DNA of 48,849 nt, from the IMG/VR virus record IMGVR_UViG_3300005578_000006, positions 1 to 48,849 of that record. One strand, given 5' to 3'. Below the pieces are notes generated by a model. That model worked only from the letters and a program-made list of their open reading frames with translations. It searched no databases and was not told the origin of the DNA. Positions 1 through 48,849 of the stretch are shown in pieces (the stretch's first letter is position 1; each line of letters opens with the position of its first letter). This stretch comes from a virus. The position numbers and the translations under genes are program-made.

Positions 1-32
1 CCCCGGCGTCGTTTAGGTAATCTGCATCCCGC

Positions 33-54
33 ATCATTCCCTCCGGGGAATGAT
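33..54. repeat. Left-end hairpin
   Basis: A perfect inverted repeat with 9-bp arms (ATCATTCCC / GGGAATGAT) and a TCCG tetraloop lies 32 bases from the left edge. It has no U tract and no gene in front of it. A role at the genome end, such as cos or terminase recognition, is inference from position only. Confidence 0.5.
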
Positions 55-93
55 CGCCACTTCGCGGTATTCGGCACCCCGGGTACCGTTTGC

Positions 94-115
94 TACGTTC
101 GAACGTTCGAACGTA
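94..115. promoter_or_regulatory. 22-bp perfect palindrome (operator-like)
   Basis: TACGTTCGAA-CG-TTCGAACGTA is perfectly self-complementary. It contains TTCGAA twice, which resembles half-sites of actinobacterial LexA boxes (TCGAAC-N4-GTTCGA), but the spacing is shorter than the SOS consensus. A second short dyad (ATACG-TT-CGTAT) follows at about 136-147. It is probably a protein-binding site near the genome end; the binder is unknown. Confidence 0.5.
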
Positions 116-181
116 ACACAGGGTTAACACCGGGCATACGTTCGTATACGTCAAGAACTGCGGGCAGGGGTACAACTTATG

Positions 182-210
182 TTGCCCGATGTCGACCCGT
201 ACCGTATACG
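182..210 (+). promoter_or_regulatory. Family A box/promoter, copy 1
   Basis: TTGCCC, a 17-base spacer and TATACG, followed by ACGAAT and AGCGG. This matches the copies at 13205, 22087, 26531, 34406 and 45125. It points right but no rightward gene follows for 2 kb. It sits just past the end of the left-end leftward gene group, so it may act as a regulator-bound boundary rather than as a gene promoter. Confidence 0.55.
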
Positions 211-271
211 ACGAATGAGCGGTTTTGTACGGTATCGGTACCCCAACGGGATATTCGGGTAACCGGCGAAA

Positions 272-289
272 CGGACCCCGAAGGGTCCG
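272..289 (-). terminator. UUCG-loop terminator of left-end genes
   Basis: On the minus strand this reads CGGACCC-TTCG-GGGTCCG followed by TTTC: a 7-bp GC-rich stem capped by a stable UUCG tetraloop. It lies 18 bases beyond the stop of the 51-residue gene. The U tract is short, so termination strength is uncertain. Confidence 0.55.
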
Positions 290-306
290 ATCCGCGTTCG
301 GAATAT

Positions 307-462
307 TCACTCCATGGCGGCGATCGTCCCCGAAGGGTCGAATCCCCGCTCCTGGGCCCGCGCCTCGGCCAGCGCCTGGGCGACCTGCGCAGAGGGTGCG
401 CGCACCGTCCCCAGGTCCACATCGCGCCCCGCACCGTCAAGGGACCATACCGTCCAGCGCAT
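307..462 (-). CDS. Small hypothetical protein (51 aa)
   Basis: A 51-residue ORF starting MRWTVWSLDGAGRD with a good SD (GGAGG six bases before the ATG). The first half looks like a beta hairpin. The second (about residues 22-40, APSAQVAQALAEARAQER) is an Ala/Glu/Arg-rich helix. No family is recognised. It is the last gene of the left-end leftward group and is followed at once by the UUCG terminator. The compact N-terminal strand and C-terminal amphipathic helix would suit a small regulatory or adaptor protein, but that is a guess. Confidence 0.6.
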   Translation of the reverse strand: MRWTVWSLDGAGRDVDLGTVRAPSAQVAQALAEARAQERGFDPSGTIAAME

Positions 463-549
463 TTCGAACCTCCCCATCTGTGAATGGTTTCGCCGCCAAC
501 AGACCCTCCCGGGAGTGTTGGGAGGGCCCGCCGGCGATCACCTACTGGG

Positions 550-918
550 TTAGGCGATCGTCTCCACCGAGGTGGGCAGCACCATCTTCTGCAGGCGCCG
601 ACCCTCCGGGCGAAGCTTCCCGTTCGCGAAGGTCGTGAGCGTGATCATCAGGTACAGGGTGTTCTGGTAGATCTTCTCCCCGTTCACCTCCGCCTGGTGA
701 CCCTTCCAGTCGGTGCTGGTGAGAACCACCCGCCGGCCCTTCTGGGAGAGGTCACCGGTCGCCTCCGACCACTCTCGCCCGGGTGCGGTGAGCGAGGCCT
801 GCACCATCCCCCTCGCGATGGAGTGGGAGAGGATCCCCTCCGCGGTGGCGACGTCCGAGAGGAGCTGGACCGCCTTCGTCATCTTCGGCTTACGGCTGCG
901 CGTGGTGGTACGTGCCAT
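550..918 (-). CDS. Small basic protein (122 aa)
   Basis: The start is the ATG preceded by AGGAG at -12 (MARTTTRSRKPKMTKA). The upstream in-frame extension runs through the promoter and is rejected. The N-terminus (about residues 1-14) is rich in Arg/Lys/Thr and could touch nucleic acid. The middle (about 55-105) looks like alternating strands and ends KMVLPTSVETIA. No known domain is recognised. The gene has its own family B promoter with a leader of about 35 nt, so it is probably expressed early. Confidence 0.65.
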   Translation of the reverse strand: MARTTTRSRKPKMTKAVQLLSDVATAEGILSHSIARGMVQASLTAPGREWSEATGDLSQKGRRVVLTSTDWKGHQAEVNGEKIYQNTLYLMITLTTFANGKLRPEGRRLQKMVLPTSVETIA

Positions 919-959
919 CGTCCCGCTCCTGTCTGTGTTTGTTTTCTTTCTATATATAA

Positions 960-988
960 AGTATATGGGATCACCCTGGGGTTTGATA
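960..988 (-). promoter_or_regulatory. Family B promoter
   Basis: On the minus strand: TATCAA, 17 bases, TATACT, then an AT-rich run. The deduced start lies about 35 nt before the 122-aa gene. Near-identical layouts occur at 44414 and 45032. Confidence 0.7.
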
Positions 989-1095
989 AGGGGGTACCAC
1001 ATCATTTTTGTGAAAAGTTTTGTGGGGCGATCCTTTTGCCGCCAAAAGGTAGGTACACCGTTCATCGATGCACCTACCTCTTAGCCCCTAAACCA

Positions 1096-1356
1096 TCAGT
1101 GGATGGAGTGGATTCCCTCCACCCGGGTGAAGATCAGCGTGGTGGATGCCAGCAGGGCAACCGCCGCCTCCCGGAAGGCCATCCCGCAGCCGATGTCCCA
1201 ATACTTCCCCTCGGGGTCCATCGCCACATCGCAGCACCGCATGGGGGTTCCATCCTGGTAGGTGAACCTACCGCAGCAGGCGTTGTCGCATGCCTCCCGC
1301 TCCTCGCACCCCTCGTGGCCCGAAACATCCCAACCGGCTTCGATTTGCTGGTTCAT
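1096..1356 (-). CDS. Cys-rich small protein (86 aa)
   Basis: ATG start with AGGA at -12. Eight cysteines fall in the first ~55 residues (CEEREACDNACC, then RCC and IGC), so a metal-bound or disulphide-linked fold is likely. The tail (about residues 58-75, MAFREAAVALLASTTLIF) is hydrophobic enough for a short membrane-seeking helix. No family is recognised. The gene has its own family B promoter (1431-1459). A cysteine-rich head plus hydrophobic tail in an early gene suggests a host-takeover factor, but this is inference. Confidence 0.65.
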   Translation of the reverse strand: MNQQIEAGWDVSGHEGCEEREACDNACCGRFTYQDGTPMRCCDVAMDPEGKYWDIGCGMAFREAAVALLASTTLIFTRVEGIHSIH

Positions 1357-1430
1357 ACCGATATCCTATCGTTTCGGTTTGGGTATTGTATGGAGTTAAG
1401 AAAGAACCGTTTGTTTTTCCCTCTGTATAT

Positions 1431-1459
1431 ATTATATGGGGTAACCGGGGTGGTTGATG
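1431..1459 (-). promoter_or_regulatory. Family B promoter
   Basis: On the minus strand: CATCAA, 17 bases, TATAAT, followed by more A/T. It sits about 68 nt before the 86-aa gene, the longest leader among the family B units. Confidence 0.65.
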
Positions 1460-1528
1460 AGGGGGTTCGGTAACTTTACACCAAATACTTTGTGGTATAT
1501 GAACCTGGGGTATACCGCTGGTGGTATG

Positions 1529-1738
1529 GTTGATGTACCGATGGTTCGATGTTGGAATGGTTGATGCTACGATTGTTGATGTACCGATGATACCCATCTG
1601 GTGTGGTTGGTATACCCCCGCAGGGTATGCAGCCGGGGTGGGGTACGGGGGAGGGGTATGCCCAGCAGCAGGTGCACCACAGTTGGGATGGTTGGATGCG
1701 TGATGGTCATGCCGCATGATGGTTGGATGTTCAACCAT
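1529..1738. repeat. G/T-rich direct repeats in non-coding stretch
   Basis: GTTGATGTACCGATG occurs exactly at 1529 and 1575, with a degenerate third copy at 1559. ATGGTTGGATG occurs at 1688 and 1719, the latter forming a 7-bp hairpin with CAACCAT (1719-1738). The surrounding 1460-1854 stretch has no convincing gene and is strongly G/T-biased on the plus strand. Iteron-like repeats in a gap between leftward genes could be a replication or regulator site. Confidence 0.5.
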
Positions 1739-1854
1739 GTGAGGTGGGAATCAACCCGCGTGGGAATTTTTGCGCCCCGCCTCGTTCCCCGGGCCGGCCC
1801 CGAACGCCGCAGCAACTCCATGGTGGATCTCAAACTCCACGTGGGTCTTCGAAC

Positions 1855-2064
1855 TCACGCCTTGTAGTAGAGCGCAGCCCACTGGTCGTCCAAGCGACCA
1901 CAGAAGCCACACGGGAAGACACCTGCAGGGTCAACCTCGTGCATCTCAACAGCGAAGCACTGCGGGCGCTTGTGCAGGTACCACTGCGACTGGACATCAG
2001 AGAAGGGTGTCGTCCACACTGCAGGGACGAAGCCACCCTCCTGTGCATTCGCGTTCGTCGACAT
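1855..2064 (-). CDS. Small Cys-containing protein (69 aa)
   Basis: ATG preceded by GAGGTGA. It contains CFAVEMHEVDPAGVFPC-x2-C in the middle (about residues 36-55), suggesting a small zinc site, and is rich in aromatics at the end (WAALYYKA). No family is recognised. It stands alone behind a family B promoter about 30 nt upstream, divergent from the terminase unit. Confidence 0.65.
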   Translation of the reverse strand: MSTNANAQEGGFVPAVWTTPFSDVQSQWYLHKRPQCFAVEMHEVDPAGVFPCGFCGRLDDQWAALYYKA

Positions 2065-2100
2065 GCTTCACCTCGTTCGCTAGCTTGGCTACTGCTATCA

Positions 2101-2129
2101 ATTATATGTGACATTCCCGTAACAAACAA
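2101..2129 (-). promoter_or_regulatory. Family B promoter
   Basis: On the minus strand: TTGTTT, 17 bases, TATAAT-TGATA. It drives the 69-aa gene. The spacer end ATGTCACA before the -10 is shared with the copies at 45032 and 48501 (GTCACA). Confidence 0.7.
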
Positions 2130-2207
2130 GTGGATGTTTCACCGCAGCATGCCGGAGCACCTCGTTCCGGGAAACGTAGTGGGCCGGAAAGATTCAGATC
2201 GATGCGC

Positions 2208-2237
2208 TTGTTGTCCCTGCGGGGCATACCATATAAT
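2208..2237 (+). promoter_or_regulatory. Promoter of the terminase unit
   Basis: TTGTTG, 18 bases, TATAAT. It ends only ~22 bases before the small-terminase ATG, so the leader is very short and the SD (AGGAGGT) lies almost at the 5' end. It belongs to family B, implying that the start of the structural arm can be read by the same polymerase form as the early genes. Confidence 0.65.
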
Positions 2238-2259
2238 TGAAGCAGGAGGTGATCAGTCC

Positions 2260-3000
2260 ATGGCTGCTGGACGGGGTTCACACGACGAGAACGGTCGTTC
2301 CGCACCACGTGAGCCGATGGAGTGGACTGATGAGACACACGCGGCAAGGCCGTTGGTGAACCAAGGGCCCACGCCACTGTGCGCAGCCAAGAACAAGGAC
2401 GGCAACCCGTGCAAGGCCTACGCCGTCAAGGGCTCGGACAAGTGCTTCCACCACGGGAACGGAACGAGAGCCTCGTTCAACGCGAACATGACGCGGCAGA
2501 CGATCGCGGGAACGACGTACCTGCAGCAGACGTTCGGTGGACCACGCGAAGTGGGCCCGGACGAGGCGCTGCTGGAAGAGGTTCACCGTACCGCCGGACA
2601 CGTTGCCTGGCTGCAGGAGAAGCTGTTCCAGTCTGACCCGCTGAAGTTCGCGGAGGAGATCTGGTACTACCGCCAGAAGGTCGACTCGAGAGCGGTGTTC
2701 ACCGCGAACCAGGCAGAGGCGGCAGGCGTTGCGTACGCAGGTGTGTGGGTCGACCTGTACCAGAAGGAGCGCATGCACCTGGTGAAGGTGTGCGAGGCAG
2801 CACTGCGTGCTGGTGTCGAAGAGCGTCGCGTGCGCGTGGCGGAGCGCCAGGCGGACCAGATTGGCCTGGCGATCAGCCAGATGCTGCACGAACTGGGCCA
2901 TGACCCAGGGGACATGAAGGTGCGGGCGGTAGCGTTCCGAGCGTTGCAGCTGGCGAGTGGCGAAGCCGAGTACGTCGACGGAGAGGTGGTAGCGCGATGA
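2260..3000 (+). CDS. Terminase small subunit
   Basis: 246 residues from an ATG with AGGAGGT at -15. About residues 45-70 carry a Cys/His module (CAAKNKDGNPCKAYAV...CFHHG) often seen at the N-terminus of actinophage small terminases, probably a zinc-bound DNA-reading element. The rest (about 85-225) is helical and Glu/Gln/Arg-rich, suited to oligomerisation. The product should recognise the packaging site and load the large subunit. The stop overlaps the next ATG (ATGA), and the large terminase follows. The assignment rests on the Cys/His module plus position rather than on a catalytic motif. Confidence 0.75.
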   Translation: MAAGRGSHDENGRSAPREPMEWTDETHAARPLVNQGPTPLCAAKNKDGNPCKAYAVKGSDKCFHHGNGTRASFNANMTRQTIAGTTYLQQTFGGPREVGPDEALLEEVHRTAGHVAWLQEKLFQSDPLKFAEEIWYYRQKVDSRAVFTANQAEAAGVAYAGVWVDLYQKERMHLVKVCEAALRAGVEERRVRVAERQADQIGLAISQMLHELGHDPGDMKVRAVAFRALQLASGEAEYVDGEVVAR

Positions 3001-3242
3001 TCCTTCCACCGACGACTGGCGTTGAGGGTGGCACGAACGCAGACGCTGTGAGTGTGTGCTGCTACGGTCCGACCTGCGGCGGCAAGACCATCTGGGGATG
3101 GCAGGACGACAAGGACTTGCCGAGCGACTTCGATGCTGACCAGCTGCTTCAGTGGTACGCCAGGTCGAGTGATGCCTCACCCTGTGCATCTGGGACGAAC
3201 TGCCCGTGGTCAACGGGTCCCGCACCGTATGCGGCACGCTAG
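2997..3242 (+). CDS. Small Cys-containing protein between terminases (81 aa)
   Basis: Overlaps the small-terminase stop by four bases (ATGA) and ends in a TAGTG overlap with the large terminase, the coupling pattern used throughout this genome. It contains CCYGPTCGGK near residues 22-31 and two more Cys near the end (about residues 62 and 69), so it may bind zinc. It has no recognised family. The steady overlaps at both ends argue that it is translated. Confidence 0.5.
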   Translation: MILPPTTGVEGGTNADAVSVCCYGPTCGGKTIWGWQDDKDLPSDFDADQLLQWYARSSDASPCASGTNCPWSTGPAPYAAR

Positions 3243-4951
3243 TGGGTATGCGTGGCGGACCGCCGAAGAGCCCAGCCGCATTGGCTGCGGAGAAGTACTT
3301 CGGCCGGCGCCACGACGTGGACCCCGTGGGCTGGTCCAAGACACTGAGCCTAGGCGTAGACAGCTGGGGCAACCCCGAGCGCTTGGAGCTGTGGTCCAAG
3401 CAGCGTGAGATCTGCGAGTCGGTTGCCAAGAACCGGTACACGGCGGTGCGAAGCTGCCACGACGGTGGGAAGTCGTTCATCGCGAGCTTCCTGTCGTGCT
3501 GGTTCATCGAGTCTCACCCGATTGGTGAGGCGATCGTCGTTACGACGGCACCGACAGGGCCACAGGTCAGTGCGATCCTCTGGCGTGAGATCGAGAAGCT
3601 GCACCGCAAGGCTCAGCTCCGTGGCCGCATCAACATGGGGAACCAGCCTGAGTGGTGGTTCAACAAGCAGATGTTGGGCTACGGACGTAAGCCGGCGGAC
3701 CATGATGCGAGCGGCTTCCAGGGTATCCACGACGAGCACGTTCTGGTGATCGTGGACGAGGCCGGTGGCATTCCCGGGCAGCTGTGGGTAGCCATCGACA
3801 CTCTCGCCACGAACGAGGGTGCACACGTTCTGGTGATCGGCAACCCGGACGATGCGAACAGCCACTTCAACCGTGTGTGCCAACCGGGGAGTGGCTGGAA
3901 CGTCATCGAGATCGACGGACTGCGGACGCCGAACTTCCACGAAGAGGCGGTACGGGAGTACCCGGAGCTGTACCAGTTCATGGTGGAGAACGGCATCCCG
4001 TTCAGTACGGAAGAGGTATCGGACAAGCTACGGAGGTCCCTCCTCTCTGTGCAATGGGTGGCGGAGCGACTTCACCGCTGGGGTGTGAAGCGCGAGATCC
4101 GGCTGAACGAGGCTGGTGAGGAGTACCCGGAGTGGAAGACAACGCCACTGTGGGAGTCCAAGGTCCGGGGTAGGTTCTCGGTAGACTCCGCGGACTGGAA
4201 CGTCATTCCGCTCGGTTGGGTGATGCAGGCGCAGCAGCGTTGGCTGGAGCTGGGGAGTCCGACGGAAGACGAGATGCCGATCCCGATTGCGGGACGGCGT
4301 GTGTACGCTTGTGACGTTGCCCGAGAGGGCGACGACGAGACGTGCGTGGTAACGAGACAGGGCCACGCCGTGCTGGGCATTGAACGCATCGGCAAGCAGG
4401 ACACGATGACGACGGCGAAGAAGCTGATGGGACGCCTGCTGCATCCTCGATCTGTAGCAGTCGTGGACGTCGTCGGTGTTGGCGCCGGGGTTGTGGACCG
4501 CTTGCGCGAAGAGCGCAGAGATGTCGTTGCGTTCAGTGCCGCAGCACGTACGAGCTTCACTGACCGCAGCGGGGAGTTCAGGTTCCCGAACGTGCGGAGT
4601 GCGAGCTGGTGGAAGCTGCGAGAGATGTTGGATCCGGATGCGGGCGCGACGTTGGCACTGCCACCGGACGACAACCTGGTGGCCGACCTGACTGCACCGA
4701 AGTGGCGTCTTGGTTCTGGGGCGACGATCATCATCGAACCCAAGGAAGAGACCAAGAAGCGACTTGGACGCAGCCCGGATACGGGTGACGCTACCGTGAT
4801 GAGCTTCTGGTACGGTAGCGGTGACCTGACCGTTGGGGGTTTCGACAACTTCTTCGCGATGCCGTACGGCGGAGATAGCCCGAACGCGTTTGAGTGGCAC
4901 GGTGGCGGTTGGGGTGACGTCCTGTCTGACGTTGGGTACGAGGGGAGGTGA
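3242..4951 (+). CDS. Terminase large subunit (ATPase-nuclease)
   Basis: About 569 residues. It is the packaging motor: the N-terminal ATPase has a Walker A-like SCHDGGKS (about residue 75) and Walker B VLVIVDEAGG. The C-terminal RNase-H-like nuclease has acidic residues in VYACDVAREGDDET, VAVVDVVGVG and a late GDATVMSFWYG. It should translocate DNA into the prohead and cut the genome ends. The start is uncertain: GTG at 3242 fits the TAGTG overlap, ATG at 3248 lies two codons further, and neither has a strong SD. It ends inside the SD of the portal gene. Confidence 0.92.
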   Translation: MGMRGGPPKSPAALAAEKYFGRRHDVDPVGWSKTLSLGVDSWGNPERLELWSKQREICESVAKNRYTAVRSCHDGGKSFIASFLSCWFIESHPIGEAIVVTTAPTGPQVSAILWREIEKLHRKAQLRGRINMGNQPEWWFNKQMLGYGRKPADHDASGFQGIHDEHVLVIVDEAGGIPGQLWVAIDTLATNEGAHVLVIGNPDDANSHFNRVCQPGSGWNVIEIDGLRTPNFHEEAVREYPELYQFMVENGIPFSTEEVSDKLRRSLLSVQWVAERLHRWGVKREIRLNEAGEEYPEWKTTPLWESKVRGRFSVDSADWNVIPLGWVMQAQQRWLELGSPTEDEMPIPIAGRRVYACDVAREGDDETCVVTRQGHAVLGIERIGKQDTMTTAKKLMGRLLHPRSVAVVDVVGVGAGVVDRLREERRDVVAFSAAARTSFTDRSGEFRFPNVRSASWWKLREMLDPDAGATLALPPDDNLVADLTAPKWRLGSGATIIIEPKEETKKRLGRSPDTGDATVMSFWYGSGDLTVGGFDNFFAMPYGGDSPNAFEWHGGGWGDVLSDVGYEGR

Positions 4952-4954
4952 CAC

Positions 4955-6385
4955 GTGACGACAATGGATGTGCATCCAGTTGAGGACGTCGAACGCGGTT
5001 CGCCGTATGACCAGGCTGACAACGACATCGTGTTCAGCCTTCGGGATCAGAACATCGTCGAACTGTTCGACTACGGTCTTCCGGCTCCGGAGGACTTCAA
5101 GCGGATGCTGCGGTCCGACGGCGTGGCGCAGTCCCTGCGGAAGGTGTTGCAGCAGCCGATCCTCGGTGCGGAGTGGGACATCGAGCCGACGGGTGAGCAG
5201 GAGATCGACGACGAGGTTCGTCGACAGCTGTTCGAACCTTGCGTTGACGGTGGGATGGAGACAAGTCTCCAGACCGTGATCGCACAGATGACTGGTGCGT
5301 TCATCGACCGTCGGTCCTACTTCGAGAAGGTGTGGACACCGGACGGGTCGAAGGTCCGGCTGAAGAAGTTGGCGTGGCGCCCACCGGGTAGCTGCATCCT
5401 GCAGAGGGATGCGTACAACGGTGACGTTCGCGGCTTCAAGCAGGTTGCTTACCCGATCTCGTTCACGGACCGCCGCCCGACGCAGGACGGGTACATCCCG
5501 ATTCCGGAGCAGTACGCGTTCGTGTACGTGCATGGTGTCGAGCAGGATCCGGTTCGTGGTGTCAGCGACTTCGAGGTTCCGTACTGGTGTTGGACCACGA
5601 AGCAGAAGGTCCTGTACCTGTGGTTCACGTATCTCGAGTCTCAGTCACTGCAGCGGACCATCCTGCGTGGCAAGGACGGCGAGCAAGTCAAGAAGGCGGC
5701 GCAGGCTGTAGCTGCTCTGCGGAACTCCGGCGTCGTCGGCATCCCTGAGGACTGGGTGTCGAACATCGACATGATGAACCCGGGTGGTGGATCTGCCTCC
5801 GCACAGTTCGAGGCCGCCATCAAGTACCTGGACAGCCAGGCGAGCAGGAGTGCACTCGCTGGGTTCCTGGACCTGACCTCTCACGCCGGCAGCAGTGGTG
5901 GGGGAGGTGGCAGCTACGCGCTGTCGTCGGACCAGTCGGATCTGTTCCTGCAGACACTGAAGGGGTACGCAGACGAGATCGCGGACGCCTTCACCAACTA
6001 CGTTCTGGCCGACATCGTCCGGTACAACTTCGGCAAGCAGGCGCCGGTACCTCGCTTCAAGTTCGGTGAGCTGACCGCGAAGCCGATCAAGGACGAGATC
6101 CAGATGTTGACGACGCTCGCCAGTGCTACGAACCTCAACGTGCCACTGGACTTCGTGCAGCAGCTGGTACTGAACGTCGGTCACTCCTTCGGGATGGACC
6201 TGTCGGCGTTGCAGGACGCGATCGACCAGAAGTCCGAAGAGGCTGCCGCGACGCAGAAGACGCAGCAGTTGCAACAGCTCGCTCAGTTGGCTGCGACGGC
6301 GACAACGGGAGCACAAGCGGTGGCGCAAGCCCAAGCTGGACCCGCACCTGTGCAAACGGGTGTTCAACCCCAACAGGGAGTGTGA
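4955..6385 (+). CDS. Portal protein (DUF935/Mu gp29-like)
   Basis: 476 residues, GTG start behind GGGGAGGTGA. This is the dodecameric portal through which DNA enters and leaves. Family signs are the N-terminal PILGAEWDIEPTG, the central IPEQYAFVYVHG and a GVSDFEVPYW segment followed by the long helix region. The C-terminus (from about residue 425) is a Gln/Ala-rich tail typical of the portal crown. A CACCTGTGC motif lies in its last codons. The position directly after the large terminase supports the call. Confidence 0.88.
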   Translation: MTTMDVHPVEDVERGSPYDQADNDIVFSLRDQNIVELFDYGLPAPEDFKRMLRSDGVAQSLRKVLQQPILGAEWDIEPTGEQEIDDEVRRQLFEPCVDGGMETSLQTVIAQMTGAFIDRRSYFEKVWTPDGSKVRLKKLAWRPPGSCILQRDAYNGDVRGFKQVAYPISFTDRRPTQDGYIPIPEQYAFVYVHGVEQDPVRGVSDFEVPYWCWTTKQKVLYLWFTYLESQSLQRTILRGKDGEQVKKAAQAVAALRNSGVVGIPEDWVSNIDMMNPGGGSASAQFEAAIKYLDSQASRSALAGFLDLTSHAGSSGGGGGSYALSSDQSDLFLQTLKGYADEIADAFTNYVLADIVRYNFGKQAPVPRFKFGELTAKPIKDEIQMLTTLASATNLNVPLDFVQQLVLNVGHSFGMDLSALQDAIDQKSEEAAATQKTQQLQQLAQLAATATTGAQAVAQAQAGPAPVQTGVQPQQGV

Positions 6386-6386
6386 C

Positions 6387-6719
6387 ATGGCAACACAGCT
6401 GGTTCCCGTCACGATCGATCGATCGGCGAAGACGTACGCGACTCCCGCCGGTGCCGTCGACGCAGCAGGGAACTACTTCACGAACAGCGGCAACCAGTTC
6501 CTCGAGGTCAAGGGTGCGACTGCCAGCTGCACCCTGACCGTCGCCATTCCCGGCGCGGTGGACGGCGTGGCGAGTGGTGGCAAGCAGTACACGATCGCCG
6601 CGACGGACGACAAGCTGATCGGTCCGTTCCCGGTCAACATCTACGGGACGGTGGTCAACCTGGCGTGGACGAACGCGAACCCGAAGGTCACACTCTACCA
6701 GTTGGTCCCGAACGCCTGA
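6387..6719 (+). CDS. Hypothetical head-region protein (110 aa)
   Basis: ATG with AGGGAG. The sequence is Thr/Val/Ala/Gly-rich with predicted beta strands throughout (about residues 35-105) and no cysteine pairs beyond one Cys. That fits a small jelly-roll or immunoglobulin-like decoration or fibre-base protein. Its stop overlaps the next ATG (TGATG). No firm family. Confidence 0.65.
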   Translation: MATQLVPVTIDRSAKTYATPAGAVDAAGNYFTNSGNQFLEVKGATASCTLTVAIPGAVDGVASGGKQYTIAATDDKLIGPFPVNIYGTVVNLAWTNANPKVTLYQLVPNA

Positions 6720-6898
6720 TGCACGCCGATCTGGGGAAGATCGCGTACGACGCGTACGTGGAGTCAGTTGGTGGCAAGTCGGTACGCGGTGAGCCGTTAC
6801 CGACTTGGGAGGAACAACTGGAGTCCAAGCCGGAAGTGGCTCGGGCTTGGAAGGCTGCTGCCATCGCTGTGGTGGACGAGCTCACACGACTGAAGTAG
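6719..6898 (+). CDS. Small conserved phage protein (59 aa)
   Basis: 59 residues starting MHADLGKIAYDAYVES, with GGKSVRGEPLPTWEEQ in the middle and a helical end (AWKAAAIAVVDEL). Short proteins of this build (aYdaY-GGkS-G.plPtWee-aW.aAa) recur in many phages without a known role. It overlaps the upstream stop by TGATG and is followed by the strong SD of the fibre-like gene. Confidence 0.65.
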   Translation: MHADLGKIAYDAYVESVGGKSVRGEPLPTWEEQLESKPEVARAWKAAAIAVVDELTRLK

Positions 6899-6916
6899 CA
6901 CAGGGAGGAGGGTGTT

Positions 6917-8179
6917 GTGGCGTTCCCGAATAGTGTGCACGTTAGGTCAGTGCACGCACAGTACTACAAGGGAAATGGGTCCCCCGAGACTGGCACGATC
7001 ACCTTCCGTGTGCCCTTCGCCATCCGGGATGAGGCGGGGCACGTGCTGTTCGGTCCGTCGACATTGCCTCCACTGACGCTGGACGTCAACGGTGCTGGCT
7101 CGATCAGCGTACCGACCTGCGACAACCCGACCAGTCTCCCGCAGGGGTGGTACTACGAGGTCGAGTTCAATCTGTCGGAGCGCAGCGAGCGCGTTCTGAT
7201 CCTCGTGCCGGATGCGGGGCAGCCCGCGGCGGTGGAACTAGCGGATCTCGCTCCCGCGAGTCTTGCACAGCAGGTCAGTCAGTCGGACACAACGCCGGAT
7301 GCGACGACACTGATCAAGGGCAAGCTGAAGCTAGCCGGTGACTTGGGAGGTAGCGCGGATGTTCCCACGACGCCAGCGGCGAATGCTGCGGCTGCCGCGG
7401 CACAGACGGCTGCCGGTAACGCCGCCACGGCTGCTGCTGCAGCGCAGAGTACGGCTGACGCCGCGATCCCGAAGAGTGTCGTTACCACCAAGGGAGACCT
7501 TCTCCTGGCTAGTGGGGCTGGGAGTGTTGCACGTCTCGGTGTCGGTAGCGACACTCAGGTCCTTACTGCGGACCACACCGCCACGAATGGCATCAAGTGG
7601 GCGACACCTGCGGCCGGTGGAAGCACCAGACAGACGAACGTCCCGGAGCCCGGGTACTACGGACTGAAGGGGTATACCGGCGATCCGCAGTGGATGCAGA
7701 ACGTCCAGAGCGTGTTCTCGAACACGACGTGGTATGCTGCCGTCCCTGTGCAACCGGGAGACGTGATCACCAACCTGTGGGTAGCGAATGCCGCTGTGGG
7801 GACGTACGATGGTACGTCGGTGGGTAACGCACTCGGCCTGTACAACCTTGCGGGCGTGCAACAGGGCGCGACTGCTGACACGCCGTCACTGTGGACTACC
7901 ATCGGTTGGCGTGGCGCAGCGATGGCCGGTGCGTTTACGTACACCGTTGGCGCGAACGAGTTCTACGTCTACGTGATGGGTCTGATGCGTGGCATCTCCA
8001 GCGGTGCGTTGACGTTCCCGCCGGGATGTACGGATGCCCACGCACCGTTCTCCGCTCTAGGGCCGACGCAGACTAAGGCACGTGCAGGGTACGGTTCCGG
8101 TTCTGCACTTCCGGGTAGCTTCGATCCGACGGCGTACGGGACGAAGTCCGGCTTCATGTTCCTGGCGGGGGTGAGCTGA
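6917..8179 (+). CDS. Fibre-like structural protein (420 aa)
   Basis: GTG start behind GGGAGGAGG. Residues 1-115 look like a beta-rich attachment domain. About 150-185 is an Ala-rich helical run with coiled-coil character. About 190-235 is a typical phage-fibre segment (TTKGDLLLASGAGSVARL). The C-terminal ~170 residues are a beta-rich, aromatic-rich head likely to bind a surface ligand. It lies in the head module between portal and protease, an unusual place for a tail fibre, so it may instead be a head fibre or collar whisker. It overlaps the next gene by TGATG. Confidence 0.65.
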   Translation: MAFPNSVHVRSVHAQYYKGNGSPETGTITFRVPFAIRDEAGHVLFGPSTLPPLTLDVNGAGSISVPTCDNPTSLPQGWYYEVEFNLSERSERVLILVPDAGQPAAVELADLAPASLAQQVSQSDTTPDATTLIKGKLKLAGDLGGSADVPTTPAANAAAAAAQTAAGNAATAAAAAQSTADAAIPKSVVTTKGDLLLASGAGSVARLGVGSDTQVLTADHTATNGIKWATPAAGGSTRQTNVPEPGYYGLKGYTGDPQWMQNVQSVFSNTTWYAAVPVQPGDVITNLWVANAAVGTYDGTSVGNALGLYNLAGVQQGATADTPSLWTTIGWRGAAMAGAFTYTVGANEFYVYVMGLMRGISSGALTFPPGCTDAHAPFSALGPTQTKARAGYGSGSALPGSFDPTAYGTKSGFMFLAGVS

Positions 8180-9222
8180 TGTCCGCAAAGACCGGGTTCT
8201 ACGCGACACATCACCACCCACTCGGTACGGGTGGTCTCTGGAAGCACAACGGACTCCAGTTGCCGGCGTACATCCAGAACGTGGCTAAGGGCATCATGGA
8301 GTCCGGCAAGGACAAGACGACCGCCATCGAGATGGCGATTGGTACGGTTCGGCGCTGGGCGCGCGGTGGAGGGAACGTCACCCCTGAGGTACGTGCGGCG
8401 TCTGCTGCTGCGATCGCGGAATGGGATGCACTGGTTGCTGCGTTCTCGAACGTGCGAGATGCCGACGTGTTCGAGTTCGTCCGGACAGTTCGGACTGCTG
8501 CGGGTGTTGCGAAGTACCACCTGCCGATCGGGTCGCCGATCATTGCGAAGCCGTACGTGCCACGTCCACGTCAGTCCGGTGCACGGACCGTACCGGGACC
8601 GCGGAGTAACGGTGGTGAGCACGGCTACAAGGGAGCACAGAGTAGCGGTCGTCGGAACCACAATTGGCCAAGTGGTGGTGGCGGACTCGGTGGTCTGGGT
8701 GGGCTTGGGCAACAGCAGCAGAAGGGCAACACCGCTCAGACGAACTACCTGCACGTCTCTGCGAAGAAGCCGGCGGGTGGAGCTGGTGGTGGCAAGGCGA
8801 AGGGCAAGGGTTCAGCTGCGAAGAAGAAGGACCCGAACGCAGCGATCCTTGCCGCACAGAAGAAGCTGCAAGCCGCACGGACCGCCGCTGCTCGCAAGTT
8901 GGCCCTACAGCAACTTGCTGACGCGCGAAAGGCCGCCGCTCGGGAGAAGTTGCTGGAGCAGGCGGCGGAGAAGGTTCGTGCGCAACAGCTGGTGACGTAC
9001 CAGAACTCCAACGCCTACACCGGCGTCGGTGGTATCTCCATTGAGGTACAGCGCCAGCTGAATGGGATGGACACCGCCCAACAGAAACTTCAGGCCGGAG
9101 ACCTTGAGGGAGCCGCACAGGCAGCGGACACGCTCCTCTCTGGTGCCGGACTGGATGCTAAGCAGCGCGTGATCTGGCAGTTCATTGCAGACCAGCTGCG
9201 CAGGTTGAACGCGATTCACTGA
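8179..9222 (+). CDS. Head morphogenesis-region protein (347 aa)
   Basis: Residues ~14-90 carry a well-formed conserved block (GLWKHNGLQLPAYIQN, TTAIEMAIGTVRRWARG, VTPEVRAASAAAIAEW). This block is widespread in actinophages next to capsid genes and is also found appended to capsid or Mu-F-like proteins. About 125-200 is Gly/Lys-rich and disordered, and about 215-280 is a long Ala/Lys/Gln helix. The role is probably internal head protein or morphogenesis. No catalytic motif is evident. Confidence 0.6.
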   Translation: MSAKTGFYATHHHPLGTGGLWKHNGLQLPAYIQNVAKGIMESGKDKTTAIEMAIGTVRRWARGGGNVTPEVRAASAAAIAEWDALVAAFSNVRDADVFEFVRTVRTAAGVAKYHLPIGSPIIAKPYVPRPRQSGARTVPGPRSNGGEHGYKGAQSSGRRNHNWPSGGGGLGGLGGLGQQQQKGNTAQTNYLHVSAKKPAGGAGGGKAKGKGSAAKKKDPNAAILAAQKKLQAARTAAARKLALQQLADARKAAAREKLLEQAAEKVRAQQLVTYQNSNAYTGVGGISIEVQRQLNGMDTAQQKLQAGDLEGAAQAADTLLSGAGLDAKQRVIWQFIADQLRRLNAIH

Positions 9223-9235
9223 GGAGGTGCAAGAC

Positions 9236-10231
9236 ATGACGACTGCAGTGCTGACGCCGAAGAACGTCGGCTCGACCCAGCAGCTGTCCGGGACGGTGTT
9301 CCGGAAGCAGGTGCTGCCCAAGGGCACGATCACCTACAAGGGTCGAACCGTGAAGTTCGACGACACGTATCTGGACGGCCTGGTGGACTCCTTCCAGAAG
9401 GGCGCGTTCGACCAGGTGGCGTTCCAGCTCGCCGACAAGGACAACGCTCACACGAACGACCCGGAGCGCACTCGCGGTGAGGTCATCGGTCTGGAGAAGA
9501 CCGGTGATGGCCTGGACATGATCGTCAAGCTGAGCAACGAGGGTGCTGCGCTGATCAGCAGGAACCCCAAGCTCGGTGTGAGCGCCCGCATCTTCAACGG
9601 GCTCGAGCGTTCCGACGGTGCCACCTTCCCCTGTGCGATCCAGCACGTTCTGGGGACACTGGACCCGGTGGTGGTCGGACTGAAGCCGTGGGAGTCGATC
9701 GAGCTCTCCGGCCAGGTCGAGGAGACGTGGGACTTCTCGTCGCAGGCGTACCCCGAGCCGGCACCCGTCGAGGAGACGGACGAGGAGGACGAAACCGAGG
9801 ACGAGACGGTCGACGAGCAGCAGCTCGCGCTGACCGCACTCGCTCGCACTCAGGCTGAGAGGGAGGTGTTGGACTTGTCGACGCAGCAGAGGCAGCGGGA
9901 GCTCTCGGAGCTGACCGCGCAGGCAGCTCGGATTCGGGCGCTGGAGTTGGAGTTGTCGCGCTCCCGCTTCGACAACGAAGCGGCGCAGCTGGTTGGCCGA
10001 GGCGTGCCACCGGTGCTGATCGAACTGGCTCGACCGATCCTCGAGCTGCCCGAGTCGAACGTGATCGAGCTCGCCAATGGGTCCAGCGTCGACCCGGCCG
10101 GCGTGATCCGACAGATCCTCAAGCAGTGCGAGGGGACGATCGAGCTGTCCATGGAGCGCGGTCACAGCATCGACGTCGACGACACGGAGAAGGCGCGTGA
10201 GGATGCACTCCTCGCCGCCTGGAAGATCTGA
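9236..10231 (+). CDS. Prohead protease-scaffold fusion
   Basis: 331 residues from ATG behind GAGGAGG. The N-terminal ~175 residues resemble herpes/Mu-I type prohead proteases. A His occurs in DNAHTNDPERTRG, a Ser in PKLGVSARI (likely nucleophile) and a second His in IQHVLGTLDPVV, which gives a His-Ser-His set. After an acidic stretch (about 180-200, EETDEEDETEDE) comes a coiled coil (about 205-255) and a C-terminal tail, as expected for a scaffold. It should shape the prohead and then cleave itself and capsid protein. Gene order protease, decoration, capsid agrees. Confidence 0.78.
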   Translation: MTTAVLTPKNVGSTQQLSGTVFRKQVLPKGTITYKGRTVKFDDTYLDGLVDSFQKGAFDQVAFQLADKDNAHTNDPERTRGEVIGLEKTGDGLDMIVKLSNEGAALISRNPKLGVSARIFNGLERSDGATFPCAIQHVLGTLDPVVVGLKPWESIELSGQVEETWDFSSQAYPEPAPVEETDEEDETEDETVDEQQLALTALARTQAEREVLDLSTQQRQRELSELTAQAARIRALELELSRSRFDNEAAQLVGRGVPPVLIELARPILELPESNVIELANGSSVDPAGVIRQILKQCEGTIELSMERGHSIDVDDTEKAREDALLAAWKI

Positions 10232-10245
10232 GGGAGGTGTAGAAC

Positions 10246-10692
10246 ATGGCAAACGCTGTTCCTGCCTACGAGAGTGGGCCGATCACCTACCAGGTCAACC
10301 AGGCGGTTGTTGGTGGTCAGATCGTTCAGCTGGACACCGGTGGTATGGTCAAGCCCGCGGTGGCGAACTCCGTCATCGCATTGGGCGTCGCGACCAAGGA
10401 CGCCATCCCGACCGGCACGAACCAGAACCCGACGGTCGTCGGCGTGCCGCAGTCCATCAACCTGTCGCCCATCTCTGCGTACACGGCCGTGGCGATGACG
10501 GGTGTGTGGCGTCTGACGAACGGTGGTGGTGGCGCACTGGCTCTGGGTGACCTGGTCGTGTGCGCGGCATCCGGTGCAGTCCAGAAGTACACGGCCGGCA
10601 CCAGCACGTTCGACCAGATCATCGGCAAGTGCGTCGACCCCGCTGGCATCGCAGCCGGTCAGGTCGGGCTCATCCTGATCGACACCGTCTGA
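10246..10692 (+). CDS. Capsid decoration protein (DUF2190-like)
   Basis: 148 residues, GGGAGGTGTAGAAC before the ATG. Features of DUF2190 decoration proteins are visible: an early beta stretch (GQIVQLDTGGMVKPA), an IALGVATKDA strand, and late GDLVVCAASGAVQKY and QVGLILI. Such proteins cap the capsid lattice and stabilise filled heads. It sits directly before the capsid gene with an almost identical SD region, suggesting similarly high expression. Confidence 0.75.
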   Translation: MANAVPAYESGPITYQVNQAVVGGQIVQLDTGGMVKPAVANSVIALGVATKDAIPTGTNQNPTVVGVPQSINLSPISAYTAVAMTGVWRLTNGGGGALALGDLVVCAASGAVQKYTAGTSTFDQIIGKCVDPAGIAAGQVGLILIDTV

Positions 10693-10712
10693 GAAAGAGG
10701 GAGGTGTAGAAC

Positions 10713-11633
10713 ATGGCACTCGTGCCAATCATCGGCTCGTCCGATGGTGTGCGGATCACAGTCAACGACATGGTGAAGTCGCCCAAGATCATCCCCAGGC
10801 GTATCCTGGACTTGATGGCGAACAACTTCCTCGCTGACGCGATCCTGCGGGACGCCGGTCAGAACGACGCCGGTGTCGCGTACTTCTTCCAGTCGCAGCC
10901 ACTGTTCGCGGACTACAACTCGACCATCCGAGAGGAGTGGGGCGAGTACCAGATCGTCACCACCTCCGACGGTACGCCGACGATCGCGACCTCGCTCGAC
11001 CGCGGCCTGTCGATCAAGGTGTCCGACGAGATGCGTCGCCGGAATCAGGTCGACCGCGTCAACATCCAGCTGACGCAGGTCAAGAACAGCCTGACACGAG
11101 ACTGGGACCTCGCGTTCCAGGCCTCGATCATCGGCTCGGTGGCCACAGTGGTGGACGTGTCCGGTACCCGTCCGTGGGACGGCACCGGTACCACGCCGAC
11201 GATCCGCAAGGACATCCTGACCGCCAAGAAGGCGGTTCAGACCGCGTTGTCGTCGGCGCAGACGAACAACTACTTCGGCTTCATGCCGGACACCATCGTG
11301 ATGAGCCCACTCGGGCAGTACGACATCACGACGGATGCGACGTTCAACACCGTCTACCAGGGCAACAACTCGAACGAGAACCTGCTGTACACCGGCAAGC
11401 TGCCGACGCAGATCCTCGATCTGGACCCGCTGGTGTCGCTCACGTGGCCGGACAACTACGTCCTGGTCTGCGAACGGAAGACCATCGGGTTCATCTCGGA
11501 CGAGGTGTCGCTGCGGTCGACGCCACTGTACCGGGACGAGGTGCACAAGACCTGGCGGGCGGATGTCAACCGACAGTCCCTGATGGGCATCGACCAGCCC
11601 CTGGCCGGCGCCCTCATCAAGATCCACACGTGA
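10713..11633 (+). CDS. Major capsid protein
   Basis: 306 residues, HK97-type by size and position. The N-arm (about 1-60) leads to a helix-rich P-domain (DQGLSIKVSDEMRRRN-like region) and ends with a compact beta strand. A characteristic capsid stretch is YFGFMPDTIVMSPLGQYDI, and the E-loop region near ADYNSTIREEWGEY is plausible. It lacks a long N-terminal delta domain, in keeping with the separate scaffold fused to the protease. Its SD (GGGAGGTGTAGAAC) repeats that of the decoration gene. Confidence 0.88.
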   Translation: MALVPIIGSSDGVRITVNDMVKSPKIIPRRILDLMANNFLADAILRDAGQNDAGVAYFFQSQPLFADYNSTIREEWGEYQIVTTSDGTPTIATSLDRGLSIKVSDEMRRRNQVDRVNIQLTQVKNSLTRDWDLAFQASIIGSVATVVDVSGTRPWDGTGTTPTIRKDILTAKKAVQTALSSAQTNNYFGFMPDTIVMSPLGQYDITTDATFNTVYQGNNSNENLLYTGKLPTQILDLDPLVSLTWPDNYVLVCERKTIGFISDEVSLRSTPLYRDEVHKTWRADVNRQSLMGIDQPLAGALIKIHT

Positions 11634-11646
11634 TCGGAGGTGTGAA

Positions 11647-11919
11647 GTGACCGCACGCAACTACGTGGTGACGGGTTCTCAGTTCATCGTCGCGAACGGC
11701 AAGAACGGCTACGACTCGTACCGTCAGGGTGACACCATCACCGGTCTGGACCTGCCGGACAGCTCCCACGAGGATCACACCTCGCGTGGCCTGCTGCAGG
11801 AGGTCTCCAACAAGAAGGAGGCCGCGGAGGTGTCCGAGCAGGTGAGCTCGAACACGCCGCCGGCACAGGTGAACCCGGTGGAGCAGAAGACCGACACGCC
11901 GCCGTCGGACAAGAAGTAG
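11647..11919 (+). CDS. Small head-region protein (90 aa)
   Basis: GTG start behind GGAGGTGTGAA. The first ~45 residues look like a small beta barrel (YVVTGSQFIVANGKNGYD). The rest is a charged, Pro/Lys-rich tail. Comparable proteins lie between capsid and connector genes in actinophages and are thought to be head-completion or minor capsid parts. The family is not certain. Confidence 0.65.
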   Translation: MTARNYVVTGSQFIVANGKNGYDSYRQGDTITGLDLPDSSHEDHTSRGLLQEVSNKKEAAEVSEQVSSNTPPAQVNPVEQKTDTPPSDKK

Positions 11920-11929
11920 GGAGGTAGCC

Positions 11930-12379
11930 GTGCCGTACACGACTCTGCAGGCCGTCCGTGACGTGATCGCAGGACAAGAAGACGTCATGGACGGCACGGC
12001 TGCTTCACTGTCGGACACCATCATGAGCGAGAAGATCGCTGCCGCACAGGCGCAGGTTGATGAGGCACTACGTGGCAACTACACGGTGCCGTTCACGGAT
12101 GGTGATGTGCCGGAGTCGATCCAGGACATCACCACAGCGATTGCCGCCTACCTGTGCGATCTGTCGTACCGACAGAACAAGGCCTACACGACGTCGCAGA
12201 CGCCGGTGCTGTTAGGGTACCAGCGTGCTGTGAGTAGGCTGCAGGCGCTGTCTTCCGGAACGTCCTGGCTCGACGGCAAGTACAGCGAGGGCGGTACGCA
12301 CGACGACGACGTGGCGGTGGTCAACCAGTATCCGCAACCCATGTTCCAGGCCTGCAACTTCGGCGTGTGGTGGTTCTGA
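11930..12379 (+). CDS. Head-tail adaptor (DUF1320/gp36-like)
   Basis: 149 residues from GTG behind GGGAGGTAGCC. The start (YTTLQAVRDVIAGQED), the helix SDTIMSEKIAAAQAQVDEAL and the IQDITTAIAAYLCDLSYRQNKA helix match the DUF1320/Mu gp36 adaptor family. This forms the first ring under the portal. Its stop overlaps the next ATG. Confidence 0.75.
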   Translation: MPYTTLQAVRDVIAGQEDVMDGTAASLSDTIMSEKIAAAQAQVDEALRGNYTVPFTDGDVPESIQDITTAIAAYLCDLSYRQNKAYTTSQTPVLLGYQRAVSRLQALSSGTSWLDGKYSEGGTHDDDVAVVNQYPQPMFQACNFGVWWF

Positions 12380-12813
12380 TGGCCCGGAAGACGTTCGCTG
12401 AAGGCGTGCAGGAACTCCACGACCTCGTGGGTCATGGCACGGTGCGTGGTCGGGTCGAGTTCAACCAGATCCACGCACACTTCCAGCACGAACGGGGAGA
12501 CCTTCACCACCCACACGGTGGCCAGCCTGGATATCTCCGCTCCGCACTGATGTCGACCTATGAACGTGGTCTCCGCCACATCGGTGGAGAGCTGTTGGAG
12601 GTCGGACCGGTAGAGCCGATGAAGGACTTCGTCGACAACCTGATGGATGTGTCACAGGGTCTTGCACCTCACGAGGACGGGATCCTAGACCACTCCGCAG
12701 CCGGCGAGGTCGTTGACGATGGTGCGAAGGTGTACTCGTCCGGACCGGCAGTGCACAGGGTGAGTGAGTCGACCCTCAACCGCATCAACGACGTGAGAGG
12801 AGGGTTCGAGTGA
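12379..12813 (+). CDS. Probable neck/head-tail stopper protein
   Basis: 144 residues overlapping the adaptor stop (TGATG). It is His-rich in the first third (HAHFQHERGDLHHPHGG), with a helix around YLRSALMSTYERGL and a beta-rich C-terminus. Size and place between adaptor and tail terminator suggest the HK97 gp10-type neck protein. The sequence itself is too divergent to name firmly. Confidence 0.55.
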   Translation: MARKTFAEGVQELHDLVGHGTVRGRVEFNQIHAHFQHERGDLHHPHGGQPGYLRSALMSTYERGLRHIGGELLEVGPVEPMKDFVDNLMDVSQGLAPHEDGILDHSAAGEVVDDGAKVYSSGPAVHRVSESTLNRINDVRGGFE

Positions 12814-13199
12814 TCCAGACGCAAGACGTGGTCGACTGGCTCAACGGCTTGGATCCGACGCTCAAGGCGATCGTCGGTCCGTACGTACCCGACATGCCGG
12901 ATGCGATCACATCCGTGATGTTGGTGGACGGTCCGGGGCTACAGCTAGAGGGTTCGACCGATGCCGTTGCGTACCAAGTTCGGTGTCGAGGTAACCAGCG
13001 GAACCCACAGGATGCCGAATCCCGAGCGTGGAGGGTCGATCAGTTGATCATCGACGCGGACAAGCCGGCACTGATCGGTGGGAACAAGCTCGTCGACCTC
13101 TACCGGCTGGGAGGCAACCCCGCACCTGTGCAAAACGACCTGGACGGTGAACGCATCAACTTCACGTGCACTTACGTGTTTGAAGTTGGCCGGTCGTAA
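12810..13199 (+). CDS. Tail terminator (minor capsid protein type)
   Basis: 129 residues, GTGA overlap with the upstream stop and SD GAGAGGAGGG. It has the alpha/beta plan of tail terminators: DVVDWLNGL helix, then VMLVDGPGLQLEGS, a YQVRCRGNQRNPQDAESRA segment close to phage minor-capsid/terminator proteins, and a final strand (FTCTYVFEVGR). It should cap the tail tube and join it to the neck. A CACCTGTGC motif lies near the 3' end, followed by promoter box 13205. Confidence 0.72.
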   Translation: MIQTQDVVDWLNGLDPTLKAIVGPYVPDMPDAITSVMLVDGPGLQLEGSTDAVAYQVRCRGNQRNPQDAESRAWRVDQLIIDADKPALIGGNKLVDLYRLGGNPAPVQNDLDGERINFTCTYVFEVGRS

Positions 13200-13204
13200 A
13201 TGTG

Positions 13205-13233
13205 TTGCCCGTGTACCGATCCGTCCGTATACG
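13205..13233 (+). promoter_or_regulatory. Family A promoter before the tail genes
   Basis: TTGCCC, exactly 17 bases containing ACCGATCC, then TATACG-ACGAAT. The predicted transcript starts near 13240, directly before the GGAG of the 76-aa gene. It fills a 55-base gap in an otherwise tightly packed gene run, which argues for a true late promoter boosting tail-tube production. Confidence 0.72.
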
Positions 13234-13254
13234 ACGAATAAACCGGAGACAGCT

Positions 13255-13485
13255 GTGGCTGATGATCAGGTAGTCAACGACCCTCCGAAGGAGGGTGTGC
13301 AGAAAGCGGAAGAGCCCGGTCTCTTCCTCGTGTCGGTCGAGTGGCCGACAGGGTGTGTGACAGGCTGTGACGACTACCCGGAGATCACAGCCGAGGGTAC
13401 GAGGATGACTTTGGAGCAGAAGGACGCTGCCGTGCTCATGTCGCAGCAGATTCCGGGGCTTCAACTGAACGTCACGGAGGTGTGA
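13255..13485 (+). CDS. Small protein before the tail tube (76 aa)
   Basis: GTG start with CCGGAG at about -12, first gene after the family A promoter. It begins acidic (ADDQVVNDPPKEGV), then PGLFLVSVEWPTGCVTGCDDYPEI with a Cys pair, and ends MSQQIPGLQLNVTEV. No family is recognised. Its placement before the tube gene suggests a tail assembly or connector accessory. Confidence 0.6.
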   Translation: MADDQVVNDPPKEGVQKAEEPGLFLVSVEWPTGCVTGCDDYPEITAEGTRMTLEQKDAAVLMSQQIPGLQLNVTEV

Positions 13486-13486
13486 T

Positions 13487-14083
13487 ATGGCCAACGAGCA
13501 GCCCGCGTACACCGCGAGCAACGTCCTGGTGGGTCAGGCGGCGATGTACCTGCAGTTGTACAACCCGAGCGTTCCGGCCACTCTTCCGGCGGACACCGTC
13601 GCACTGAACACTGCCTGGGGAGGGTCCTGGGTTCCGGTCGGCGCTTCCGACGACGGCGTGACGCTGAACTTCCAGCGAAACACCAACAACATCCTCATCG
13701 AGGAGCAGCAGACGCCGGTGCTGGTCCTGTCGGAGAGCACGGACGTGAGTGTCGGCGTCACGCTGGCGGAGGACACCCTCACGTCGATGATGAACGCGAT
13801 GGGCGGTGGCACGATCACCGTCACGCCCGCTGCCTCCGGTGTTCCGGGCATCGCCGTGCTGCAGCTCGCCGACGACCTGGTGCAGTACGCCGTCGGGTTC
13901 GAGGGCAAGAACCAGTACGGTTTCTGGCGTCGGTGCTTGTTCCAGCCGTGCGTGAGCACCGGCAAGATCGCTGCCAAGTTCCGCCGGGCGAAGGACAAGC
14001 GCATGTACCAGACCGAGTTCCCCTACACGGGTGCGGTCTCGAGCATCGTCATCCGCGAGATGAACGCCGTGGCACTGCCGTAA
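13487..14083 (+). CDS. Major tail tube protein
   Basis: 198 residues, CGGAGGTGTGAT before the ATG. Typical actinophage tube protein traits are an early WVPVGASDDGVTLNFQ strand pair, ESTDVSVGVTLAED, and the later YAVGFEGKNQYGFWRR and RRAKDKRMYQTEFPYT stretches. Subunits stack to form the tube around the tape measure. The preceding dedicated promoter fits high expression. Confidence 0.85.
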   Translation: MANEQPAYTASNVLVGQAAMYLQLYNPSVPATLPADTVALNTAWGGSWVPVGASDDGVTLNFQRNTNNILIEEQQTPVLVLSESTDVSVGVTLAEDTLTSMMNAMGGGTITVTPAASGVPGIAVLQLADDLVQYAVGFEGKNQYGFWRRCLFQPCVSTGKIAAKFRRAKDKRMYQTEFPYTGAVSSIVIREMNAVALP

Positions 14084-14094
14084 GGAGGCTCCAG

Positions 14095-14526
14095 ATGGGA
14101 TTCAACGCAGGAGCCGTCGTCGAGCCTCTCGACTTCGACTTCACCAAGTTCGGTGGGCCGAAGGGCACGATCAAGGAGCCGACGGCGAAGCAGCTCAAGG
14201 TGTTGTTCCGAGGGATTCAGGACACGGTCATGCCCGTCCTCGTCCCTGGGTACGACCCGAAGGTGGACACCGACAAGCCGTTGACGCAAGGAGACGTCGC
14301 ACAAGCGCTCGGCGCGGTGACCGAGGAGCTCTTCGAGTCCGTTCAGGCTGACATGACGCGATTGGTCGCCGCTGCCTGCAGCGACTTCCCGTCGGTTGAG
14401 GAACTCGAGACGCTCCCGTACCGCATCCGCGGCGCGTTCTTCGGCTGGTTCGTCGGGCAGATGATGCACCCGGAACAGTTGGCCGGCGTTACGAAGCCCT
14501 CACTGAGTCTGGTGAACGCCGGCTAG
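14095..14526 (+). CDS. Tail assembly chaperone G
   Basis: 143 residues from ATG behind AAGGAGG. It carries PLDFDFTKFGGPKGTIKEP, PTAKQLKVLFRGIQ and the C-terminal IRGAFFGWFVGQMM helix typical of gpG-type chaperones, which coat the tape measure during tail assembly. The reading frame ends in TAG, but the -1 frame stays open and encodes a typical gpT extension. Confidence 0.78.
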   Translation: MGFNAGAVVEPLDFDFTKFGGPKGTIKEPTAKQLKVLFRGIQDTVMPVLVPGYDPKVDTDKPLTQGDVAQALGAVTEELFESVQADMTRLVAAACSDFPSVEELETLPYRIRGAFFGWFVGQMMHPEQLAGVTKPSLSLVNAG

Positions 14527-14732
14527 AGTGGTACCTCGTCCGCAAGTTCATCGGGTTCTCCGTGGATGAGTGGGACGGTCTGCCCTGGTGGCAGCAGCAG
14601 ATGTACTGGAACGAGATGCTGGACTGGGAGGGTCTCCGACCGACGGAGGAGATCACGGTCAAGACGCGGGACATCGCCGAGATCGGTTTGGGGATCGCAC
14701 CCACACCTGTGCAATTCGGAGAAGCGGGGTGA
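14095..14732 (+). CDS. Tail assembly chaperone GT (programmed -1 frameshift)
   Basis: After a shift to the -1 frame upstream of the TAG at 14524-14526, translation would continue RYEALTESGERRLEWYLVRK and then IGFSVDEWDGLPWWQQQMYW, the hallmark of actinophage T extensions, ending TPVQFGEAG at 14730-14732. The -1 frame has no stop for at least 60 bases before the TAG. A CCCGGAA at 14469-14475 is one possible slip site but is not a classical heptamer. The tape measure starts three bases after the stop. Confidence 0.7.
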
Positions 14733-14735
14733 CGT

Positions 14736-17405
14736 ATGGCGTTCGACGCTGGCTCTATCGAGGCGACGCTGGACCTCGACAGAACCCCCTTCAACCGTGG
14801 TCTCGATGAGGCGAAGGCTGACGGAGACAAGTTCGCGCGGAAGTCGTACACCGCAACGGCGAAGATCAACGTAGACGACAAGGAAGCTCAGCAGTCTCTC
14901 AACCGAATCGCATCCGCGACGGAGACGACTGCTGCGCGTAGTGGAAACACCATCGGACGCGCACTGCTGAACCCGATGGTGATCCAGTTCGGTCTGCTTC
15001 CCGGACTCGCCGCAATTGCCGCTACGGGCGCGGGTGTTGCCATTGGCGCCATCCCACTCGCTCTCGCTGCTGCTGCGGCGGTGCTGAACAAGGACAATCA
15101 GCTCCTCATCTCGAGCTGGACGACGACGTGGAACACGATCAAGGCTCAGACCGCTGATGCGGCGTCGACGATCTCGCTGGATCTGTCGGAGATCCCATAC
15201 ACGATCGACGCGGGGTTCTCCAGGATCGAACCGCTGCTGACGACGTTGTTCGAGAACGCCGGACCAGAGATCAAGACGTTCGCGGAGGGTGTAGTCGACC
15301 TCGGACGGAATGCGTTCCCGGGCTTCTACGACGCTGTGGCCGCCGGCCAACCCGTCATGAACGGCTGGAAGACGCTACTCGCGCAGACCGGCTTGGGTGT
15401 GACGGAGTTCTTCGACGCGTTGGCGAACCGCTCCAACGACATCGGAACTGGGTTGGGTTACGTCGGCACCCTGATCCGTGGTCTGGTGGGGTTCGTGGGC
15501 GAGCTCTCCGGAGAGTTCTCTGGCGCGTGGGCTAGCTCCGGTCGAGAGGTCACACAGGTCCTGGGGCAGGTCGAGGACATCATCCTGAAGATCGCCGCCG
15601 GTGGGCTGCCAGCGTTGTCGAACTCGCTGAACGCGTTCTTGACGGTCATCGGTGGAGTGTTGAGTGTTGCTGCGCCGTTTGCGCAGGAGATCGGTGGTAT
15701 CGGTGGCTACGCCCTCGCTGGGGTTGTGGGCGTCAAGCTACTGACGAGCGCGTTCAACGGACTGAAGGGTGCGTACGAGCTGATTGCCGGCATCGACATC
15801 GCCGGTACTCTCGCTAAGGCGGAGAAGCCGATCTTCAACTTCGCTGCGAGTACCGGCAACGTCGTTGCGGGACTGTCCGGTAGCGAGCGGGCTGGTGACG
15901 CGTTCTTCAACACGCTGAACAAGCTCGGACCGTTGGTCGCAGGTTCCGCGGGGTTGTTCGGTGCCCTCGCTGGGGGTATCGCTGCCGTGGTCATTCCGAC
16001 GTACCTGGCAGCAGAGCACTTCGCCGATCTGCAGAAGCAGGGAGCGGACCTCGGTCAGTCGATGGCACTCGGTGGTAACGCGGCTAAGGACGCTGGAGCG
16101 AAGCTCCTGGATCTGGAGTCCAACGCCGACAAGCTGCGGAAGCAGATCTCCAACCTCAGTCAGACGCAGGACCACAGTCACGACATCCTGCTGCAGTCGC
16201 AGGGTGGGTATTCCGTCGCCTCCCTGTCGGCTGGCGAGTACCAGAGTCAACTGCAGGACCTGAACGTCGAGCTGAGTGCCGCGGAGAAGGCTCAGGCGGA
16301 CTACGAGAAGCAGCTGGGTCCCGTCGGTCTTGCACAGGCGAGGGCTAGCCAAGCGCTGAAGGACTACAACGACGCAGTCACCACGTACGGAGCGAACAGC
16401 CCGCAGGCTGTAGCCGCGCAGCAGGCGTACGCCACAGCGGTGGACGGTGTGGACCGAGCACAGCGTGGTGCTGCTCTCGCAACGCAGGACGCCAACCAGA
16501 AGATGCTGGACCAGCAGAACATCCAGTTGGCCGCCGTCGGTGCTGGGCTGTCGTACCAAGCTTCCGTGCTCAACACGCAACAGGCGCAAAAGTCGCTGGC
16601 GGAGTCGATCGCGAAGACTGGTACGAACAGCGAGCAGACGAAGCAGGCGACGTTGGCGTATCAGCAGGCGCTGTTGCAGCAGATCGAAGCCGCGGGTAGC
16701 GCAGCGAAGGCGACGCACGCTAGTGGGACTGCGTCGGAGCAGGCAGCAGCCCAACAGCAGGCGCAGACGCAGGAGATCCTGAAGTTGGCTGCTGCAGCCG
16801 GATCGAACGCTCCACCGGCACTGTTGCAGCTCGTTGCCGGACTCGACGCGACACAGATCGCAGCGTACCAGTCCACCGGTAAGGTCGACGGTCTACACCA
16901 AGCGGTCGTTACGTTGCCCGACGGTCGGACGATCAAGATCAACGTGGACGACCAGGGGACACCCGTCATCAACAGCGTGATCCGGTCGCTGGACTCCGTA
17001 CCGAGGGTGGTCAACGTAGCACTGCACGTGTCGACGAACGCGAACCAGTCGATCCAGAGTGCACTCGCGTACGTGCCACACGCTTCAGGTGGTGCAGCGA
17101 ATCCCGGTGACCTCTCACTGGTGGGTGAACAAGGTCCGGAGCTTCGGTTCGAGGACCGGTCGGGGTTCTACGCGACCTACCGACAGTCACAGGACATCCT
17201 ACAGGCGTGGAACCTCCAGAACCGGACGAGTCCGAGCCTCGGGAAGACCTCACCACCTGTGCAAAACGGGACAGACCAGAACACCCTGTCGGAAGCCTTG
17301 TACGCTGCGGTGATGCGAGCGTTGAACGGTGCGAAGCTGGAGATTGACGGTGCGGGTGTAGCCCGGTTGGTCAACAAGACGAACGCAACGAACTCGACGA
17401 GGTGA
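14736..17405 (+). CDS. Tape measure protein
   Basis: 889 residues. It sets tail length: at roughly 0.15 nm per residue this predicts a tail near 130 nm. The N-terminus (about 1-60, AGSIEATLDLDRTPFNRGL and DDKEAQQSLNRIAS) is the usual tape-measure opening. Hydrophobic helices at about 85-125 and 300-430 may enter the host membrane during ejection. Coiled coils rich in Ala/Gln/Lys occupy about 455-690. No lytic peptidase or lysozyme motif is seen. The C-terminal ~100 residues (NPGDLSLVGEQGPELRF) are conserved in the family. A CACCTGTGC motif lies at 17254. Confidence 0.9.
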   Translation: MAFDAGSIEATLDLDRTPFNRGLDEAKADGDKFARKSYTATAKINVDDKEAQQSLNRIASATETTAARSGNTIGRALLNPMVIQFGLLPGLAAIAATGAGVAIGAIPLALAAAAAVLNKDNQLLISSWTTTWNTIKAQTADAASTISLDLSEIPYTIDAGFSRIEPLLTTLFENAGPEIKTFAEGVVDLGRNAFPGFYDAVAAGQPVMNGWKTLLAQTGLGVTEFFDALANRSNDIGTGLGYVGTLIRGLVGFVGELSGEFSGAWASSGREVTQVLGQVEDIILKIAAGGLPALSNSLNAFLTVIGGVLSVAAPFAQEIGGIGGYALAGVVGVKLLTSAFNGLKGAYELIAGIDIAGTLAKAEKPIFNFAASTGNVVAGLSGSERAGDAFFNTLNKLGPLVAGSAGLFGALAGGIAAVVIPTYLAAEHFADLQKQGADLGQSMALGGNAAKDAGAKLLDLESNADKLRKQISNLSQTQDHSHDILLQSQGGYSVASLSAGEYQSQLQDLNVELSAAEKAQADYEKQLGPVGLAQARASQALKDYNDAVTTYGANSPQAVAAQQAYATAVDGVDRAQRGAALATQDANQKMLDQQNIQLAAVGAGLSYQASVLNTQQAQKSLAESIAKTGTNSEQTKQATLAYQQALLQQIEAAGSAAKATHASGTASEQAAAQQQAQTQEILKLAAAAGSNAPPALLQLVAGLDATQIAAYQSTGKVDGLHQAVVTLPDGRTIKINVDDQGTPVINSVIRSLDSVPRVVNVALHVSTNANQSIQSALAYVPHASGGAANPGDLSLVGEQGPELRFEDRSGFYATYRQSQDILQAWNLQNRTSPSLGKTSPPVQNGTDQNTLSEALYAAVMRALNGAKLEIDGAGVARLVNKTNATNSTR

Positions 17406-17411
17406 GGTGAC

Positions 17412-18266
17412 ATGGCTGTTAACCGTGCGCGGTTCTACATGGGGACGCTCGGCAACCTGACCGCGTTGCCTCCACTGGCAAAGGGGTCGAACCCGGATGC
17501 TACTCCGGTGCGGATCGGGGGTGTCCATCAGTCGTTGAGCGGTCGGACGACGTTGGACACCTTCGCGTTCAAGCGTGCGTACCAGCTGTCGTGGACATCT
17601 CGGCAGGAGGCGGAGCTGCGTACGTTGCTGACGTGCTACCGCAAGCTCAGTGCTGCAAGTACCCGGTTCCTGGATCTACGTTGGTCGAACCAGTTGGGTG
17701 CGCAGATAGCGTCTGGTGGTTCTGAGAAGCGACTGACGACGGGGTTCACGCAGTCCGCGGGTACGTTGGTGTTCGGCACCGCTCCTGGGACGCTGCCGGC
17801 ACCGTTGCTGGGGAGCTTGGACGGATGTCAGACTTGGACGCCAACCGCCTCAACGCAGACGCTGCTGACCAGCTCAACGGAGATCCCAGTGGTGTCGGGG
17901 TCGTACTACTGGTTCAGTGCGTACGGGTACGGTTCCGGGAATCAGAAGTTGCGGATCCAGCCGTACGACGCTTCTGGTGCTGCGTTGACTGCGAACGATG
18001 GGTCCGCTATTGCCCTCGCGACGAGTTGGTCTCAGTACACCGTCGGCCCGTACTATCCACCGAGTAACGCGGTTTCGCTTGCAGTCGGTTGGGTCGCACA
18101 GGGTGCGGGTACGCTCAACACGACTGGATGGGGTGCGTACGTCGATCAGGTGGTGCAGCCCTGGATGTTGGGTGTAGGGTGTCCGACGGTGGTCATTCCG
18201 GAGTGCAAGGTCGTGTACCCGCGTCCCGGGTACATCGACTGCGCTGCAGTGGTTCAGGAGGTCTAG
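17412..18266 (+). CDS. Distal tail protein with carbohydrate-binding insert
   Basis: 284 residues, ATG behind GAGGTGAC. The first ~90 residues (ALPPLAKGSNPDATPVRIGG, FAFKRAYQLSWTSRQE) fit a distal tail/minor tail start. About residues 95-255 form a beta-sandwich-like region (YYWFSAYGYGSGNQKLRIQP, SWSQYTVGPYYPPSNA) typical of carbohydrate-binding modules on tail hubs. The end returns to a tail-type strand (CKVVYPRPGYIDCAAV). It should join tube and baseplate and may touch host glycans. Confidence 0.72.
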   Translation: MAVNRARFYMGTLGNLTALPPLAKGSNPDATPVRIGGVHQSLSGRTTLDTFAFKRAYQLSWTSRQEAELRTLLTCYRKLSAASTRFLDLRWSNQLGAQIASGGSEKRLTTGFTQSAGTLVFGTAPGTLPAPLLGSLDGCQTWTPTASTQTLLTSSTEIPVVSGSYYWFSAYGYGSGNQKLRIQPYDASGAALTANDGSAIALATSWSQYTVGPYYPPSNAVSLAVGWVAQGAGTLNTTGWGAYVDQVVQPWMLGVGCPTVVIPECKVVYPRPGYIDCAAVVQEV

Positions 18267-20633
18267 GTGCAGCAATCTGGCAACGCCGCACTGGCGACCG
18301 CCGTCACGTCCGAGATCCGGGAGATGCGTGACCTCGTCCTCATCGACTGGAACAACAACGGGCTGTTCAGTCATGCGTACTCCGATGTCTCCGCACTTGT
18401 GTCGAGCGTCAGCGTGGACCGTTCCATTACGGGTGACATCCCGGCAGAGGTGAACCTGATCGAGGGGTACTCGAAGGCGCAGCTGAATCTCACCCTCGAG
18501 GGTACTCGTGCGGACAACGAGCAGCCTACGTACAAGCTGTTGAACCCGTACCAGACGGACTCACCCCTCTGGCTGACCGACCCGACGGGTCTCCACATCA
18601 AGTGGTCCGTCGTGGTGATGACGTCAGCCGGAGAGGTGACGCTCCAACAGTTCTTCGGGACCATCAGTACCTGTACCGTGAAGCGGGCGAGTCAGTCCGC
18701 GACGATCACCGCACTGGACACGCTGGACGACATCACGAAGCCGGTATACCTGCCGCACTGGGCTATCGACGGTGTGACGCAGTCATCGGTGGGTCGTGAC
18801 TCTCTCAAGCAGAACGCCACCGGGCTGGTCGACTACCTCCTCCGCCAGAACGGGTTCTACTGCACACCACCCGCACATCCGGATGCGATTGCGTCGTGGA
18901 CGCTGAACGGCTGGAACGTGCCGGAGGTCGGCATGCCGTACTTCACCGGACGGAACGACAGAGGAGTCAACCCACGCGTCTGTGCGCAGTGGATCGCGTC
19001 GAACATGTCGTGGGCGGGGTACACGCACTACGCGACCGGACAGCAGTGGGGTGGGCAGGTCGACGTAACGCGCTCCGGGTGGTTGAACCCGAGTGGTTAC
19101 GGTGCCAACCCTGTCACGCTCGGCATGGGTGGCTGGTACTACGGTCCGAACGGTGCGGCAGACAACACGTCGCCGACGGCAGCGGTCATCGCGATGCGGT
19201 TCGACAACACGAGCAACTACCGTGCTGGGTTGACCCTCGATCCGTCACTGGGTCCAACTGTCACGCTGGTCAGTCCGACGGGTCCGTACAGCCAGACGTG
19301 GACGTTCTCCGGGTTCGCGTGGCCTGCCAAGTCGTGGAACTACATTGGCGTGGCACTGAGCTTCTCCGCCGCGGGTGTACAGTGTCGGCTCAACTTCAAC
19401 GGGACGGTCACACTCCACCCAACAACCGCAGCAGTGTACCCCGCCGTCCCAGGAAGCAACGTTGCTGCACCGCAGCTGGCGTCGTATTCGAACCTCGGAT
19501 GGCCAGCTCATAGCGTGCAGGTGTGGTGGTCGAGAGTCGCCGTTGGGTCGTTGACGTGGAACAAGGACATCCCGAGCAACCCACTTCGACCTAACCCGGT
19601 GTTGGACCTGTCAGACAACTACCTCACACACCTGCCGGACGTGTACGGGACGAACTCCTGGGACGTGCTGCAGGCTGTCGTGCAAGCGGACTTCAGTATG
19701 CTGATCTCCGACGAGACGGGTGTGATCCGGTACAAGAAGCGTTCGACGTTGCGGTTGCCCTCCACCTCTGTGCGAACGATCACGACGGATGCGTTGAAGG
19801 ACATCAGCACTACGACCGCGAAGAGCAACATCCGGAACTCGGTCAACGCAACGGTACAGTCCGGACAAGCCTGGAACGTCAACATCTACCAGGAGTCCAG
19901 CGCTGCGCAGTACGACACGATCGCTGGCGTCATCAAGATCTACCAGACGCCGATGACGGACGTGATCAACGTCGATCCGTCACCGACATGGTTGTCCGGC
20001 ATCACGACCATCCCAACCGGTCTGAAGGCTGGATACTGGGCTGTAGACCCAACGAGTAACGGTGGGGCTCCTCCGTTCTCGAACACCGCGTTCCAACCGT
20101 TCATCGTGGCGTTCTCCTACGACCAGCGGACGCTGCAGTTGTACGTCGACAACTCCCGCAACGCGACGTTCCTTCGGTTTGCGCTGCAGGATGGGTCGCC
20201 GGCGTTGCTGATGTCCGGCTTCAAGCTGGTCCTCGACCCACCGACGACATTGTCGGTGTCGGACACGAACTCCGTCACACGCTGGGGTACGCAGATCCTG
20301 GAGATGGGTCAGTCTCCGTGGCGGCAGGATGCGACTGCGGTGCTGAACCTCGCCAACCAGATCATGCTGGACCTGTCAGCAAACGTGCCGAACATGGAGC
20401 AGCTACCCGTTGTGGGTGATCCTCGCCTGCAGCTGATCGATACCGTGCTGCTGTCTGACCCGAACAACAGCGATGACCGCCTCCTGTGCACAATCCGCGG
20501 GATTCACCGTCAGCGGACGAAGGATGGCGGCCTTACTGACACACTCACGCTTCGGCTAGTCGCACCTCCCGGTACGTGGATTCTGGGTGACAGCCAACGT
20601 TCCATCCTCGGTTCCACGACACGACTAGCGTAG
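18267..20633 (+). CDS. Large minor tail/tail-hub protein with lectin-like domain
   Basis: 788 residues from GTG directly after the upstream TAG. The N-terminal ~170 residues (LVLIDWNNNGLFSHAYSDVS, FFGTISTCTVKR) are a hub fold. About 270-440 contains a laminin-G/concanavalin-like sandwich (MRFDNTSNYRAGLTL, WNYIGVALSFSAAGVQCRL). The C-terminal part (about 460-788) resembles tail-associated hub domains (LRLVAPPG near the end). It is likely the central baseplate protein and contacts the cell envelope. No peptidase motif is visible. Confidence 0.75.
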   Translation: MQQSGNAALATAVTSEIREMRDLVLIDWNNNGLFSHAYSDVSALVSSVSVDRSITGDIPAEVNLIEGYSKAQLNLTLEGTRADNEQPTYKLLNPYQTDSPLWLTDPTGLHIKWSVVVMTSAGEVTLQQFFGTISTCTVKRASQSATITALDTLDDITKPVYLPHWAIDGVTQSSVGRDSLKQNATGLVDYLLRQNGFYCTPPAHPDAIASWTLNGWNVPEVGMPYFTGRNDRGVNPRVCAQWIASNMSWAGYTHYATGQQWGGQVDVTRSGWLNPSGYGANPVTLGMGGWYYGPNGAADNTSPTAAVIAMRFDNTSNYRAGLTLDPSLGPTVTLVSPTGPYSQTWTFSGFAWPAKSWNYIGVALSFSAAGVQCRLNFNGTVTLHPTTAAVYPAVPGSNVAAPQLASYSNLGWPAHSVQVWWSRVAVGSLTWNKDIPSNPLRPNPVLDLSDNYLTHLPDVYGTNSWDVLQAVVQADFSMLISDETGVIRYKKRSTLRLPSTSVRTITTDALKDISTTTAKSNIRNSVNATVQSGQAWNVNIYQESSAAQYDTIAGVIKIYQTPMTDVINVDPSPTWLSGITTIPTGLKAGYWAVDPTSNGGAPPFSNTAFQPFIVAFSYDQRTLQLYVDNSRNATFLRFALQDGSPALLMSGFKLVLDPPTTLSVSDTNSVTRWGTQILEMGQSPWRQDATAVLNLANQIMLDLSANVPNMEQLPVVGDPRLQLIDTVLLSDPNNSDDRLLCTIRGIHRQRTKDGGLTDTLTLRLVAPPGTWILGDSQRSILGSTTRLA

Positions 20634-20641
20634 GAGGTGCC

Positions 20642-21190
20642 ATGACTCTGCCCGCGTGGCTTGATGGTCAGACTGTCCACGATACGGACCTGCTCGCGAT
20701 GAACGCCGCGATCAACTCGTTGGCTGTCATCACAACGGGTGGTAACTCCGGGGTCAAGTCCGCGATCCCGTCGTGTAAGGTGTTGCTGAACGCTGGTCAG
20801 AGCGTCAACAACAACACCGACACGTTGTGCTCGTGGAACACATTCGCGTGGAACAACGACAACATGTGGTCGTCCGGCTCGCCGCAGCTGGTCACGATCC
20901 AGACTGCGGGGACGTACTTCATCGCACTGCAGGACGACTGGATCTCGAACGCAACGGGCATTCGTGCGGGGAAGATCTTCCTGAACGGTACCAGCAACGC
21001 GAACTCGATCGCGATCTACCAGATCAACGCGACGAACGGGTTCGACACTGTGATGAGTGCTGCGGCGGTGTTCCAGGCCAACGCCGGCGACGTTCTGCGA
21101 CACGGCATCTTCCAGACCAGTGGTGCCGCACTGAACGTCAGCACGAACTTCGGTGGCACCTGGATGCTGGTGCACCGCCTGACGAACTAG
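20642..21190 (+). CDS. Minor tail/receptor-binding protein (182 aa)
   Basis: ATG behind AGGAGGTGCC. It starts TLPAWLDGQTVHDTDLLAMN, the usual entry of small actinophage tail-tip proteins. The rest is a C1q/TNF-like beta-sandwich (QTAGTYFIALQDDWISN, GDVLRHGIFQTSGAALN), a fold that forms trimers and often recognises receptors. It is placed last among the tail genes. The fold call is from pattern only. Confidence 0.7.
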   Translation: MTLPAWLDGQTVHDTDLLAMNAAINSLAVITTGGNSGVKSAIPSCKVLLNAGQSVNNNTDTLCSWNTFAWNNDNMWSSGSPQLVTIQTAGTYFIALQDDWISNATGIRAGKIFLNGTSNANSIAIYQINATNGFDTVMSAAAVFQANAGDVLRHGIFQTSGAALNVSTNFGGTWMLVHRLTN

Positions 21191-21199
21191 GGAGGTCTC

Positions 21200-21646
21200 A
21201 TGGTCATCGTTCTCACTCGCCGCAGCCCGTATCAGGTCGGGATCCTCTCCGCACTGCTGATTGCGGGTGTGGGTCTCCTTGTACTGGGCGGAAGGGCATC
21301 GAGTTCGCTCGACCGATCGCTCCCGACGTACTTCCTTGCTGTGTTCGGTGCCATGCTCATCCTCGGTGCTACGACGGCACTGACGGGTATGGCGCTTCGT
21401 ATGAAGCTGCGGTCCGTTGGCCTGATGCTGGAGCTCGTTGGTCAGATCCCGATCGTGTTCCTAACGCTCTCCTACGCGTGTTTCGCGATCGCACAGGTGG
21501 GGTGGCCAGCGATTGTCCAGATCGCGTTCCTGTTGGGTATCTGTGGATCTGGCTCGAGTCGGATCTGGCAGATCTCGCGGGAGCTGAAAGAGATCCAGCA
21601 CGTGGTTGAAGCAGTCGCGAGAGACGGTGGGGAGGCGGAGCGATGA
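21200..21646 (+). CDS. Four-helix membrane protein (148 aa)
   Basis: Hydrophobic segments at about residues 12-30, 44-64, 73-95 and 98-118, then a charged helix (RIWQISRELKEIQHVVEAV). AGGGAGGT precedes the ATG. Its stop overlaps the next ATG by four bases. It sits between tail and lysis genes and may be a holin-type or envelope protein. No family is named. Confidence 0.65.
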   Translation: MVIVLTRRSPYQVGILSALLIAGVGLLVLGGRASSSLDRSLPTYFLAVFGAMLILGATTALTGMALRMKLRSVGLMLELVGQIPIVFLTLSYACFAIAQVGWPAIVQIAFLLGICGSGSSRIWQISRELKEIQHVVEAVARDGGEAER

Positions 21647-22065
21647 CGTTCTCCGACATCCTGGACGTTGCGGGAAAGATCGGTGGGATTCTGGCGGTGC
21701 TCGGCATCGGTCCGGGGGTGCTGTACGTTCGAAACCGGAAGCGGAAGATCGACGCTCAGGCCAACCTGTTCGAGGGCAAGGTCGACGTTCTGTACGGAGA
21801 CGCGCTCCAGAAGTTGATGGGTCCACTCACCGAACGTCTCGCACAGGTCGAGCATGAGGCTCGGACAGCGAACACCGAGTTGACGGAGGTCAACCGACGT
21901 TTGGCGGAGGCCAACAACACGGTCTACGACCTGCAGAGTAAGTGTGACCAGCTCGAACAGCAGCTGGATACCGCCAACGAGCGAGCGCTCTCCTGGGAGA
22001 ACAGGTGGCGTGAGACGCAGAACCTCCCACCTGTGCAACTGCCACGACGGAAATACGGACGGTGA
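21643..22065 (+). CDS. Membrane-anchored coiled-coil protein (140 aa)
   Basis: ATGA overlap with the membrane protein before it. One hydrophobic helix at about residues 8-28 is followed by RNRKRK and a long coiled coil (about 60-125, ANTELTEVNRRLAEANNTV). This is the layout of a single-span protein with a rod on one side of the membrane. It could act in lysis together with its neighbour, in a spanin- or holin-partner role, but no signature decides this. CACCTGTGC lies in its last 40 bases. Confidence 0.65.
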   Translation: MTFSDILDVAGKIGGILAVLGIGPGVLYVRNRKRKIDAQANLFEGKVDVLYGDALQKLMGPLTERLAQVEHEARTANTELTEVNRRLAEANNTVYDLQSKCDQLEQQLDTANERALSWENRWRETQNLPPVQLPRRKYGR

Positions 22066-22070
22066 CATTC

Positions 22071-22115
22071 GGGCAACATAAATACGTTGCCCCGGGTCCG
22101 AACTCGACGTATACT
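22071..22115 (+). promoter_or_regulatory. Family A promoter with inverted repeat, before endolysin
   Basis: TTGCCC (22087-22092), 17 bases, TATACT (22110-22115). The -35 overlaps an inverted repeat GGGCAAC-N8-GTTGCCC (22071-22092). CAAC-N4 to N8-GTTG dyads also occur at the -35 of the copies at 182 and 26531, so the dyad is probably the binding site of a regulator. It is followed by a leader of about 35 nt and AAAGGAGGAG of the endolysin. Confidence 0.72.
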
Positions 22116-22155
22116 GTCGTATAGCCGGTGTTTTGACGAAGGAAAGGAGGAGTGA

Positions 22156-22950
22156 ATGACTCGTAGAATGGCGGATTCGGTCACACCAACCGACATCCCG
22201 GTCAACGATCCGACGACGGGAAGACCCTGGGCGCTGATCGCGGGATACATCGATGGCTTACCCAGATGGCCGGACAGTGCTTGGGGAAGGTTCCCCAACT
22301 CTGTGCACGTCCGGATCGCACTGAACCCCGCGACCAACGACGGTCACGTACTCGACGTCGAGAACGGTGCGGCCAACCCCGACCAAGCTCCGGACTGGGT
22401 GCGACGTCGTCGTGCAGCGGGGCAGGACCCGACGGTCTACTGCAACCGGAGTCTCTGGCCGACGGTCATCAACCAGTTCAACGCACAGGGTGTGGCACAG
22501 CCTCACTACTGGATCGCAGCGTACCCCGGAAGTGGCGGAGTACAGGAGTCCGGATACGGGCTCACCTCCGTCGCACACCAGTTCTCGGACACCCCAGGAG
22601 GCCACTGGGACGAGTCCGTGGTGATCGACTACTGGCCAGGAGTGGATGGAAACGCAATGGCACTGACAGCGGACGACATCAACGCGTTGCTCGACGCACC
22701 GATCGCCCGGGCGGGATCCGAGACGGGCCCGACCAGCTTGCGGCAGATGATCGCGTGGGGCGACAGCAACACGGTGTTGACCCGAACCACCGTCAACGGT
22801 CACACCGACACGGTTCTCTCGAACGTCGTGAACGCGATCAACACGTACATCGACCAGCGGCTCGCGAACGCGCAGGCGCCGAACATCGACTACGACATGC
22901 TGGCGACGAAGATCGCGGCGAAGCTGCACATCCAGATCACGGGAGCGTGA
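22156..22950 (+). CDS. Endolysin (GH25-like glycoside hydrolase)
   Basis: 264 residues, very strong SD (AAAGGAGGAG). The N-terminal ~165 residues form a glycosidase barrel of the GH25/Rv2525c-like type: IAGYIDGLPRWPDSAW, then HVLDVENGAANPDQAPDW with the acidic DVE pair expected at the active site, PTVYCNRSLW and HYWIAAYPGSGG. It should cut cell-wall glycan. The C-terminal ~95 residues (ADDINALLDAPIARAG to the end) are helical and probably bind the wall or mediate oligomerisation. The holin gene follows. Confidence 0.78.
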   Translation: MTRRMADSVTPTDIPVNDPTTGRPWALIAGYIDGLPRWPDSAWGRFPNSVHVRIALNPATNDGHVLDVENGAANPDQAPDWVRRRRAAGQDPTVYCNRSLWPTVINQFNAQGVAQPHYWIAAYPGSGGVQESGYGLTSVAHQFSDTPGGHWDESVVIDYWPGVDGNAMALTADDINALLDAPIARAGSETGPTSLRQMIAWGDSNTVLTRTTVNGHTDTVLSNVVNAINTYIDQRLANAQAPNIDYDMLATKIAAKLHIQITGA

Positions 22951-22954
22951 CGAG

Positions 22955-23272
22955 ATGGCTGACACGAACGCACCGGTAGAGGCGAAGGTCAAGGTCGGTA
23001 CGGCGGCGACGCTCGTCACCGCACTGGTGACGGGTCTGCTCGCCACGTACGTCTTCCACGGTGTGACGCCGGACTTCGTGAACGAGGGCATCTCCGCCAT
23101 CGTCACGGGCGGTGTGGGCTTCATCGCGATGTGGCTGACGAAGCACACACCGCGGAACATCGTCGACCTCACCGTGGACGACAGCAAGCCCCCGACGGCG
23201 TTCGAGCCGAACATGACTTCCGGACCGATCGGTGTGGAACCGACCGATCCGGCGTCGCCGAACGCTCCCTAG
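22955..23272 (+). CDS. Holin
   Basis: 105 residues with two hydrophobic helices (about 14-34, ATLVTALVTGLLATYVFHG, and 47-63, GISAIVTGGVGFIAMWL), a short turn and a Pro-rich polar C-terminus. This matches actinophage holins that open the membrane for the endolysin encoded just before it. Its TAG overlaps the stop of the convergent polymerase gene within CCTAGG, so no terminator separates the two arms. Confidence 0.75.
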   Translation: MADTNAPVEAKVKVGTAATLVTALVTGLLATYVFHGVTPDFVNEGISAIVTGGVGFIAMWLTKHTPRNIVDLTVDDSKPPTAFEPNMTSGPIGVEPTDPASPNAP

Positions 23273-25902
23273 GCTGCTGTCTGGTTCGTGAGGTAGGTCT
23301 CTACCTCTCCGAGTGACGGTCCCACCTCGACATCCACGAACAGCTTGATGTGGGTCTCGTACGGTGGGGTCGTCATCTCGCGGATGATGATCGGCATGGC
23401 CTCGTCCAGACGGTCCTCCCTGATCTCGAACACCAAGGAGTCGTGGACGGTGAACAACACCACACCAAGGTCCAGTTCCCGCAAGATGCGGTTGAGACGG
23501 ATCAACGCACTCAGACAGGTGTCCGACGCCAACGACTGGATGGGGAAGTTGACCGCCTGGTTGCGGATGTGGTTGATCTTGTCCGGCGTGATGAGTCTCC
23601 ACCGTCGGACGCGACCAGTTGGTGTGCGGAGCTCACCTTCCGTGAGGGCCGCCTGTTGCCACCCGTCGTAGGCCTCCTTGTACAGCGGATACTGCTCCCA
23701 GAAGCGGTCCACGTACATCTGAGCCTGACGTTCGTTTCCGCCAGTCAGTTCATGCAGTTCACCCTGTGCCAAGCTGTACGCCTGTCGACCGTACGCGATA
23801 CCGAAGGTGACGAACTTCGAGTTGAACCGCTGGTCACCGGTCACCTGGTCGTATGGCGTGTTGAAGATGGCAGATGCTGTAGTGGTGTGGAAGTCCTGTT
23901 CCATGAGCGCGACGCCCAGGTTTGGATCCTTTGAGTAGTGCCACGCGATGAACAGCTCGAGGTTCTTGTAGTCGATGTCGACGATCACGTGACCGGGGCT
24001 CGCCTTGATGCACTTCCGGACCATCTTCGCCATCTTGGGGTTGACACCCCACTTGGGCAGCGTCTGGAGTGCCGGCTTCTGGATCGACAGCCGACCCGTA
24101 ACCGTTCCGAACAGCAAGAAGTCCGGGTGCAGCCGTCCGTCGCACCACGTGTTCTTCGCCATCGAGCGGATGTAGTTCCGGAGCAAGTGGTCCCGCTCCT
24201 TCAGCTCTCCCATCAGCTTCGTCAACGGGTGGTTAGTGTTGTACTCCCACAGACCGGCGTCTGCCGACCGCTTCCGATCCGGGTGCCGCATCCCGAGGAT
24301 GTCGAACGCAAGGTGCTGCAGCTGTTGTGGCGACCGAACGTTGATCTCCAGGTCCGGGATGAGCACGAACCGGCGCTTCATGCACTTCTTGCAGCTCTCG
24401 TCCGGGTACCCCGCCTGGATGCGCTCCTGTCGCCACTGACGACGGTCAGGCCCGGGTGACCAGAAGCCACTCACCTGTGCATCCGTCGCGAGACACTGCT
24501 CACTGCACTCCGGGCAGACGATGGCTTTCTTCTGCTGTCCGACGACCGAATCGTCGTACGGGAACCCCTCACCCTGTGCATACGCCTTGATGGCTCGCTC
24601 CGCTTCCTCGATGAGCGGAAGCCACTCTTCCTCGAGCTCCTCCGTGTACACGAGGTCGGTCAACGTACCGTGGTACTCGAGGTCGGAGAACGCTCTGGCT
24701 GCGGGGTGCAGCAACTCCTCGACGAGCTCCTGCGTACCTTCCTCCCACACGAGTGGTGGCAGAATGTCGCCAAGCTCGTACGTGTTGTACACGTCGAGAC
24801 AGCCGTACTTGCCGAGTGCCCACCACTCCGCGTAGTTGCGCGGACCGACACTCCACTTGAAGCCGCTCTCGACAAGCTCCTTTTCGTAGTACGACGCGTT
24901 GAGGTACGATCGGGAGAGTGCCTTCAGACCGACTTGCTCGCCTCGCTCCGTCAGGCCGAGACCGTACAACATCGTGTCTCGTACGTCCTCCGGCTCGGGT
25001 AGGTCGTTCGCCCGGATCACCTGGAGGTCGTACGACATGTTGTGCATCCGCCACTGGATGCCGATCTTGCACAGGAGGTGTGCGAGCCGCTCCATGAACT
25101 CCGGTACCTTGAGGAGGTGCCTCATGTTGAACGCGTACGCTTTGCGACCGGCGTACAGCTGCAACATGATCCACTCGTCCTCGCCCGGGATGGGTCTCGG
25201 ACCGTCATTGGGTGCGACCGACTCCGTGTCGAGCGACACCTTCAGCGTCTGGAACGCGTCACGCTCGATCTCGTGCAGCGCCTGAATCGACCTGGTGACA
25301 GTCCCACAGAGTTCCCAGTCCAGCTCGAAGTGCCTGTCAGGGAGCGGAACTTGGCCGGTAGACATCCTCACGGCTCGCCGTGTGTCGTCGAAGATCGCAT
25401 CGAAGTAACCGGTGTTGCCATGGAGCACTGCTGCTGGATGGTACGTTGGCAGCACAAACGACTCGACCTGGTCGTTCCAACTCATCGTACCCTGGATCTT
25501 GGTGATGCCGTCTGACGTGCCGGTCAACGCTTGTGCAGCAGTGGCACCAGCAGCTAGCACAACCTTCGGCGAACGCGACGCGATTTCGGACGTCAGCCGC
25601 TGTGAGCATGCTGCGATCATCTCCTTGGTCGGAGGGGAGTCCGCTCCGTCCTTTCCCGTTGGCGGTCTGCACAGGACGGTGTTGGTCACGTAGACCTTGT
25701 TGCGCGTGAGACCGACCTCCTTGAGAGTGGCGTCTAGCAGACGACCACTCGGACCAGAGAACGGGCGTCCAGAACGAACCTCGTCTCGGCCAGGCGCTTC
25801 TCCCACCACCACAAGGTCTGCTCGGTCCGGACCATCTCCAGCGCACTGGGGTCCTCCCATGGGACAATCAGCACAGGCTGGTCTGGTTGGTCCATCGGTC
25901 AC
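23269..25902 (-). CDS. Uracil-DNA glycosylase-DNA polymerase A fusion
   Basis: 877 residues from GTG behind GGAGGAGGGA. Residues ~1-180 are a family 4-type uracil-DNA glycosylase (GEAPGRDE at 34-41, PFSGPSGRLLD, HPAA near 155). About 215-375 is a DnaQ-like 3'-5' exonuclease (LDTE at 224-227, HNMSYD at 287-292, YGCLD ending at D370). About 460-510 holds a C-x2-C...C-x2-C zinc ribbon (CPEC, CKKC). The rest is family A polymerase: TGRLS, motif A DIDYKNLELF, motif B RFNSKFVTFGIAYG, motif C VHDSL, where HDE is usual. It replicates phage DNA; the glycosylase may screen for uracil. Confidence 0.9.
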   Translation of the reverse strand: MTDGPTRPACADCPMGGPQCAGDGPDRADLVVVGEAPGRDEVRSGRPFSGPSGRLLDATLKEVGLTRNKVYVTNTVLCRPPTGKDGADSPPTKEMIAACSQRLTSEIASRSPKVVLAAGATAAQALTGTSDGITKIQGTMSWNDQVESFVLPTYHPAAVLHGNTGYFDAIFDDTRRAVRMSTGQVPLPDRHFELDWELCGTVTRSIQALHEIERDAFQTLKVSLDTESVAPNDGPRPIPGEDEWIMLQLYAGRKAYAFNMRHLLKVPEFMERLAHLLCKIGIQWRMHNMSYDLQVIRANDLPEPEDVRDTMLYGLGLTERGEQVGLKALSRSYLNASYYEKELVESGFKWSVGPRNYAEWWALGKYGCLDVYNTYELGDILPPLVWEEGTQELVEELLHPAARAFSDLEYHGTLTDLVYTEELEEEWLPLIEEAERAIKAYAQGEGFPYDDSVVGQQKKAIVCPECSEQCLATDAQVSGFWSPGPDRRQWRQERIQAGYPDESCKKCMKRRFVLIPDLEINVRSPQQLQHLAFDILGMRHPDRKRSADAGLWEYNTNHPLTKLMGELKERDHLLRNYIRSMAKNTWCDGRLHPDFLLFGTVTGRLSIQKPALQTLPKWGVNPKMAKMVRKCIKASPGHVIVDIDYKNLELFIAWHYSKDPNLGVALMEQDFHTTTASAIFNTPYDQVTGDQRFNSKFVTFGIAYGRQAYSLAQGELHELTGGNERQAQMYVDRFWEQYPLYKEAYDGWQQAALTEGELRTPTGRVRRWRLITPDKINHIRNQAVNFPIQSLASDTCLSALIRLNRILRELDLGVVLFTVHDSLVFEIREDRLDEAMPIIIREMTTPPYETHIKLFVDVEVGPSLGEVETYLTNQTAA

Positions 25903-26036
25903 TTCCCTCCTCCGTTCTTCGGCATCGGCTTGGGAGCGGGCTTCGGGTCCGTCGCGTTGTGTCCCTGTTGACCGTGCTTGGAGATGCCACTGCCCTTCGG
26001 CTTGGCCGGCTTCCCACTAGCGTGCTTCCCCGCCAC
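25899..26036 (-). CDS. Small basic Gly/Pro/Lys-rich protein (45 aa)
   Basis: GTG start with AAGGAGAG at -16. The stop overlaps the polymerase GTG (GTGA) and the start overlaps the upstream stop (TAGTG). The 45 residues contain about ten Lys, many Pro and Gly (GKPAKPKGSG, KPAPKPMPK) and no hydrophobic core, so the product is disordered and positively charged. It may bind DNA or the polymerase, judging only by charge and coupling. Confidence 0.6.
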   Translation of the reverse strand: MAGKHASGKPAKPKGSGISKHGQQGHNATDPKPAPKPMPKNGGGK

Positions 26037-26212
26037 TACGTTCTCTCCTTCAAGACGATGACTGCACCGAACACGCACAACCCACATACGAGCACACCGA
26101 CGATCGCCGCCCAAAGTGTCTGGACTAGCGCGATCCAGATCAACTCCGCGACGAGAGCGATCACTAGGGTGACGACTATGCTCCAGTCTCCGGTCCGGGC
26201 TGGATCGGCCAC
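26036..26212 (-). CDS. Two-span membrane microprotein (58 aa)
   Basis: GTG start behind GGGAGAGGGTGAC. It overlaps the end of the upstream gene and shares one base with the downstream GTG (TAGTG). Hydrophobic helices lie at about residues 11-31 (SIVVTLVIALVAELIWIALV) and 34-53 (WAAIVGVLVCGLCVFGAV), with a short basic tail. The two spans and the coupling to neighbours support a real gene. Role unknown. Confidence 0.6.
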   Translation of the reverse strand: MADPARTGDWSIVVTLVIALVAELIWIALVQTLWAAIVGVLVCGLCVFGAVIVLKERT

Positions 26213-26871
26213 GTCACCCTCTCTCCCTTAGCGGTCAACCCCTCGTGGATGGTGCCGTCGTGTCCCTTCCGTATCGTGCACCGAAGTTGCACGGAGTGGT
26301 GGTCGTGTCTGTCCGCACATGGGTAGATGCGGTACGGGTTCCCGTTCGCCTTCCACGCGAACCGGCGAGGGTCGTTGCCCGGTGGGTATCCCTCGCACTC
26401 AATCTGGTCGTGACCGAACTCCAGGATGCACAGGAGTGGGTGTCCCTTGTGTGTCCGGGCTTCCCTGCACAGCGATTCGTTGTCCAGGATCTCCGGCGGG
26501 TACCCGCGTGTCTTGCTCAACGTATTTGTGTTGCCCGGTTCCGATCTGACCGTATTCGACGAATTAGCGTTGGAGAGTTGGTCTCGACAAGCCAGGTACG
26601 CAGCGAACGTCAGGATCCCGTACGCAGCGAGATCCAGGTAGGTGTCCTCGACCGCCTCGTTGACCGGTGCACGTCCGTTCTCCCGGAGTGCGTGGAGCCG
26701 CTCCAGCTTCTGGACGACGTTGAACTCCGCCGCCTCGTACGGTGTGAGTCCGAACTGCTCTCCCGTGCGGCGGAAGTTGGACCACGGGTCTGCGTCGACC
26801 TGGTAGTCCGCTCCCTTCGCTCCGAGGATGTCCTGGAGCTTCTCGAACGCCAGCTTCAGGTGGTCTGTCAC
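26176..26871 (-). CDS. DUF1599 (nucleotide modification-associated) protein with Cys/His tail
   Basis: 231 residues; GTG chosen because TGGAGGT lies at the right distance and the codon overlaps the upstream stop (GTGA). Residues ~1-95 match DUF1599/Nmad1: DPWSNFRRTGEQFG, QKLERLHALRENG and NEAVEDTYLDLAAYG. This MazG-like domain is linked with modified-nucleotide systems. After a low-complexity linker (about 100-130) comes a repeated C-x-HPLLC-x4-GHD and C-x5-GHDGTIHEG type Cys/His module. The linker DNA is a family A box on the opposite strand, so the two halves may once have been separate genes. Confidence 0.68.
   Translation of the reverse strand: MTDHLKLAFEKLQDILGAKGADYQVDADPWSNFRRTGEQFGLTPYEAAEFNVVQKLERLHALRENGRAPVNEAVEDTYLDLAAYGILTFAAYLACRDQLSNANSSNTVRSEPGNTNTLSKTRGYPPEILDNESLCREARTHKGHPLLCILEFGHDQIECEGYPPGNDPRRFAWKANGNPYRIYPCADRHDHHSVQLRCTIRKGHDGTIHEGLTAKGERVTWPIQPGPETGA
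26531..26558 (+). promoter_or_regulatory. Family A box inside a leftward gene
   Basis: TTGCCC, 16 bases with CCGATC, TATTCG-ACGAATTAGCG, preceded by CAAC-N8-GTTG. It is antisense to the DUF1599 gene and encodes its linker. The spacer is one base short, so it may bind the regulator without being a good promoter. Confidence 0.5.
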
Positions 26872-27005
26872 TCCGTGTACCTCCAGATCGTCAGGTCCAT
26901 CACCTTGTAGACCAACCACACCACTCCTGTGCAGAACAGGACGGCGGTGACCAGCAACACCGCGGATATGAACCCGAGGATAGCCAGCAACGCCACCGTG
27001 TCCAC
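26868..27005 (-). CDS. Single-span membrane microprotein (45 aa)
   Basis: GTG start with AGGGGG five bases away; both ends overlap neighbours (TAGTG and GTGA). Residues ~3-33 (TVALLAILGFISAVLLVTAV, LFCTGVVWLVYKV) are hydrophobic enough for one long or two short spans, with a polar tail (DLTIWRYTE). A longer upstream in-frame start would cover the preceding gene and lacks an SD. Function unknown. Confidence 0.55.
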   Translation of the reverse strand: MDTVALLAILGFISAVLLVTAVLFCTGVVWLVYKVMDLTIWRYTE

Positions 27006-27124
27006 TAGTACCCCCTGCGTCGACTGTTGTGCCTTCTTGCGTGTGTGCTGTTCCACGACGACATGCGGGCTAGGGCTATGACGATCCCAATCGGGATTCC
27101 GAACAACGCGTATGCCCACTGCAT
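27005..27124 (-). CDS. Membrane microprotein (39 aa)
   Basis: ATG behind GGTGAGGTGAG. One N-terminal hydrophobic helix (MQWAYALFGIPIGIVIALA) is followed by a strongly basic tail (ARRHNSRRRG). The stop shares a base with the next GTG (TAGTG). The positive-inside rule would place the tail in the cytoplasm. Role unknown. Confidence 0.55.
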   Translation of the reverse strand: MQWAYALFGIPIGIVIALARMSSWNSTHARRHNSRRRGY

Positions 27125-27125
27125 C

Positions 27126-27308
27126 TCACCTCACCACCCGAATGCTCTTGAGGGGAACCTCACCGTCACTAAAGACGCCACCGTACTCGATCTGCGACAG
27201 GACGTAGCTGGTGACGCTCTCTCGTAGCTCCGCGTCCGACATGTCACCGAACGTCAAGCGCCAGTCGGATGGGTCGAACTCGATGGTGATCGGGATCGAG
27301 ACCTTCAC
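27126..27308 (-). CDS. Small hypothetical protein (60 aa)
   Basis: GTG start with GGAGGTAGC. A compact alpha/beta sequence (VSIPITIEFDPSDWRLTF, then MSDAELRESVTSYVLSQI, then SDGEVPLKSIRVV) without known family. It is the first gene of the polymerase transcription unit, about 30 nt after its promoter. Confidence 0.65.
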   Translation of the reverse strand: MKVSIPITIEFDPSDWRLTFGDMSDAELRESVTSYVLSQIEYGGVFSDGEVPLKSIRVVR

Positions 27309-27344
27309 CGCTACCTCCTTGACTGTACGTGGGCGTATGTATTA

Positions 27345-27373
27345 ATTATAGATGTACGACCACGTACAATCAA
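27345..27373 (-). promoter_or_regulatory. Family B promoter of the polymerase unit
   Basis: On the minus strand: TTGATT, 17 bases, TATAAT. Arms GTACGTGG (27325-27332) and CCACGTAC (27360-27367) form an 8-bp inverted repeat around the -10, a likely operator. Genes from 27308 to 23269 follow. Confidence 0.75.
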
Positions 27374-27383
27374 GGGGATACCG

Positions 27384-28820
27384 TCAGAACTTATCGACCG
27401 CGTACTCGGTGGGGTCCTCGACCTTCGCCATCCTGAACGCGATCTTCCGCATCGAGCACGGACCGCAGTCGCCGCAGTGGACGTCCCCGTTCTTGTAGCA
27501 CGACCAGGTGTGCTCGAACGGCATTCCCTGGCTCGCACCGAGCTGCACGATGTCGTGCTTCATAGCGCCAGCGAGAGGGTCACTGAACCTCACCCGGGTG
27601 TACGGCTTGACCGCGTACGGGATGAGGTCGCGCCACTTGTTGACGAACTCCTGCTCGTTGTCCGGGTACCCACCGCACGACTCCTCCTGGTTGGAGCCGA
27701 GAGCGATCGTGTCGTACCCGTGCTTCTCCGCGTAGGCCACCGCCAGTGCGAGCATGACCGTATTGCGTGCGGGCACCCACTCGTGAGCGAACTCGGCACC
27801 CTCCTGCCCCTGTGCGATCTCCGTTACGCCGTCCGTGAGGGGGCTGTCCGCGTGCTCCGTGAAGAAGTCCATCTTCACGTAGTGGACCTTCGGGTCGTTG
27901 ACACCTTCTCCCTCCATCGCATTCGCGAGCGACTCGACCGCACGGACTTCGTGCTTCTCCGAACGTGTGCCGTACTGGAAGTGCAACAGGTCGACGTGAT
28001 TGCCCGTCCGGTGGTGCAGCCACGCGACCGTACCGCTGTCCAGGCCCCCACTGCACACGACCAGCGTACGCGGCCGCTTCGGGCGTTCGTACAGCGACCA
28101 GTGCTGGTGCTCGACACCTTGAACGTACCCCGCTCGGTACGGTCCGAGTTCCACAGGTGAGGGGTCGAGCAGTGGGTTCTCGACTAGGCCCATGAGGTAC
28201 GCCTTCTGAGACGCGAACAGCACTCGGTCACCGTGCGTGCTGCCGAGCATGAACAGCGGCTTGTAGTTCGTGGCGTACCACATCTTGTCGGGCTGGTGTC
28301 GATTGACGGCCAGGATCGCGAACGACCCCTGCAGCCGAGCAAGACCTGCCTGGAATCCCCACATCTGGAACGCCATCGCGATCACGTACGAGTCGATCCG
28401 CGTGGGGGGCTTGAACGGCAGTCCTTCTTCCGTCCCAGCGTTGAACTCGTCGATGATCTCCTGGTCGTTGGAGATCGTCCCGTTGTGCACGATCGTCCAG
28501 TCCGCATGGGTGAACGGGTGCATGTCGTCGAGTGAGGGGTTGAGCACCCACTCGTGTGCCGGCTCTCCGCGCCGCGTACCGATGACGGTCGACTTCACCA
28601 AGTTCGGGAGAACCATCGCGTTACTGGATCCGGCAGCGTCACCCTTCTTCGTGACGGGATCGCTCATGTCCCACGGTAGCTGAGTCAGTCCCCACGTGTC
28701 CCGACCGCGTTCCTCCGACTCCTCGAAGAGGACGGCAAGTGCCTCTGTGTGGTCCGTGTTGATCGCCGACTCCAAGACGTGCGACCCGCCACCGAACAGC
28801 GCACCGAAGATGCTACACAT
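27384..28820 (-). CDS. gat-queC: GAT-QueC: amidotransferase-preQ0 synthase fusion
   Basis: 478 residues from ATG behind GGAGGGTGCG, so Cys2 becomes the N-terminal nucleophile (MCSIFGALFG). Residues ~1-245 are a class II glutamine amidotransferase (VHNGTISN at 111-118). Residues ~250-478 are QueC with the PP-loop SGGLDS (257-262) and a C-terminal zinc site (SCYKNGDVHC, GDCGPC). QueC makes 7-cyano-7-deazaguanine from carboxydeazaguanine and ATP. The fused domain is thought to supply ammonia for a further amidation to the archaeosine base, as in crenarchaea and coliphage 9g. Last gene of the modification cluster; no terminator precedes the next promoter. Confidence 0.9.
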   Translation of the reverse strand: MCSIFGALFGGGSHVLESAINTDHTEALAVLFEESEERGRDTWGLTQLPWDMSDPVTKKGDAAGSSNAMVLPNLVKSTVIGTRRGEPAHEWVLNPSLDDMHPFTHADWTIVHNGTISNDQEIIDEFNAGTEEGLPFKPPTRIDSYVIAMAFQMWGFQAGLARLQGSFAILAVNRHQPDKMWYATNYKPLFMLGSTHGDRVLFASQKAYLMGLVENPLLDPSPVELGPYRAGYVQGVEHQHWSLYERPKRPRTLVVCSGGLDSGTVAWLHHRTGNHVDLLHFQYGTRSEKHEVRAVESLANAMEGEGVNDPKVHYVKMDFFTEHADSPLTDGVTEIAQGQEGAEFAHEWVPARNTVMLALAVAYAEKHGYDTIALGSNQEESCGGYPDNEQEFVNKWRDLIPYAVKPYTRVRFSDPLAGAMKHDIVQLGASQGMPFEHTWSCYKNGDVHCGDCGPCSMRKIAFRMAKVEDPTEYAVDKF

Positions 28821-29013
28821 TCGCACCCTCCGGCAAGTCGAACTCACCGTTCTTGACACCCTCGAGGAACGTCAGCCACTCCTCAGGAGTGAACCACGTC
28901 TCCGCTCCCACGGGGTTACGCACACCGACGTGTGGGATGCCGTCCTGCACGTTGACCTGAACTTCAACGCACCCTGTCTCCCGGCAGAAGCTAGACTTCT
29001 TCCACTCTCCCAC
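28813..29013 (-). CDS. DUF397 domain protein (66 aa)
   Basis: GTG start with AAGGAG at about -12. The whole protein is a DUF397 domain: WKKSSFC, ETGCVEVQVNVQDG, then VRNP and FTPEEWLTFLEGVKNGEFDL. In actinomycetes these small proteins pair with XRE regulators or act as anti-sigma/antitoxin-like partners. In this phage it stands alone between dpdA and gat-queC, overlapping both (23 and 8 bases). It may be captured from the host and act on a host regulator. Confidence 0.85.
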   Translation of the reverse strand: MGEWKKSSFCRETGCVEVQVNVQDGIPHVGVRNPVGAETWFTPEEWLTFLEGVKNGEFDLPEGANV

Positions 29014-29791
29014 GAAGGTACTCCTTCCACGTGTTGATGTTGGTCCTGACGTCCTTGATGAGGTTCACGGCGTGGTCACCGTCGTCCAGCTGGTAGTCGA
29101 AGTACTCCATCCGACCACCGAGGGATTGGCGTCCCGGGTACGCAGGGAACGGGGTCTCGTTGGGGTCGACGTAGATGCCGTTCAGGCCCCAGACCACGAA
29201 CTTGGCGGTGTCCGCCGTTCGGACGTTGCGCATCATGAACGGGTGGGTGATGTCGAGCAGGTCGTCCTGCACACCAAGCAGGTGGATGTTGTACCCCGGC
29301 GGTACGCGGTTCAGCACCTGACGAACGACCTCCGCACGGGAGATGCCGAAGAGCTCCTGCACCTCCTCCTGGATGCCGAACGTGGTGACGCCCGGGATCA
29401 GTTCGAGCTCCTTGACGCTCAGCATGTACTCGCCGAGGTCCTTGCCGTGTGGCACCGCCATGAACGTACCGTCGTACCCGTTCTGGCGAAGCGCACGAGA
29501 CGCATCGAAGCTCTGTTGCAGCGTCAGACGTCGATCGTGGACGTCGTCCGGCAGAACGACCTCCGAGGGCCTGACGCGACGAACCGCCTCGATCAGGTCC
29601 TGGATGCTGATCGCCGCACCCTCGAACGCGGCGGTGTCCATGATGACGAAGTCGTTCAACGCGACTCGCGACGCGTAGTACGTCGCGTAGTCGACGTGCT
29701 TGAGCACCTGATCGGCGATGCACAGGTGGTGGGTCAAGTACGGTGGCAAGAGCGACGTCTCTCTCGCCGGTGGGATGTGGCACAACTCCAT
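28991..29791 (-). CDS. dpdA: DpdA-like DNA 7-deazaguanine transglycosylase
   Basis: 266 residues, ATG behind GATGAGGTAAC. A TGT-like barrel of the short phage DpdA type: FVIMDTAAFEGAAISIQD, EVVLPDDVHDRR with the acidic pair, TFMAVPHGKDLGEYMLSV and YNIHLLGVQDDLLDI. DpdA exchanges guanine in DNA for a 7-deazaguanine base made by the neighbouring enzymes. The C-terminus (RMEYFDYQLDDGDHAVNLIK) is the usual end. It overlaps the DUF397 gene by 23 bases. A CACCTGTGC motif lies in its first codons in the frame HLC. Confidence 0.82.
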   Translation of the reverse strand: MELCHIPPARETSLLPPYLTHHLCIADQVLKHVDYATYYASRVALNDFVIMDTAAFEGAAISIQDLIEAVRRVRPSEVVLPDDVHDRRLTLQQSFDASRALRQNGYDGTFMAVPHGKDLGEYMLSVKELELIPGVTTFGIQEEVQELFGISRAEVVRQVLNRVPPGYNIHLLGVQDDLLDITHPFMMRNVRTADTAKFVVWGLNGIYVDPNETPFPAYPGRQSLGGRMEYFDYQLDDGDHAVNLIKDVRTNINTWKEYLRGRVEEV

Positions 29792-29792
29792 G

Positions 29793-29900
29793 TTACCTCA
29801 TCACGTAGTGCCAGATGTAGTACGCGTACAGCAGGAGGCCGTACGCACAGAGTGGTGTGGCCAGCAACGCGACCACGATGGCAGCTAGCGCACGCTTCAC
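29793..29900 (-). CDS. Membrane microprotein between folE and dpdA (35 aa)
   Basis: GTG start overlapping the folE stop (GTGA). One hydrophobic helix (ALAAIVVALLATPLCAYGLL) is followed by an aromatic tail (LYAYYIWHYVMR) with two basic residues up front. It ends just before the dpdA ATG. The tight packing inside an enzyme operon argues against chance. No known role in deazaguanine synthesis. Confidence 0.55.
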   Translation of the reverse strand: MKRALAAIVVALLATPLCAYGLLLYAYYIWHYVMR

Positions 29901-30580
29901 GACAGCTGGGTCAGAGCGATGAACTCGTCTCGGGCGGATGCTTCGTTCAAGAACACACCGCGTACCGCTGACGTAACGGTTTCCGCGTGCGGTTCTTGGA
30001 CTCCGCGCAAGGTCATGCATCCGTGAGCAGCCTTGACGACGACCATGACCCCCTTGGGCTGAAGGTACGTTTCGAGGGCGTCCGCGATCTGGTCCGTGAC
30101 CGACTCTTGTACGCCGAACTGGCGTGCGAAGTGGTGAGTCACCCTCGCCAGCTTTGACAACCCGCAAACCGCACCATCCGGCAGGTAGCCAACCCACGCC
30201 CTACCCACGACGGGCAGTAGGTGGTGGGCACACATGGACACGTAGCTGATCGGACCGACCTGAACCAGGCTGGTGTGCTGATCGCTGAAGGCGACCTCCA
30301 ACAGCTTGCCGGCCTCCTCCATCGAGCCGTTCTTGTGGAACGACTCCAGCACCTGTGCAGCCCGCGCCGGCGTCCGCTTGAAGTGCTGGTCGTTCCGGTC
30401 GTACCCGAGCAGGTCGAGGATCTGACCGAGGTGGTGCTCCAGCAGCTCTCGCGTAGTGGGCGGAGCCTGGTTGGTGTCCTCCGCGTACCCCCGAGTCACG
30501 TCGAGACCGTTGTCCGACATGTGACGTCGACCCATCCCCGCGATCGTGTTCGCGAGTTCCGCGTAACCGTCTGTGGCCAC
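29897..30580 (-). CDS. folE: GTP cyclohydrolase I
   Basis: 227 residues, GTG start with AAAGGGG. Converts GTP to dihydroneopterin triphosphate, the first step to 7-deazaguanine. Family motifs are RTPARAAQVLESF, the zinc site CAHHLLPVVG, the substrate loop VCGLSKLARVTHHFARQFGVQE and a second zinc Cys in AAHGCMTLRGVQ. Full length. Encoded between queE and dpdA, so it raises flux into the phage modification pathway independently of the host enzyme. Confidence 0.93.
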   Translation of the reverse strand: MATDGYAELANTIAGMGRRHMSDNGLDVTRGYAEDTNQAPPTTRELLEHHLGQILDLLGYDRNDQHFKRTPARAAQVLESFHKNGSMEEAGKLLEVAFSDQHTSLVQVGPISYVSMCAHHLLPVVGRAWVGYLPDGAVCGLSKLARVTHHFARQFGVQESVTDQIADALETYLQPKGVMVVVKAAHGCMTLRGVQEPHAETVTSAVRGVFLNEASARDEFIALTQLS

Positions 30581-30635
30581 TCACTTGCCCCTTTCATCAC
30601 CGTACAGCAACGCGTGCTGACGGAGCGGAACTTGC

Positions 30636-31385
30636 TCACTTGTCCTCTTCGGCACCAAACAGGAGGACGTGGTCGCGCAGCGTCATGTTGAACCGCCGGT
30701 CGAGGATGGGGCGTTCGAGCTTGCGGACGGTGTCGAGCAGCTTCGGGCCGTTCTCGCCCTCAGGCATGATCCACACGTTGTGCGGGTCGATCTGGATGGC
30801 GGAGACGATGTCGTCGACCTCCTGGAGGTCCGCTTCCGTCTGCACCACGAACTTGAAGTCCGCACCGAGCTCGCGGAACTCCGTCAGCACACCGGGCACG
30901 TACCGCTCCTCGAGCGCGTTGCCGCTGTGGCTGAGCTTGGGACTCACGTTCCACTGGATGCCACCAACGAGACCCGGGATGGCTCGCGGTGACCGTGTAC
31001 CGGACGTCTCGAACGAGAGCGACCAGTCTCGTCGGTCGTTGTCGAACGCCGTGACCAGTTCCTCCATCGCATCGATCTGGAGCAACGGCTCCCCACCGCT
31101 GATGATCACCAGGCCGCCACGCGGCATCATCTCACCGAGCTCGTCCACGGCACCCTGAACGTGAACCCGCCGCATCTCCTTCTCGGGGTCGTACGGCTTC
31201 TCCACCGTCGCGTGCAGCTTCACCTGTCGCTCCGTGAACACCCACGTGAACGGCGTGTCACACCACGAACAGTGGAGGTGACACCCGCCTGTGCGAATGA
31301 ACCCAGCGTACTGCCCGCGCTGGCGACCCTCCCCCTGCCAGATCGGACCGTAGATCCGCGTCACCAACAAATCCCGATTCGTCAC
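30636..31385 (-). CDS. queE: 7-carboxy-7-deazaguanine synthase (radical SAM)
   Basis: 249 residues; GTG chosen because the codon overlaps the upstream stop (TAGTG) and AAGGAGAC lies before it. Radical-SAM signature C-x3-C-x2-C at residues 35-42 (CHLHCSWC), an early IYGPIWQGEG substrate loop and VIISGGEPLLQ. It converts carboxytetrahydropterin, the QueD product, to carboxydeazaguanine. The two other steps are encoded on either side. Confidence 0.92.
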   Translation of the reverse strand: MTNRDLLVTRIYGPIWQGEGRQRGQYAGFIRTGGCHLHCSWCDTPFTWVFTERQVKLHATVEKPYDPEKEMRRVHVQGAVDELGEMMPRGGLVIISGGEPLLQIDAMEELVTAFDNDRRDWSLSFETSGTRSPRAIPGLVGGIQWNVSPKLSHSGNALEERYVPGVLTEFRELGADFKFVVQTEADLQEVDDIVSAIQIDPHNVWIMPEGENGPKLLDTVRKLERPILDRRFNMTLRDHVLLFGAEEDK

Positions 31386-31471
31386 TACCTGTCTCCTTGC
31401 CGGGCCGGAACCCACTCGTCGAACCATGTGTCATTCGGGTACGTCTTCACGAGTCTCGGTTCACTACTCAC
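31385..31471 (-). CDS. Possible linker ORF between queD and queE (28 aa)
   Basis: A 28-codon ORF (VSSEPRLVKTYPNDTWFDEW...) that overlaps the queD stop by eight bases and ends in the TAGTG overlap with queE. Its SD is weak (GGAC). It is acidic/aromatic with no fold signature. The coupling geometry is the only support. It may serve to carry ribosomes from queD to queE. Confidence 0.3.
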   Translation of the reverse strand: MSSEPRLVKTYPNDTWFDEWVPARQGDR

Positions 31472-31958
31472 CTCCGTCCTGTCGGATCCATCCGGAGTCC
31501 CAGTCTGCGCCGTTGACGTTGGTCTCACCAACTTCCACTCGGACGCGAAGTGCCCACGCGAAGTTCGCCACCGCCCACTCGCCGATCCACCGCGAGACGT
31601 TCTCGATGGAGGCGTCACCATCCCGGATGATGAGACCCGGAAAGAGTGCGTCGAGTGCTCCGTAGTCGTAGTCGACACCGTCCTCGGTCTCGATCTCGAA
31701 CCGCTTGACGATGGGGTCCTGTTCGCACAGGTGGAAGTGGTGGTCCCACACCGTGTCGATGTACTCCCGGAACAGCTTCTTGACCGCACCGAAGTCCTGT
31801 CCGGCCAGGATTCCGTCCGCATCCACCTCACCGTACAGGTACATCGTGATCTGCAGCGAGTGACCGTGGATCCGGAGGCACTTCCCGGAGATGCCGGAGG
31901 AGAGGCGGTGAGCGATCTCCGCGTTGTGTTGGACGCGGAGTCGCTGCACCTCCCCCAT
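31464..31958 (-). CDS. queD: 6-carboxytetrahydropterin synthase
   Basis: 164 residues, ATG overlapping the upstream stop (TGATG). Zinc and catalytic residues of QueD are present: HNAEIAHRL, the nucleophile region SGKCLRIHGHSLQI with HGH, and a DHHFHL segment. It converts dihydroneopterin triphosphate (FolE product) to carboxytetrahydropterin. It is the first pathway gene of the cluster. Confidence 0.9.
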   Translation of the reverse strand: MGEVQRLRVQHNAEIAHRLSSGISGKCLRIHGHSLQITMYLYGEVDADGILAGQDFGAVKKLFREYIDTVWDHHFHLCEQDPIVKRFEIETEDGVDYDYGALDALFPGLIIRDGDASIENVSRWIGEWAVANFAWALRVRVEVGETNVNGADWDSGWIRQDGGE

Positions 31959-32176
31959 CAGACGACCTCGGTGATCGGCTCGAACAGGTCGTCCACCAGC
32001 CCGCGGGCACGCAGGTCCGCCTTGATCAGGTTCCGAACGTAGTCGGACATCGATCGGTCGGCCTGGGTCGCGGCGGTGTTGATGACGGGCTTGTACTTGC
32101 TCTCGAAGGCGATCAGGAAGGACCAGTCCTTGGTCTCGTCCAGCTTCGGGCGGCCAGCACCGGTGGGGTTGGTCAT
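31958..32176 (-). CDS. Small RHH-like protein (72 aa)
   Basis: ATGA overlap with the resolvase gene and SD-like AAGGGA. After a polar start (TNPTGAGRPKLDETK) comes a strand-helix-helix pattern (NTAATQADRSMSDYVRNLIK) like ribbon-helix-helix proteins, then an acidic end. It may be a DNA-binding regulator. It sits at the head of the queD-gat-queC genes. The fold call is tentative. Confidence 0.5.
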   Translation of the reverse strand: MTNPTGAGRPKLDETKDWSFLIAFESKYKPVINTAATQADRSMSDYVRNLIKADLRARGLVDDLFEPITEVV

Positions 32177-32616
32177 CGGCGTCGTCCCTTTCTCTGAAGA
32201 AACGCGATCGCGTGTGCGAGTGCGTCTGCGGCGTGTCTGTCTTCGTTCTTCGGTAGGAGCTGCTTCGCCTTCGGCAGTCCTATCATGCGGTTCTGTGGTT
32301 GTACCCATAGCACAGGGATGTGGAGGTTGACGCACGACCAGTACAGGAACCCACACATCTTGAGGGTATGAGCACCGTCCTTCGTGATCGACCCTCCGGT
32401 GTTGAAGTCCTCGATCAGGACTGTACAATCGAGACCCATCACCTGTGCATCTCGGTGCCACCGCTTGATCGCGTCAAGTGCAGCTAATGGGTGCGTAACT
32501 TGACCCGGCTCGATGACCCACTCGGGTGCATCGGTACGGACCCGAGCAAGACCGAACGTCCCACCCGGGTCCACACCGATGACCACTTCGGGCTTAGCTC
32601 CAGCTGACGTCGTCAT
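32173..32616 (-). CDS. RuvC-like Holliday junction resolvase
   Basis: About 147 residues. RNase-H-fold acidic residues are visible: VVIGVDPGGTFGLAR (first Asp), CTVLIEDFNT (Glu) and EDRHAADALAHAIAFL (two late Asp). Such phage enzymes resolve branched DNA before packaging. The start is uncertain: ATG at 32616 has little SD, while GTG at 32586 (VVIGVD) has GGAG 11 bases away. It overlaps the SSB-like gene before it. Confidence 0.8.
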   Translation of the reverse strand: MTTSAGAKPEVVIGVDPGGTFGLARVRTDAPEWVIEPGQVTHPLAALDAIKRWHRDAQVMGLDCTVLIEDFNTGGSITKDGAHTLKMCGFLYWSCVNLHIPVLWVQPQNRMIGLPKAKQLLPKNEDRHAADALAHAIAFLQRKGRRR

Positions 32617-33022
32617 CCGCGTCGCCGTTGATGCCGGACGTTGCCGCCTCGGGGGAGACGATCTCCTCGACGTTGTTGTACGTCGTGCCACCGTCCTCGG
32701 TGTTGACCACCTTGACGTAGCACTCCGTGCCGATCAGCTCGGACGGATCGAAGTCCATCTCGCCGTCCGGAACCTCGACTCCCAGACGGACCAGGTCGGT
32801 CTTCATCCTCCACAGCGCCTTCGGCGACAGCGACCAGTTCTGGGAGCACCAGGTCTTCTTCTCGCCGACCTCGTACGTGACCCGCAGGTACTTGTACCCG
32901 GACGGTCCGGCAGGCTTCAGCTCGATCTTCGTGAGCACCGCCGGGTAGATGCCGGGCTCGATGACCTCGAAGTCACCTCCACCGGCACTCGAACCGGTGA
33001 AGTCGATGTTGATTGCAGGCAT
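32594..33022 (-). CDS. SSB-like/DUF669-type protein
   Basis: 142 residues, ATG behind GAGAGGAACGAC. A beta-rich fold with the opening GGGDFEVIEPGIYPAVLTK typical of DUF669/phage ssDNA-binding companions of Sak4-type recombinases, KYLRVTYEVGEKKTW, and an acidic, disordered tail (INGDADDDVSW), as in many SSBs where the tail recruits partners. The Sak4-like ATPase lies four genes upstream in the same unit. Confidence 0.7.
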   Translation of the reverse strand: MPAINIDFTGSSAGGGDFEVIEPGIYPAVLTKIELKPAGPSGYKYLRVTYEVGEKKTWCSQNWSLSPKALWRMKTDLVRLGVEVPDGEMDFDPSELIGTECYVKVVNTEDGGTTYNNVEEIVSPEAATSGINGDADDDVSWS

Positions 33023-33032
33023 GTCGTTCCTC

Positions 33033-33215
33033 TCAGAGCGCCTTCGCAGCTTCCAGCTGCTCCGGGGTGATGTCGGTCTCAGACAGCTCGAGGCTCGTGT
33101 CGACGCCGTTGTCCGTCCACGTGACCTCGAGCTTCGGTGAAGACGTCGGACCGAAGACGTACAGCACCTTCGCTTCCCGGTTGTCCGACGTACGGTGGAT
33201 CAGGATGGTCTCCAT
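33033..33215 (-). CDS. Small beta-rich protein (60 aa)
   Basis: ATG start near GGTGAAGGG. Predicted strands (ETILIHRTSDNREAKVLY, KLEVTWTDNG) end in a helix (TPEQLEAAKAL). No family. Spaced nine bases before the SSB-like gene, so co-translated. Confidence 0.6.
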   Translation of the reverse strand: METILIHRTSDNREAKVLYVFGPTSSPKLEVTWTDNGVDTSLELSETDITPEQLEAAKAL

Positions 33216-33222
33216 CAGCCCT

Positions 33223-33303
33223 TCACCTCGGGTACTTCGGCGTGGGCGGCGGGTAGGGGTTCGTGGGATCCTGCGGTTGCGGCCTGGGGATCGGACCGGG
33301 CAC
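33223..33303 (-). CDS. Proline-rich microprotein (26 aa)
   Basis: GTG start behind GAGGAG, sharing a base with the TAG of the Cys-rich gene (TAGTG). Eleven of 26 residues are proline (GPIPRPQPQDP, PYPPPTPKYP), so it should be an extended polyproline peptide able to bind SH3- or WW-like pockets or ribosome-stall motifs. Small size makes this tentative, but start, SD and coupling all fit. Confidence 0.4.
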   Translation of the reverse strand: MPGPIPRPQPQDPTNPYPPPTPKYPR

Positions 33304-33527
33304 TACTCCTCCACTCCTTCGTTCTCAGCACCGCAGTCGCGGCACTCAGGGTCTGTACCATCGCCACCGAAGTCGTGCTCGAGGCAGTCGGACTCTCCGT
33401 CGTCCTCCTCACATCCCAAACACGGTGAGATGTCGCTCTGTTCGCCACAGTCCTCACACACGTCGTCCGGATCGGGGTACTCCGTCGAGTCCTGAACGTA
33501 GTCGAGTCCACTCTCGTCGTAGTTCAC
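33303..33527 (-). CDS. Acidic Cys-rich zinc-ribbon-like protein (74 aa)
   Basis: GTG overlapping the ATPase stop (GTGA). Three C-x2-C pairs (CEDC, CLGC, CRDC) plus one further Cys and a His (DCLEHDF) suggest one or two zinc ribbons. About a third of residues are Asp/Glu. It lies directly after the Sak4-like gene and may be an accessory of recombination. Confidence 0.65.
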   Translation of the reverse strand: MNYDESGLDYVQDSTEYPDPDDVCEDCGEQSDISPCLGCEEDDGESDCLEHDFGGDGTDPECRDCGAENEGVEE

Positions 33528-34294
33528 CCCTTCACCTGTGCCTTCGCGGCACGAAGCAGCACGTCCATGGTCGGGTCAACGATCTCCGTCGGGAGCCGAC
33601 CCGGACCCGTCATCGGCTGGTGGTGCTTGGCGACGATCTTGTTGGTGCTGTGCAGCAGCAACCGACGCTTCGTCTCCTTCGCGGACCTCGACGTCTCCAG
33701 GAAGCCGATCGTGTCGATTCGCTGGTACACCGCCGTCAGCAGCCCCGGCGTGAGTGCCATCCGAACGCTGAGGATGCCAGCCTCGTCTCGCTCCTCCTTT
33801 GCGTGGACGTTGAACACGACGTTGATGCCCTTCTGTCGGGCCTCCGCACACCACGTCGACACGAACTCGGACACCAGCTGGTTCGCCTTACCGTACTCCG
33901 GCTGGCTGGGCGTGTCCGGCGTGGGTGACGCCTTCATCACCTTCCTGAGCGCCATCTCCTGCTGCGCAGTGAGCGTGTCGAACGAGAGCGTCTTGAACGG
34001 GTGCGTCTTCCGCCGCAGGTACTCAGACAGCTTGATCAGCGCGTCGTAGTCCTTGATCGGCGCGATCTGCACGTCCCTGCGATCCGAGAGTGACCGGGCG
34101 GCGGTGCCATCCAGATCTACGACCAGGACGTCAGCACCCAGGTCACTCTCCTGTGCACTCGCCGCGAACGTGGTCTTGCCGGAGCCGGGGTAGCCGAACA
34201 CCGCGATGTTCACACCCTGCATGTCCGCCACGTCCGAGGCAGGCAACCACGGAACGGAGGGCGCTCCGGTGGGTTGGACCACGGATTGGGTCAA
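33524..34294 (-). CDS. Sak4-like RecA-family ATPase
   Basis: 256 residues. I chose the TTG (LTQSVVQPTG) because AAGGAG sits six bases before it and the promoter gives a ~31-nt leader; the upstream GTG at 34312 would have no SD. Walker A GYPGSGKTT, Walker B-like KTLSFDTLT, and a NVVFNVHAKEERDEAG region follow the AAA_24/Sak4 plan. Sak4 proteins anneal single strands with an SSB partner, here probably the DUF669-type protein. First gene of the recombination/modification unit. Confidence 0.8.
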   Translation of the reverse strand: MTQSVVQPTGAPSVPWLPASDVADMQGVNIAVFGYPGSGKTTFAASAQESDLGADVLVVDLDGTAARSLSDRRDVQIAPIKDYDALIKLSEYLRRKTHPFKTLSFDTLTAQQEMALRKVMKASPTPDTPSQPEYGKANQLVSEFVSTWCAEARQKGINVVFNVHAKEERDEAGILSVRMALTPGLLTAVYQRIDTIGFLETSRSAKETKRRLLLHSTNKIVAKHHQPMTGPGRLPTEIVDPTMDVLLRAAKAQVKG

Positions 34295-34323
34295 GTTCCA
34301 CTCCTTCCACACAACTTGTGCCT

Positions 34324-34360
34324 ACCTATCAATTTTATGATAGGTCGACCGAAAAATCAA
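34324..34360 (-). promoter_or_regulatory. Family B promoter with operator on the -10
   Basis: On the minus strand: TTGATT (34355-34360), 17 bases, TAAAAT (34332-34337). The -10 is framed exactly by an 8-bp inverted repeat ACCTATCA-N6-TGATAGGT (34324-34345), so a bound repressor would block the polymerase. It drives the Sak4-to-gat-queC unit. Confidence 0.75.
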
Positions 34361-34405
34361 GTATGAGTTTTGCCGGGGTGGCGCAACTCTCACTCGCTAA
34401 TTCGT

Positions 34406-34434
34406 CGTATACGTCCGGATCGATCTGAGCGGTT
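34406..34434 (-). promoter_or_regulatory. Family A box between two leftward units
   Basis: On the minus strand: spacer with TCGATCC, then TATACG-ACGAATTAGCG. The -35 position reads AACCGC and is poor, so binding rather than strong promotion is likely. It lies 67 bases after the stop of the nuclease gene and before the family B promoter of the next unit. Confidence 0.55.
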
Positions 34435-34500
34435 GTACTTGTGCTCGTTCACTACGATCTCGACGTATTTCGTTGGTTAGCCGGGTGTAGCCCGTGTTGC

Positions 34501-35637
34501 TCAGTCAGTTGCAGACTGAGCAATCCAGTTCCGCAGGTCATCGAGGGAGGACACGTCCGCTGGCGTGACCGTCGCCTTCAGCTTCGACTGCGTGCCGTAC
34601 GTCCCGATGGTGTACCCGGTCTCGATGGCGTACCGCAGGTTGTCGCCGCGGGACTGGATCTCGCAGAGGTCCCGAACGTTGCAGTCCCAGCAACCCTCCC
34701 ATCGGCGGTTGAACGTGATGGCCGGTTCACTCGCCATCTCGTTGAGGACGGCGAGGACGTTTGACCACCAGTCGTCCTTGACGGCCTTCGGGATGTTGAT
34801 GGTGTGCCGAGTGAAGAACGGGTGGTCCTCCTGCTCACGCAAACGCAGCCACGCAAGATGCTGTTCGTACCGTGAGCTCTTCGGATCCTCACCGTTCGCG
34901 ATGACGGCACGCTCGAACGTCTTCGCCGTCGTGACGCAGTCCTTGGCGACGGACAGTGTTCCGTCCTTGAGTACCCGTGGCTGAGATGGCACCTTCTTGT
35001 TGAGCCCGTTGTAGACGAAGAACGACACCTCCTGCCGGATCAGCAGTTCGAGGCAAGCCGTGTACCCGACGAACTGGTCGTTCAGCTGCAGATCCCGCAC
35101 GTCCGCACGCTGGGAGTACGTCTTGTGGTCGATGCCGCCGATGGTGTCGTACCGCGGATCGAACAGCACGCCGTCGATCGTACCGATCAGGTAGACGATG
35201 TCGTACTCGCCCATCTGCCCCATCGGGATCCGGAACGTCATCTCGGAGCACAACGCCTTGTATGGCGCGTACGTGTCCGACATCCCGTAGTGCTCGAAGT
35301 ACGCGCGGGTCACGTCGTTGCACAGGGATGCGGACTCGTCGAAGCTGGTCCACTCGTTGGAACTCATCGGCGCGCCGACCTTGCGGAGGTACTCCGACGC
35401 CATCTCCTCTCTCATCCGGGAGACGTACGCGTCGAGTGCCTTCTTCGGGCTCTGTCCGCGAATCTGCATCTCCAGTGCCTTGTGGATCGCTGAACCCATC
35501 CACAACGCAGTCGCCGGCACACCACGCTTGACCAGTGACTGCCGGTTCGCGGACTGGTAGTCCCATGCCCGCCTACACCGTAGGTACTCCTGCATCTCCG
35601 TGATCGACACGGACAGGACCTTCTGCTCACTCAGCAC
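34501..35637 (-). CDS. Cas4/RecB-like PD-(D/E)XK nuclease
   Basis: 378 residues, GTG with AGGTGA. The fold signs are YLRCRRAWDYQ with the first Cys, MGSAIHKALE, YLIGTIDGVLFDP and GGIDHKTYSQ (active Asp and Lys), and a late WDCNVRDLC. One N-terminal Cys plus three C-terminal Cys is the iron-sulphur arrangement of Cas4/AddB-type nucleases. It probably trims DNA ends for recombination with the Sak4-like ATPase. Overlaps the upstream gene by 11 bases. Confidence 0.82.
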   Translation of the reverse strand: MLSEQKVLSVSITEMQEYLRCRRAWDYQSANRQSLVKRGVPATALWMGSAIHKALEMQIRGQSPKKALDAYVSRMREEMASEYLRKVGAPMSSNEWTSFDESASLCNDVTRAYFEHYGMSDTYAPYKALCSEMTFRIPMGQMGEYDIVYLIGTIDGVLFDPRYDTIGGIDHKTYSQRADVRDLQLNDQFVGYTACLELLIRQEVSFFVYNGLNKKVPSQPRVLKDGTLSVAKDCVTTAKTFERAVIANGEDPKSSRYEQHLAWLRLREQEDHPFFTRHTINIPKAVKDDWWSNVLAVLNEMASEPAITFNRRWEGCWDCNVRDLCEIQSRGDNLRYAIETGYTIGTYGTQSKLKATVTPADVSSLDDLRNWIAQSATD

Positions 35638-35818
35638 GCTTCACCTCGATCCGGTCCAGCTTCCCGGGAACGTGAATCCCCATCTCGGACCGACCGTACA
35701 GTGCCCAGTGGAACTCGAACGCTCTGGCAGGACCCTTCCAGTACGTGATGACCTCCACCACGGTGTCCGGTTCCAGATCGAGTCCCGTCGCGTCGTACCA
35801 AGGCTTTCGCTCACTCAA
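35627..35818 (-). CDS. Small hypothetical protein (63 aa)
   Basis: GTG start overlapping the upstream gene by eight bases. A single small beta-rich domain (DTVVEVITYWKGPARAFEFH, then MGIHVPGKLDRIEVKR). No family. Probably co-translated with the nuclease that follows. Confidence 0.6.
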   Translation of the reverse strand: MSERKPWYDATGLDLEPDTVVEVITYWKGPARAFEFHWALYGRSEMGIHVPGKLDRIEVKRAE

Positions 35819-36119
35819 TGGTGTCCTCCGGATGATTGTCGAACCACTTCGTGTGTCGTTCGTACTCCCCCATCGACATCAGCTCGGAGACGAGGTGATG
35901 CCAGCAGTACTTGCCGGACTTCGACCAGCTCGACGGGAGGGCCTTGAACCGGTAGTGACCCTGCTTCTTGCAGCGGTACCGCTCCTTGCGGACGGGGTCG
36001 TACAACGCCTTGAACGACATCGGGGTGTACGCCTCACACCGGTCAAGTCCCCGTTTGACCTCCGTGACCCACGGCAGGCGGAGTGCCTGTCGAACGAACC
36101 TCGATCGCCTCAGTCCCAT
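35811..36119 (-). CDS. Small Cys/His protein (102 aa)
   Basis: ATG behind GGAGGAGG. Basic N-terminus (GLRRSRFVRQALRLPW), then YRCKKQGHYRFKAL and KYCWHHLVSELMS, whose Cys/His residues could hold one zinc. Such HNH-less Cys/His proteins are common in actinophage early regions. Overlaps both neighbours. Confidence 0.62.
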   Translation of the reverse strand: MGLRRSRFVRQALRLPWVTEVKRGLDRCEAYTPMSFKALYDPVRKERYRCKKQGHYRFKALPSSWSKSGKYCWHHLVSELMSMGEYERHTKWFDNHPEDTIE

Positions 36120-36394
36120 GTCGCCTCCTCCCACGGTTCTCCTCCGTCGTTCAGTGGTATCATTCGGAACCGCGGCTTCAGTTGGAACTGACCGTTCAAC
36201 ATCGCAGTCTGCTGTCTCGGCGTCAGTCTCTCGAACGCCTCGTCAACCTCTCGGTCGAACATGTCGCACGCCATCTCACCGTGCGGGAGCATGAACTCCT
36301 TCGTCGTCTCGTCGGCGGCGACATGACCGAAGGCCAGACACAGCAGCTCGATGTCCCGTTCCTGCTGGAACGCCGGGCTGAAGTCGATGATCAC
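36110..36394 (-). CDS. Small acidic protein (94 aa)
   Basis: GTG overlapping the upstream stop (GTGA), SD GGGGAGGCG. Mostly helical (FQQERDIELLCLAFGHVAAD, CDMFDREVDEAFERLTPRQQ), ending in a beta segment and GEPWEEATWD. No family recognised. Confidence 0.6.
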   Translation of the reverse strand: MIIDFSPAFQQERDIELLCLAFGHVAADETTKEFMLPHGEMACDMFDREVDEAFERLTPRQQTAMLNGQFQLKPRFRMIPLNDGGEPWEEATWD

Positions 36395-36696
36395 GGTTCG
36401 CCTCCCCAGCCATACTCACGGATGGAGTCGGCGATCGTTCGCTCCTCCTCCGGTTCGGGCTCGCCCACCACCTGTGCCATCACGACACCGGTCGACAGCT
36501 TGATGTCACCCTCCGGCAGGTGAGCGATGAACGCCCATCCGTGCTCCGTCTCGCCGTTCGGCAGGGTCACCTTCACCTTGCCCATGATCTGCCACACTCC
36601 CTCGACCGGAACGTGGACCTCCATGATCTGCGCACCGGGGTGCATCACGACCGGTGCCTCGACGTTCAGGGTTCCCTCGAACCCGTCCGCACTCAC
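36391..36696 (-). CDS. Small beta-rich protein (101 aa)
   Basis: The GTG at 36696 overlaps the upstream TGA (GTGA) and lies behind GGAAGGG; the longer reading frame is rejected because it would cover most of the preceding gene. Strand-rich core (VHVPVEGVWQIMGKVKVTLP, GWAFIAHLPEGDIKL) and acidic end (GEPEPEEERTIAD). No family. Carries a CACCTGTGC copy. Confidence 0.6.
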   Translation of the reverse strand: MSADGFEGTLNVEAPVVMHPGAQIMEVHVPVEGVWQIMGKVKVTLPNGETEHGWAFIAHLPEGDIKLSTGVVMAQVVGEPEPEEERTIADSIREYGWGGEP

Positions 36697-36866
36697 CAAA
36701 CCCACACCCTTCCACATCTGCGGCACTGGTACCGCTTTCGGTAGTCGATGATCTCCTCGTAGATGAACGAGAACCCCTTTCGGTGATCGTGGTGGAAGCA
36801 CCGCTTGGCCTCACTGCGAACCCGTAGCCAACCGCGAATGGCGTCTGCTAGGGCTGAACCCCTCAC
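36693..36866 (-). CDS. Small zinc-ribbon-like protein (57 aa)
   Basis: GTG overlapping the upstream stop (GTGA) with GAGGAAG before it. KRCFHHDHRKGFSF and YQCRRCGRVWVW provide Cys and His ligands for a zinc ribbon; the CRRCGRVW ending is typical. May bind nucleic acid. The overlap site is itself a CACCTGTGC copy. Confidence 0.6.
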   Translation of the reverse strand: MRGSALADAIRGWLRVRSEAKRCFHHDHRKGFSFIYEEIIDYRKRYQCRRCGRVWVW

Positions 36867-37072
36867 CTGTGCACTTCCTCTCTTGACGTGATCTCGAACC
36901 GCTTCGTCACCCACATGCCGAAGCCGTCAACCGTCATGATGTACACATCTCCACCACGGTTGACACGGTACACATCGAGGATGACGCCTGCGACGGTGTC
37001 GTATCCGTTCGACATCACGCACCACTTCCCGATGAACCATCGGTACGACTGTCGCACAGGTGGGAGTGTCAC
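36863..37072 (-). CDS. Small SH3-like protein (69 aa)
   Basis: GTGA overlap with the upstream gene. A small barrel-like strand pattern (YDTVAGVILDVYRVNRGGD, VYIMTVDGFGMWVTKRFEI) resembling SH3/KOW-type folds. No assigned family. Carries CACCTGTGC copies at both ends (36864 and, inverted, 37054). Confidence 0.6.
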   Translation of the reverse strand: MTLPPVRQSYRWFIGKWCVMSNGYDTVAGVILDVYRVNRGGDVYIMTVDGFGMWVTKRFEITSREEVHR

Positions 37073-37383
37073 GCGACTCTGAACCCGGAGACCCAGTCAG
37101 TGCGGAACGTGAACGGTGCAGGTGGACTGCCGCAGTCCGACACCATGATGGTGCGGAAGATGACTCCGGAGTTCTCGTCGCGTTCGTCCTCGTCGTACAG
37201 CCACGCCTTGAACGAGTCGATGCAGTCCTGTGGGTTGAACCCCTCCCACTCGACCATTACGTCACCCTCAGGCGCGATGCTGATGATGATGTTGTACCTC
37301 TTCGTCCCCTCCGGTCGCATGATCGTGGTGTCCACGTCCCACTTGGGTCGTCGTGCGGTCTCGAACCACTTCAACAAGCTCAC
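37069..37383 (-). CDS. Hypothetical protein (104 aa)
   Basis: GTG at 37383 overlaps the upstream stop (GTGA). Alpha/beta sequence: SLLKWFETARRPKWDVD, KRYNIIISIAPEGDVMVEW, helix CIDSFKAWLYDEDER, then VIFRTIMVSDCG. No family recognised. Confidence 0.6.
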   Translation of the reverse strand: MSLLKWFETARRPKWDVDTTIMRPEGTKRYNIIISIAPEGDVMVEWEGFNPQDCIDSFKAWLYDEDERDENSGVIFRTIMVSDCGSPPAPFTFRTDWVSGFRVA

Positions 37384-37757
37384 GGTAACACCCCCACCGG
37401 TTCTCTGGATGGGCAACACCCCTGCATCGTGCAGTGGCACTGTTGGTCACAACGCCACTGGTGACTGAGTCGGCGAATCTCGTGCCGACAGTTCACGCAG
37501 GCATAGGGGTGCTTCTGACCCTCCGCGTAGTGCGACGCAACCGGGTCAGCGGGTTCGTTCCGCTGCATACCTGCGAACGTAAACGGGCGCTCCGTACGAA
37601 TCGACGATGCCGGAATGACGATGGAGTCCGATACGCGAGGGTATCCGTTCAGGTCGGTGCAGCACTCGCAACCGAGAGTGTCGCACCATTGGCCGAGGTG
37701 GACGTAGTGACGGCAGTGTGCGCACTTCACCCTAACGCCCGACTTGGACGTCGACAT
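37380..37757 (-). CDS. Cys-rich zinc-binding protein (125 aa)
   Basis: ATG behind AGGAGG. Fifteen cysteines, several as C-x2-C or near it (VKCAHCRHY, LGCECCTDL, YACVNCRHE, RCDQQCHC, GCCPS), plus His residues, suggest two or three zinc sites. The middle (PRVSDSIVIPASSIRTERPF) is polar. It may bind nucleic acid or host protein. Overlaps its upstream neighbour by 26 bases. Confidence 0.65.
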   Translation of the reverse strand: MSTSKSGVRVKCAHCRHYVHLGQWCDTLGCECCTDLNGYPRVSDSIVIPASSIRTERPFTFAGMQRNEPADPVASHYAEGQKHPYACVNCRHEIRRLSHQWRCDQQCHCTMQGCCPSREPVGVLP

Positions 37758-38037
37758 TGTACCTCCTCGACTGGAGTCGCGGTACGACCGGCTCGACCCA
37801 CTGGCCTTCTGCTTTCGCCTTGAACTCCCGTAACAGCTGCTGGTACGTGACGAACGGCGTCATGTAGATGGCCAGCATCTTCGCGATGCCCTGACACTCC
37901 CCGCGCAGCAGCAGAATCTCGTGCGTCTCCGTTGCGGCGAGGCAACGCTTCATCGTGTCGAGCAGTGCCGCCTCGGTTCTCTCCCGGATCGACGGACCCG
38001 GCGGAACGGTGAACTCATTGCGCTTCGACTCGGGCAC
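37732..38037 (-). CDS. Helical protein (101 aa)
   Basis: GTG at 38037 lies behind GAGGAGGCGG; upstream in-frame codons fall inside the next gene. Polar N-terminus, then long helices (RERTEAALLDTMKRCLAA, ECQGIAKMLAIYM, YQQLLREFKAKAEGQW). Size and pattern resemble small phage replication or packaging accessories, but no family is evident. Confidence 0.6.
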   Translation of the reverse strand: MPESKRNEFTVPPGPSIRERTEAALLDTMKRCLAATETHEILLLRGECQGIAKMLAIYMTPFVTYQQLLREFKAKAEGQWVEPVVPRLQSRRYNVDVQVGR

Positions 38038-38386
38038 CTTCCGCCTCCTCTTCGGGCTCCGGGAAACCGTGCTGGTCCGTGAACCGACGATACAGACTGT
38101 TGACGTACCGGTTGTAATCGACGAGAGACGGGTGACCACCCCACAGTGCACGGAGCGATCGGGTGTAGTTCAGGACCCGGATCAGGTCCCATACGCTGTT
38201 GAGCGGCCACTGCTTGAGCACCTTCAGCTTCTGGTCGGTCTTCATCCCGACCATCGCCTTGCGGTACCGCTGCCACGCCTCCCAGCCCGGTGCGTGGTAG
38301 ACGGCGTAATCGAGGAGCGAGACCCATCTCCGGTTACCTCGCTGCCAGTTGCAGCCCGCTTCCCGATGCGGATCATCCACCGACAA
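38015..38386 (-). CDS. Hypothetical helical protein (123 aa)
   Basis: A TTG at 38386 has GGAGGG eight bases before it, better placed than for the GTG two codons later. Trp/Tyr-rich helices (SLLDYAVYHAPGWEAWQRY, WPLNSVWDLIRVLNYT, YNRYVNSLYRRFTD) and an acidic tail (PEPEEEAEGARVE). No recognised family. Overlaps both neighbours. Confidence 0.58.
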   Translation of the reverse strand: MSVDDPHREAGCNWQRGNRRWVSLLDYAVYHAPGWEAWQRYRKAMVGMKTDQKLKVLKQWPLNSVWDLIRVLNYTRSLRALWGGHPSLVDYNRYVNSLYRRFTDQHGFPEPEEEAEGARVEAQ

Positions 38387-38606
38387 GGTTCAGCCCTCCA
38401 GCTCTCGTCCACACGCCCAAGGAGTACCAGTGGTGCCGTACACGTGGGATGACGTGCACCTCCATCCGGTCGATCACGCCGCTGACCAGACGAACCAACC
38501 CCGTTCCGTCCGGCGGCCACCGGTACGTCTTCTCGTTGCCCGGCTTCGGACCGAAGAGCGTGTCCAGGAGAGACCACTCTCGTAACCGCTTCCTGTGCCT
38601 TCCCAC
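38373..38606 (-). CDS. Hypothetical protein (77 aa)
   Basis: GTG at 38606 has GGAGAAGG eight bases away and gives a ~32-nt leader, matching other family B units; the GTG at 38627 would be almost at the transcript start. Basic start (GRHRKRLREW), then beta-rich (GLVRLVSGVIDRMEVHVIPR, HHWYSLGVWTR). First gene of a ten-plus-gene unit that ends with the nuclease. Confidence 0.6.
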   Translation of the reverse strand: MGRHRKRLREWSLLDTLFGPKPGNEKTYRWPPDGTGLVRLVSGVIDRMEVHVIPRVRHHWYSLGVWTRAGGLNLVGG

Positions 38607-38644
38607 GGTCAACACCTTCTCCGTCACATTTTGCCTACGTATTA

Positions 38645-38673
38645 ATTATACGTTGGCTACCAACGAATTACAA
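38645..38673 (-). promoter_or_regulatory. Family B promoter with spacer dyad
   Basis: On the minus strand: TTGTAA, 17 bases, TATAAT. The spacer holds an inverted repeat CGTTGG-CTA-CCAACG (38651-38665), so an operator lies between -35 and -10. It overlaps the last codons of the helicase gene. Confidence 0.72.
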
Positions 38674-40017
38674 GGGGTATTCCCTGTGAATTTCTCGGAT
38701 CAGTTCACGTGAGATGTCCACGCCGTTGATGTCCGCCCACCGCTTCCCGATGAGACGGTCCTGGATGGTGTCGATGGTCTTGTCGGCGAGGATCTTGGTG
38801 ACGAGCACCTTCTGCTTCTGCCCACGGCGCTTCTGTCGTGCGATGGCCTGGTAGTTGTCACCGGGCAGGTCACTCGCCTCGAGGAAGATGCAACGGCGTC
38901 CCGCCTGGAGGTTCGCTCCCTCCTTCAGCTTGCTGATCGTGGCGACGATGACCGCATCCGGGTTCTCGTTGTAGGCGATGAACGCCTCGTCAACCTTCGA
39001 TGGAGCTGTTCCACCGTGCACCACGTAGACGTGCTTCCGCTGCTTGCGGATCGCCTCCGCCGCGTACTCCGCACTGTCTCGGAACCAGCACCAGACGACA
39101 CAACGCTCGTTGCCGGAGTCCTCCAGCTTCCCGAGCATCGCCTCGATCTTGGGCTTGGACGCCGTGGGTGGGAGCGTTGCCATCTGCCGCAGCTTCGTGA
39201 CGAGGGCACCGCCGGAGTCGAAGTCGAGTGGTGACGCCATGTCCGGATGATCCAGCACGTACGTCTTGCGCGCCTCACGCATTGCCTTGAGCACAGAGGG
39301 TGGCATGTCGACCTTGATCGTGGTGGTGATGTGTTCGAGGTCCGCAAGCTCTGGGATGGTCGACGCCATACGCCGGATGGAGTACCGAGACATCAGCTCG
39401 GCGAACTCGCGCGGGTTGATCAGCCTACCGATCACCCGGTCCCACGGCGTGACCTCGACGTGGCAGTGTCGCTCAACGAACGACCAGTAGCTGCGGAACA
39501 TCTGACGGTCGATGCGGTGCAGGAACGGCCAGAGGTCTCCCCCGTCTCGAACGAGCGGTGTGCCCGTCAGGTCCCAGAACGGAGTGTTGCGGTTCTTGCT
39601 CTCGACGTTCTGGGTCTTGAACACAGCCTTGGTCCACTGCGAGTTGCGACCACGCATGCGGTGTGCCTCGTCGAAGACGTACCGACCCCACTTGCGCTTC
39701 GTTAGCACAGGGTAGGAGTGCCACGCGTTGTACGTCGACAGGATGAAGTCCGCGTTGGACTCGTACACGGCTTGTCGACGAGGGCGTTCACCGTCAGCTA
39801 CCGCCACCTGCGCATTCGGCTGCCAGGCAAGGATCTCGCGACGCCAGTTACCCAACAGGTACGCGGGAGCTGTGACCAAACATGGAAACTGGGCAGACCG
39901 CACAGTAGCCTCGACCGCTACCGCCGTCTTGCCCAGACCCATCTCGTCAAACAGCCCGTACCTCTCTTTGGCCAGCAGGCGTTCCATCGCCTTGACCTGG
40001 TACGGTGAGAGCTCCAC
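38668..40017 (-). CDS. SNF2-like superfamily 2 helicase
   Basis: 449 residues, GTG with GGAGGGG and TAGTG overlap. Helicase motifs are DEMGLGKT (I), a GRYVFDEAHR (II), WDLTGTPLV (III), CVVWCWFRDSAEYAAEAIR (IV), VATISKLKEGANLQAGRR (V) and QAIARQKRRGQ (VI). SNF2-type phage helicases remodel DNA or displace proteins during replication and repair. Compact, without extra domains. Confidence 0.88.
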   Translation of the reverse strand: MELSPYQVKAMERLLAKERYGLFDEMGLGKTAVAVEATVRSAQFPCLVTAPAYLLGNWRREILAWQPNAQVAVADGERPRRQAVYESNADFILSTYNAWHSYPVLTKRKWGRYVFDEAHRMRGRNSQWTKAVFKTQNVESKNRNTPFWDLTGTPLVRDGGDLWPFLHRIDRQMFRSYWSFVERHCHVEVTPWDRVIGRLINPREFAELMSRYSIRRMASTIPELADLEHITTTIKVDMPPSVLKAMREARKTYVLDHPDMASPLDFDSGGALVTKLRQMATLPPTASKPKIEAMLGKLEDSGNERCVVWCWFRDSAEYAAEAIRKQRKHVYVVHGGTAPSKVDEAFIAYNENPDAVIVATISKLKEGANLQAGRRCIFLEASDLPGDNYQAIARQKRRGQKQKVLVTKILADKTIDTIQDRLIGKRWADINGVDISRELIREIHREYPL

Positions 40018-40196
40018 TACCCCTCCAGCATCTCAGCCAGCTCCGCTTGGATGATGGCCATCGCCCGTCTCACATCCGGATGGGTGCCACTCACACGCAT
40101 CCGGAGACCCTTCCCGTACTCTTTGATCTGCTCCAGCTTGGCCTCCAGCTCTCGGCGCTTGCACCGATCGCACTCCGGCCCACAGGGAGTCTCCAT
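40017..40196 (-). CDS. Small Cys and coiled-coil protein (59 aa)
   Basis: ATG behind GGAGGAG, TGATG overlap upstream and TAGTG overlap with the helicase. CGPECDRCKRRELEA gives three Cys in a short loop, then coiled-coil helices (AKLEQIKEYGKGLRMR, RRAMAIIQAELAEML). Possibly a helicase accessory by position. Confidence 0.6.
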   Translation of the reverse strand: METPCGPECDRCKRRELEAKLEQIKEYGKGLRMRVSGTHPDVRRAMAIIQAELAEMLEG

Positions 40197-40405
40197 CAGA
40201 TGGACTCCTCCACGTGCAGCTCGAGAACCTTCTGCACTCTCTCGAGGGCGGTGTTCAGGGAGTTCGTCTGTGTCTTGTAGTTGAGCACCTCCAGCGCCGT
40301 TCTCTCCGTCGGTGCCGAGATGCGGACACCGCGGTCGATCTTCTCCGGCTGGGGTCCGGTCACCTCTTCGATGTAGACCCGAACGTTGTAGTGACGTTGG
40401 ACCAT
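40196..40405 (-). CDS. Small hypothetical protein (69 aa)
   Basis: ATG behind AAGGAGCTGATC. First half beta (QRHYNVRVYIEEVTGPQPEK), second half a long helix (KTQTNSLNTALERVQKVLEL). No family. Co-translated with the next gene (TGATG). Confidence 0.6.
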   Translation of the reverse strand: MVQRHYNVRVYIEEVTGPQPEKIDRGVRISAPTERTALEVLNYKTQTNSLNTALERVQKVLELHVEESI

Positions 40406-40407
40406 GA

Positions 40408-40545
40408 TCAGCTCCTTGGGCAGGTGTACAGCGCGGTGCTCCAGCACACATCGGATACCGGCGGGTTGTACTCGATCGCTGCCGCCGTTCCCCACACCAG
40501 TAACGCTGCGGTCACGATGCCAACGGCGACCCTCACACTCCTCAC
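40408..40545 (-). CDS. Secreted or membrane microprotein (45 aa)
   Basis: GTG overlapping the upstream stop (GTGA), SD GGGAGGTGA. N-terminal signal- or span-like helix (VAVGIVTAALLVWGTAAA) after two Arg, then a short polar part with two Cys (SDVCWSTALYTCPRS) that could form a disulphide outside the membrane. Role unknown. Confidence 0.55.
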   Translation of the reverse strand: MRSVRVAVGIVTAALLVWGTAAAIEYNPPVSDVCWSTALYTCPRS

Positions 40546-40889
40546 GTCTGACTCACCTCCCTCGCTCCGTCGATGTCCTGGATCCACCTCACGCACACGG
40601 CGGCGACCTGCACCAGCTCCGCTCTGAGCAGCTTCGGGTCCTTCTCCGCGAACGCCTCGAGCACCTCCTCCTCGAGGACGTGCTGCCACGTCAAACTGCC
40701 GGCCTTGCCGTACGCGTCGTTCAAGATCTTCTGGGTGTTGGCCTTGTTCCGCCAGAGACCCTTACCGGTGCCATCGCACAGGTGCTGGTCCGGGAACTTC
40801 AACTCCTGTTCGATCCTCTCCTGTCGGATGTCACGGTCGATGTTGTCCATCCCGTACATCGCACCCGCCAACTTGACGACGTCGGTCAT
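40542..40889 (-). CDS. MazG-like NTP pyrophosphohydrolase
   Basis: 115 residues, ATGA overlap with the upstream gene. The C-terminal half follows MazG-type all-alpha NTP-PPases: LTWQHVLEEEVLEAFAEKDP and LLRAELVQVAAVCVRWIQDI, with the metal-binding Glu cluster (EEE...E) and a second acidic helix. Such enzymes hydrolyse NTPs or dNTPs and could clear unmodified or damaged nucleotides. Length suits the family. A CACCTGTGC copy is inside. Confidence 0.62.
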   Translation of the reverse strand: MTDVVKLAGAMYGMDNIDRDIRQERIEQELKFPDQHLCDGTGKGLWRNKANTQKILNDAYGKAGSLTWQHVLEEEVLEAFAEKDPKLLRAELVQVAAVCVRWIQDIDGAREVSQT

Positions 40890-41185
40890 CCCTCTACCAC
40901 CCTCCGGATCCCCTCACGGACCTCCGAGATCCGCTGAGAGACGCTCTGGTACCCGGCAACGAGTACAACCTGACGGACGAGCTCGTCGACGTCCTTGAGC
41001 AGCTCATCGGCCAGCTTGATGACGTCGGTCAGTTCGGTGACGTGGTCGTTGAGCTCCTCGTTGGTGTCCTCGATCGCCTCGACGTCGTCAGCGAGGTCGT
41101 CCAGCTCCGGCAGAGCGTCGACGATGTCCTCCGCCTCCCTGGCATCGACCATCCACGTCGCCAGTCGGTTGTACAAGTCTCCCAT
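40886..41185 (-). CDS. Coiled-coil protein (99 aa)
   Basis: TGATG overlap upstream and ATGA downstream. Almost entirely helical and acidic (DDLADDVEAIEDTNEELNDH, VTELTDVIKLADELLKDVDE), so an elongated coiled-coil dimer is likely. No family. Co-translation with the MazG-like enzyme suggests a partner role. Confidence 0.6.
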   Translation of the reverse strand: MGDLYNRLATWMVDAREAEDIVDALPELDDLADDVEAIEDTNEELNDHVTELTDVIKLADELLKDVDELVRQVVLVAGYQSVSQRISEVREGIRRVVEG

Positions 41186-41343
41186 CAGTCGTCCACCTTC
41201 TCGACCTCGACACTGTCGACGTCGATCTCGTTGGCCTCCGCGTCCTCCAGGTACCCGATCTCGGAGATCTCCGAGGCCGCCGCTCGAGCGCCCTCCTCAC
41301 TGACGTAGTCCGACAGGTCGACGATCAGCCTGTAGTGTGCCAT
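41185..41343 (-). CDS. Small acidic protein (52 aa)
   Basis: ATG with GGAGCG before it. The first strand HYRLIVDLSDYVSE is followed by a helix GARAAASEISEI and a very acidic end (EDAEANEIDVDSVEVEKVDD). TGATG overlap with the next gene. It is the first protein gene after the structured RNA region. Confidence 0.58.
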   Translation of the reverse strand: MAHYRLIVDLSDYVSEEGARAAASEISEIGYLEDAEANEIDVDSVEVEKVDD

Positions 41344-41399
41344 CTCGCTCCAATCAGTTTGGGTTCGTACCCCACCCCTGTGCGAACGATTCCCTTCAC

Positions 41400-41745
41400 C
41401 TCAGCCAAGAGGGGTTAGCCAAGGTCTGCCAGGTTAACGGGTACGTCGGACTTTACGCAGCTCCCTCTCCGACAAGGGACGAGAACGCTTACACCGTTCT
41501 CGTACGCTAGGGCACACTTCCGTGTGTCGTACCCTAGTGTGGTGACCGGACTCGAACCGGTTGACGATCCTAGCGTGGGCTTCCCCTCCCACTCTCGCAC
41601 CACTCCACTCGCCGCGCGCTGAGTCTCGGGAGCACCTTCCGGGTGCATCTCAGCGGCTGCGGGTCATTCCGCCGATCGAGGCCACGGACGTGGTATGAGC
41701 GCCTGCTCTCGCGACGACCACACCAAGTCCGTTCGGCCGCGACCT
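41400..41745 (-). ncRNA. Structured non-coding region with tRNA-like element
   Basis: No protein gene fits the 404 bases between 41344 and 41747. Instead there is a chain of inverted repeats: GTCGGA/TCCGAC; ACGAGAACG/CGTTCTCGT (9 bp, 7-nt loop); CTAGGG-CACAC with TTCC loop and GTGTG, bulge, CCCTAG; GCTGAG-GCACC/GGTGC-CTCAGC; CGGAC-GTGGT/ACCAC-GTCCG. Between them a minus-strand T-arm (ACCGG-TTCGAGT-CCGGT) is flanked by GTGGTG/CACCAC, as in a tRNA acceptor. The anticodon part cannot be folded normally, so a functional tRNA is unlikely. Confidence 0.5.
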
Positions 41746-41747
41746 CT

Positions 41748-42401
41748 TCAGGCCTCGGCGGCGACCGTCTCGACCTTCTTCTCCGGTGCCGGCGCGACGT
41801 AGGTCGGGATCTCGTCGACCAGCTCGACCGTGGTGCCGCGCACCGTCATCTCCTTGACCTGGTCGCCGGTACGCGGACGTCCCTTGACGTAGTGCGTCAC
41901 GCGCACCTTGAGGTAGGTGACGGCGGCCTTCTCCACGGTCCCGAGCACCTCGCCGTAGTTGCCCTTGATGTCGCCCTTGACGAAGACGACCTTGTGCCCC
42001 TTGGGGAACCGCTCGTGCAGCGGCGCCTCGACGGCCTTCTGCTCCAGCTTGTGGTCCGGCGTCGCCTCCGCCTCACCCTCGGCCGGCTGGGTGGCCTCGA
42101 CCGCCGCCGTCGGCTGCACCTCGGAGACCTCCGCCGGCGTGACCGTCTCGGCCTGCTCGGACTCGGCGTCCCAGTTGAACTCCTGCTCCTGCTCGTCACT
42201 CATGCCGTGCTCCTTCTCGTGAACGTCCAGTACGGTGTGGATCGCACAGGTGTGGCAGTATCTTGCTCCAACACGCACCCACGCCCTGTCGACTGTCGGG
42301 GAGAGGGAAGGGTCCTGCCGGACGGCTTCTTCGAGTGCCCAGAGCGTGTCCGCAGGTCTGAACTCCCGGCCACAACCGTTAGCTTCGCAACGGACCGACA
42401 C
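41748..42401 (-). CDS. Zn-finger plus KOW-like protein (217 aa)
   Basis: GTG behind AAGGAG. Residues 1-60 have two Cys pairs (RCEANGCGREF and YCHTCAIH), a likely zinc finger. About 67-125 is acidic and Ala/Glu-rich. About 130-195 is a small barrel (GHKVVFVKGDIKGNYGEVLG, VTYLKVRVTHYVKGRP) resembling KOW/SH3 folds. An internal ATG (residue 67, MSDEQEQEF) is preceded by GAAGGAG and could yield a separate 151-aa product. Function unknown. Confidence 0.65.
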   Translation of the reverse strand: MSVRCEANGCGREFRPADTLWALEEAVRQDPSLSPTVDRAWVRVGARYCHTCAIHTVLDVHEKEHGMSDEQEQEFNWDAESEQAETVTPAEVSEVQPTAAVEATQPAEGEAEATPDHKLEQKAVEAPLHERFPKGHKVVFVKGDIKGNYGEVLGTVEKAAVTYLKVRVTHYVKGRPRTGDQVKEMTVRGTTVELVDEIPTYVAPAPEKKVETVAAEA

Positions 42402-42427
42402 AGCACTCTCCTTCCCTCTCTATGTCA

Positions 42428-42456
42428 AGTATAATGTGTGTTCCCATCGAAATCAA
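42428..42456 (-). promoter_or_regulatory. Family B promoter
   Basis: On the minus strand: TTGATT, 17 bases, TATACT. Near-symmetric arms GTGTTCCC (42437-42444) and GGGAAACAC (42459-42467) surround the -35. Drives the 217-aa gene and probably the structured RNA and helicase genes behind it. Confidence 0.72.
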
Positions 42457-42480
42457 GCGGGAAACACATGGTTTTACGAC

Positions 42481-42545
42481 GATTTACGGACGGTTCGTAC
42501 TTGCGCAACGTATATGTCACAGTTCGTACGAACCATCCGTAAATC
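42481..42545. repeat. Large inverted repeat of two opposed family A-like boxes
   Basis: Arms of 20 bases (42481-42500 and 42526-42545; 19 of 20 pair) around a 25-nt loop. Each arm reads GTACGAACC-TCCGTAAATC outward, which resembles the spacer and -10 of family A. It lies four bases after the stop of the leftward membrane gene and before the next promoter. It could be a bidirectional operator or a U-less terminator. Confidence 0.6.
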
Positions 42546-42548
42546 GGG

Positions 42549-42746
42549 TTAGAGCGTGTTGATGATGGCCACAACGACGTGACAGCTGATGTACAGGGTG
42601 GAGAACAGCAGGAAGCCGAAGATCCAGCACCCGCTCTTCTTCTTGGCCGGCTTCGAACCGCGTCGGCTCTTCCACGTCGGCTGTTGCCGGTTGTACGCAC
42701 CACGCATGAACCGGTCGTCCCCTCGGCCCAGGTCGTGATCCGCCAC
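42549..42746 (-). CDS. C-tail membrane protein (65 aa)
   Basis: GTG sharing a base with the upstream TAG (TAGTG). Polar, basic first 38 residues (RQQPTWKSRRGSKPAKKKSG), then one hydrophobic helix (CWIFGFLLFSTLYISCHVVV) ending I-I-N-T-L. Topology: basic domain inside, C-terminal anchor. Role unknown. Confidence 0.6.
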   Translation of the reverse strand: MADHDLGRGDDRFMRGAYNRQQPTWKSRRGSKPAKKKSGCWIFGFLLFSTLYISCHVVVAIINTL

Positions 42747-42943
42747 TACACGACCCCCAGTGCGACGTTGAGGAACGCGAACGTCCAGGCACCGATCTCC
42801 AGCAGCTGCGTCTTGCAGCTCCGACCCATCGGGTTACGCACTTCCTGCATCGCCACCACGTCACGCACAGCCGCGTGGTTGTCCATCTCGTACTTGGACA
42901 GCCCCGCCGGATCGTGCGTCTCCCAGTACTCCGATTCGGTCAT
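42746..42943 (-). CDS. C-tail membrane protein (65 aa)
   Basis: ATG behind GGAAGGTGTGACC. Acidic/helical first 45 residues (TESEYWETHDPAGLSKYEM) and a C-terminal hydrophobic segment (LLEIGAWTFAFLNVALGVV) that ends the protein, so it is tail-anchored. Coupled to the next membrane gene by TAGTG; the two may form a pair. Confidence 0.6.
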   Translation of the reverse strand: MTESEYWETHDPAGLSKYEMDNHAAVRDVVAMQEVRNPMGRSCKTQLLEIGAWTFAFLNVALGVV

Positions 42944-42959
42944 GGTCACACCTTCCCCA

Positions 42960-43208
42960 TCAGTTGTACCCCAGTTGGATTCCACCGTCGAAGTGCTGAC
43001 CCTGAATCGCGCTGCCGGTCACCGGACCGCTGATCGTGTTGGTCGCACCACCGGACTTCCGCTTGCCTACTCGCGGGTCGACGTACTCCTTCGTTGACAG
43101 GACGCAGTAGTCCAACGGACCCTGCTCGCGCTCGCACAGGTCGATGAAGTCAAGCATCTCGTCCCGAGATGAGAACTCGACGATCAACTTCCGGTTCTCA
43201 TGCTCCAC
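42960..43208 (-). CDS. Small protein with amyloid-like (RHIM/BASS-type) motif (82 aa)
   Basis: GTG behind GGGAGGCACGACA. Residues 1-50 form an alpha/beta domain (NRKLIVEFSSRDEMLDFIDL) without a known family. Residues ~56-80 read NTISGPVTGSAIQG and then a FDGGIQLG end. This matches the pattern (N-x-I/V-S-G-x-V-x-G-x3-Q-x5-GG) of actinobacterial NLR-associated amyloid signalling motifs, relatives of the RHIM with its V/I-Q-x-G core. In hosts such motifs pass activation from a sensor to a cell-death effector. A phage copy could be a decoy. The match is by eye. Confidence 0.62.
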   Translation of the reverse strand: MEHENRKLIVEFSSRDEMLDFIDLCEREQGPLDYCVLSTKEYVDPRVGKRKSGGATNTISGPVTGSAIQGQHFDGGIQLGYN

Positions 43209-43281
43209 TGTCGTGCCTCCCAGCCATCCGGAAGCCCCACACGAGCAGGGCACCACCCACCACGAACCCGATCCACCACAC
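43198..43281 (-). CDS. Membrane microprotein (27 aa)
   Basis: GTG behind GGAGGCCTGAC. Almost the whole peptide is one hydrophobic helix (WWIGFVVGGALLVWGF) with a short basic tail (RMAGRHD). It starts one base after the upstream stop and overlaps the next gene by 11 bases. Too small for family assignment. Confidence 0.48.
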   Translation of the reverse strand: MWWIGFVVGGALLVWGFRMAGRHDSGA

Positions 43282-43282
43282 G

Positions 43283-43561
43283 TCAGGCCTCCTTGCGCTT
43301 CGGGACGAACGGCCACAGCAGGATGACGGTCGCGACCAGGATCGCGACGCCCAGCTGCACGATCGTCGGCATGTCGTGCCTCGGCTCTTCCGTCGTGTCG
43401 TACTCGTTGTCGCCCCAGTAGCCGAAGTCGGCGTAGTCACCGTCGTCCCGGGAGCGGTCGTCGTTCACTTTCGGTCTCCTCAACAGTAGGTAGTTCACCG
43501 TCGGGTGGACGGCGGTCAACATGACCACGATCAGCACCACCGCCCACCCGGCGTCAGTCAT
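43283..43561 (-). CDS. Two-span membrane protein (92 aa)
   Basis: ATGA overlap with the upstream gene. Hydrophobic helices at about residues 5-27 (WAVVLIVVMLTAVHPTVNYL) and 66-86 (TIVQLGVAILVATVILLW), with an acidic, Tyr-rich loop between (DGDYADFGYWGDNEYD) and a basic end. Probably an early envelope protein, for example in superinfection exclusion; the role is a guess. Confidence 0.6.
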   Translation of the reverse strand: MTDAGWAVVLIVVMLTAVHPTVNYLLLRRPKVNDDRSRDDGDYADFGYWGDNEYDTTEEPRHDMPTIVQLGVAILVATVILLWPFVPKRKEA

Positions 43562-43806
43562 CGCCCACAGCTCTCGTTGACCCACCGCTGGTAGGCCTTC
43601 GGCGTCCGGGGCTTGGGCACGAACCAGTGGGTGGCCACGTTGACCGTTTCCATCACCATCTTGTGGCCGTGCAGCGTGCGGGTGTCGCACCTGGAACCGT
43701 CGTCCTGGTGGACCACGATCGCCGCGTAGGCCTTCGAACCCTTCGGCAACTCCTTCGCCCAGAAGAAGACGCCTCGGCGGTGGTAGCACTTCACTCGGTG
43801 CGACAT
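43558..43806 (-). CDS. Small hypothetical protein (82 aa)
   Basis: ATG behind AGGAGGAACC. A basic, compact sequence (RVKCYHRRGVFFWAKELPKG), with THWFVPKPRTPKAYQRWVNE toward the end. It resembles small actinophage early proteins of unknown role. It follows a terminator-like hairpin, so it may rely on read-through. Confidence 0.6.
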   Translation of the reverse strand: MSHRVKCYHRRGVFFWAKELPKGSKAYAAIVVHQDDGSRCDTRTLHGHKMVMETVNVATHWFVPKPRTPKAYQRWVNESCGR

Positions 43807-43832
43807 GGTTCCTCCTCGTTGGGTATGCCGCC

Positions 43833-43856
43833 AAAAGGCCGACCCGTAGGCCGGCC
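43833..43856 (-). terminator. Terminator-like hairpin
   Basis: On the minus strand: GGCCG, 10-nt loop, CGGCC, then TTTT. It lies between the stop of the 78-aa gene and the next SD. The stem is short, so attenuation rather than full termination is likely. Confidence 0.4.
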
Positions 43857-43872
43857 GATTGGTTGTGGTCCG

Positions 43873-44109
43873 TCAGTCCTCCGTCTCCGTCTCCATGTCC
43901 TTCCACAACTCATCCCAGCACGCGGGGTGCGTCCCGGTCAGGATCTGCTCTCGAACGTCGGCCGACACGCTCGGCATCGCCGTCTGGATGTACGGTCCGC
44001 GGCCGTGGTCCCACCTGGCGAACTCCTCCGCCGGAACCTGCACCTCTCCTCCTTGCCCGCACATGGTGCACGTGTCCGTGGTCACCGTCACCATCTTGAC
44101 GTTCGTCAT
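43873..44109 (-). CDS. Conserved actinophage early protein (78 aa)
   Basis: ATG behind AGGAGCGGGAG. Pattern C-x2-C (DTCTMCGQGGEV), VPAEEFARWDHGRGPYIQ and MPSVSADVREQILTGTHPAC, a short protein type found repeatedly in actinophage early regions. One zinc could be bound by the Cys and His residues. Role unknown. Confidence 0.65.
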   Translation of the reverse strand: MTNVKMVTVTTDTCTMCGQGGEVQVPAEEFARWDHGRGPYIQTAMPSVSADVREQILTGTHPACWDELWKDMETETED

Positions 44110-44119
44110 CTCCCGCTCC

Positions 44120-44371
44120 TCAGTCGCAGTTGCACGAACCGGACGTGCTCTTCTTGGTCCAGCAGGTCTCGCAGGTCTCGTGCTGGAGGTACAGCTTCGC
44201 GTAGTCGACGCCCTCGACGACGTCCTCCGCGCTGACTCCGTCCGACTTCCACACCTTCCTCTTCGGCAGGTCGTTCCCCAGCTGGGCCAACCTCACGGCG
44301 TTCAGCGCACCACCGTCCGGCAGCTCCGCGAACGTGAAGACACCCTTGAAGTCGATCGTGATGCCGGCCAT
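44120..44371 (-). CDS. Small Cys-tail protein (83 aa)
   Basis: ATG at 44371 has CGGAGGT five bases before it and lies 36 nt after the promoter start; the GTG at 44407 would sit at the transcript start. Beta/helix core (ITIDFKGVFTFAELPDGGAL, NAVRLAQLGNDLPKRK) and a Cys-rich end (HETCETCWTKKSTSGSCNC) for a zinc site. No family. Confidence 0.6.
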   Translation of the reverse strand: MAGITIDFKGVFTFAELPDGGALNAVRLAQLGNDLPKRKVWKSDGVSAEDVVEGVDYAKLYLQHETCETCWTKKSTSGSCNCD

Positions 44372-44413
44372 CTGGACCTCCGTGATGAGAGCGTGTTGGT
44401 TGCTCACTACTTA

Positions 44414-44442
44414 TAGTATATGATGGCTACCACGGTCTTGAT
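44414..44442 (-). promoter_or_regulatory. Family B promoter
   Basis: On the minus strand: TATCAA, 17 bases, TATACT-ATAAGTAGTGAG. The -35 context CCCCTTATCAAG and the downstream ATAAGTAG are identical in the copy at 45032. Drives genes from 44371 to 42549. Confidence 0.75.
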
Positions 44443-44473
44443 AAGGGGTTCCACCAAAGTTTCCCCAGAACTT

Positions 44474-44701
44474 TTACGGGTTCCAGATCGTCACCGGAAA
44501 GGTGTCCTCCACGACGTGACCGTCGGTTCGCACCCAGACCTCGTCGCCGTGAGTGGCGGTACGCCGATTGGCGAGGTAGTGCACGAAGATGTTGCCGGAA
44601 GCCCACCACTGCACTCGCCACAGCCGAATGCCCTCGGTGATCTCGACGATCTGGACGTCCAGCGAGGACTCAATCTCCTTGATGATCACCGGATCGTTCA
44701 C
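44474..44701 (-). CDS. Small beta-rich protein (75 aa)
   Basis: GTG overlapping the upstream stop (GTGA) with GGAG six bases away. Helix then strands (PVIIKEIESSLDVQIVEITE, IRLWRVQWWASGNIFVHYL, EVWVRTDGHVVEDTFPVTIW). No family. Confidence 0.6.
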   Translation of the reverse strand: MNDPVIIKEIESSLDVQIVEITEGIRLWRVQWWASGNIFVHYLANRRTATHGDEVWVRTDGHVVEDTFPVTIWNP

Positions 44702-44991
44702 TCGACGACTCCGTTCCGCCGCTTGGCCACCGTCCGGGCGGATGTCTCCCAACCCGTTGCGGAGTACGCGTACTCGGTCCGTACCCCCGTCAGGTACATG
44801 AGCCACTCCGACGACTGCACCAGCCGCCACAACTTCGACGGGTTGTGCTCCGTCTGGGGCTCGACGACGATCCACTCCTCCTGTGCGATCGGTGTCACCG
44901 TTGCGACACCCTCAGCGGTGATCGGCATGTCGTTCAGCCACAACATGCTAGTGGTGTCGTCGTCCTCGATCATCACCACGAACGCTCGCAT
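44698..44991 (-). CDS. Hypothetical protein (97 aa)
   Basis: ATG behind AAGGAGTGCGAG, 34 nt after its promoter. Beta-rich start (RAFVVMIEDDDTTSMLWL, VATVTPIAQEEWIVVEPQ), helix PSKLWRLVQSSEWLMYL, polar end. No family. Pairs with the next 75-aa gene in a short two-gene unit. Confidence 0.62.
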   Translation of the reverse strand: MRAFVVMIEDDDTTSMLWLNDMPITAEGVATVTPIAQEEWIVVEPQTEHNPSKLWRLVQSSEWLMYLTGVRTEYAYSATGWETSARTVAKRRNGVVE

Positions 44992-45031
44992 CTCGCACTC
45001 CTTCGGCTGGTCTTGGTTGCACGCTACTTAT

Positions 45032-45060
45032 AGTATATGTGACATCCCCCGTTCTTGATA
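45032..45060 (-). promoter_or_regulatory. Family B promoter
   Basis: On the minus strand: TATCAA, 17 bases ending GATGTCACA, TATACT-ATAAGTAG. Near twin of the promoter at 44414. Confidence 0.75.
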
Positions 45061-45124
45061 AGGGGTTTCACCGAACTCTTTGTCACCGATTTACGGTCGG
45101 TCGATATGGCACGTTGTAAAGGTG

Positions 45125-45153
45125 TTGACGTCAGACCGATCCAACCGTATACG
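45125..45153 (+). promoter_or_regulatory. Family A box downstream of the primase unit
   Basis: TTGACG, 17 bases with ACCGATCC, TATACG-ACGAATTAGCGGTTGAGAG: the best match to consensus in the genome. It points right, against the leftward gene that ends at 45182, and no rightward gene follows. A degenerate box (CGATTTACGG, 45087-45096) facing left lies just beside it. Confidence 0.6.
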
Positions 45154-45181
45154 ACGAATTAGCGGTTGAGAGATGTGTACG

Positions 45182-45352
45182 TCATCTGCCGAGTCCGTGA
45201 CTGAGTGCCCGAACTTCCCCTTCGGTCAGCATCCGGATCTCTCCCGGGCTGCCGTCTGCAGGGAACCACGAGTCGTTCCGCAACGCTCTCGCGATCTCGT
45301 CCGACAGGTCTGTACCGTCGTCACCCACTACCTGCACGATGTAGTACGTCAT
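45182..45352 (-). CDS. Small hypothetical protein (56 aa)
   Basis: ATG behind GGAGGAG, TGATG overlap with the upstream gene. Strand then helix (TYYIVQVVGDDGTDLSDEIA, RALRNDSWFPADG) and a helical end (MLTEGEVRALSHGLG). No family. Last gene of the primase unit. Confidence 0.62.
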   Translation of the reverse strand: MTYYIVQVVGDDGTDLSDEIARALRNDSWFPADGSPGEIRMLTEGEVRALSHGLGR

Positions 45353-45519
45353 CAACTCCTCCAAGGGTGGGTGTCCGCGTTCATCCGTTCTGCCTCTGTC
45401 TGCGTTACCTCACGGACACCGGTGACGGCCATCTCCTGATGCAGCGTGTCCAACACCTTCCGATCATCAATCGGGAACCTGCCCGTTGACTCGACCTCGA
45501 CAAGGAAATACCGACGCAT
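45352..45519 (-). CDS. Small hypothetical protein (55 aa)
   Basis: ATG behind AAGGGAATGTG, immediately after the primase stop. MRRYFLVEVESTGRFPID then a helix (DRKVLDTLHQEM) and a polar tail. It resembles its neighbour in size and plan (strand followed by helix), so the two could be diverged duplicates, but identity is low. Function unknown. Confidence 0.6.
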   Translation of the reverse strand: MRRYFLVEVESTGRFPIDDRKVLDTLHQEMAVTGVREVTQTEAERMNADTHPWRS

Positions 45520-45520
45520 G

Positions 45521-47788
45521 TCACATTCCCTTCACGTTGATGGAACCGTATGTCACCTTCCGGCCACGGCACATCCACTGGTCCCACTTCCGCAACTCCA
45601 GACCTGGGATCAGTGCTTCCCCGGCGAGTTCCTTGCTGCGGTTGCAGAACGTCCACTTGTTGACCGGCATGGTACCACTCTCCGCTGTCCAAGCCTGGTA
45701 CGACGTGTAGAACGACGACAGCGGAATCTTGCGGAGCTCCTCCTCCGGTGCCAGTTCCTTGGTGCACTCCAGCCAGTACCCGTAGACCGTGTCGCTTCGC
45801 TGCCGGAAGTCGTTCTTGGCTGTCTTCAACGACCCCTCGGTACCGAACTTGCCGGTCTGGACAAGTTGTTGCCAACCCGCCACGCACCGCTTCAACCACG
45901 CGGACCGGTTCTGCACAGGGGAGAGGAGTGCCAGGTGCGCGTTCAGCTTCATGCGCGGGTTGTCGGGTGTGAACTTGAGGTGGTCACTCCTGACGGGTAC
46001 AACAATCCATCGGTCGTAGAACGCCTCGTCTGTCACGCCAACTCGTGGGACGTCGTTCATGGCGAAGGCCAGCTTGCAGAACAGCACACCCTCACCACCC
46101 TTCTCGAACTTCTGCTCGATGGTGATGGTGTCGCCCGATGCGATCTTCTTGAGCAGGTTGATCTTGCGTACGGGCTTCTCGTACGCAGCGTCTCCATCGA
46201 TGTTCAGCAGCTTGCCGACCAACCCAGCGGTGGTGAACTGGTTCCCACTACCGGTCAGGTCATCGAGCGAGACTGCTGAGCAGTTCTGCGGTCCCAGAAA
46301 GAACTCCATCGCCTTCAGCAACGTCGACTTGCCGGTGCGTCGTGCACCAACCAGCGCCAGGATGGCACGGTACGGCAACGGGATGTCGGTCATCAGACAG
46401 TACCCACAGAACCGCCACCAGGTGTCGATGGCATCCGCCGGTAGGATCTCCGCAACGAACTCGTCGACAGCCTTCGTGTCTACGTCCGGGTCCCACCGTG
46501 CGTTGATCTGGAACAGCGTCCGGTACGCTGGTGTGTGGACTGTCAGCTCACCCGTTGTCAGGTCCAACATCCCGTTCTGGACGTTCACCATCCCTGTCGG
46601 TGGCAACATGTCGAACTGCACATGGGGTGTCAGGTACTTGCGTACAGCCTCCGGGGCCTCCGGCTTCCACTTGTCACGCATCATGGCCTGGATGGCCAAG
46701 TCGATGAAGTGGTCCGCACGGGCGTAGTACCCTTGCTCCGTGTCGTAGTGGTACCAGTTGCCCAGGTGCTTCAGCAGATGGTGGTCTGCCAACAACTTGC
46801 GTCCCATTTCCGGGACGTTGGTTAGCGGTTCCTCCGAGAAGACCGACACCGCCTGTGCGGTCGTCTGGATCACGTACGAGTCCCGGTACCCACTCGCTCG
46901 GAACTTGCTTCCCGAGAACCACGTCGGGTGAGTCAGCACGGTGTAGATGGCATCCGGACCCAGCTTCATGCGCAGAAGCTCGTTGGCGATGTAGAAGTCG
47001 TTCTGGCTGCGGTCGACCCGGCCACCGTGCTTCAGTGCAGCACCCGCCTCCTTGGCGGAGTCCTCAGTGTAGATGCGTGCCCACAGCTTGGGGTGTTCCG
47101 CTTGCAGCTGACCCTCAAAGCCCAGTGGCAACGGTCCGGGCTGCAGGTCTGCCAGGATGTCCCCACGTTCCAGCGGGGTCAGCTCCGCTTCACCAAACTC
47201 GTCCAAACTGTGCGTGCGCGTCGTGTAGCGGACTCCAGCAGCCCACTGTGCACCCGGCTTGGTATTCTTCGTTCCAGGTAGGCGCAGGATCCGTGCAACA
47301 TCGAAGCAGTCGTCACCATCCAGCTGCAAGGCCAGCCACTTATTGACACGCTTGACCCGCTGCCAGTCGGTCGTCCACGGCACCTTCCAGAACGCGTAGA
47401 AGCCCCGACCACTGAACTCAATGGCCGACACCGCTGGTGTGAACCGCTGCAACTTGTCAATCGTCGTACGCTGCCAGTCCGACAGGTCTGTCACGTCTTC
47501 CGGTGGATCGATGTCCACGTGACACAGTTGGGTGCCGTACGTGTCCGTCTCCGCACCTCGGGCGTGTTCCTTCAACGTCGTGGTCGAGGCAATCACGCTT
47601 ACCCGTGACCAGGTGTCTACCTCCGCACCAGCGTACGTCTCCGCAATGCGACTCAGGTCTCGCAGCAGGAACGTCTTCGTGGTGAACCTGTTCTGTGCGT
47701 ACTGATGCACAGTGATGACGGAGTCCTCCGGGCTTCCGTCATACCTGAAGCGCAGGCTTCGCTCCAGCTCGTCTTGTCTGTTGGTCAC
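45521..47788 (-). CDS. Primase-helicase (D5/P4-type, with prim-pol domain)
   Basis: 755 residues from the GTG that overlaps the upstream stop (GTGA) behind AGGAG. N-terminal ~240 residues: archaeo-eukaryotic primase fold with LCHVDIDPPEDV (metal Asp pair), EFSGRGFYAFWKV and ILRLPGTKNTKPG. Middle: D5_N-type region (TLFQINARWDPDVD). C-terminal SF3 helicase: LVGARRTGKSTLL (Walker A), KLLNIDGDA (Walker B) and LAFAMNDVPRV (sensor). It should unwind and prime the replication origin. Largest early gene after the polymerase. Confidence 0.88.
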   Translation of the reverse strand: MTNRQDELERSLRFRYDGSPEDSVITVHQYAQNRFTTKTFLLRDLSRIAETYAGAEVDTWSRVSVIASTTTLKEHARGAETDTYGTQLCHVDIDPPEDVTDLSDWQRTTIDKLQRFTPAVSAIEFSGRGFYAFWKVPWTTDWQRVKRVNKWLALQLDGDDCFDVARILRLPGTKNTKPGAQWAAGVRYTTRTHSLDEFGEAELTPLERGDILADLQPGPLPLGFEGQLQAEHPKLWARIYTEDSAKEAGAALKHGGRVDRSQNDFYIANELLRMKLGPDAIYTVLTHPTWFSGSKFRASGYRDSYVIQTTAQAVSVFSEEPLTNVPEMGRKLLADHHLLKHLGNWYHYDTEQGYYARADHFIDLAIQAMMRDKWKPEAPEAVRKYLTPHVQFDMLPPTGMVNVQNGMLDLTTGELTVHTPAYRTLFQINARWDPDVDTKAVDEFVAEILPADAIDTWWRFCGYCLMTDIPLPYRAILALVGARRTGKSTLLKAMEFFLGPQNCSAVSLDDLTGSGNQFTTAGLVGKLLNIDGDAAYEKPVRKINLLKKIASGDTITIEQKFEKGGEGVLFCKLAFAMNDVPRVGVTDEAFYDRWIVVPVRSDHLKFTPDNPRMKLNAHLALLSPVQNRSAWLKRCVAGWQQLVQTGKFGTEGSLKTAKNDFRQRSDTVYGYWLECTKELAPEEELRKIPLSSFYTSYQAWTAESGTMPVNKWTFCNRSKELAGEALIPGLELRKWDQWMCRGRKVTYGSINVKGM

Positions 47789-48120
47789 ACGTGCTCCTGC
47801 GGTTGTGCATTCCGCCACTCGGTCAGGAACTGTTCCCTCGTGGGCTCGTGGTCGGTTCGTTCGTACACCGAGAGTCTTGTGCTCACCTCTTCCGGGTCCA
47901 TCTCGAAGAGTGGTTGCGTCGAGAACAGCTCCGCTTCCCCGAGAGCGTACAGTTCATCCAGGTACTTCCGTGCCTGCTGGAGACACGTTAGCCACCGGGA
48001 CTCCTTTGGGTACAACACGACACTGTGTCGGTACAACTCCCTGAGTTCGGTCCGCTCTCGCTGGAGCAACCGTGCAACGGCTCGGTGTTGTGCCAGTGAC
48101 AGTCTTGGCTTTCGACCCAT
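47785..48120 (-). CDS. Helical protein before the primase (111 aa)
   Basis: ATG behind GGAGAGTAACG, 31 nt after its promoter. Basic helical start (GRKPRLSLAQHRAVARLL, QRERTELRELYRHSVV) that could be a helix-turn-helix, then acidic C-terminal half. May be a small regulator or terminase-small-like DNA binder. First gene of the leftward arm. Confidence 0.6.
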   Translation of the reverse strand: MGRKPRLSLAQHRAVARLLQRERTELRELYRHSVVLYPKESRWLTCLQQARKYLDELYALGEAELFSTQPLFEMDPEEVSTRLSVYERTDHEPTREQFLTEWRNAQPQEHV

Positions 48121-48157
48121 GCGTTACTCTCCGTCCAATCTGTGTGCAGGTAAGTCA

Positions 48158-48186
48158 ATTATATGTGAAACTCTCGACGAAATCAA
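48158..48186 (-). promoter_or_regulatory. Family B promoter of the primase unit
   Basis: On the minus strand: TTGATT, 17 bases ending TTTCACA, TATAAT-TGACTTAC. It drives genes from 48120 to 45182. Confidence 0.75.
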
Positions 48187-48447
48187 GTAGGACTTTCCCA
48201 TGACCGGGCGTTTTCATGGGAAGAGGGTAACTTTTTCATTGTTGGTTACATGGTAACTGGCGTCTCCCGGGCGGTTTGCGATTGAGCGGCAAAACCGGGT
48301 GTAAGTGTGTCTATATAAAGTCAAAACCCGGGCGGCCTCACCAGTATCCATGGTGCCAAGATGGGCTCGAAACGCCCCCGGAGGTTGTGTGGAAGTCTCG
48401 GGGACCGGGACCCTGGCATCTCCTGGGGCCAGTTCGATGGCTGCCCC
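48187..48447. other. Non-coding inter-arm region rich in inverted repeats
   Basis: No convincing gene lies between the divergent promoters. TTCCCATGA-N10-TCATGGGAA (about 48196-48223) is a perfect 9-bp dyad; GGTAAC/GTTAC repeats follow near 48225-48257; then CCCGG...GGTTTGC pairs with GCAAAACCGGG (about 48267-48300). Together they suggest operators or an origin-like control region upstream of the primase genes. Confidence 0.45.
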
Positions 48448-48473
48448 CTACAAGATCTTGTAGTTGGTATAAT
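48448..48473 (+). promoter_or_regulatory. Palindrome and extended -10 promoter
   Basis: A perfect 16-bp palindrome CTACAAGA-TCTTGTAG (48448-48463) lies four bases before TG-G-TATAAT (48465-48473), an extended -10 without a -35. A factor bound to the palindrome could activate or block this promoter of the right-end gene. Confidence 0.5.
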
Positions 48474-48500
48474 TTACGACCCAAATTATGTGTAAACCCC

Positions 48501-48530
48501 TTGTAAGAACCGGGTGACGTCACATATAAT
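48501..48530 (+). promoter_or_regulatory. Family B promoter of the right-end gene
   Basis: CCCC-TTGTAA, 18 bases, TATAAT-TGATA. The spacer holds a perfect 10-bp palindrome GTGACGTCAC (48514-48523). Start expected about 23 nt before the GTG at 48560. Confidence 0.7.
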
Positions 48531-48559
48531 TGATACATCGCGATCAACAGGAGGTTCAC

Positions 48560-48742
48560 GTGGAGCACAACAACCGCTTGACGATCCATTGCGACGCCGC
48601 TGGCTGCGGTGCGGAGGTCGACATGCTCCCCGACCAGACACGGGACCAGGTGCTCACGCAGCTGGGCTACGCCAACTGGGGCTGGGTCGAGGACACCGGC
48701 TCCACTCTCGTGTGGTACTACTGTCCGACACACGACAAGTGA
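48560..48742 (+). CDS. Small zinc-binding protein at the right end (60 aa)
   Basis: GTG behind ACAGGAGGTTCAC. RLTIHCDAAGCGAEVDML and WYYCPTHDK give three Cys and at least two His for one zinc site; the middle (GYANWGWVEDTGSTLV) is aromatic. Its start resembles the zinc finger of the 217-aa protein (CEANGCGREF), so the two are probably related. The only rightward gene in the right half. If the ends join after injection it would lie upstream of the left-end region. Confidence 0.68.
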   Translation: MEHNNRLTIHCDAAGCGAEVDMLPDQTRDQVLTQLGYANWGWVEDTGSTLVWYYCPTHDK

Positions 48743-48849
48743 CGACCCAGTGCGGTGTGGTGGCCCTCCACCCTGTGCGACCGCGCACGTGGGACCGGCG
48801 CCACCCCCTGACAGGGCCCTGGCCCATGCCCCCGGTTTTTGCGTACCCC
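48743..48849. other. Right genome end
   Basis: GC-rich non-coding end with a GTGCG-ACCG-CGCAC hairpin (48774-48787), a perfect CAGGGCCCTG palindrome (48812-48821) and CCCCCGGTTTTTGCG near the edge, the last resembling a terminator U tract. The window starts CCCCGGCG and ends GTACCCC. No direct terminal repeat longer than four bases is visible, so cos-type ends are more likely than long redundancy. Confidence 0.4.

Follow-up and report, generated by a model that had tools for sequence, protein, structure and literature searches.

The stretch of DNA analysed here, hereafter the window, is an IMG/VR virus record of 48,849 bases. A cluster of genes for 7-deazaguanine modification of DNA lies on its minus strand, running from 31958 to 27384 in the order QueD-QueE-FolE-DpdA-DUF397-GAT-QueC. 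All five of the named cluster genes (QueD, QueE, FolE, DpdA and GAT-QueC) are uninterrupted and score well above chance. The features of the locus are as follows:

31464-31958, minus strand: QueD (6-carboxytetrahydropterin synthase), 164 aa; Pfam PTPS 8e-15, PHROG QueD 2e-20
30636-31427, minus strand: QueE (radical-SAM 7-carboxy-7-deazaguanine synthase), 263 aa; PHROG QueE 1e-39
29897-30580, minus strand: FolE (GTP cyclohydrolase I), 227 aa; Pfam GTP_cyclohydroI 3e-55, NCBIfam subfamily above cut-off
28991-29791, minus strand: DpdA-type DNA-guanine transglycosylase of the CP220/immuto family, 266 aa; family profile, AlphaFold2 and Foldseek
29357-29377, minus strand: putative base-specificity loop of DpdA, residues 139-145 GIQEEVQ with E142-E143; collinear with residues 230-235 of tRNA-guanine transglycosylase (TGT)
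28813-29013, minus strand: DUF397 small protein, 66 aa; Pfam DUF397 1e-9
27384-28820, minus strand: GAT-QueC fusion (class II glutamine amidotransferase and preQ0 synthase), 478 aa; Pfam QueC 2e-52, GATase_6 3e-12
26176-26919, minus strand: DUF1599-like gene; Pfam 5e-5, below cut-off
23269-25902, minus strand: fusion of a family-4 uracil-DNA glycosylase (UDG) domain, N-terminal, to DNA polymerase A

The catalytic motifs can be read directly from the translations: KCLRIHGH (supplying the Cys and a zinc-binding His), WDHH and IEN in QueD; the cluster-binding CHLHCSWC in QueE; and CAHH with HGC in FolE. In GAT-QueC, the ATG at 28820 (MCSIFG...) places the catalytic Cys at position 2, and the protein retains, beyond Cys2, the HNG, SGGLDS and C-x7-C-x2-C-x2-C motifs of the amidotransferase, PP-loop and zinc sites, respectively. 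A longer ORF with a GTG start at 28859 was rejected, as it would bury the catalytic Cys. Together with the family matches, these motifs confirm a preliminary description of the locus, which held that FolE, QueD, QueE, GAT-QueC and a short DpdA were all present and intact. Its remark that no QueF is seen likewise agrees with our searches, in which QueF, ArcS and a 9g-type DpdA gave chance-level scores only in the window (best E ~0.04). No tRNA gene was found in the window, and a near-identity search of the phage collection with the window returned no match.

The DUF397 ORF overlaps both the stop of DpdA and the start of GAT-QueC, which makes translational coupling of all three genes probable; no counterpart of this small protein was found in related loci. 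DUF397 is an actinobacterial domain. Given its presence, the best matches of the terminase to Streptomyces phages (~45%) and a GC content of 0.59-0.64 across the window, the virus is probably an actinophage, as had been proposed. The accompanying expectation, that the GAT fusion would newly extend archaeosine-like DNA to actinophages, has been overtaken by the GAT-QueC-bearing actinophages Megan and StAugustine (with DpdA1), which are already in GenBank.

The identity of the transglycosylase required more sensitive comparisons. Against Pfam and NCBIfam, the window DpdA matches no family above cut-off, with Pfam DUF6610 falling below it, and the closest proteins among cultured phages, those of Weizmannia and Bacillus phages, lack a name or carry a wrong one and are encoded between FolE and DNA polymerase A. 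Single-sequence scans of IMG/VR with either the window DpdA or GAT-QueC recovered no relatives; alignment queries were needed, and the alignment-based scan returned 48 DpdA relatives, most of them beside QueC, QueD, QueE and FolE. A family profile built from IMG/VR contigs, with the window and every named phage left out, finds the window protein (1.9e-49), the immuto 'DNA guanine transglycosylase' (5.6e-44) and CP220 gp056 (2.4e-31), the last being its single match in the CP220 record. It also matches proteins of Youna2, BSTP5 and StAshley and, weakly, a HVTV-1 gene adjoining FolE (0.0019) and the nt-1 DpdA2 (0.012), and no other protein in those phage stretches reaches an E-value of 10.

An AlphaFold2 model of the protein (pLDDT 93.7) retrieves TGT in 50 of the 50 PDB matches listed by Foldseek (best E 2.8e-8, probability 1.00), so structure comparison bridges a distance that the family sequence profile, when run against the PDB, does not. 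The alignment points to Asp52, Asp82 and Asp194 as the catalytic aspartates; D52, E57, H170, G173 and D194 are invariant across 45 diverse relatives, and D82 is nearly so. Placed by collinearity and the predicted fold, D52, D82, H115 and D194 of the TIM barrel correspond to D102, D156, Q203 and D280 of TGT. Both the tree and the profile, which contains neither the window nor CP220 nor immuto, place the protein in the CP220/immuto family. It has no match to the DpdA1 profile (the 9g/CAjan type), and its loop reads GIQEEVQ against the TGT-like GG[ML]VG. Thus, as judged from sequence and predicted fold, the window DpdA is not of the 9g type but one of a divergent family, for the most part without annotation, that includes the CP220 protein. 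Such a family was reportedly named DpdA3 and tied to complete replacement by Cui et al. in 2023.

The profile is now on hand to annotators for a family whose members are mostly recorded as hypothetical proteins. Three such proteins are clear members (E <1e-40): those of Cellulophaga phage phiST (L188, 9001-9780), Aeromonas phage Ahp1 (L189, 3980-4852) and Vibrio phage D479 (L190, 5968-6825). All three phages carry FolE, and phiST and Ahp1 also QueE, with no QueC nearby. The hypothetical protein HVTV1_69 of halovirus HVTV-1 (L062, 13803-14963), which adjoins FolE, could be the transglycosylase so far unaccounted for in this virus.

The combination seen in the window is a recurrent one. Among 80 IMG/VR loci with GAT-QueC, most have DpdA1, and a CP220-type DpdA occurs in L064-L069, L010, L011, L013 and L137, to which L149 was added later; thus about ten other uncultivated phages share the pairing. 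The full QueD-QueE-FolE-DpdA-GAT-QueC order is common to the window, L064, L065, L066, L068, L069 and L149; L010, L011, L013 and L137 have the DpdA and GAT-QueC pairing. As in the window, the module is followed by the DUF1599-like gene in L064-L067, and the UDG-polymerase A fusion is kept downstream in L064-L069 and L137. In the GAT-QueC tree, the window groups with L149, L065, L066 and L069 (98% SH-aLRT), and L010, L011 and L013 fall apart from this clade, among DpdA1-type loci. Single-sequence searches found no cultured phage with the pairing, and we know of no phage bearing it for which the chemistry has been established. In a separate variation, L007 has, at 10224-10898, an ArcS-like (DUF5591) gene that replaces the amidotransferase fusion, with a class-III aminotransferase and a SurE-like gene as neighbours.

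TGT tells preQ1 from guanine by means of a loop that follows barrel strand six, in which a flip of Leu231/Ala232 is coupled to Glu235 (PMC3660597). The stretch of the window DpdA collinear with this loop, G139-I-Q-E-E-V-Q, directly follows the predicted strand 135-141, and its composition varies with the linked biosynthetic genes. The form xEE is present in 10 of 11 GAT-linked DpdA proteins from distinct contigs in the HMM alignment, the eleventh (L137) showing VEE on direct reading, and in none of the 34 linked to QueC, QueF or ArcS. Lys or Arg at 142, mostly as P-K/R, marks 25 of the 29 QueC-linked proteins and no GAT-linked one, and Asp143 is found in all four QueF-linked proteins, whose QueF identity was confirmed. 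The QueF-linked proteins of L023, L024, L030 and L055 have S-x-D-Y in the loop, a possible preQ1 signature. The ArcS locus L007, which lies within the window DpdA clade and lacks GAT (ArcS-like gene, 2.4e-8), retains E142.

The association of GAT with EE (Fisher p = 3e-9, with the relatedness of the rows ignored) was noticed after inspection, among proteins that share ancestry. When the N-terminal half served as query for a fresh sample, one further GAT contig came up (L149, with IEE), along with several QueC contigs, none of them with EE. On the DpdA tree, GAT and EE change together four times, with only two to four independent pairs. We tested whether the EE loop arose convergently, and the AU test does not show it (p 0.54): one common origin for all GAT-linked DpdA proteins is not rejected, even though L010/L011/L013 stand apart from the window clade in the GAT-QueC tree. 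Nor is the EE loop a general requirement for 2'-deoxyarchaeosine (dG+), because the 9g-type DpdA makes dG+ without it; between the DpdA1 loops of the 9g type and CAjan there is only a small difference, A/S versus R, seen in one sequence, and we do not count it in favour of the loop reading.

Among the candidate bases, preQ1 bears an amine and preQ0 is neutral. The formamidine of archaeosine base (G+) carries a formal positive charge (PMC5485725). The EE, PK and D forms of the loop hence track how the 7-substituent would be charged, given the biosynthetic genes at each locus. The simplest reading of this pattern suggests that the two acids of the window loop recognise the cationic G+, in which case the base would be made before insertion and inserted ready-made.

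By homology, FolE, QueD and QueE would convert GTP to 7-carboxy-7-deazaguanine, from which the QueC domain would make preQ0, and the amidotransferase domain would supply ammonia to give cationic G+, as proposed by analogy with 9g. The G+ so formed would be recognised by the loop residues E142/E143 and inserted directly by DpdA, which is predicted to act on completed DNA, swapping guanine for the modified base by way of a TGT-like covalent intermediate at Asp194. Archaeosine in the phage DNA should then block host restriction enzymes. The parts of this scheme differ in strength. The window GAT-QueC aligns over its full length with those of 9g, Megan and StAugustine (36-41% identity), with Cys2, HNG, SGGxDS and the zinc cysteines kept, so that dG+ is quite likely the main product; the intact gene set supports the earlier proposal of a complete dG+ pathway with GAT-QueC. 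Replacement of guanine by archaeosine in the DNA of the phage itself, with G+ formed prior to insertion, is in our estimate the probable explanation overall. The order of steps taken by itself would be an even call, with synthesis before insertion the best single reading of the loop sequences.

The question of order has a precedent in 9g, for which Hutinet et al. state that it is not known whether G+ arises before or after insertion with GAT-QueC (PMC6884629). In the principal alternative, DpdA would insert preQ0 first and GAT-QueC would convert dPreQ0 to dG+ on the DNA, leaving the EE loop as a mark of lineage or a docking surface for GAT-QueC. We give this somewhat less than an even chance. 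Archaeal tRNA does receive preQ0 that is subsequently amidated (PMC6884629), dpdA adjoins gat-queC in the module, and the AU result accommodates one origin of the EE proteins. Against this, the loop forms follow the expected 7-substituent charge of each gene set, and the ArcS locus keeps E142. Furthermore, when the DpdA of 9g acts by itself in E. coli, little of the host's preQ0 enters the DNA, 790 dPreQ0 per 10^6 nt, as against the 45,000 dG+ per 10^6 nt for which 9g GAT-QueC and DpdA suffice (PMC6884629). As the charge change in the insertion enzyme tracks the biosynthetic genes, the step order left open in 9g becomes directly testable by two-residue mutants.

An improbable alternative has mainly dPreQ0 or dADG as the product, owing to an amidotransferase domain that lacks activity or acts in another way. 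Mixed products are indeed known from Vibrio phage nt-1, which has an ArcS homologue (PMC6884629), and dADG from CP220, which has a member of the same DpdA family (PMC8306585); however, the class II amidotransferase residues are intact in the window and conserved across the module loci, and 9g and Vid5, both with GAT-QueC, have dG+ (PMC6884629, PMC8306585). Action on RNA (tRNA archaeosine or queuosine) or provision of preQ0 to the host, for which the TGT fold shared with tRNA enzymes and the tRNA TGTs heading the PDB matches could be cited, is highly improbable given the absence of a tRNA gene from the window, the shorter length of its DpdA (266 versus ~380 aa for TGT), the phage setting of family members, whose genes lie next to polymerase A and others for replication, and the fully modified DNA of CP220, whose record holds one member of the family.

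Turning to known systems, the nearest cultured relatives of the window DpdA, in Weizmannia phage Youna2 (31%) and Bacillus phages BSTP5 and BSP7, are likewise encoded beside DNA polymerase A and preQ0 genes; these phages differ in having plain QueC and an IPK loop, and their DpdA is annotated as hypothetical or misnamed. Conversely, Microbacterium phage Megan and Mycobacterium phage StAugustine resemble the window as actinophages with FolE, QueD, QueE, GAT-QueC and a DpdA, but the latter is a DpdA1-type transglycosylase and the gene order is unlike that of the window. In Megan, DpdA1 is present in two tandem copies, which lie upstream of GAT-QueC (L002, 670-2543).

Campylobacter phage CP220 and Flavobacterium phage immuto share the DpdA family, its length of ~260 aa and the catalytic residues. 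Their loops read SGD or SFD rather than QEE, immuto carries QueF, and no GAT-QueC was found in the stretches of these phages that were examined. In CP220 and CPt10, 100% of dG is reported to be replaced by dADG (PMC8306585), a precedent that concerns dADG and not dG+; the 9g genes in E. coli replaced 9-18% of dG. The paired acids of the loop hint at extensive or even total replacement in the present phage. We hold near-complete replacement of dG less likely than not, and we consider it more doubtful still that near-total replacement by direct insertion of free G+ should hold jointly with a DpdA loop (P-K/R, x-E-E, x-D) that constitutes a readable 7-deazaguanine code.

The coliphage 9g shares with the window FolE, QueD, QueE, a GAT-QueC fusion (36% identical), the lack of QueF and the expected dG+, and the window, from a probable actinophage rather than a coliphage, belongs to the dG+ class by gene content, with these intact genes and a DpdA-type transglycosylase. 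The preliminary description went further in equating the two sets. The DpdA1 of 9g and the window DpdA are deeply diverged subfamilies (13% identity in the alignment), the DpdA1 profile misses the latter, and the gene order and the polymerase neighbour (UDG-PolA in the window) differ as well. The original observation was therefore correct and its expected product mostly so, whereas the insertion enzyme is a different one from that assumed. The window thus couples a dG+ pathway with a transglycosylase family linked to complete exchange of guanine, and this union predicts phage DNA in which most or all G positions hold a cationic base.

Follow-up and report, generated by a model that had tools for sequence, protein, structure and literature searches.

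A small phage protein with a C-terminal tail resembling the amyloid signalling motif of actinobacterial NLR-type sensors, and similar tails in other phages

The gene and its surroundings

The window analyzed here is the whole of an IMG/VR virus record, 48,849 bases in length, which has genes for terminase, portal, DNA polymerase, helicase and primase, and whose large terminase is nearest to those of Streptomyces phages such as Bogota and LazerLemon (42-46% identity). On the minus strand, an open reading frame at 43208-42960 encodes a protein of 82 aa, which in translation of the window reads VEHENRKLIVEF...KSGGATNTISGPVTGSAIQGQHFDGGIQLGYN and ends at a stop codon at 42962-42960. The frame has a GTG start, and the region 43206-43224 on the same strand shows the upstream sequence GCTGGGAGGCACGACA followed by this GTG, with a ribosome-binding site GGGAGG located 7 nt 5' of the start. 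The first-pass annotation, which was made from the sequence without database searches, had given the same frame, coordinates and length, and was right in all three.

The N-terminal half of the protein (residues 1-56, 43041-43208, minus strand) is predicted to form a small beta-alpha-beta domain followed by a KRKSGGA linker, and the AlphaFold single-sequence model of the 82-aa protein shows this beta-alpha-beta half at moderate confidence (mean pLDDT 71.6); a fold search with the model returned no significant match. Neither residues 1-56 nor the 82-aa protein fell into any family in searches of Pfam, PHROG, NCBIfam and PADLOC, searches of 2.9 million viral contigs and 50,697 phage records returned no homolog of the whole protein, and no paralog was found within the window. 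The N-terminal half is hydrophilic and has neither a TM segment nor a hydrophobic helix, the maximum 19-residue hydropathy of the protein being 0.39. This agrees with the earlier suggestion of an unrelated small N-terminal domain, as the half matches no family, is not of an effector kind and is found in a phage. With this hydropathy, a predicted beta-alpha-beta fold and no hydrophobic transmembrane helix, identity as a BELL-type effector was rejected.

Four microprotein genes adjoin the 82-aa gene on the minus strand. The first, directly upstream, encodes a 27-aa single-TM microprotein (43198-43281, recognized by its SD and hydropathy) and overlaps the start of the 82-aa gene, and a 29-aa single-TM microprotein is located at 43283-43372. 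Downstream, there are a 65-aa microprotein with a C-terminal hydrophobic segment (42746-42943) and a 52-aa single-TM microprotein (42549-42707). The hydropathy peaks of the four (1.5-2.4) bear out the cluster of membrane microproteins described in the first-pass annotation, and the position of the cluster, together with promoter-like sites at 44444 and 42456, suggests that it may be expressed early.

Several further features of the window were observed. Two promoter-like sites on the minus strand, 45061-45032 and 44444-44415, have identical hexamers (TTATCA, 18 nt, TATACT) and are located upstream of small-gene blocks, and may represent a repeated phage promoter. A 21-nt inverted repeat (42480-42546, 95% complementary, 25-nt spacer: CGATTTACGGACGGTTCGTAC / GTACGAACCATCCGTAAATCG) separates the microprotein cluster from the gene that follows; it lies close to the promoter-like site at 42456 and is a possible operator or terminator. 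In addition, a glutamine-amidotransferase/QueC-like protein and a radical-SAM protein are encoded at 27384-28859 and 30636-31427, respectively, on the minus strand, and could belong to a 7-deazaguanine DNA modification, an anti-restriction feature.

The tail and the motif of actinomycete sensors and effectors

The tail of the 82-aa protein, NTISGPVTGSAIQGQHFDGGIQLGYN (residues 57-82, 42963-43040, minus strand), contains the motif proper in residues 57-79 (43040-42972). When the phage tail was searched against 72,556 plasmid records, two weak matches were obtained (E about 6), both from Nocardiopsaceae and both small proteins adjoining NB-ARC/TPR or ATPase genes, and two motif queries widened the host set, all of it drawn from plasmids, to Streptomyces, Kitasatospora, Nocardia and Amycolatopsis. 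In these hosts the motif directly precedes the nucleotide-binding domain in TPR proteins (two checked TPR sensors scored above the Pfam NB-ARC cut-off), and it also forms the C-terminus of small proteins adjacent to the NB-ARC/TPR sensors. The clearest pair was found in Nocardia, in which a 111-aa protein ending in NNQISGTVSGNALQARDIQGGINF directly before its stop codon adjoins a sensor with the N-terminal sequence SSHLSGSAADVVQARDVHGGIHF (L192). Such an arrangement, with the motif at the sensor N-terminus and at the C-terminus of an adjacent small protein, defines bacterial amyloid signalling pairs (PMC7889193). One Streptomyces sensor pair (L188) is followed by a helicase gene and by one of type I-E CRISPR, which is a defence-type neighbourhood.

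Two other arrangements were noted on the plasmids. Four linear Streptomyces plasmids (L187, L188, L189 and L191) have tandem NLR-like genes with a 4-nt overlap and N-terminal motifs. In three actinomycete plasmids (L061, L062 and L193), the first motif of effector-like proteins is followed by another shared one (GRDVIGVQN or GRDVIGTQH). This second motif is similar to the N-terminal sequence of the neighbouring NLR (ERNVIGVQN, GRDFVGVAN, ARDLVGVAN), and a single protein may therefore act for two sensors.

A host-only HMM was built from 18 motifs of actinomycete plasmids, namely the N-termini of NB-ARC/TPR sensors and the C-termini of neighbouring small proteins, with no phage sequence included. 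Among the 901 open frames of the window, the 82-aa protein scored 18.0 bits (E=1.2e-4) and the runner-up 4.6 bits. None of 180,200 shuffled frames reached 18 bits (best 12.8), the whole 82-aa protein gave at most 12.7 bits when shuffled, and shuffling of the tail alone reached 18.0 bits once in 200,000 trials. Frames from loci not picked by the correct motif pattern also stayed below the score of the tail (0/11,145; best 13.7 bits), and the motif pattern occurred once in the window against 0 expected from 100 shuffles. When the profile was split, the effector side fitted best (19.0 bits, compared with 15.7 bits for the NLR side). The matched positions follow N.[IV][ST]G.V.G..[IV]Q[AG]..[IF]..G, and the window tail departs from the consensus of the hosts in a few positions: a proline follows the first SG, QG replaces QA, and F replaces I. 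The Streptomyces sensor L190 also has QG and F (VQGRDFYGG), which fits adaptation to a particular sensor and is no proof of it. Judged by its sequence, the tail of the 82-aa protein is of the motif type of actinobacterial NLR-type sensors and their adjacent effectors, and the C-terminus of this type that had been proposed in the first-pass annotation is thus supported by the actinobacterial host loci and the host-only HMM. No NB-ARC match was found in the window record, so the 82-aa protein would be a motif carrier outside a two-gene signalosome.

The first-pass annotation had also used the label RHIM for the tail, which proved wrong. The RHIM-like BASS3 reference peptide, VDLRDAKGVQVGDGNVQINRF from Frankia ORT49035, has a VQVGxxxxVQ core (PMC8086366), and a Streptomyces BASS3 motif requires the glutamines Q113 and Q120 for formation of foci (PMC9815663). 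In a direct letter comparison, AIQGQHFDGG of the window tail stands against GVQVGDGNVQ of the reference peptide, and the tail does not present an (I/V)Q(I/L/V)G tetrad with a second Q seven residues later. As the tail has no VQVG core and no second glutamine at that spacing, RHIM/BASS3 identity was rejected. The window tail may fall within one of the large BASS families of actinobacteria.

Tails of the same type on further phage proteins

In a scan of 2.9 million viral contigs, the motif pattern had 7 matches, and three of these have clear C-terminal tails on proteins of unrelated kinds. The first is an 82-aa Zn-ribbon protein ending in RNVITGTVTGSVIQADHITGPITFQ, encoded by a temperate phage whose contig has genes for integrase, tape measure and endolysin (L056); the second is a 213-aa methyltransferase ending in RNSITGSVTGSVVQAGNIDGGLSL, encoded by a siphophage contig with portal, terminase and tape measure (L058); and the third is a 116-aa Cys-rich protein ending in HNEITGTVGGPIIQAGTIENGITFN, encoded by a 151-kb myophage with major head protein and tail sheath (L059), each of the three sequences being followed by the stop codon. 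The second half of the motif, which is outside the requirement of the pattern, was present in all three (with one substitution in L056), and only 1-5 residues separate the motif end from the stop codon. As the three tails were picked out by the motif pattern, their E-values depend on this selection; what is independent are the C-terminal position, the phage context and the graft described below. Neither a TM segment nor a known toxic or membrane-killing domain was found in the four C-terminally tailed phage proteins. The earlier idea of a phage-carried motif is strengthened by the three further tails on unrelated proteins, with the RHIM name dropped. A search of 49-50 kb each of Bogota and LazerLemon, two terminase relatives of the window phage, yielded no such motif, and Streptomyces is a genus possessing motif-bearing NB-ARC/TPR sensors.

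The methyltransferase of the siphophage has relatives with 61-68% identity in three other viral contigs, which end at 174-178 aa, before the tail, and weaker relatives in the actinophages DSL-LC01, prophiGD91-2 and Phrappuccino; all of these relatives end at 170-179 aa. At the DNA level, the contig of L058 is about 120 bp longer than that of its relative L204 between the methyltransferase end and the start of the next gene, and conserved sequence flanks this insertion on both sides. The tail therefore appears to be a clean insertion, and no other single finding speaks as strongly for a gain of the motif by phages as a module. Comparison with the relatives indicates that the tail-less methyltransferase is probably the ancestral state, loss of the tail in all relatives being less likely.

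Other matches were of different kinds. L054, L057, L181-L183, L197 and L198 matched the patterns in tail-fibre, antisense or otherwise unrelated frames and were rejected. L055 (1751-2434) and L060 represent one candidate gene with an internal motif (GNSVTGTVHGTVVQAGDIHSGVDL), and the L055 contig has a portal gene. A looser pattern, from which the leading N.[IV][ST] was omitted, gave almost only chance matches among the matches listed and serves as a specificity control. It also retrieved, from an isolate-derived phage contig (L180, 311-853, minus strand), a protein of 180 aa that has an NLR-type motif at its N-terminus and whose body is probably helical; its gene is antisense to and just upstream of the portal gene and looks like a moron.

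Possible roles of the tail and known systems

We favour the reading that, with the 82-aa protein, the phage imitates an immune signalling motif of the amyloid type and blocks host suicide by a decoy or cap, and we consider the case for it and the case against it to be about equally strong. Activated actinomycete sensors are thought to template the motif of the effector into amyloid, by which the membrane-attacking domain of the effector is triggered. In the phage protein, the motif has the effector orientation (C-terminal) and is joined to what is predicted to be a small soluble beta-alpha-beta domain, with no membrane-attacking one. The protein is most likely made during infection, and it would join the growing sensor-effector amyloid and occupy or cap its ends, so that the true effector would be kept unconverted and host suicide would be delayed. 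We infer amyloid formation by the tail, its contact with a host sensor or effector, and the blocking outcome. Three considerations favour a block: the four proteins with C-terminal tails have no membrane segment or recognized toxic domain, a phage for which searches returned no integrase would suffer from early triggering, and herpesviruses employ amyloid motifs in this manner on proteins of unrelated kinds (PMC7375649, PMC12845177).

A self-assembly or address tag seems rather unlikely. Such a tail would polymerize or co-localize a phage protein without contact with host immunity, and its likeness to NLR motifs would reflect shared amyloid chemistry or common origin. Proteins of differing kinds, as they carry the tails here, would be expected for a generic tag, but the match is position-specific and not one of general amyloid composition, as seen in the shuffles of the 82-aa protein and of its tail, and a motif of host type occurs in phages of at least three lifestyles.

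It is unlikely that the tail is an activator and not a blocker, which nucleates host sensor-effector amyloid or recruits effectors and in this way kills a second phage (or, at a chosen moment, the infected cell) in a form of exclusion. The records of the window, the siphophage and the myophage, which may be incomplete, yielded no integrase or resolvase, so lysogeny-type use is not evident there, and early host death would harm a lytic phage; on the side of a trigger are the integrase of the one temperate carrier (L056), the moron-like placement of the L180 gene, which directly precedes portal and has the opposite strand, and the ability of amyloid motifs to seed as well as cap.

We regard it as improbable that the 82-aa protein originated as a host effector which the phage captured and keeps as cargo, for example in lysogen defence, and which the host NLR still activates. 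The effector-side profile fits best and the C-terminal motif is the effector arrangement, but the hydrophilic N-terminal half of predicted beta-alpha-beta fold has no TM segment or hydrophobic helix, the window record has no NB-ARC gene, and in L058 the motif was apparently added to a phage enzyme. Lastly, chance resemblance of a glycine-rich C-terminus, for which the shortness of the motif (about 24 residues) could speak, is most improbable of all, as neither the shuffled frames nor the frames from unpicked loci reached the score and the motif recurs at the C-termini of phage proteins.

Taken over all carriers, actinophages appear to have captured the amyloid signalling motif repeatedly, and its likeliest use is to decoy or cap the NLR signalosomes of the host. 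Further, with a likelihood that we judge to fall a little short of even, actinophages of different lifestyles would have grafted the host NLR amyloid motif repeatedly and independently onto protein C-termini so as to sabotage death signalling. This would be an equivalent, in phages, of the RHIM decoys of herpesviruses, and it would speak indirectly for an antiphage function of amyloid NLR systems in filamentous bacteria. Since the output of bacterial amyloid NLR systems was called unexplored (PMC7889193), their antiphage role is our suggestion, for which the phage carriers of the motif, pointing to an arms race, would speak. The 82-aa protein, and the methyltransferase with and without its tail, are small reagents for a direct test, and a positive outcome would show that bacterial viruses, like those of animals, can mimic amyloid immune signals. 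Among the open-licence papers searched, none described an NLR amyloid motif on a phage protein, and this is weak evidence of novelty.

Compared with the BASS of NLR/BELL pairs (Dyrka et al. 2020, as relayed in PMC7889193 and PMC8086366), the phage tail shares a short Gly/Asn/Gln-containing motif, known there from actinomycete NLR N-termini and adjacent effector C-termini, and the C-terminal placement as in effectors, but here it belongs to a phage protein without BELL or another known effector domain, and the phage has no NB-ARC gene. The RHIM-like BASS3 of Frankia ORT49035 is likewise an amyloid motif of actinobacteria in which Q and G are conserved, whereas its VQVG...VQ core is absent from the window tail. 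Phage decoys and inhibitors of bacterial immune signalling are similar in that a phage mimics a host signalling component. Among animal viruses, VZV ORF20 is a capsid protein with a decoy RHIM (PMC7375649), and M45/vIRA of MCMV is a viral RHIM decoy (PMC12845177). As in these viral decoys, a virus-encoded motif on an unrelated domain is found here, in the phage context, the unrelated N-terminal half and the L058 graft. Both consist of a host amyloid death-signalling motif on an unrelated viral protein; in herpesviruses this inhibits death, and in bacterial hosts it may do so, the phage tail being another motif that is located at the very C-terminus.
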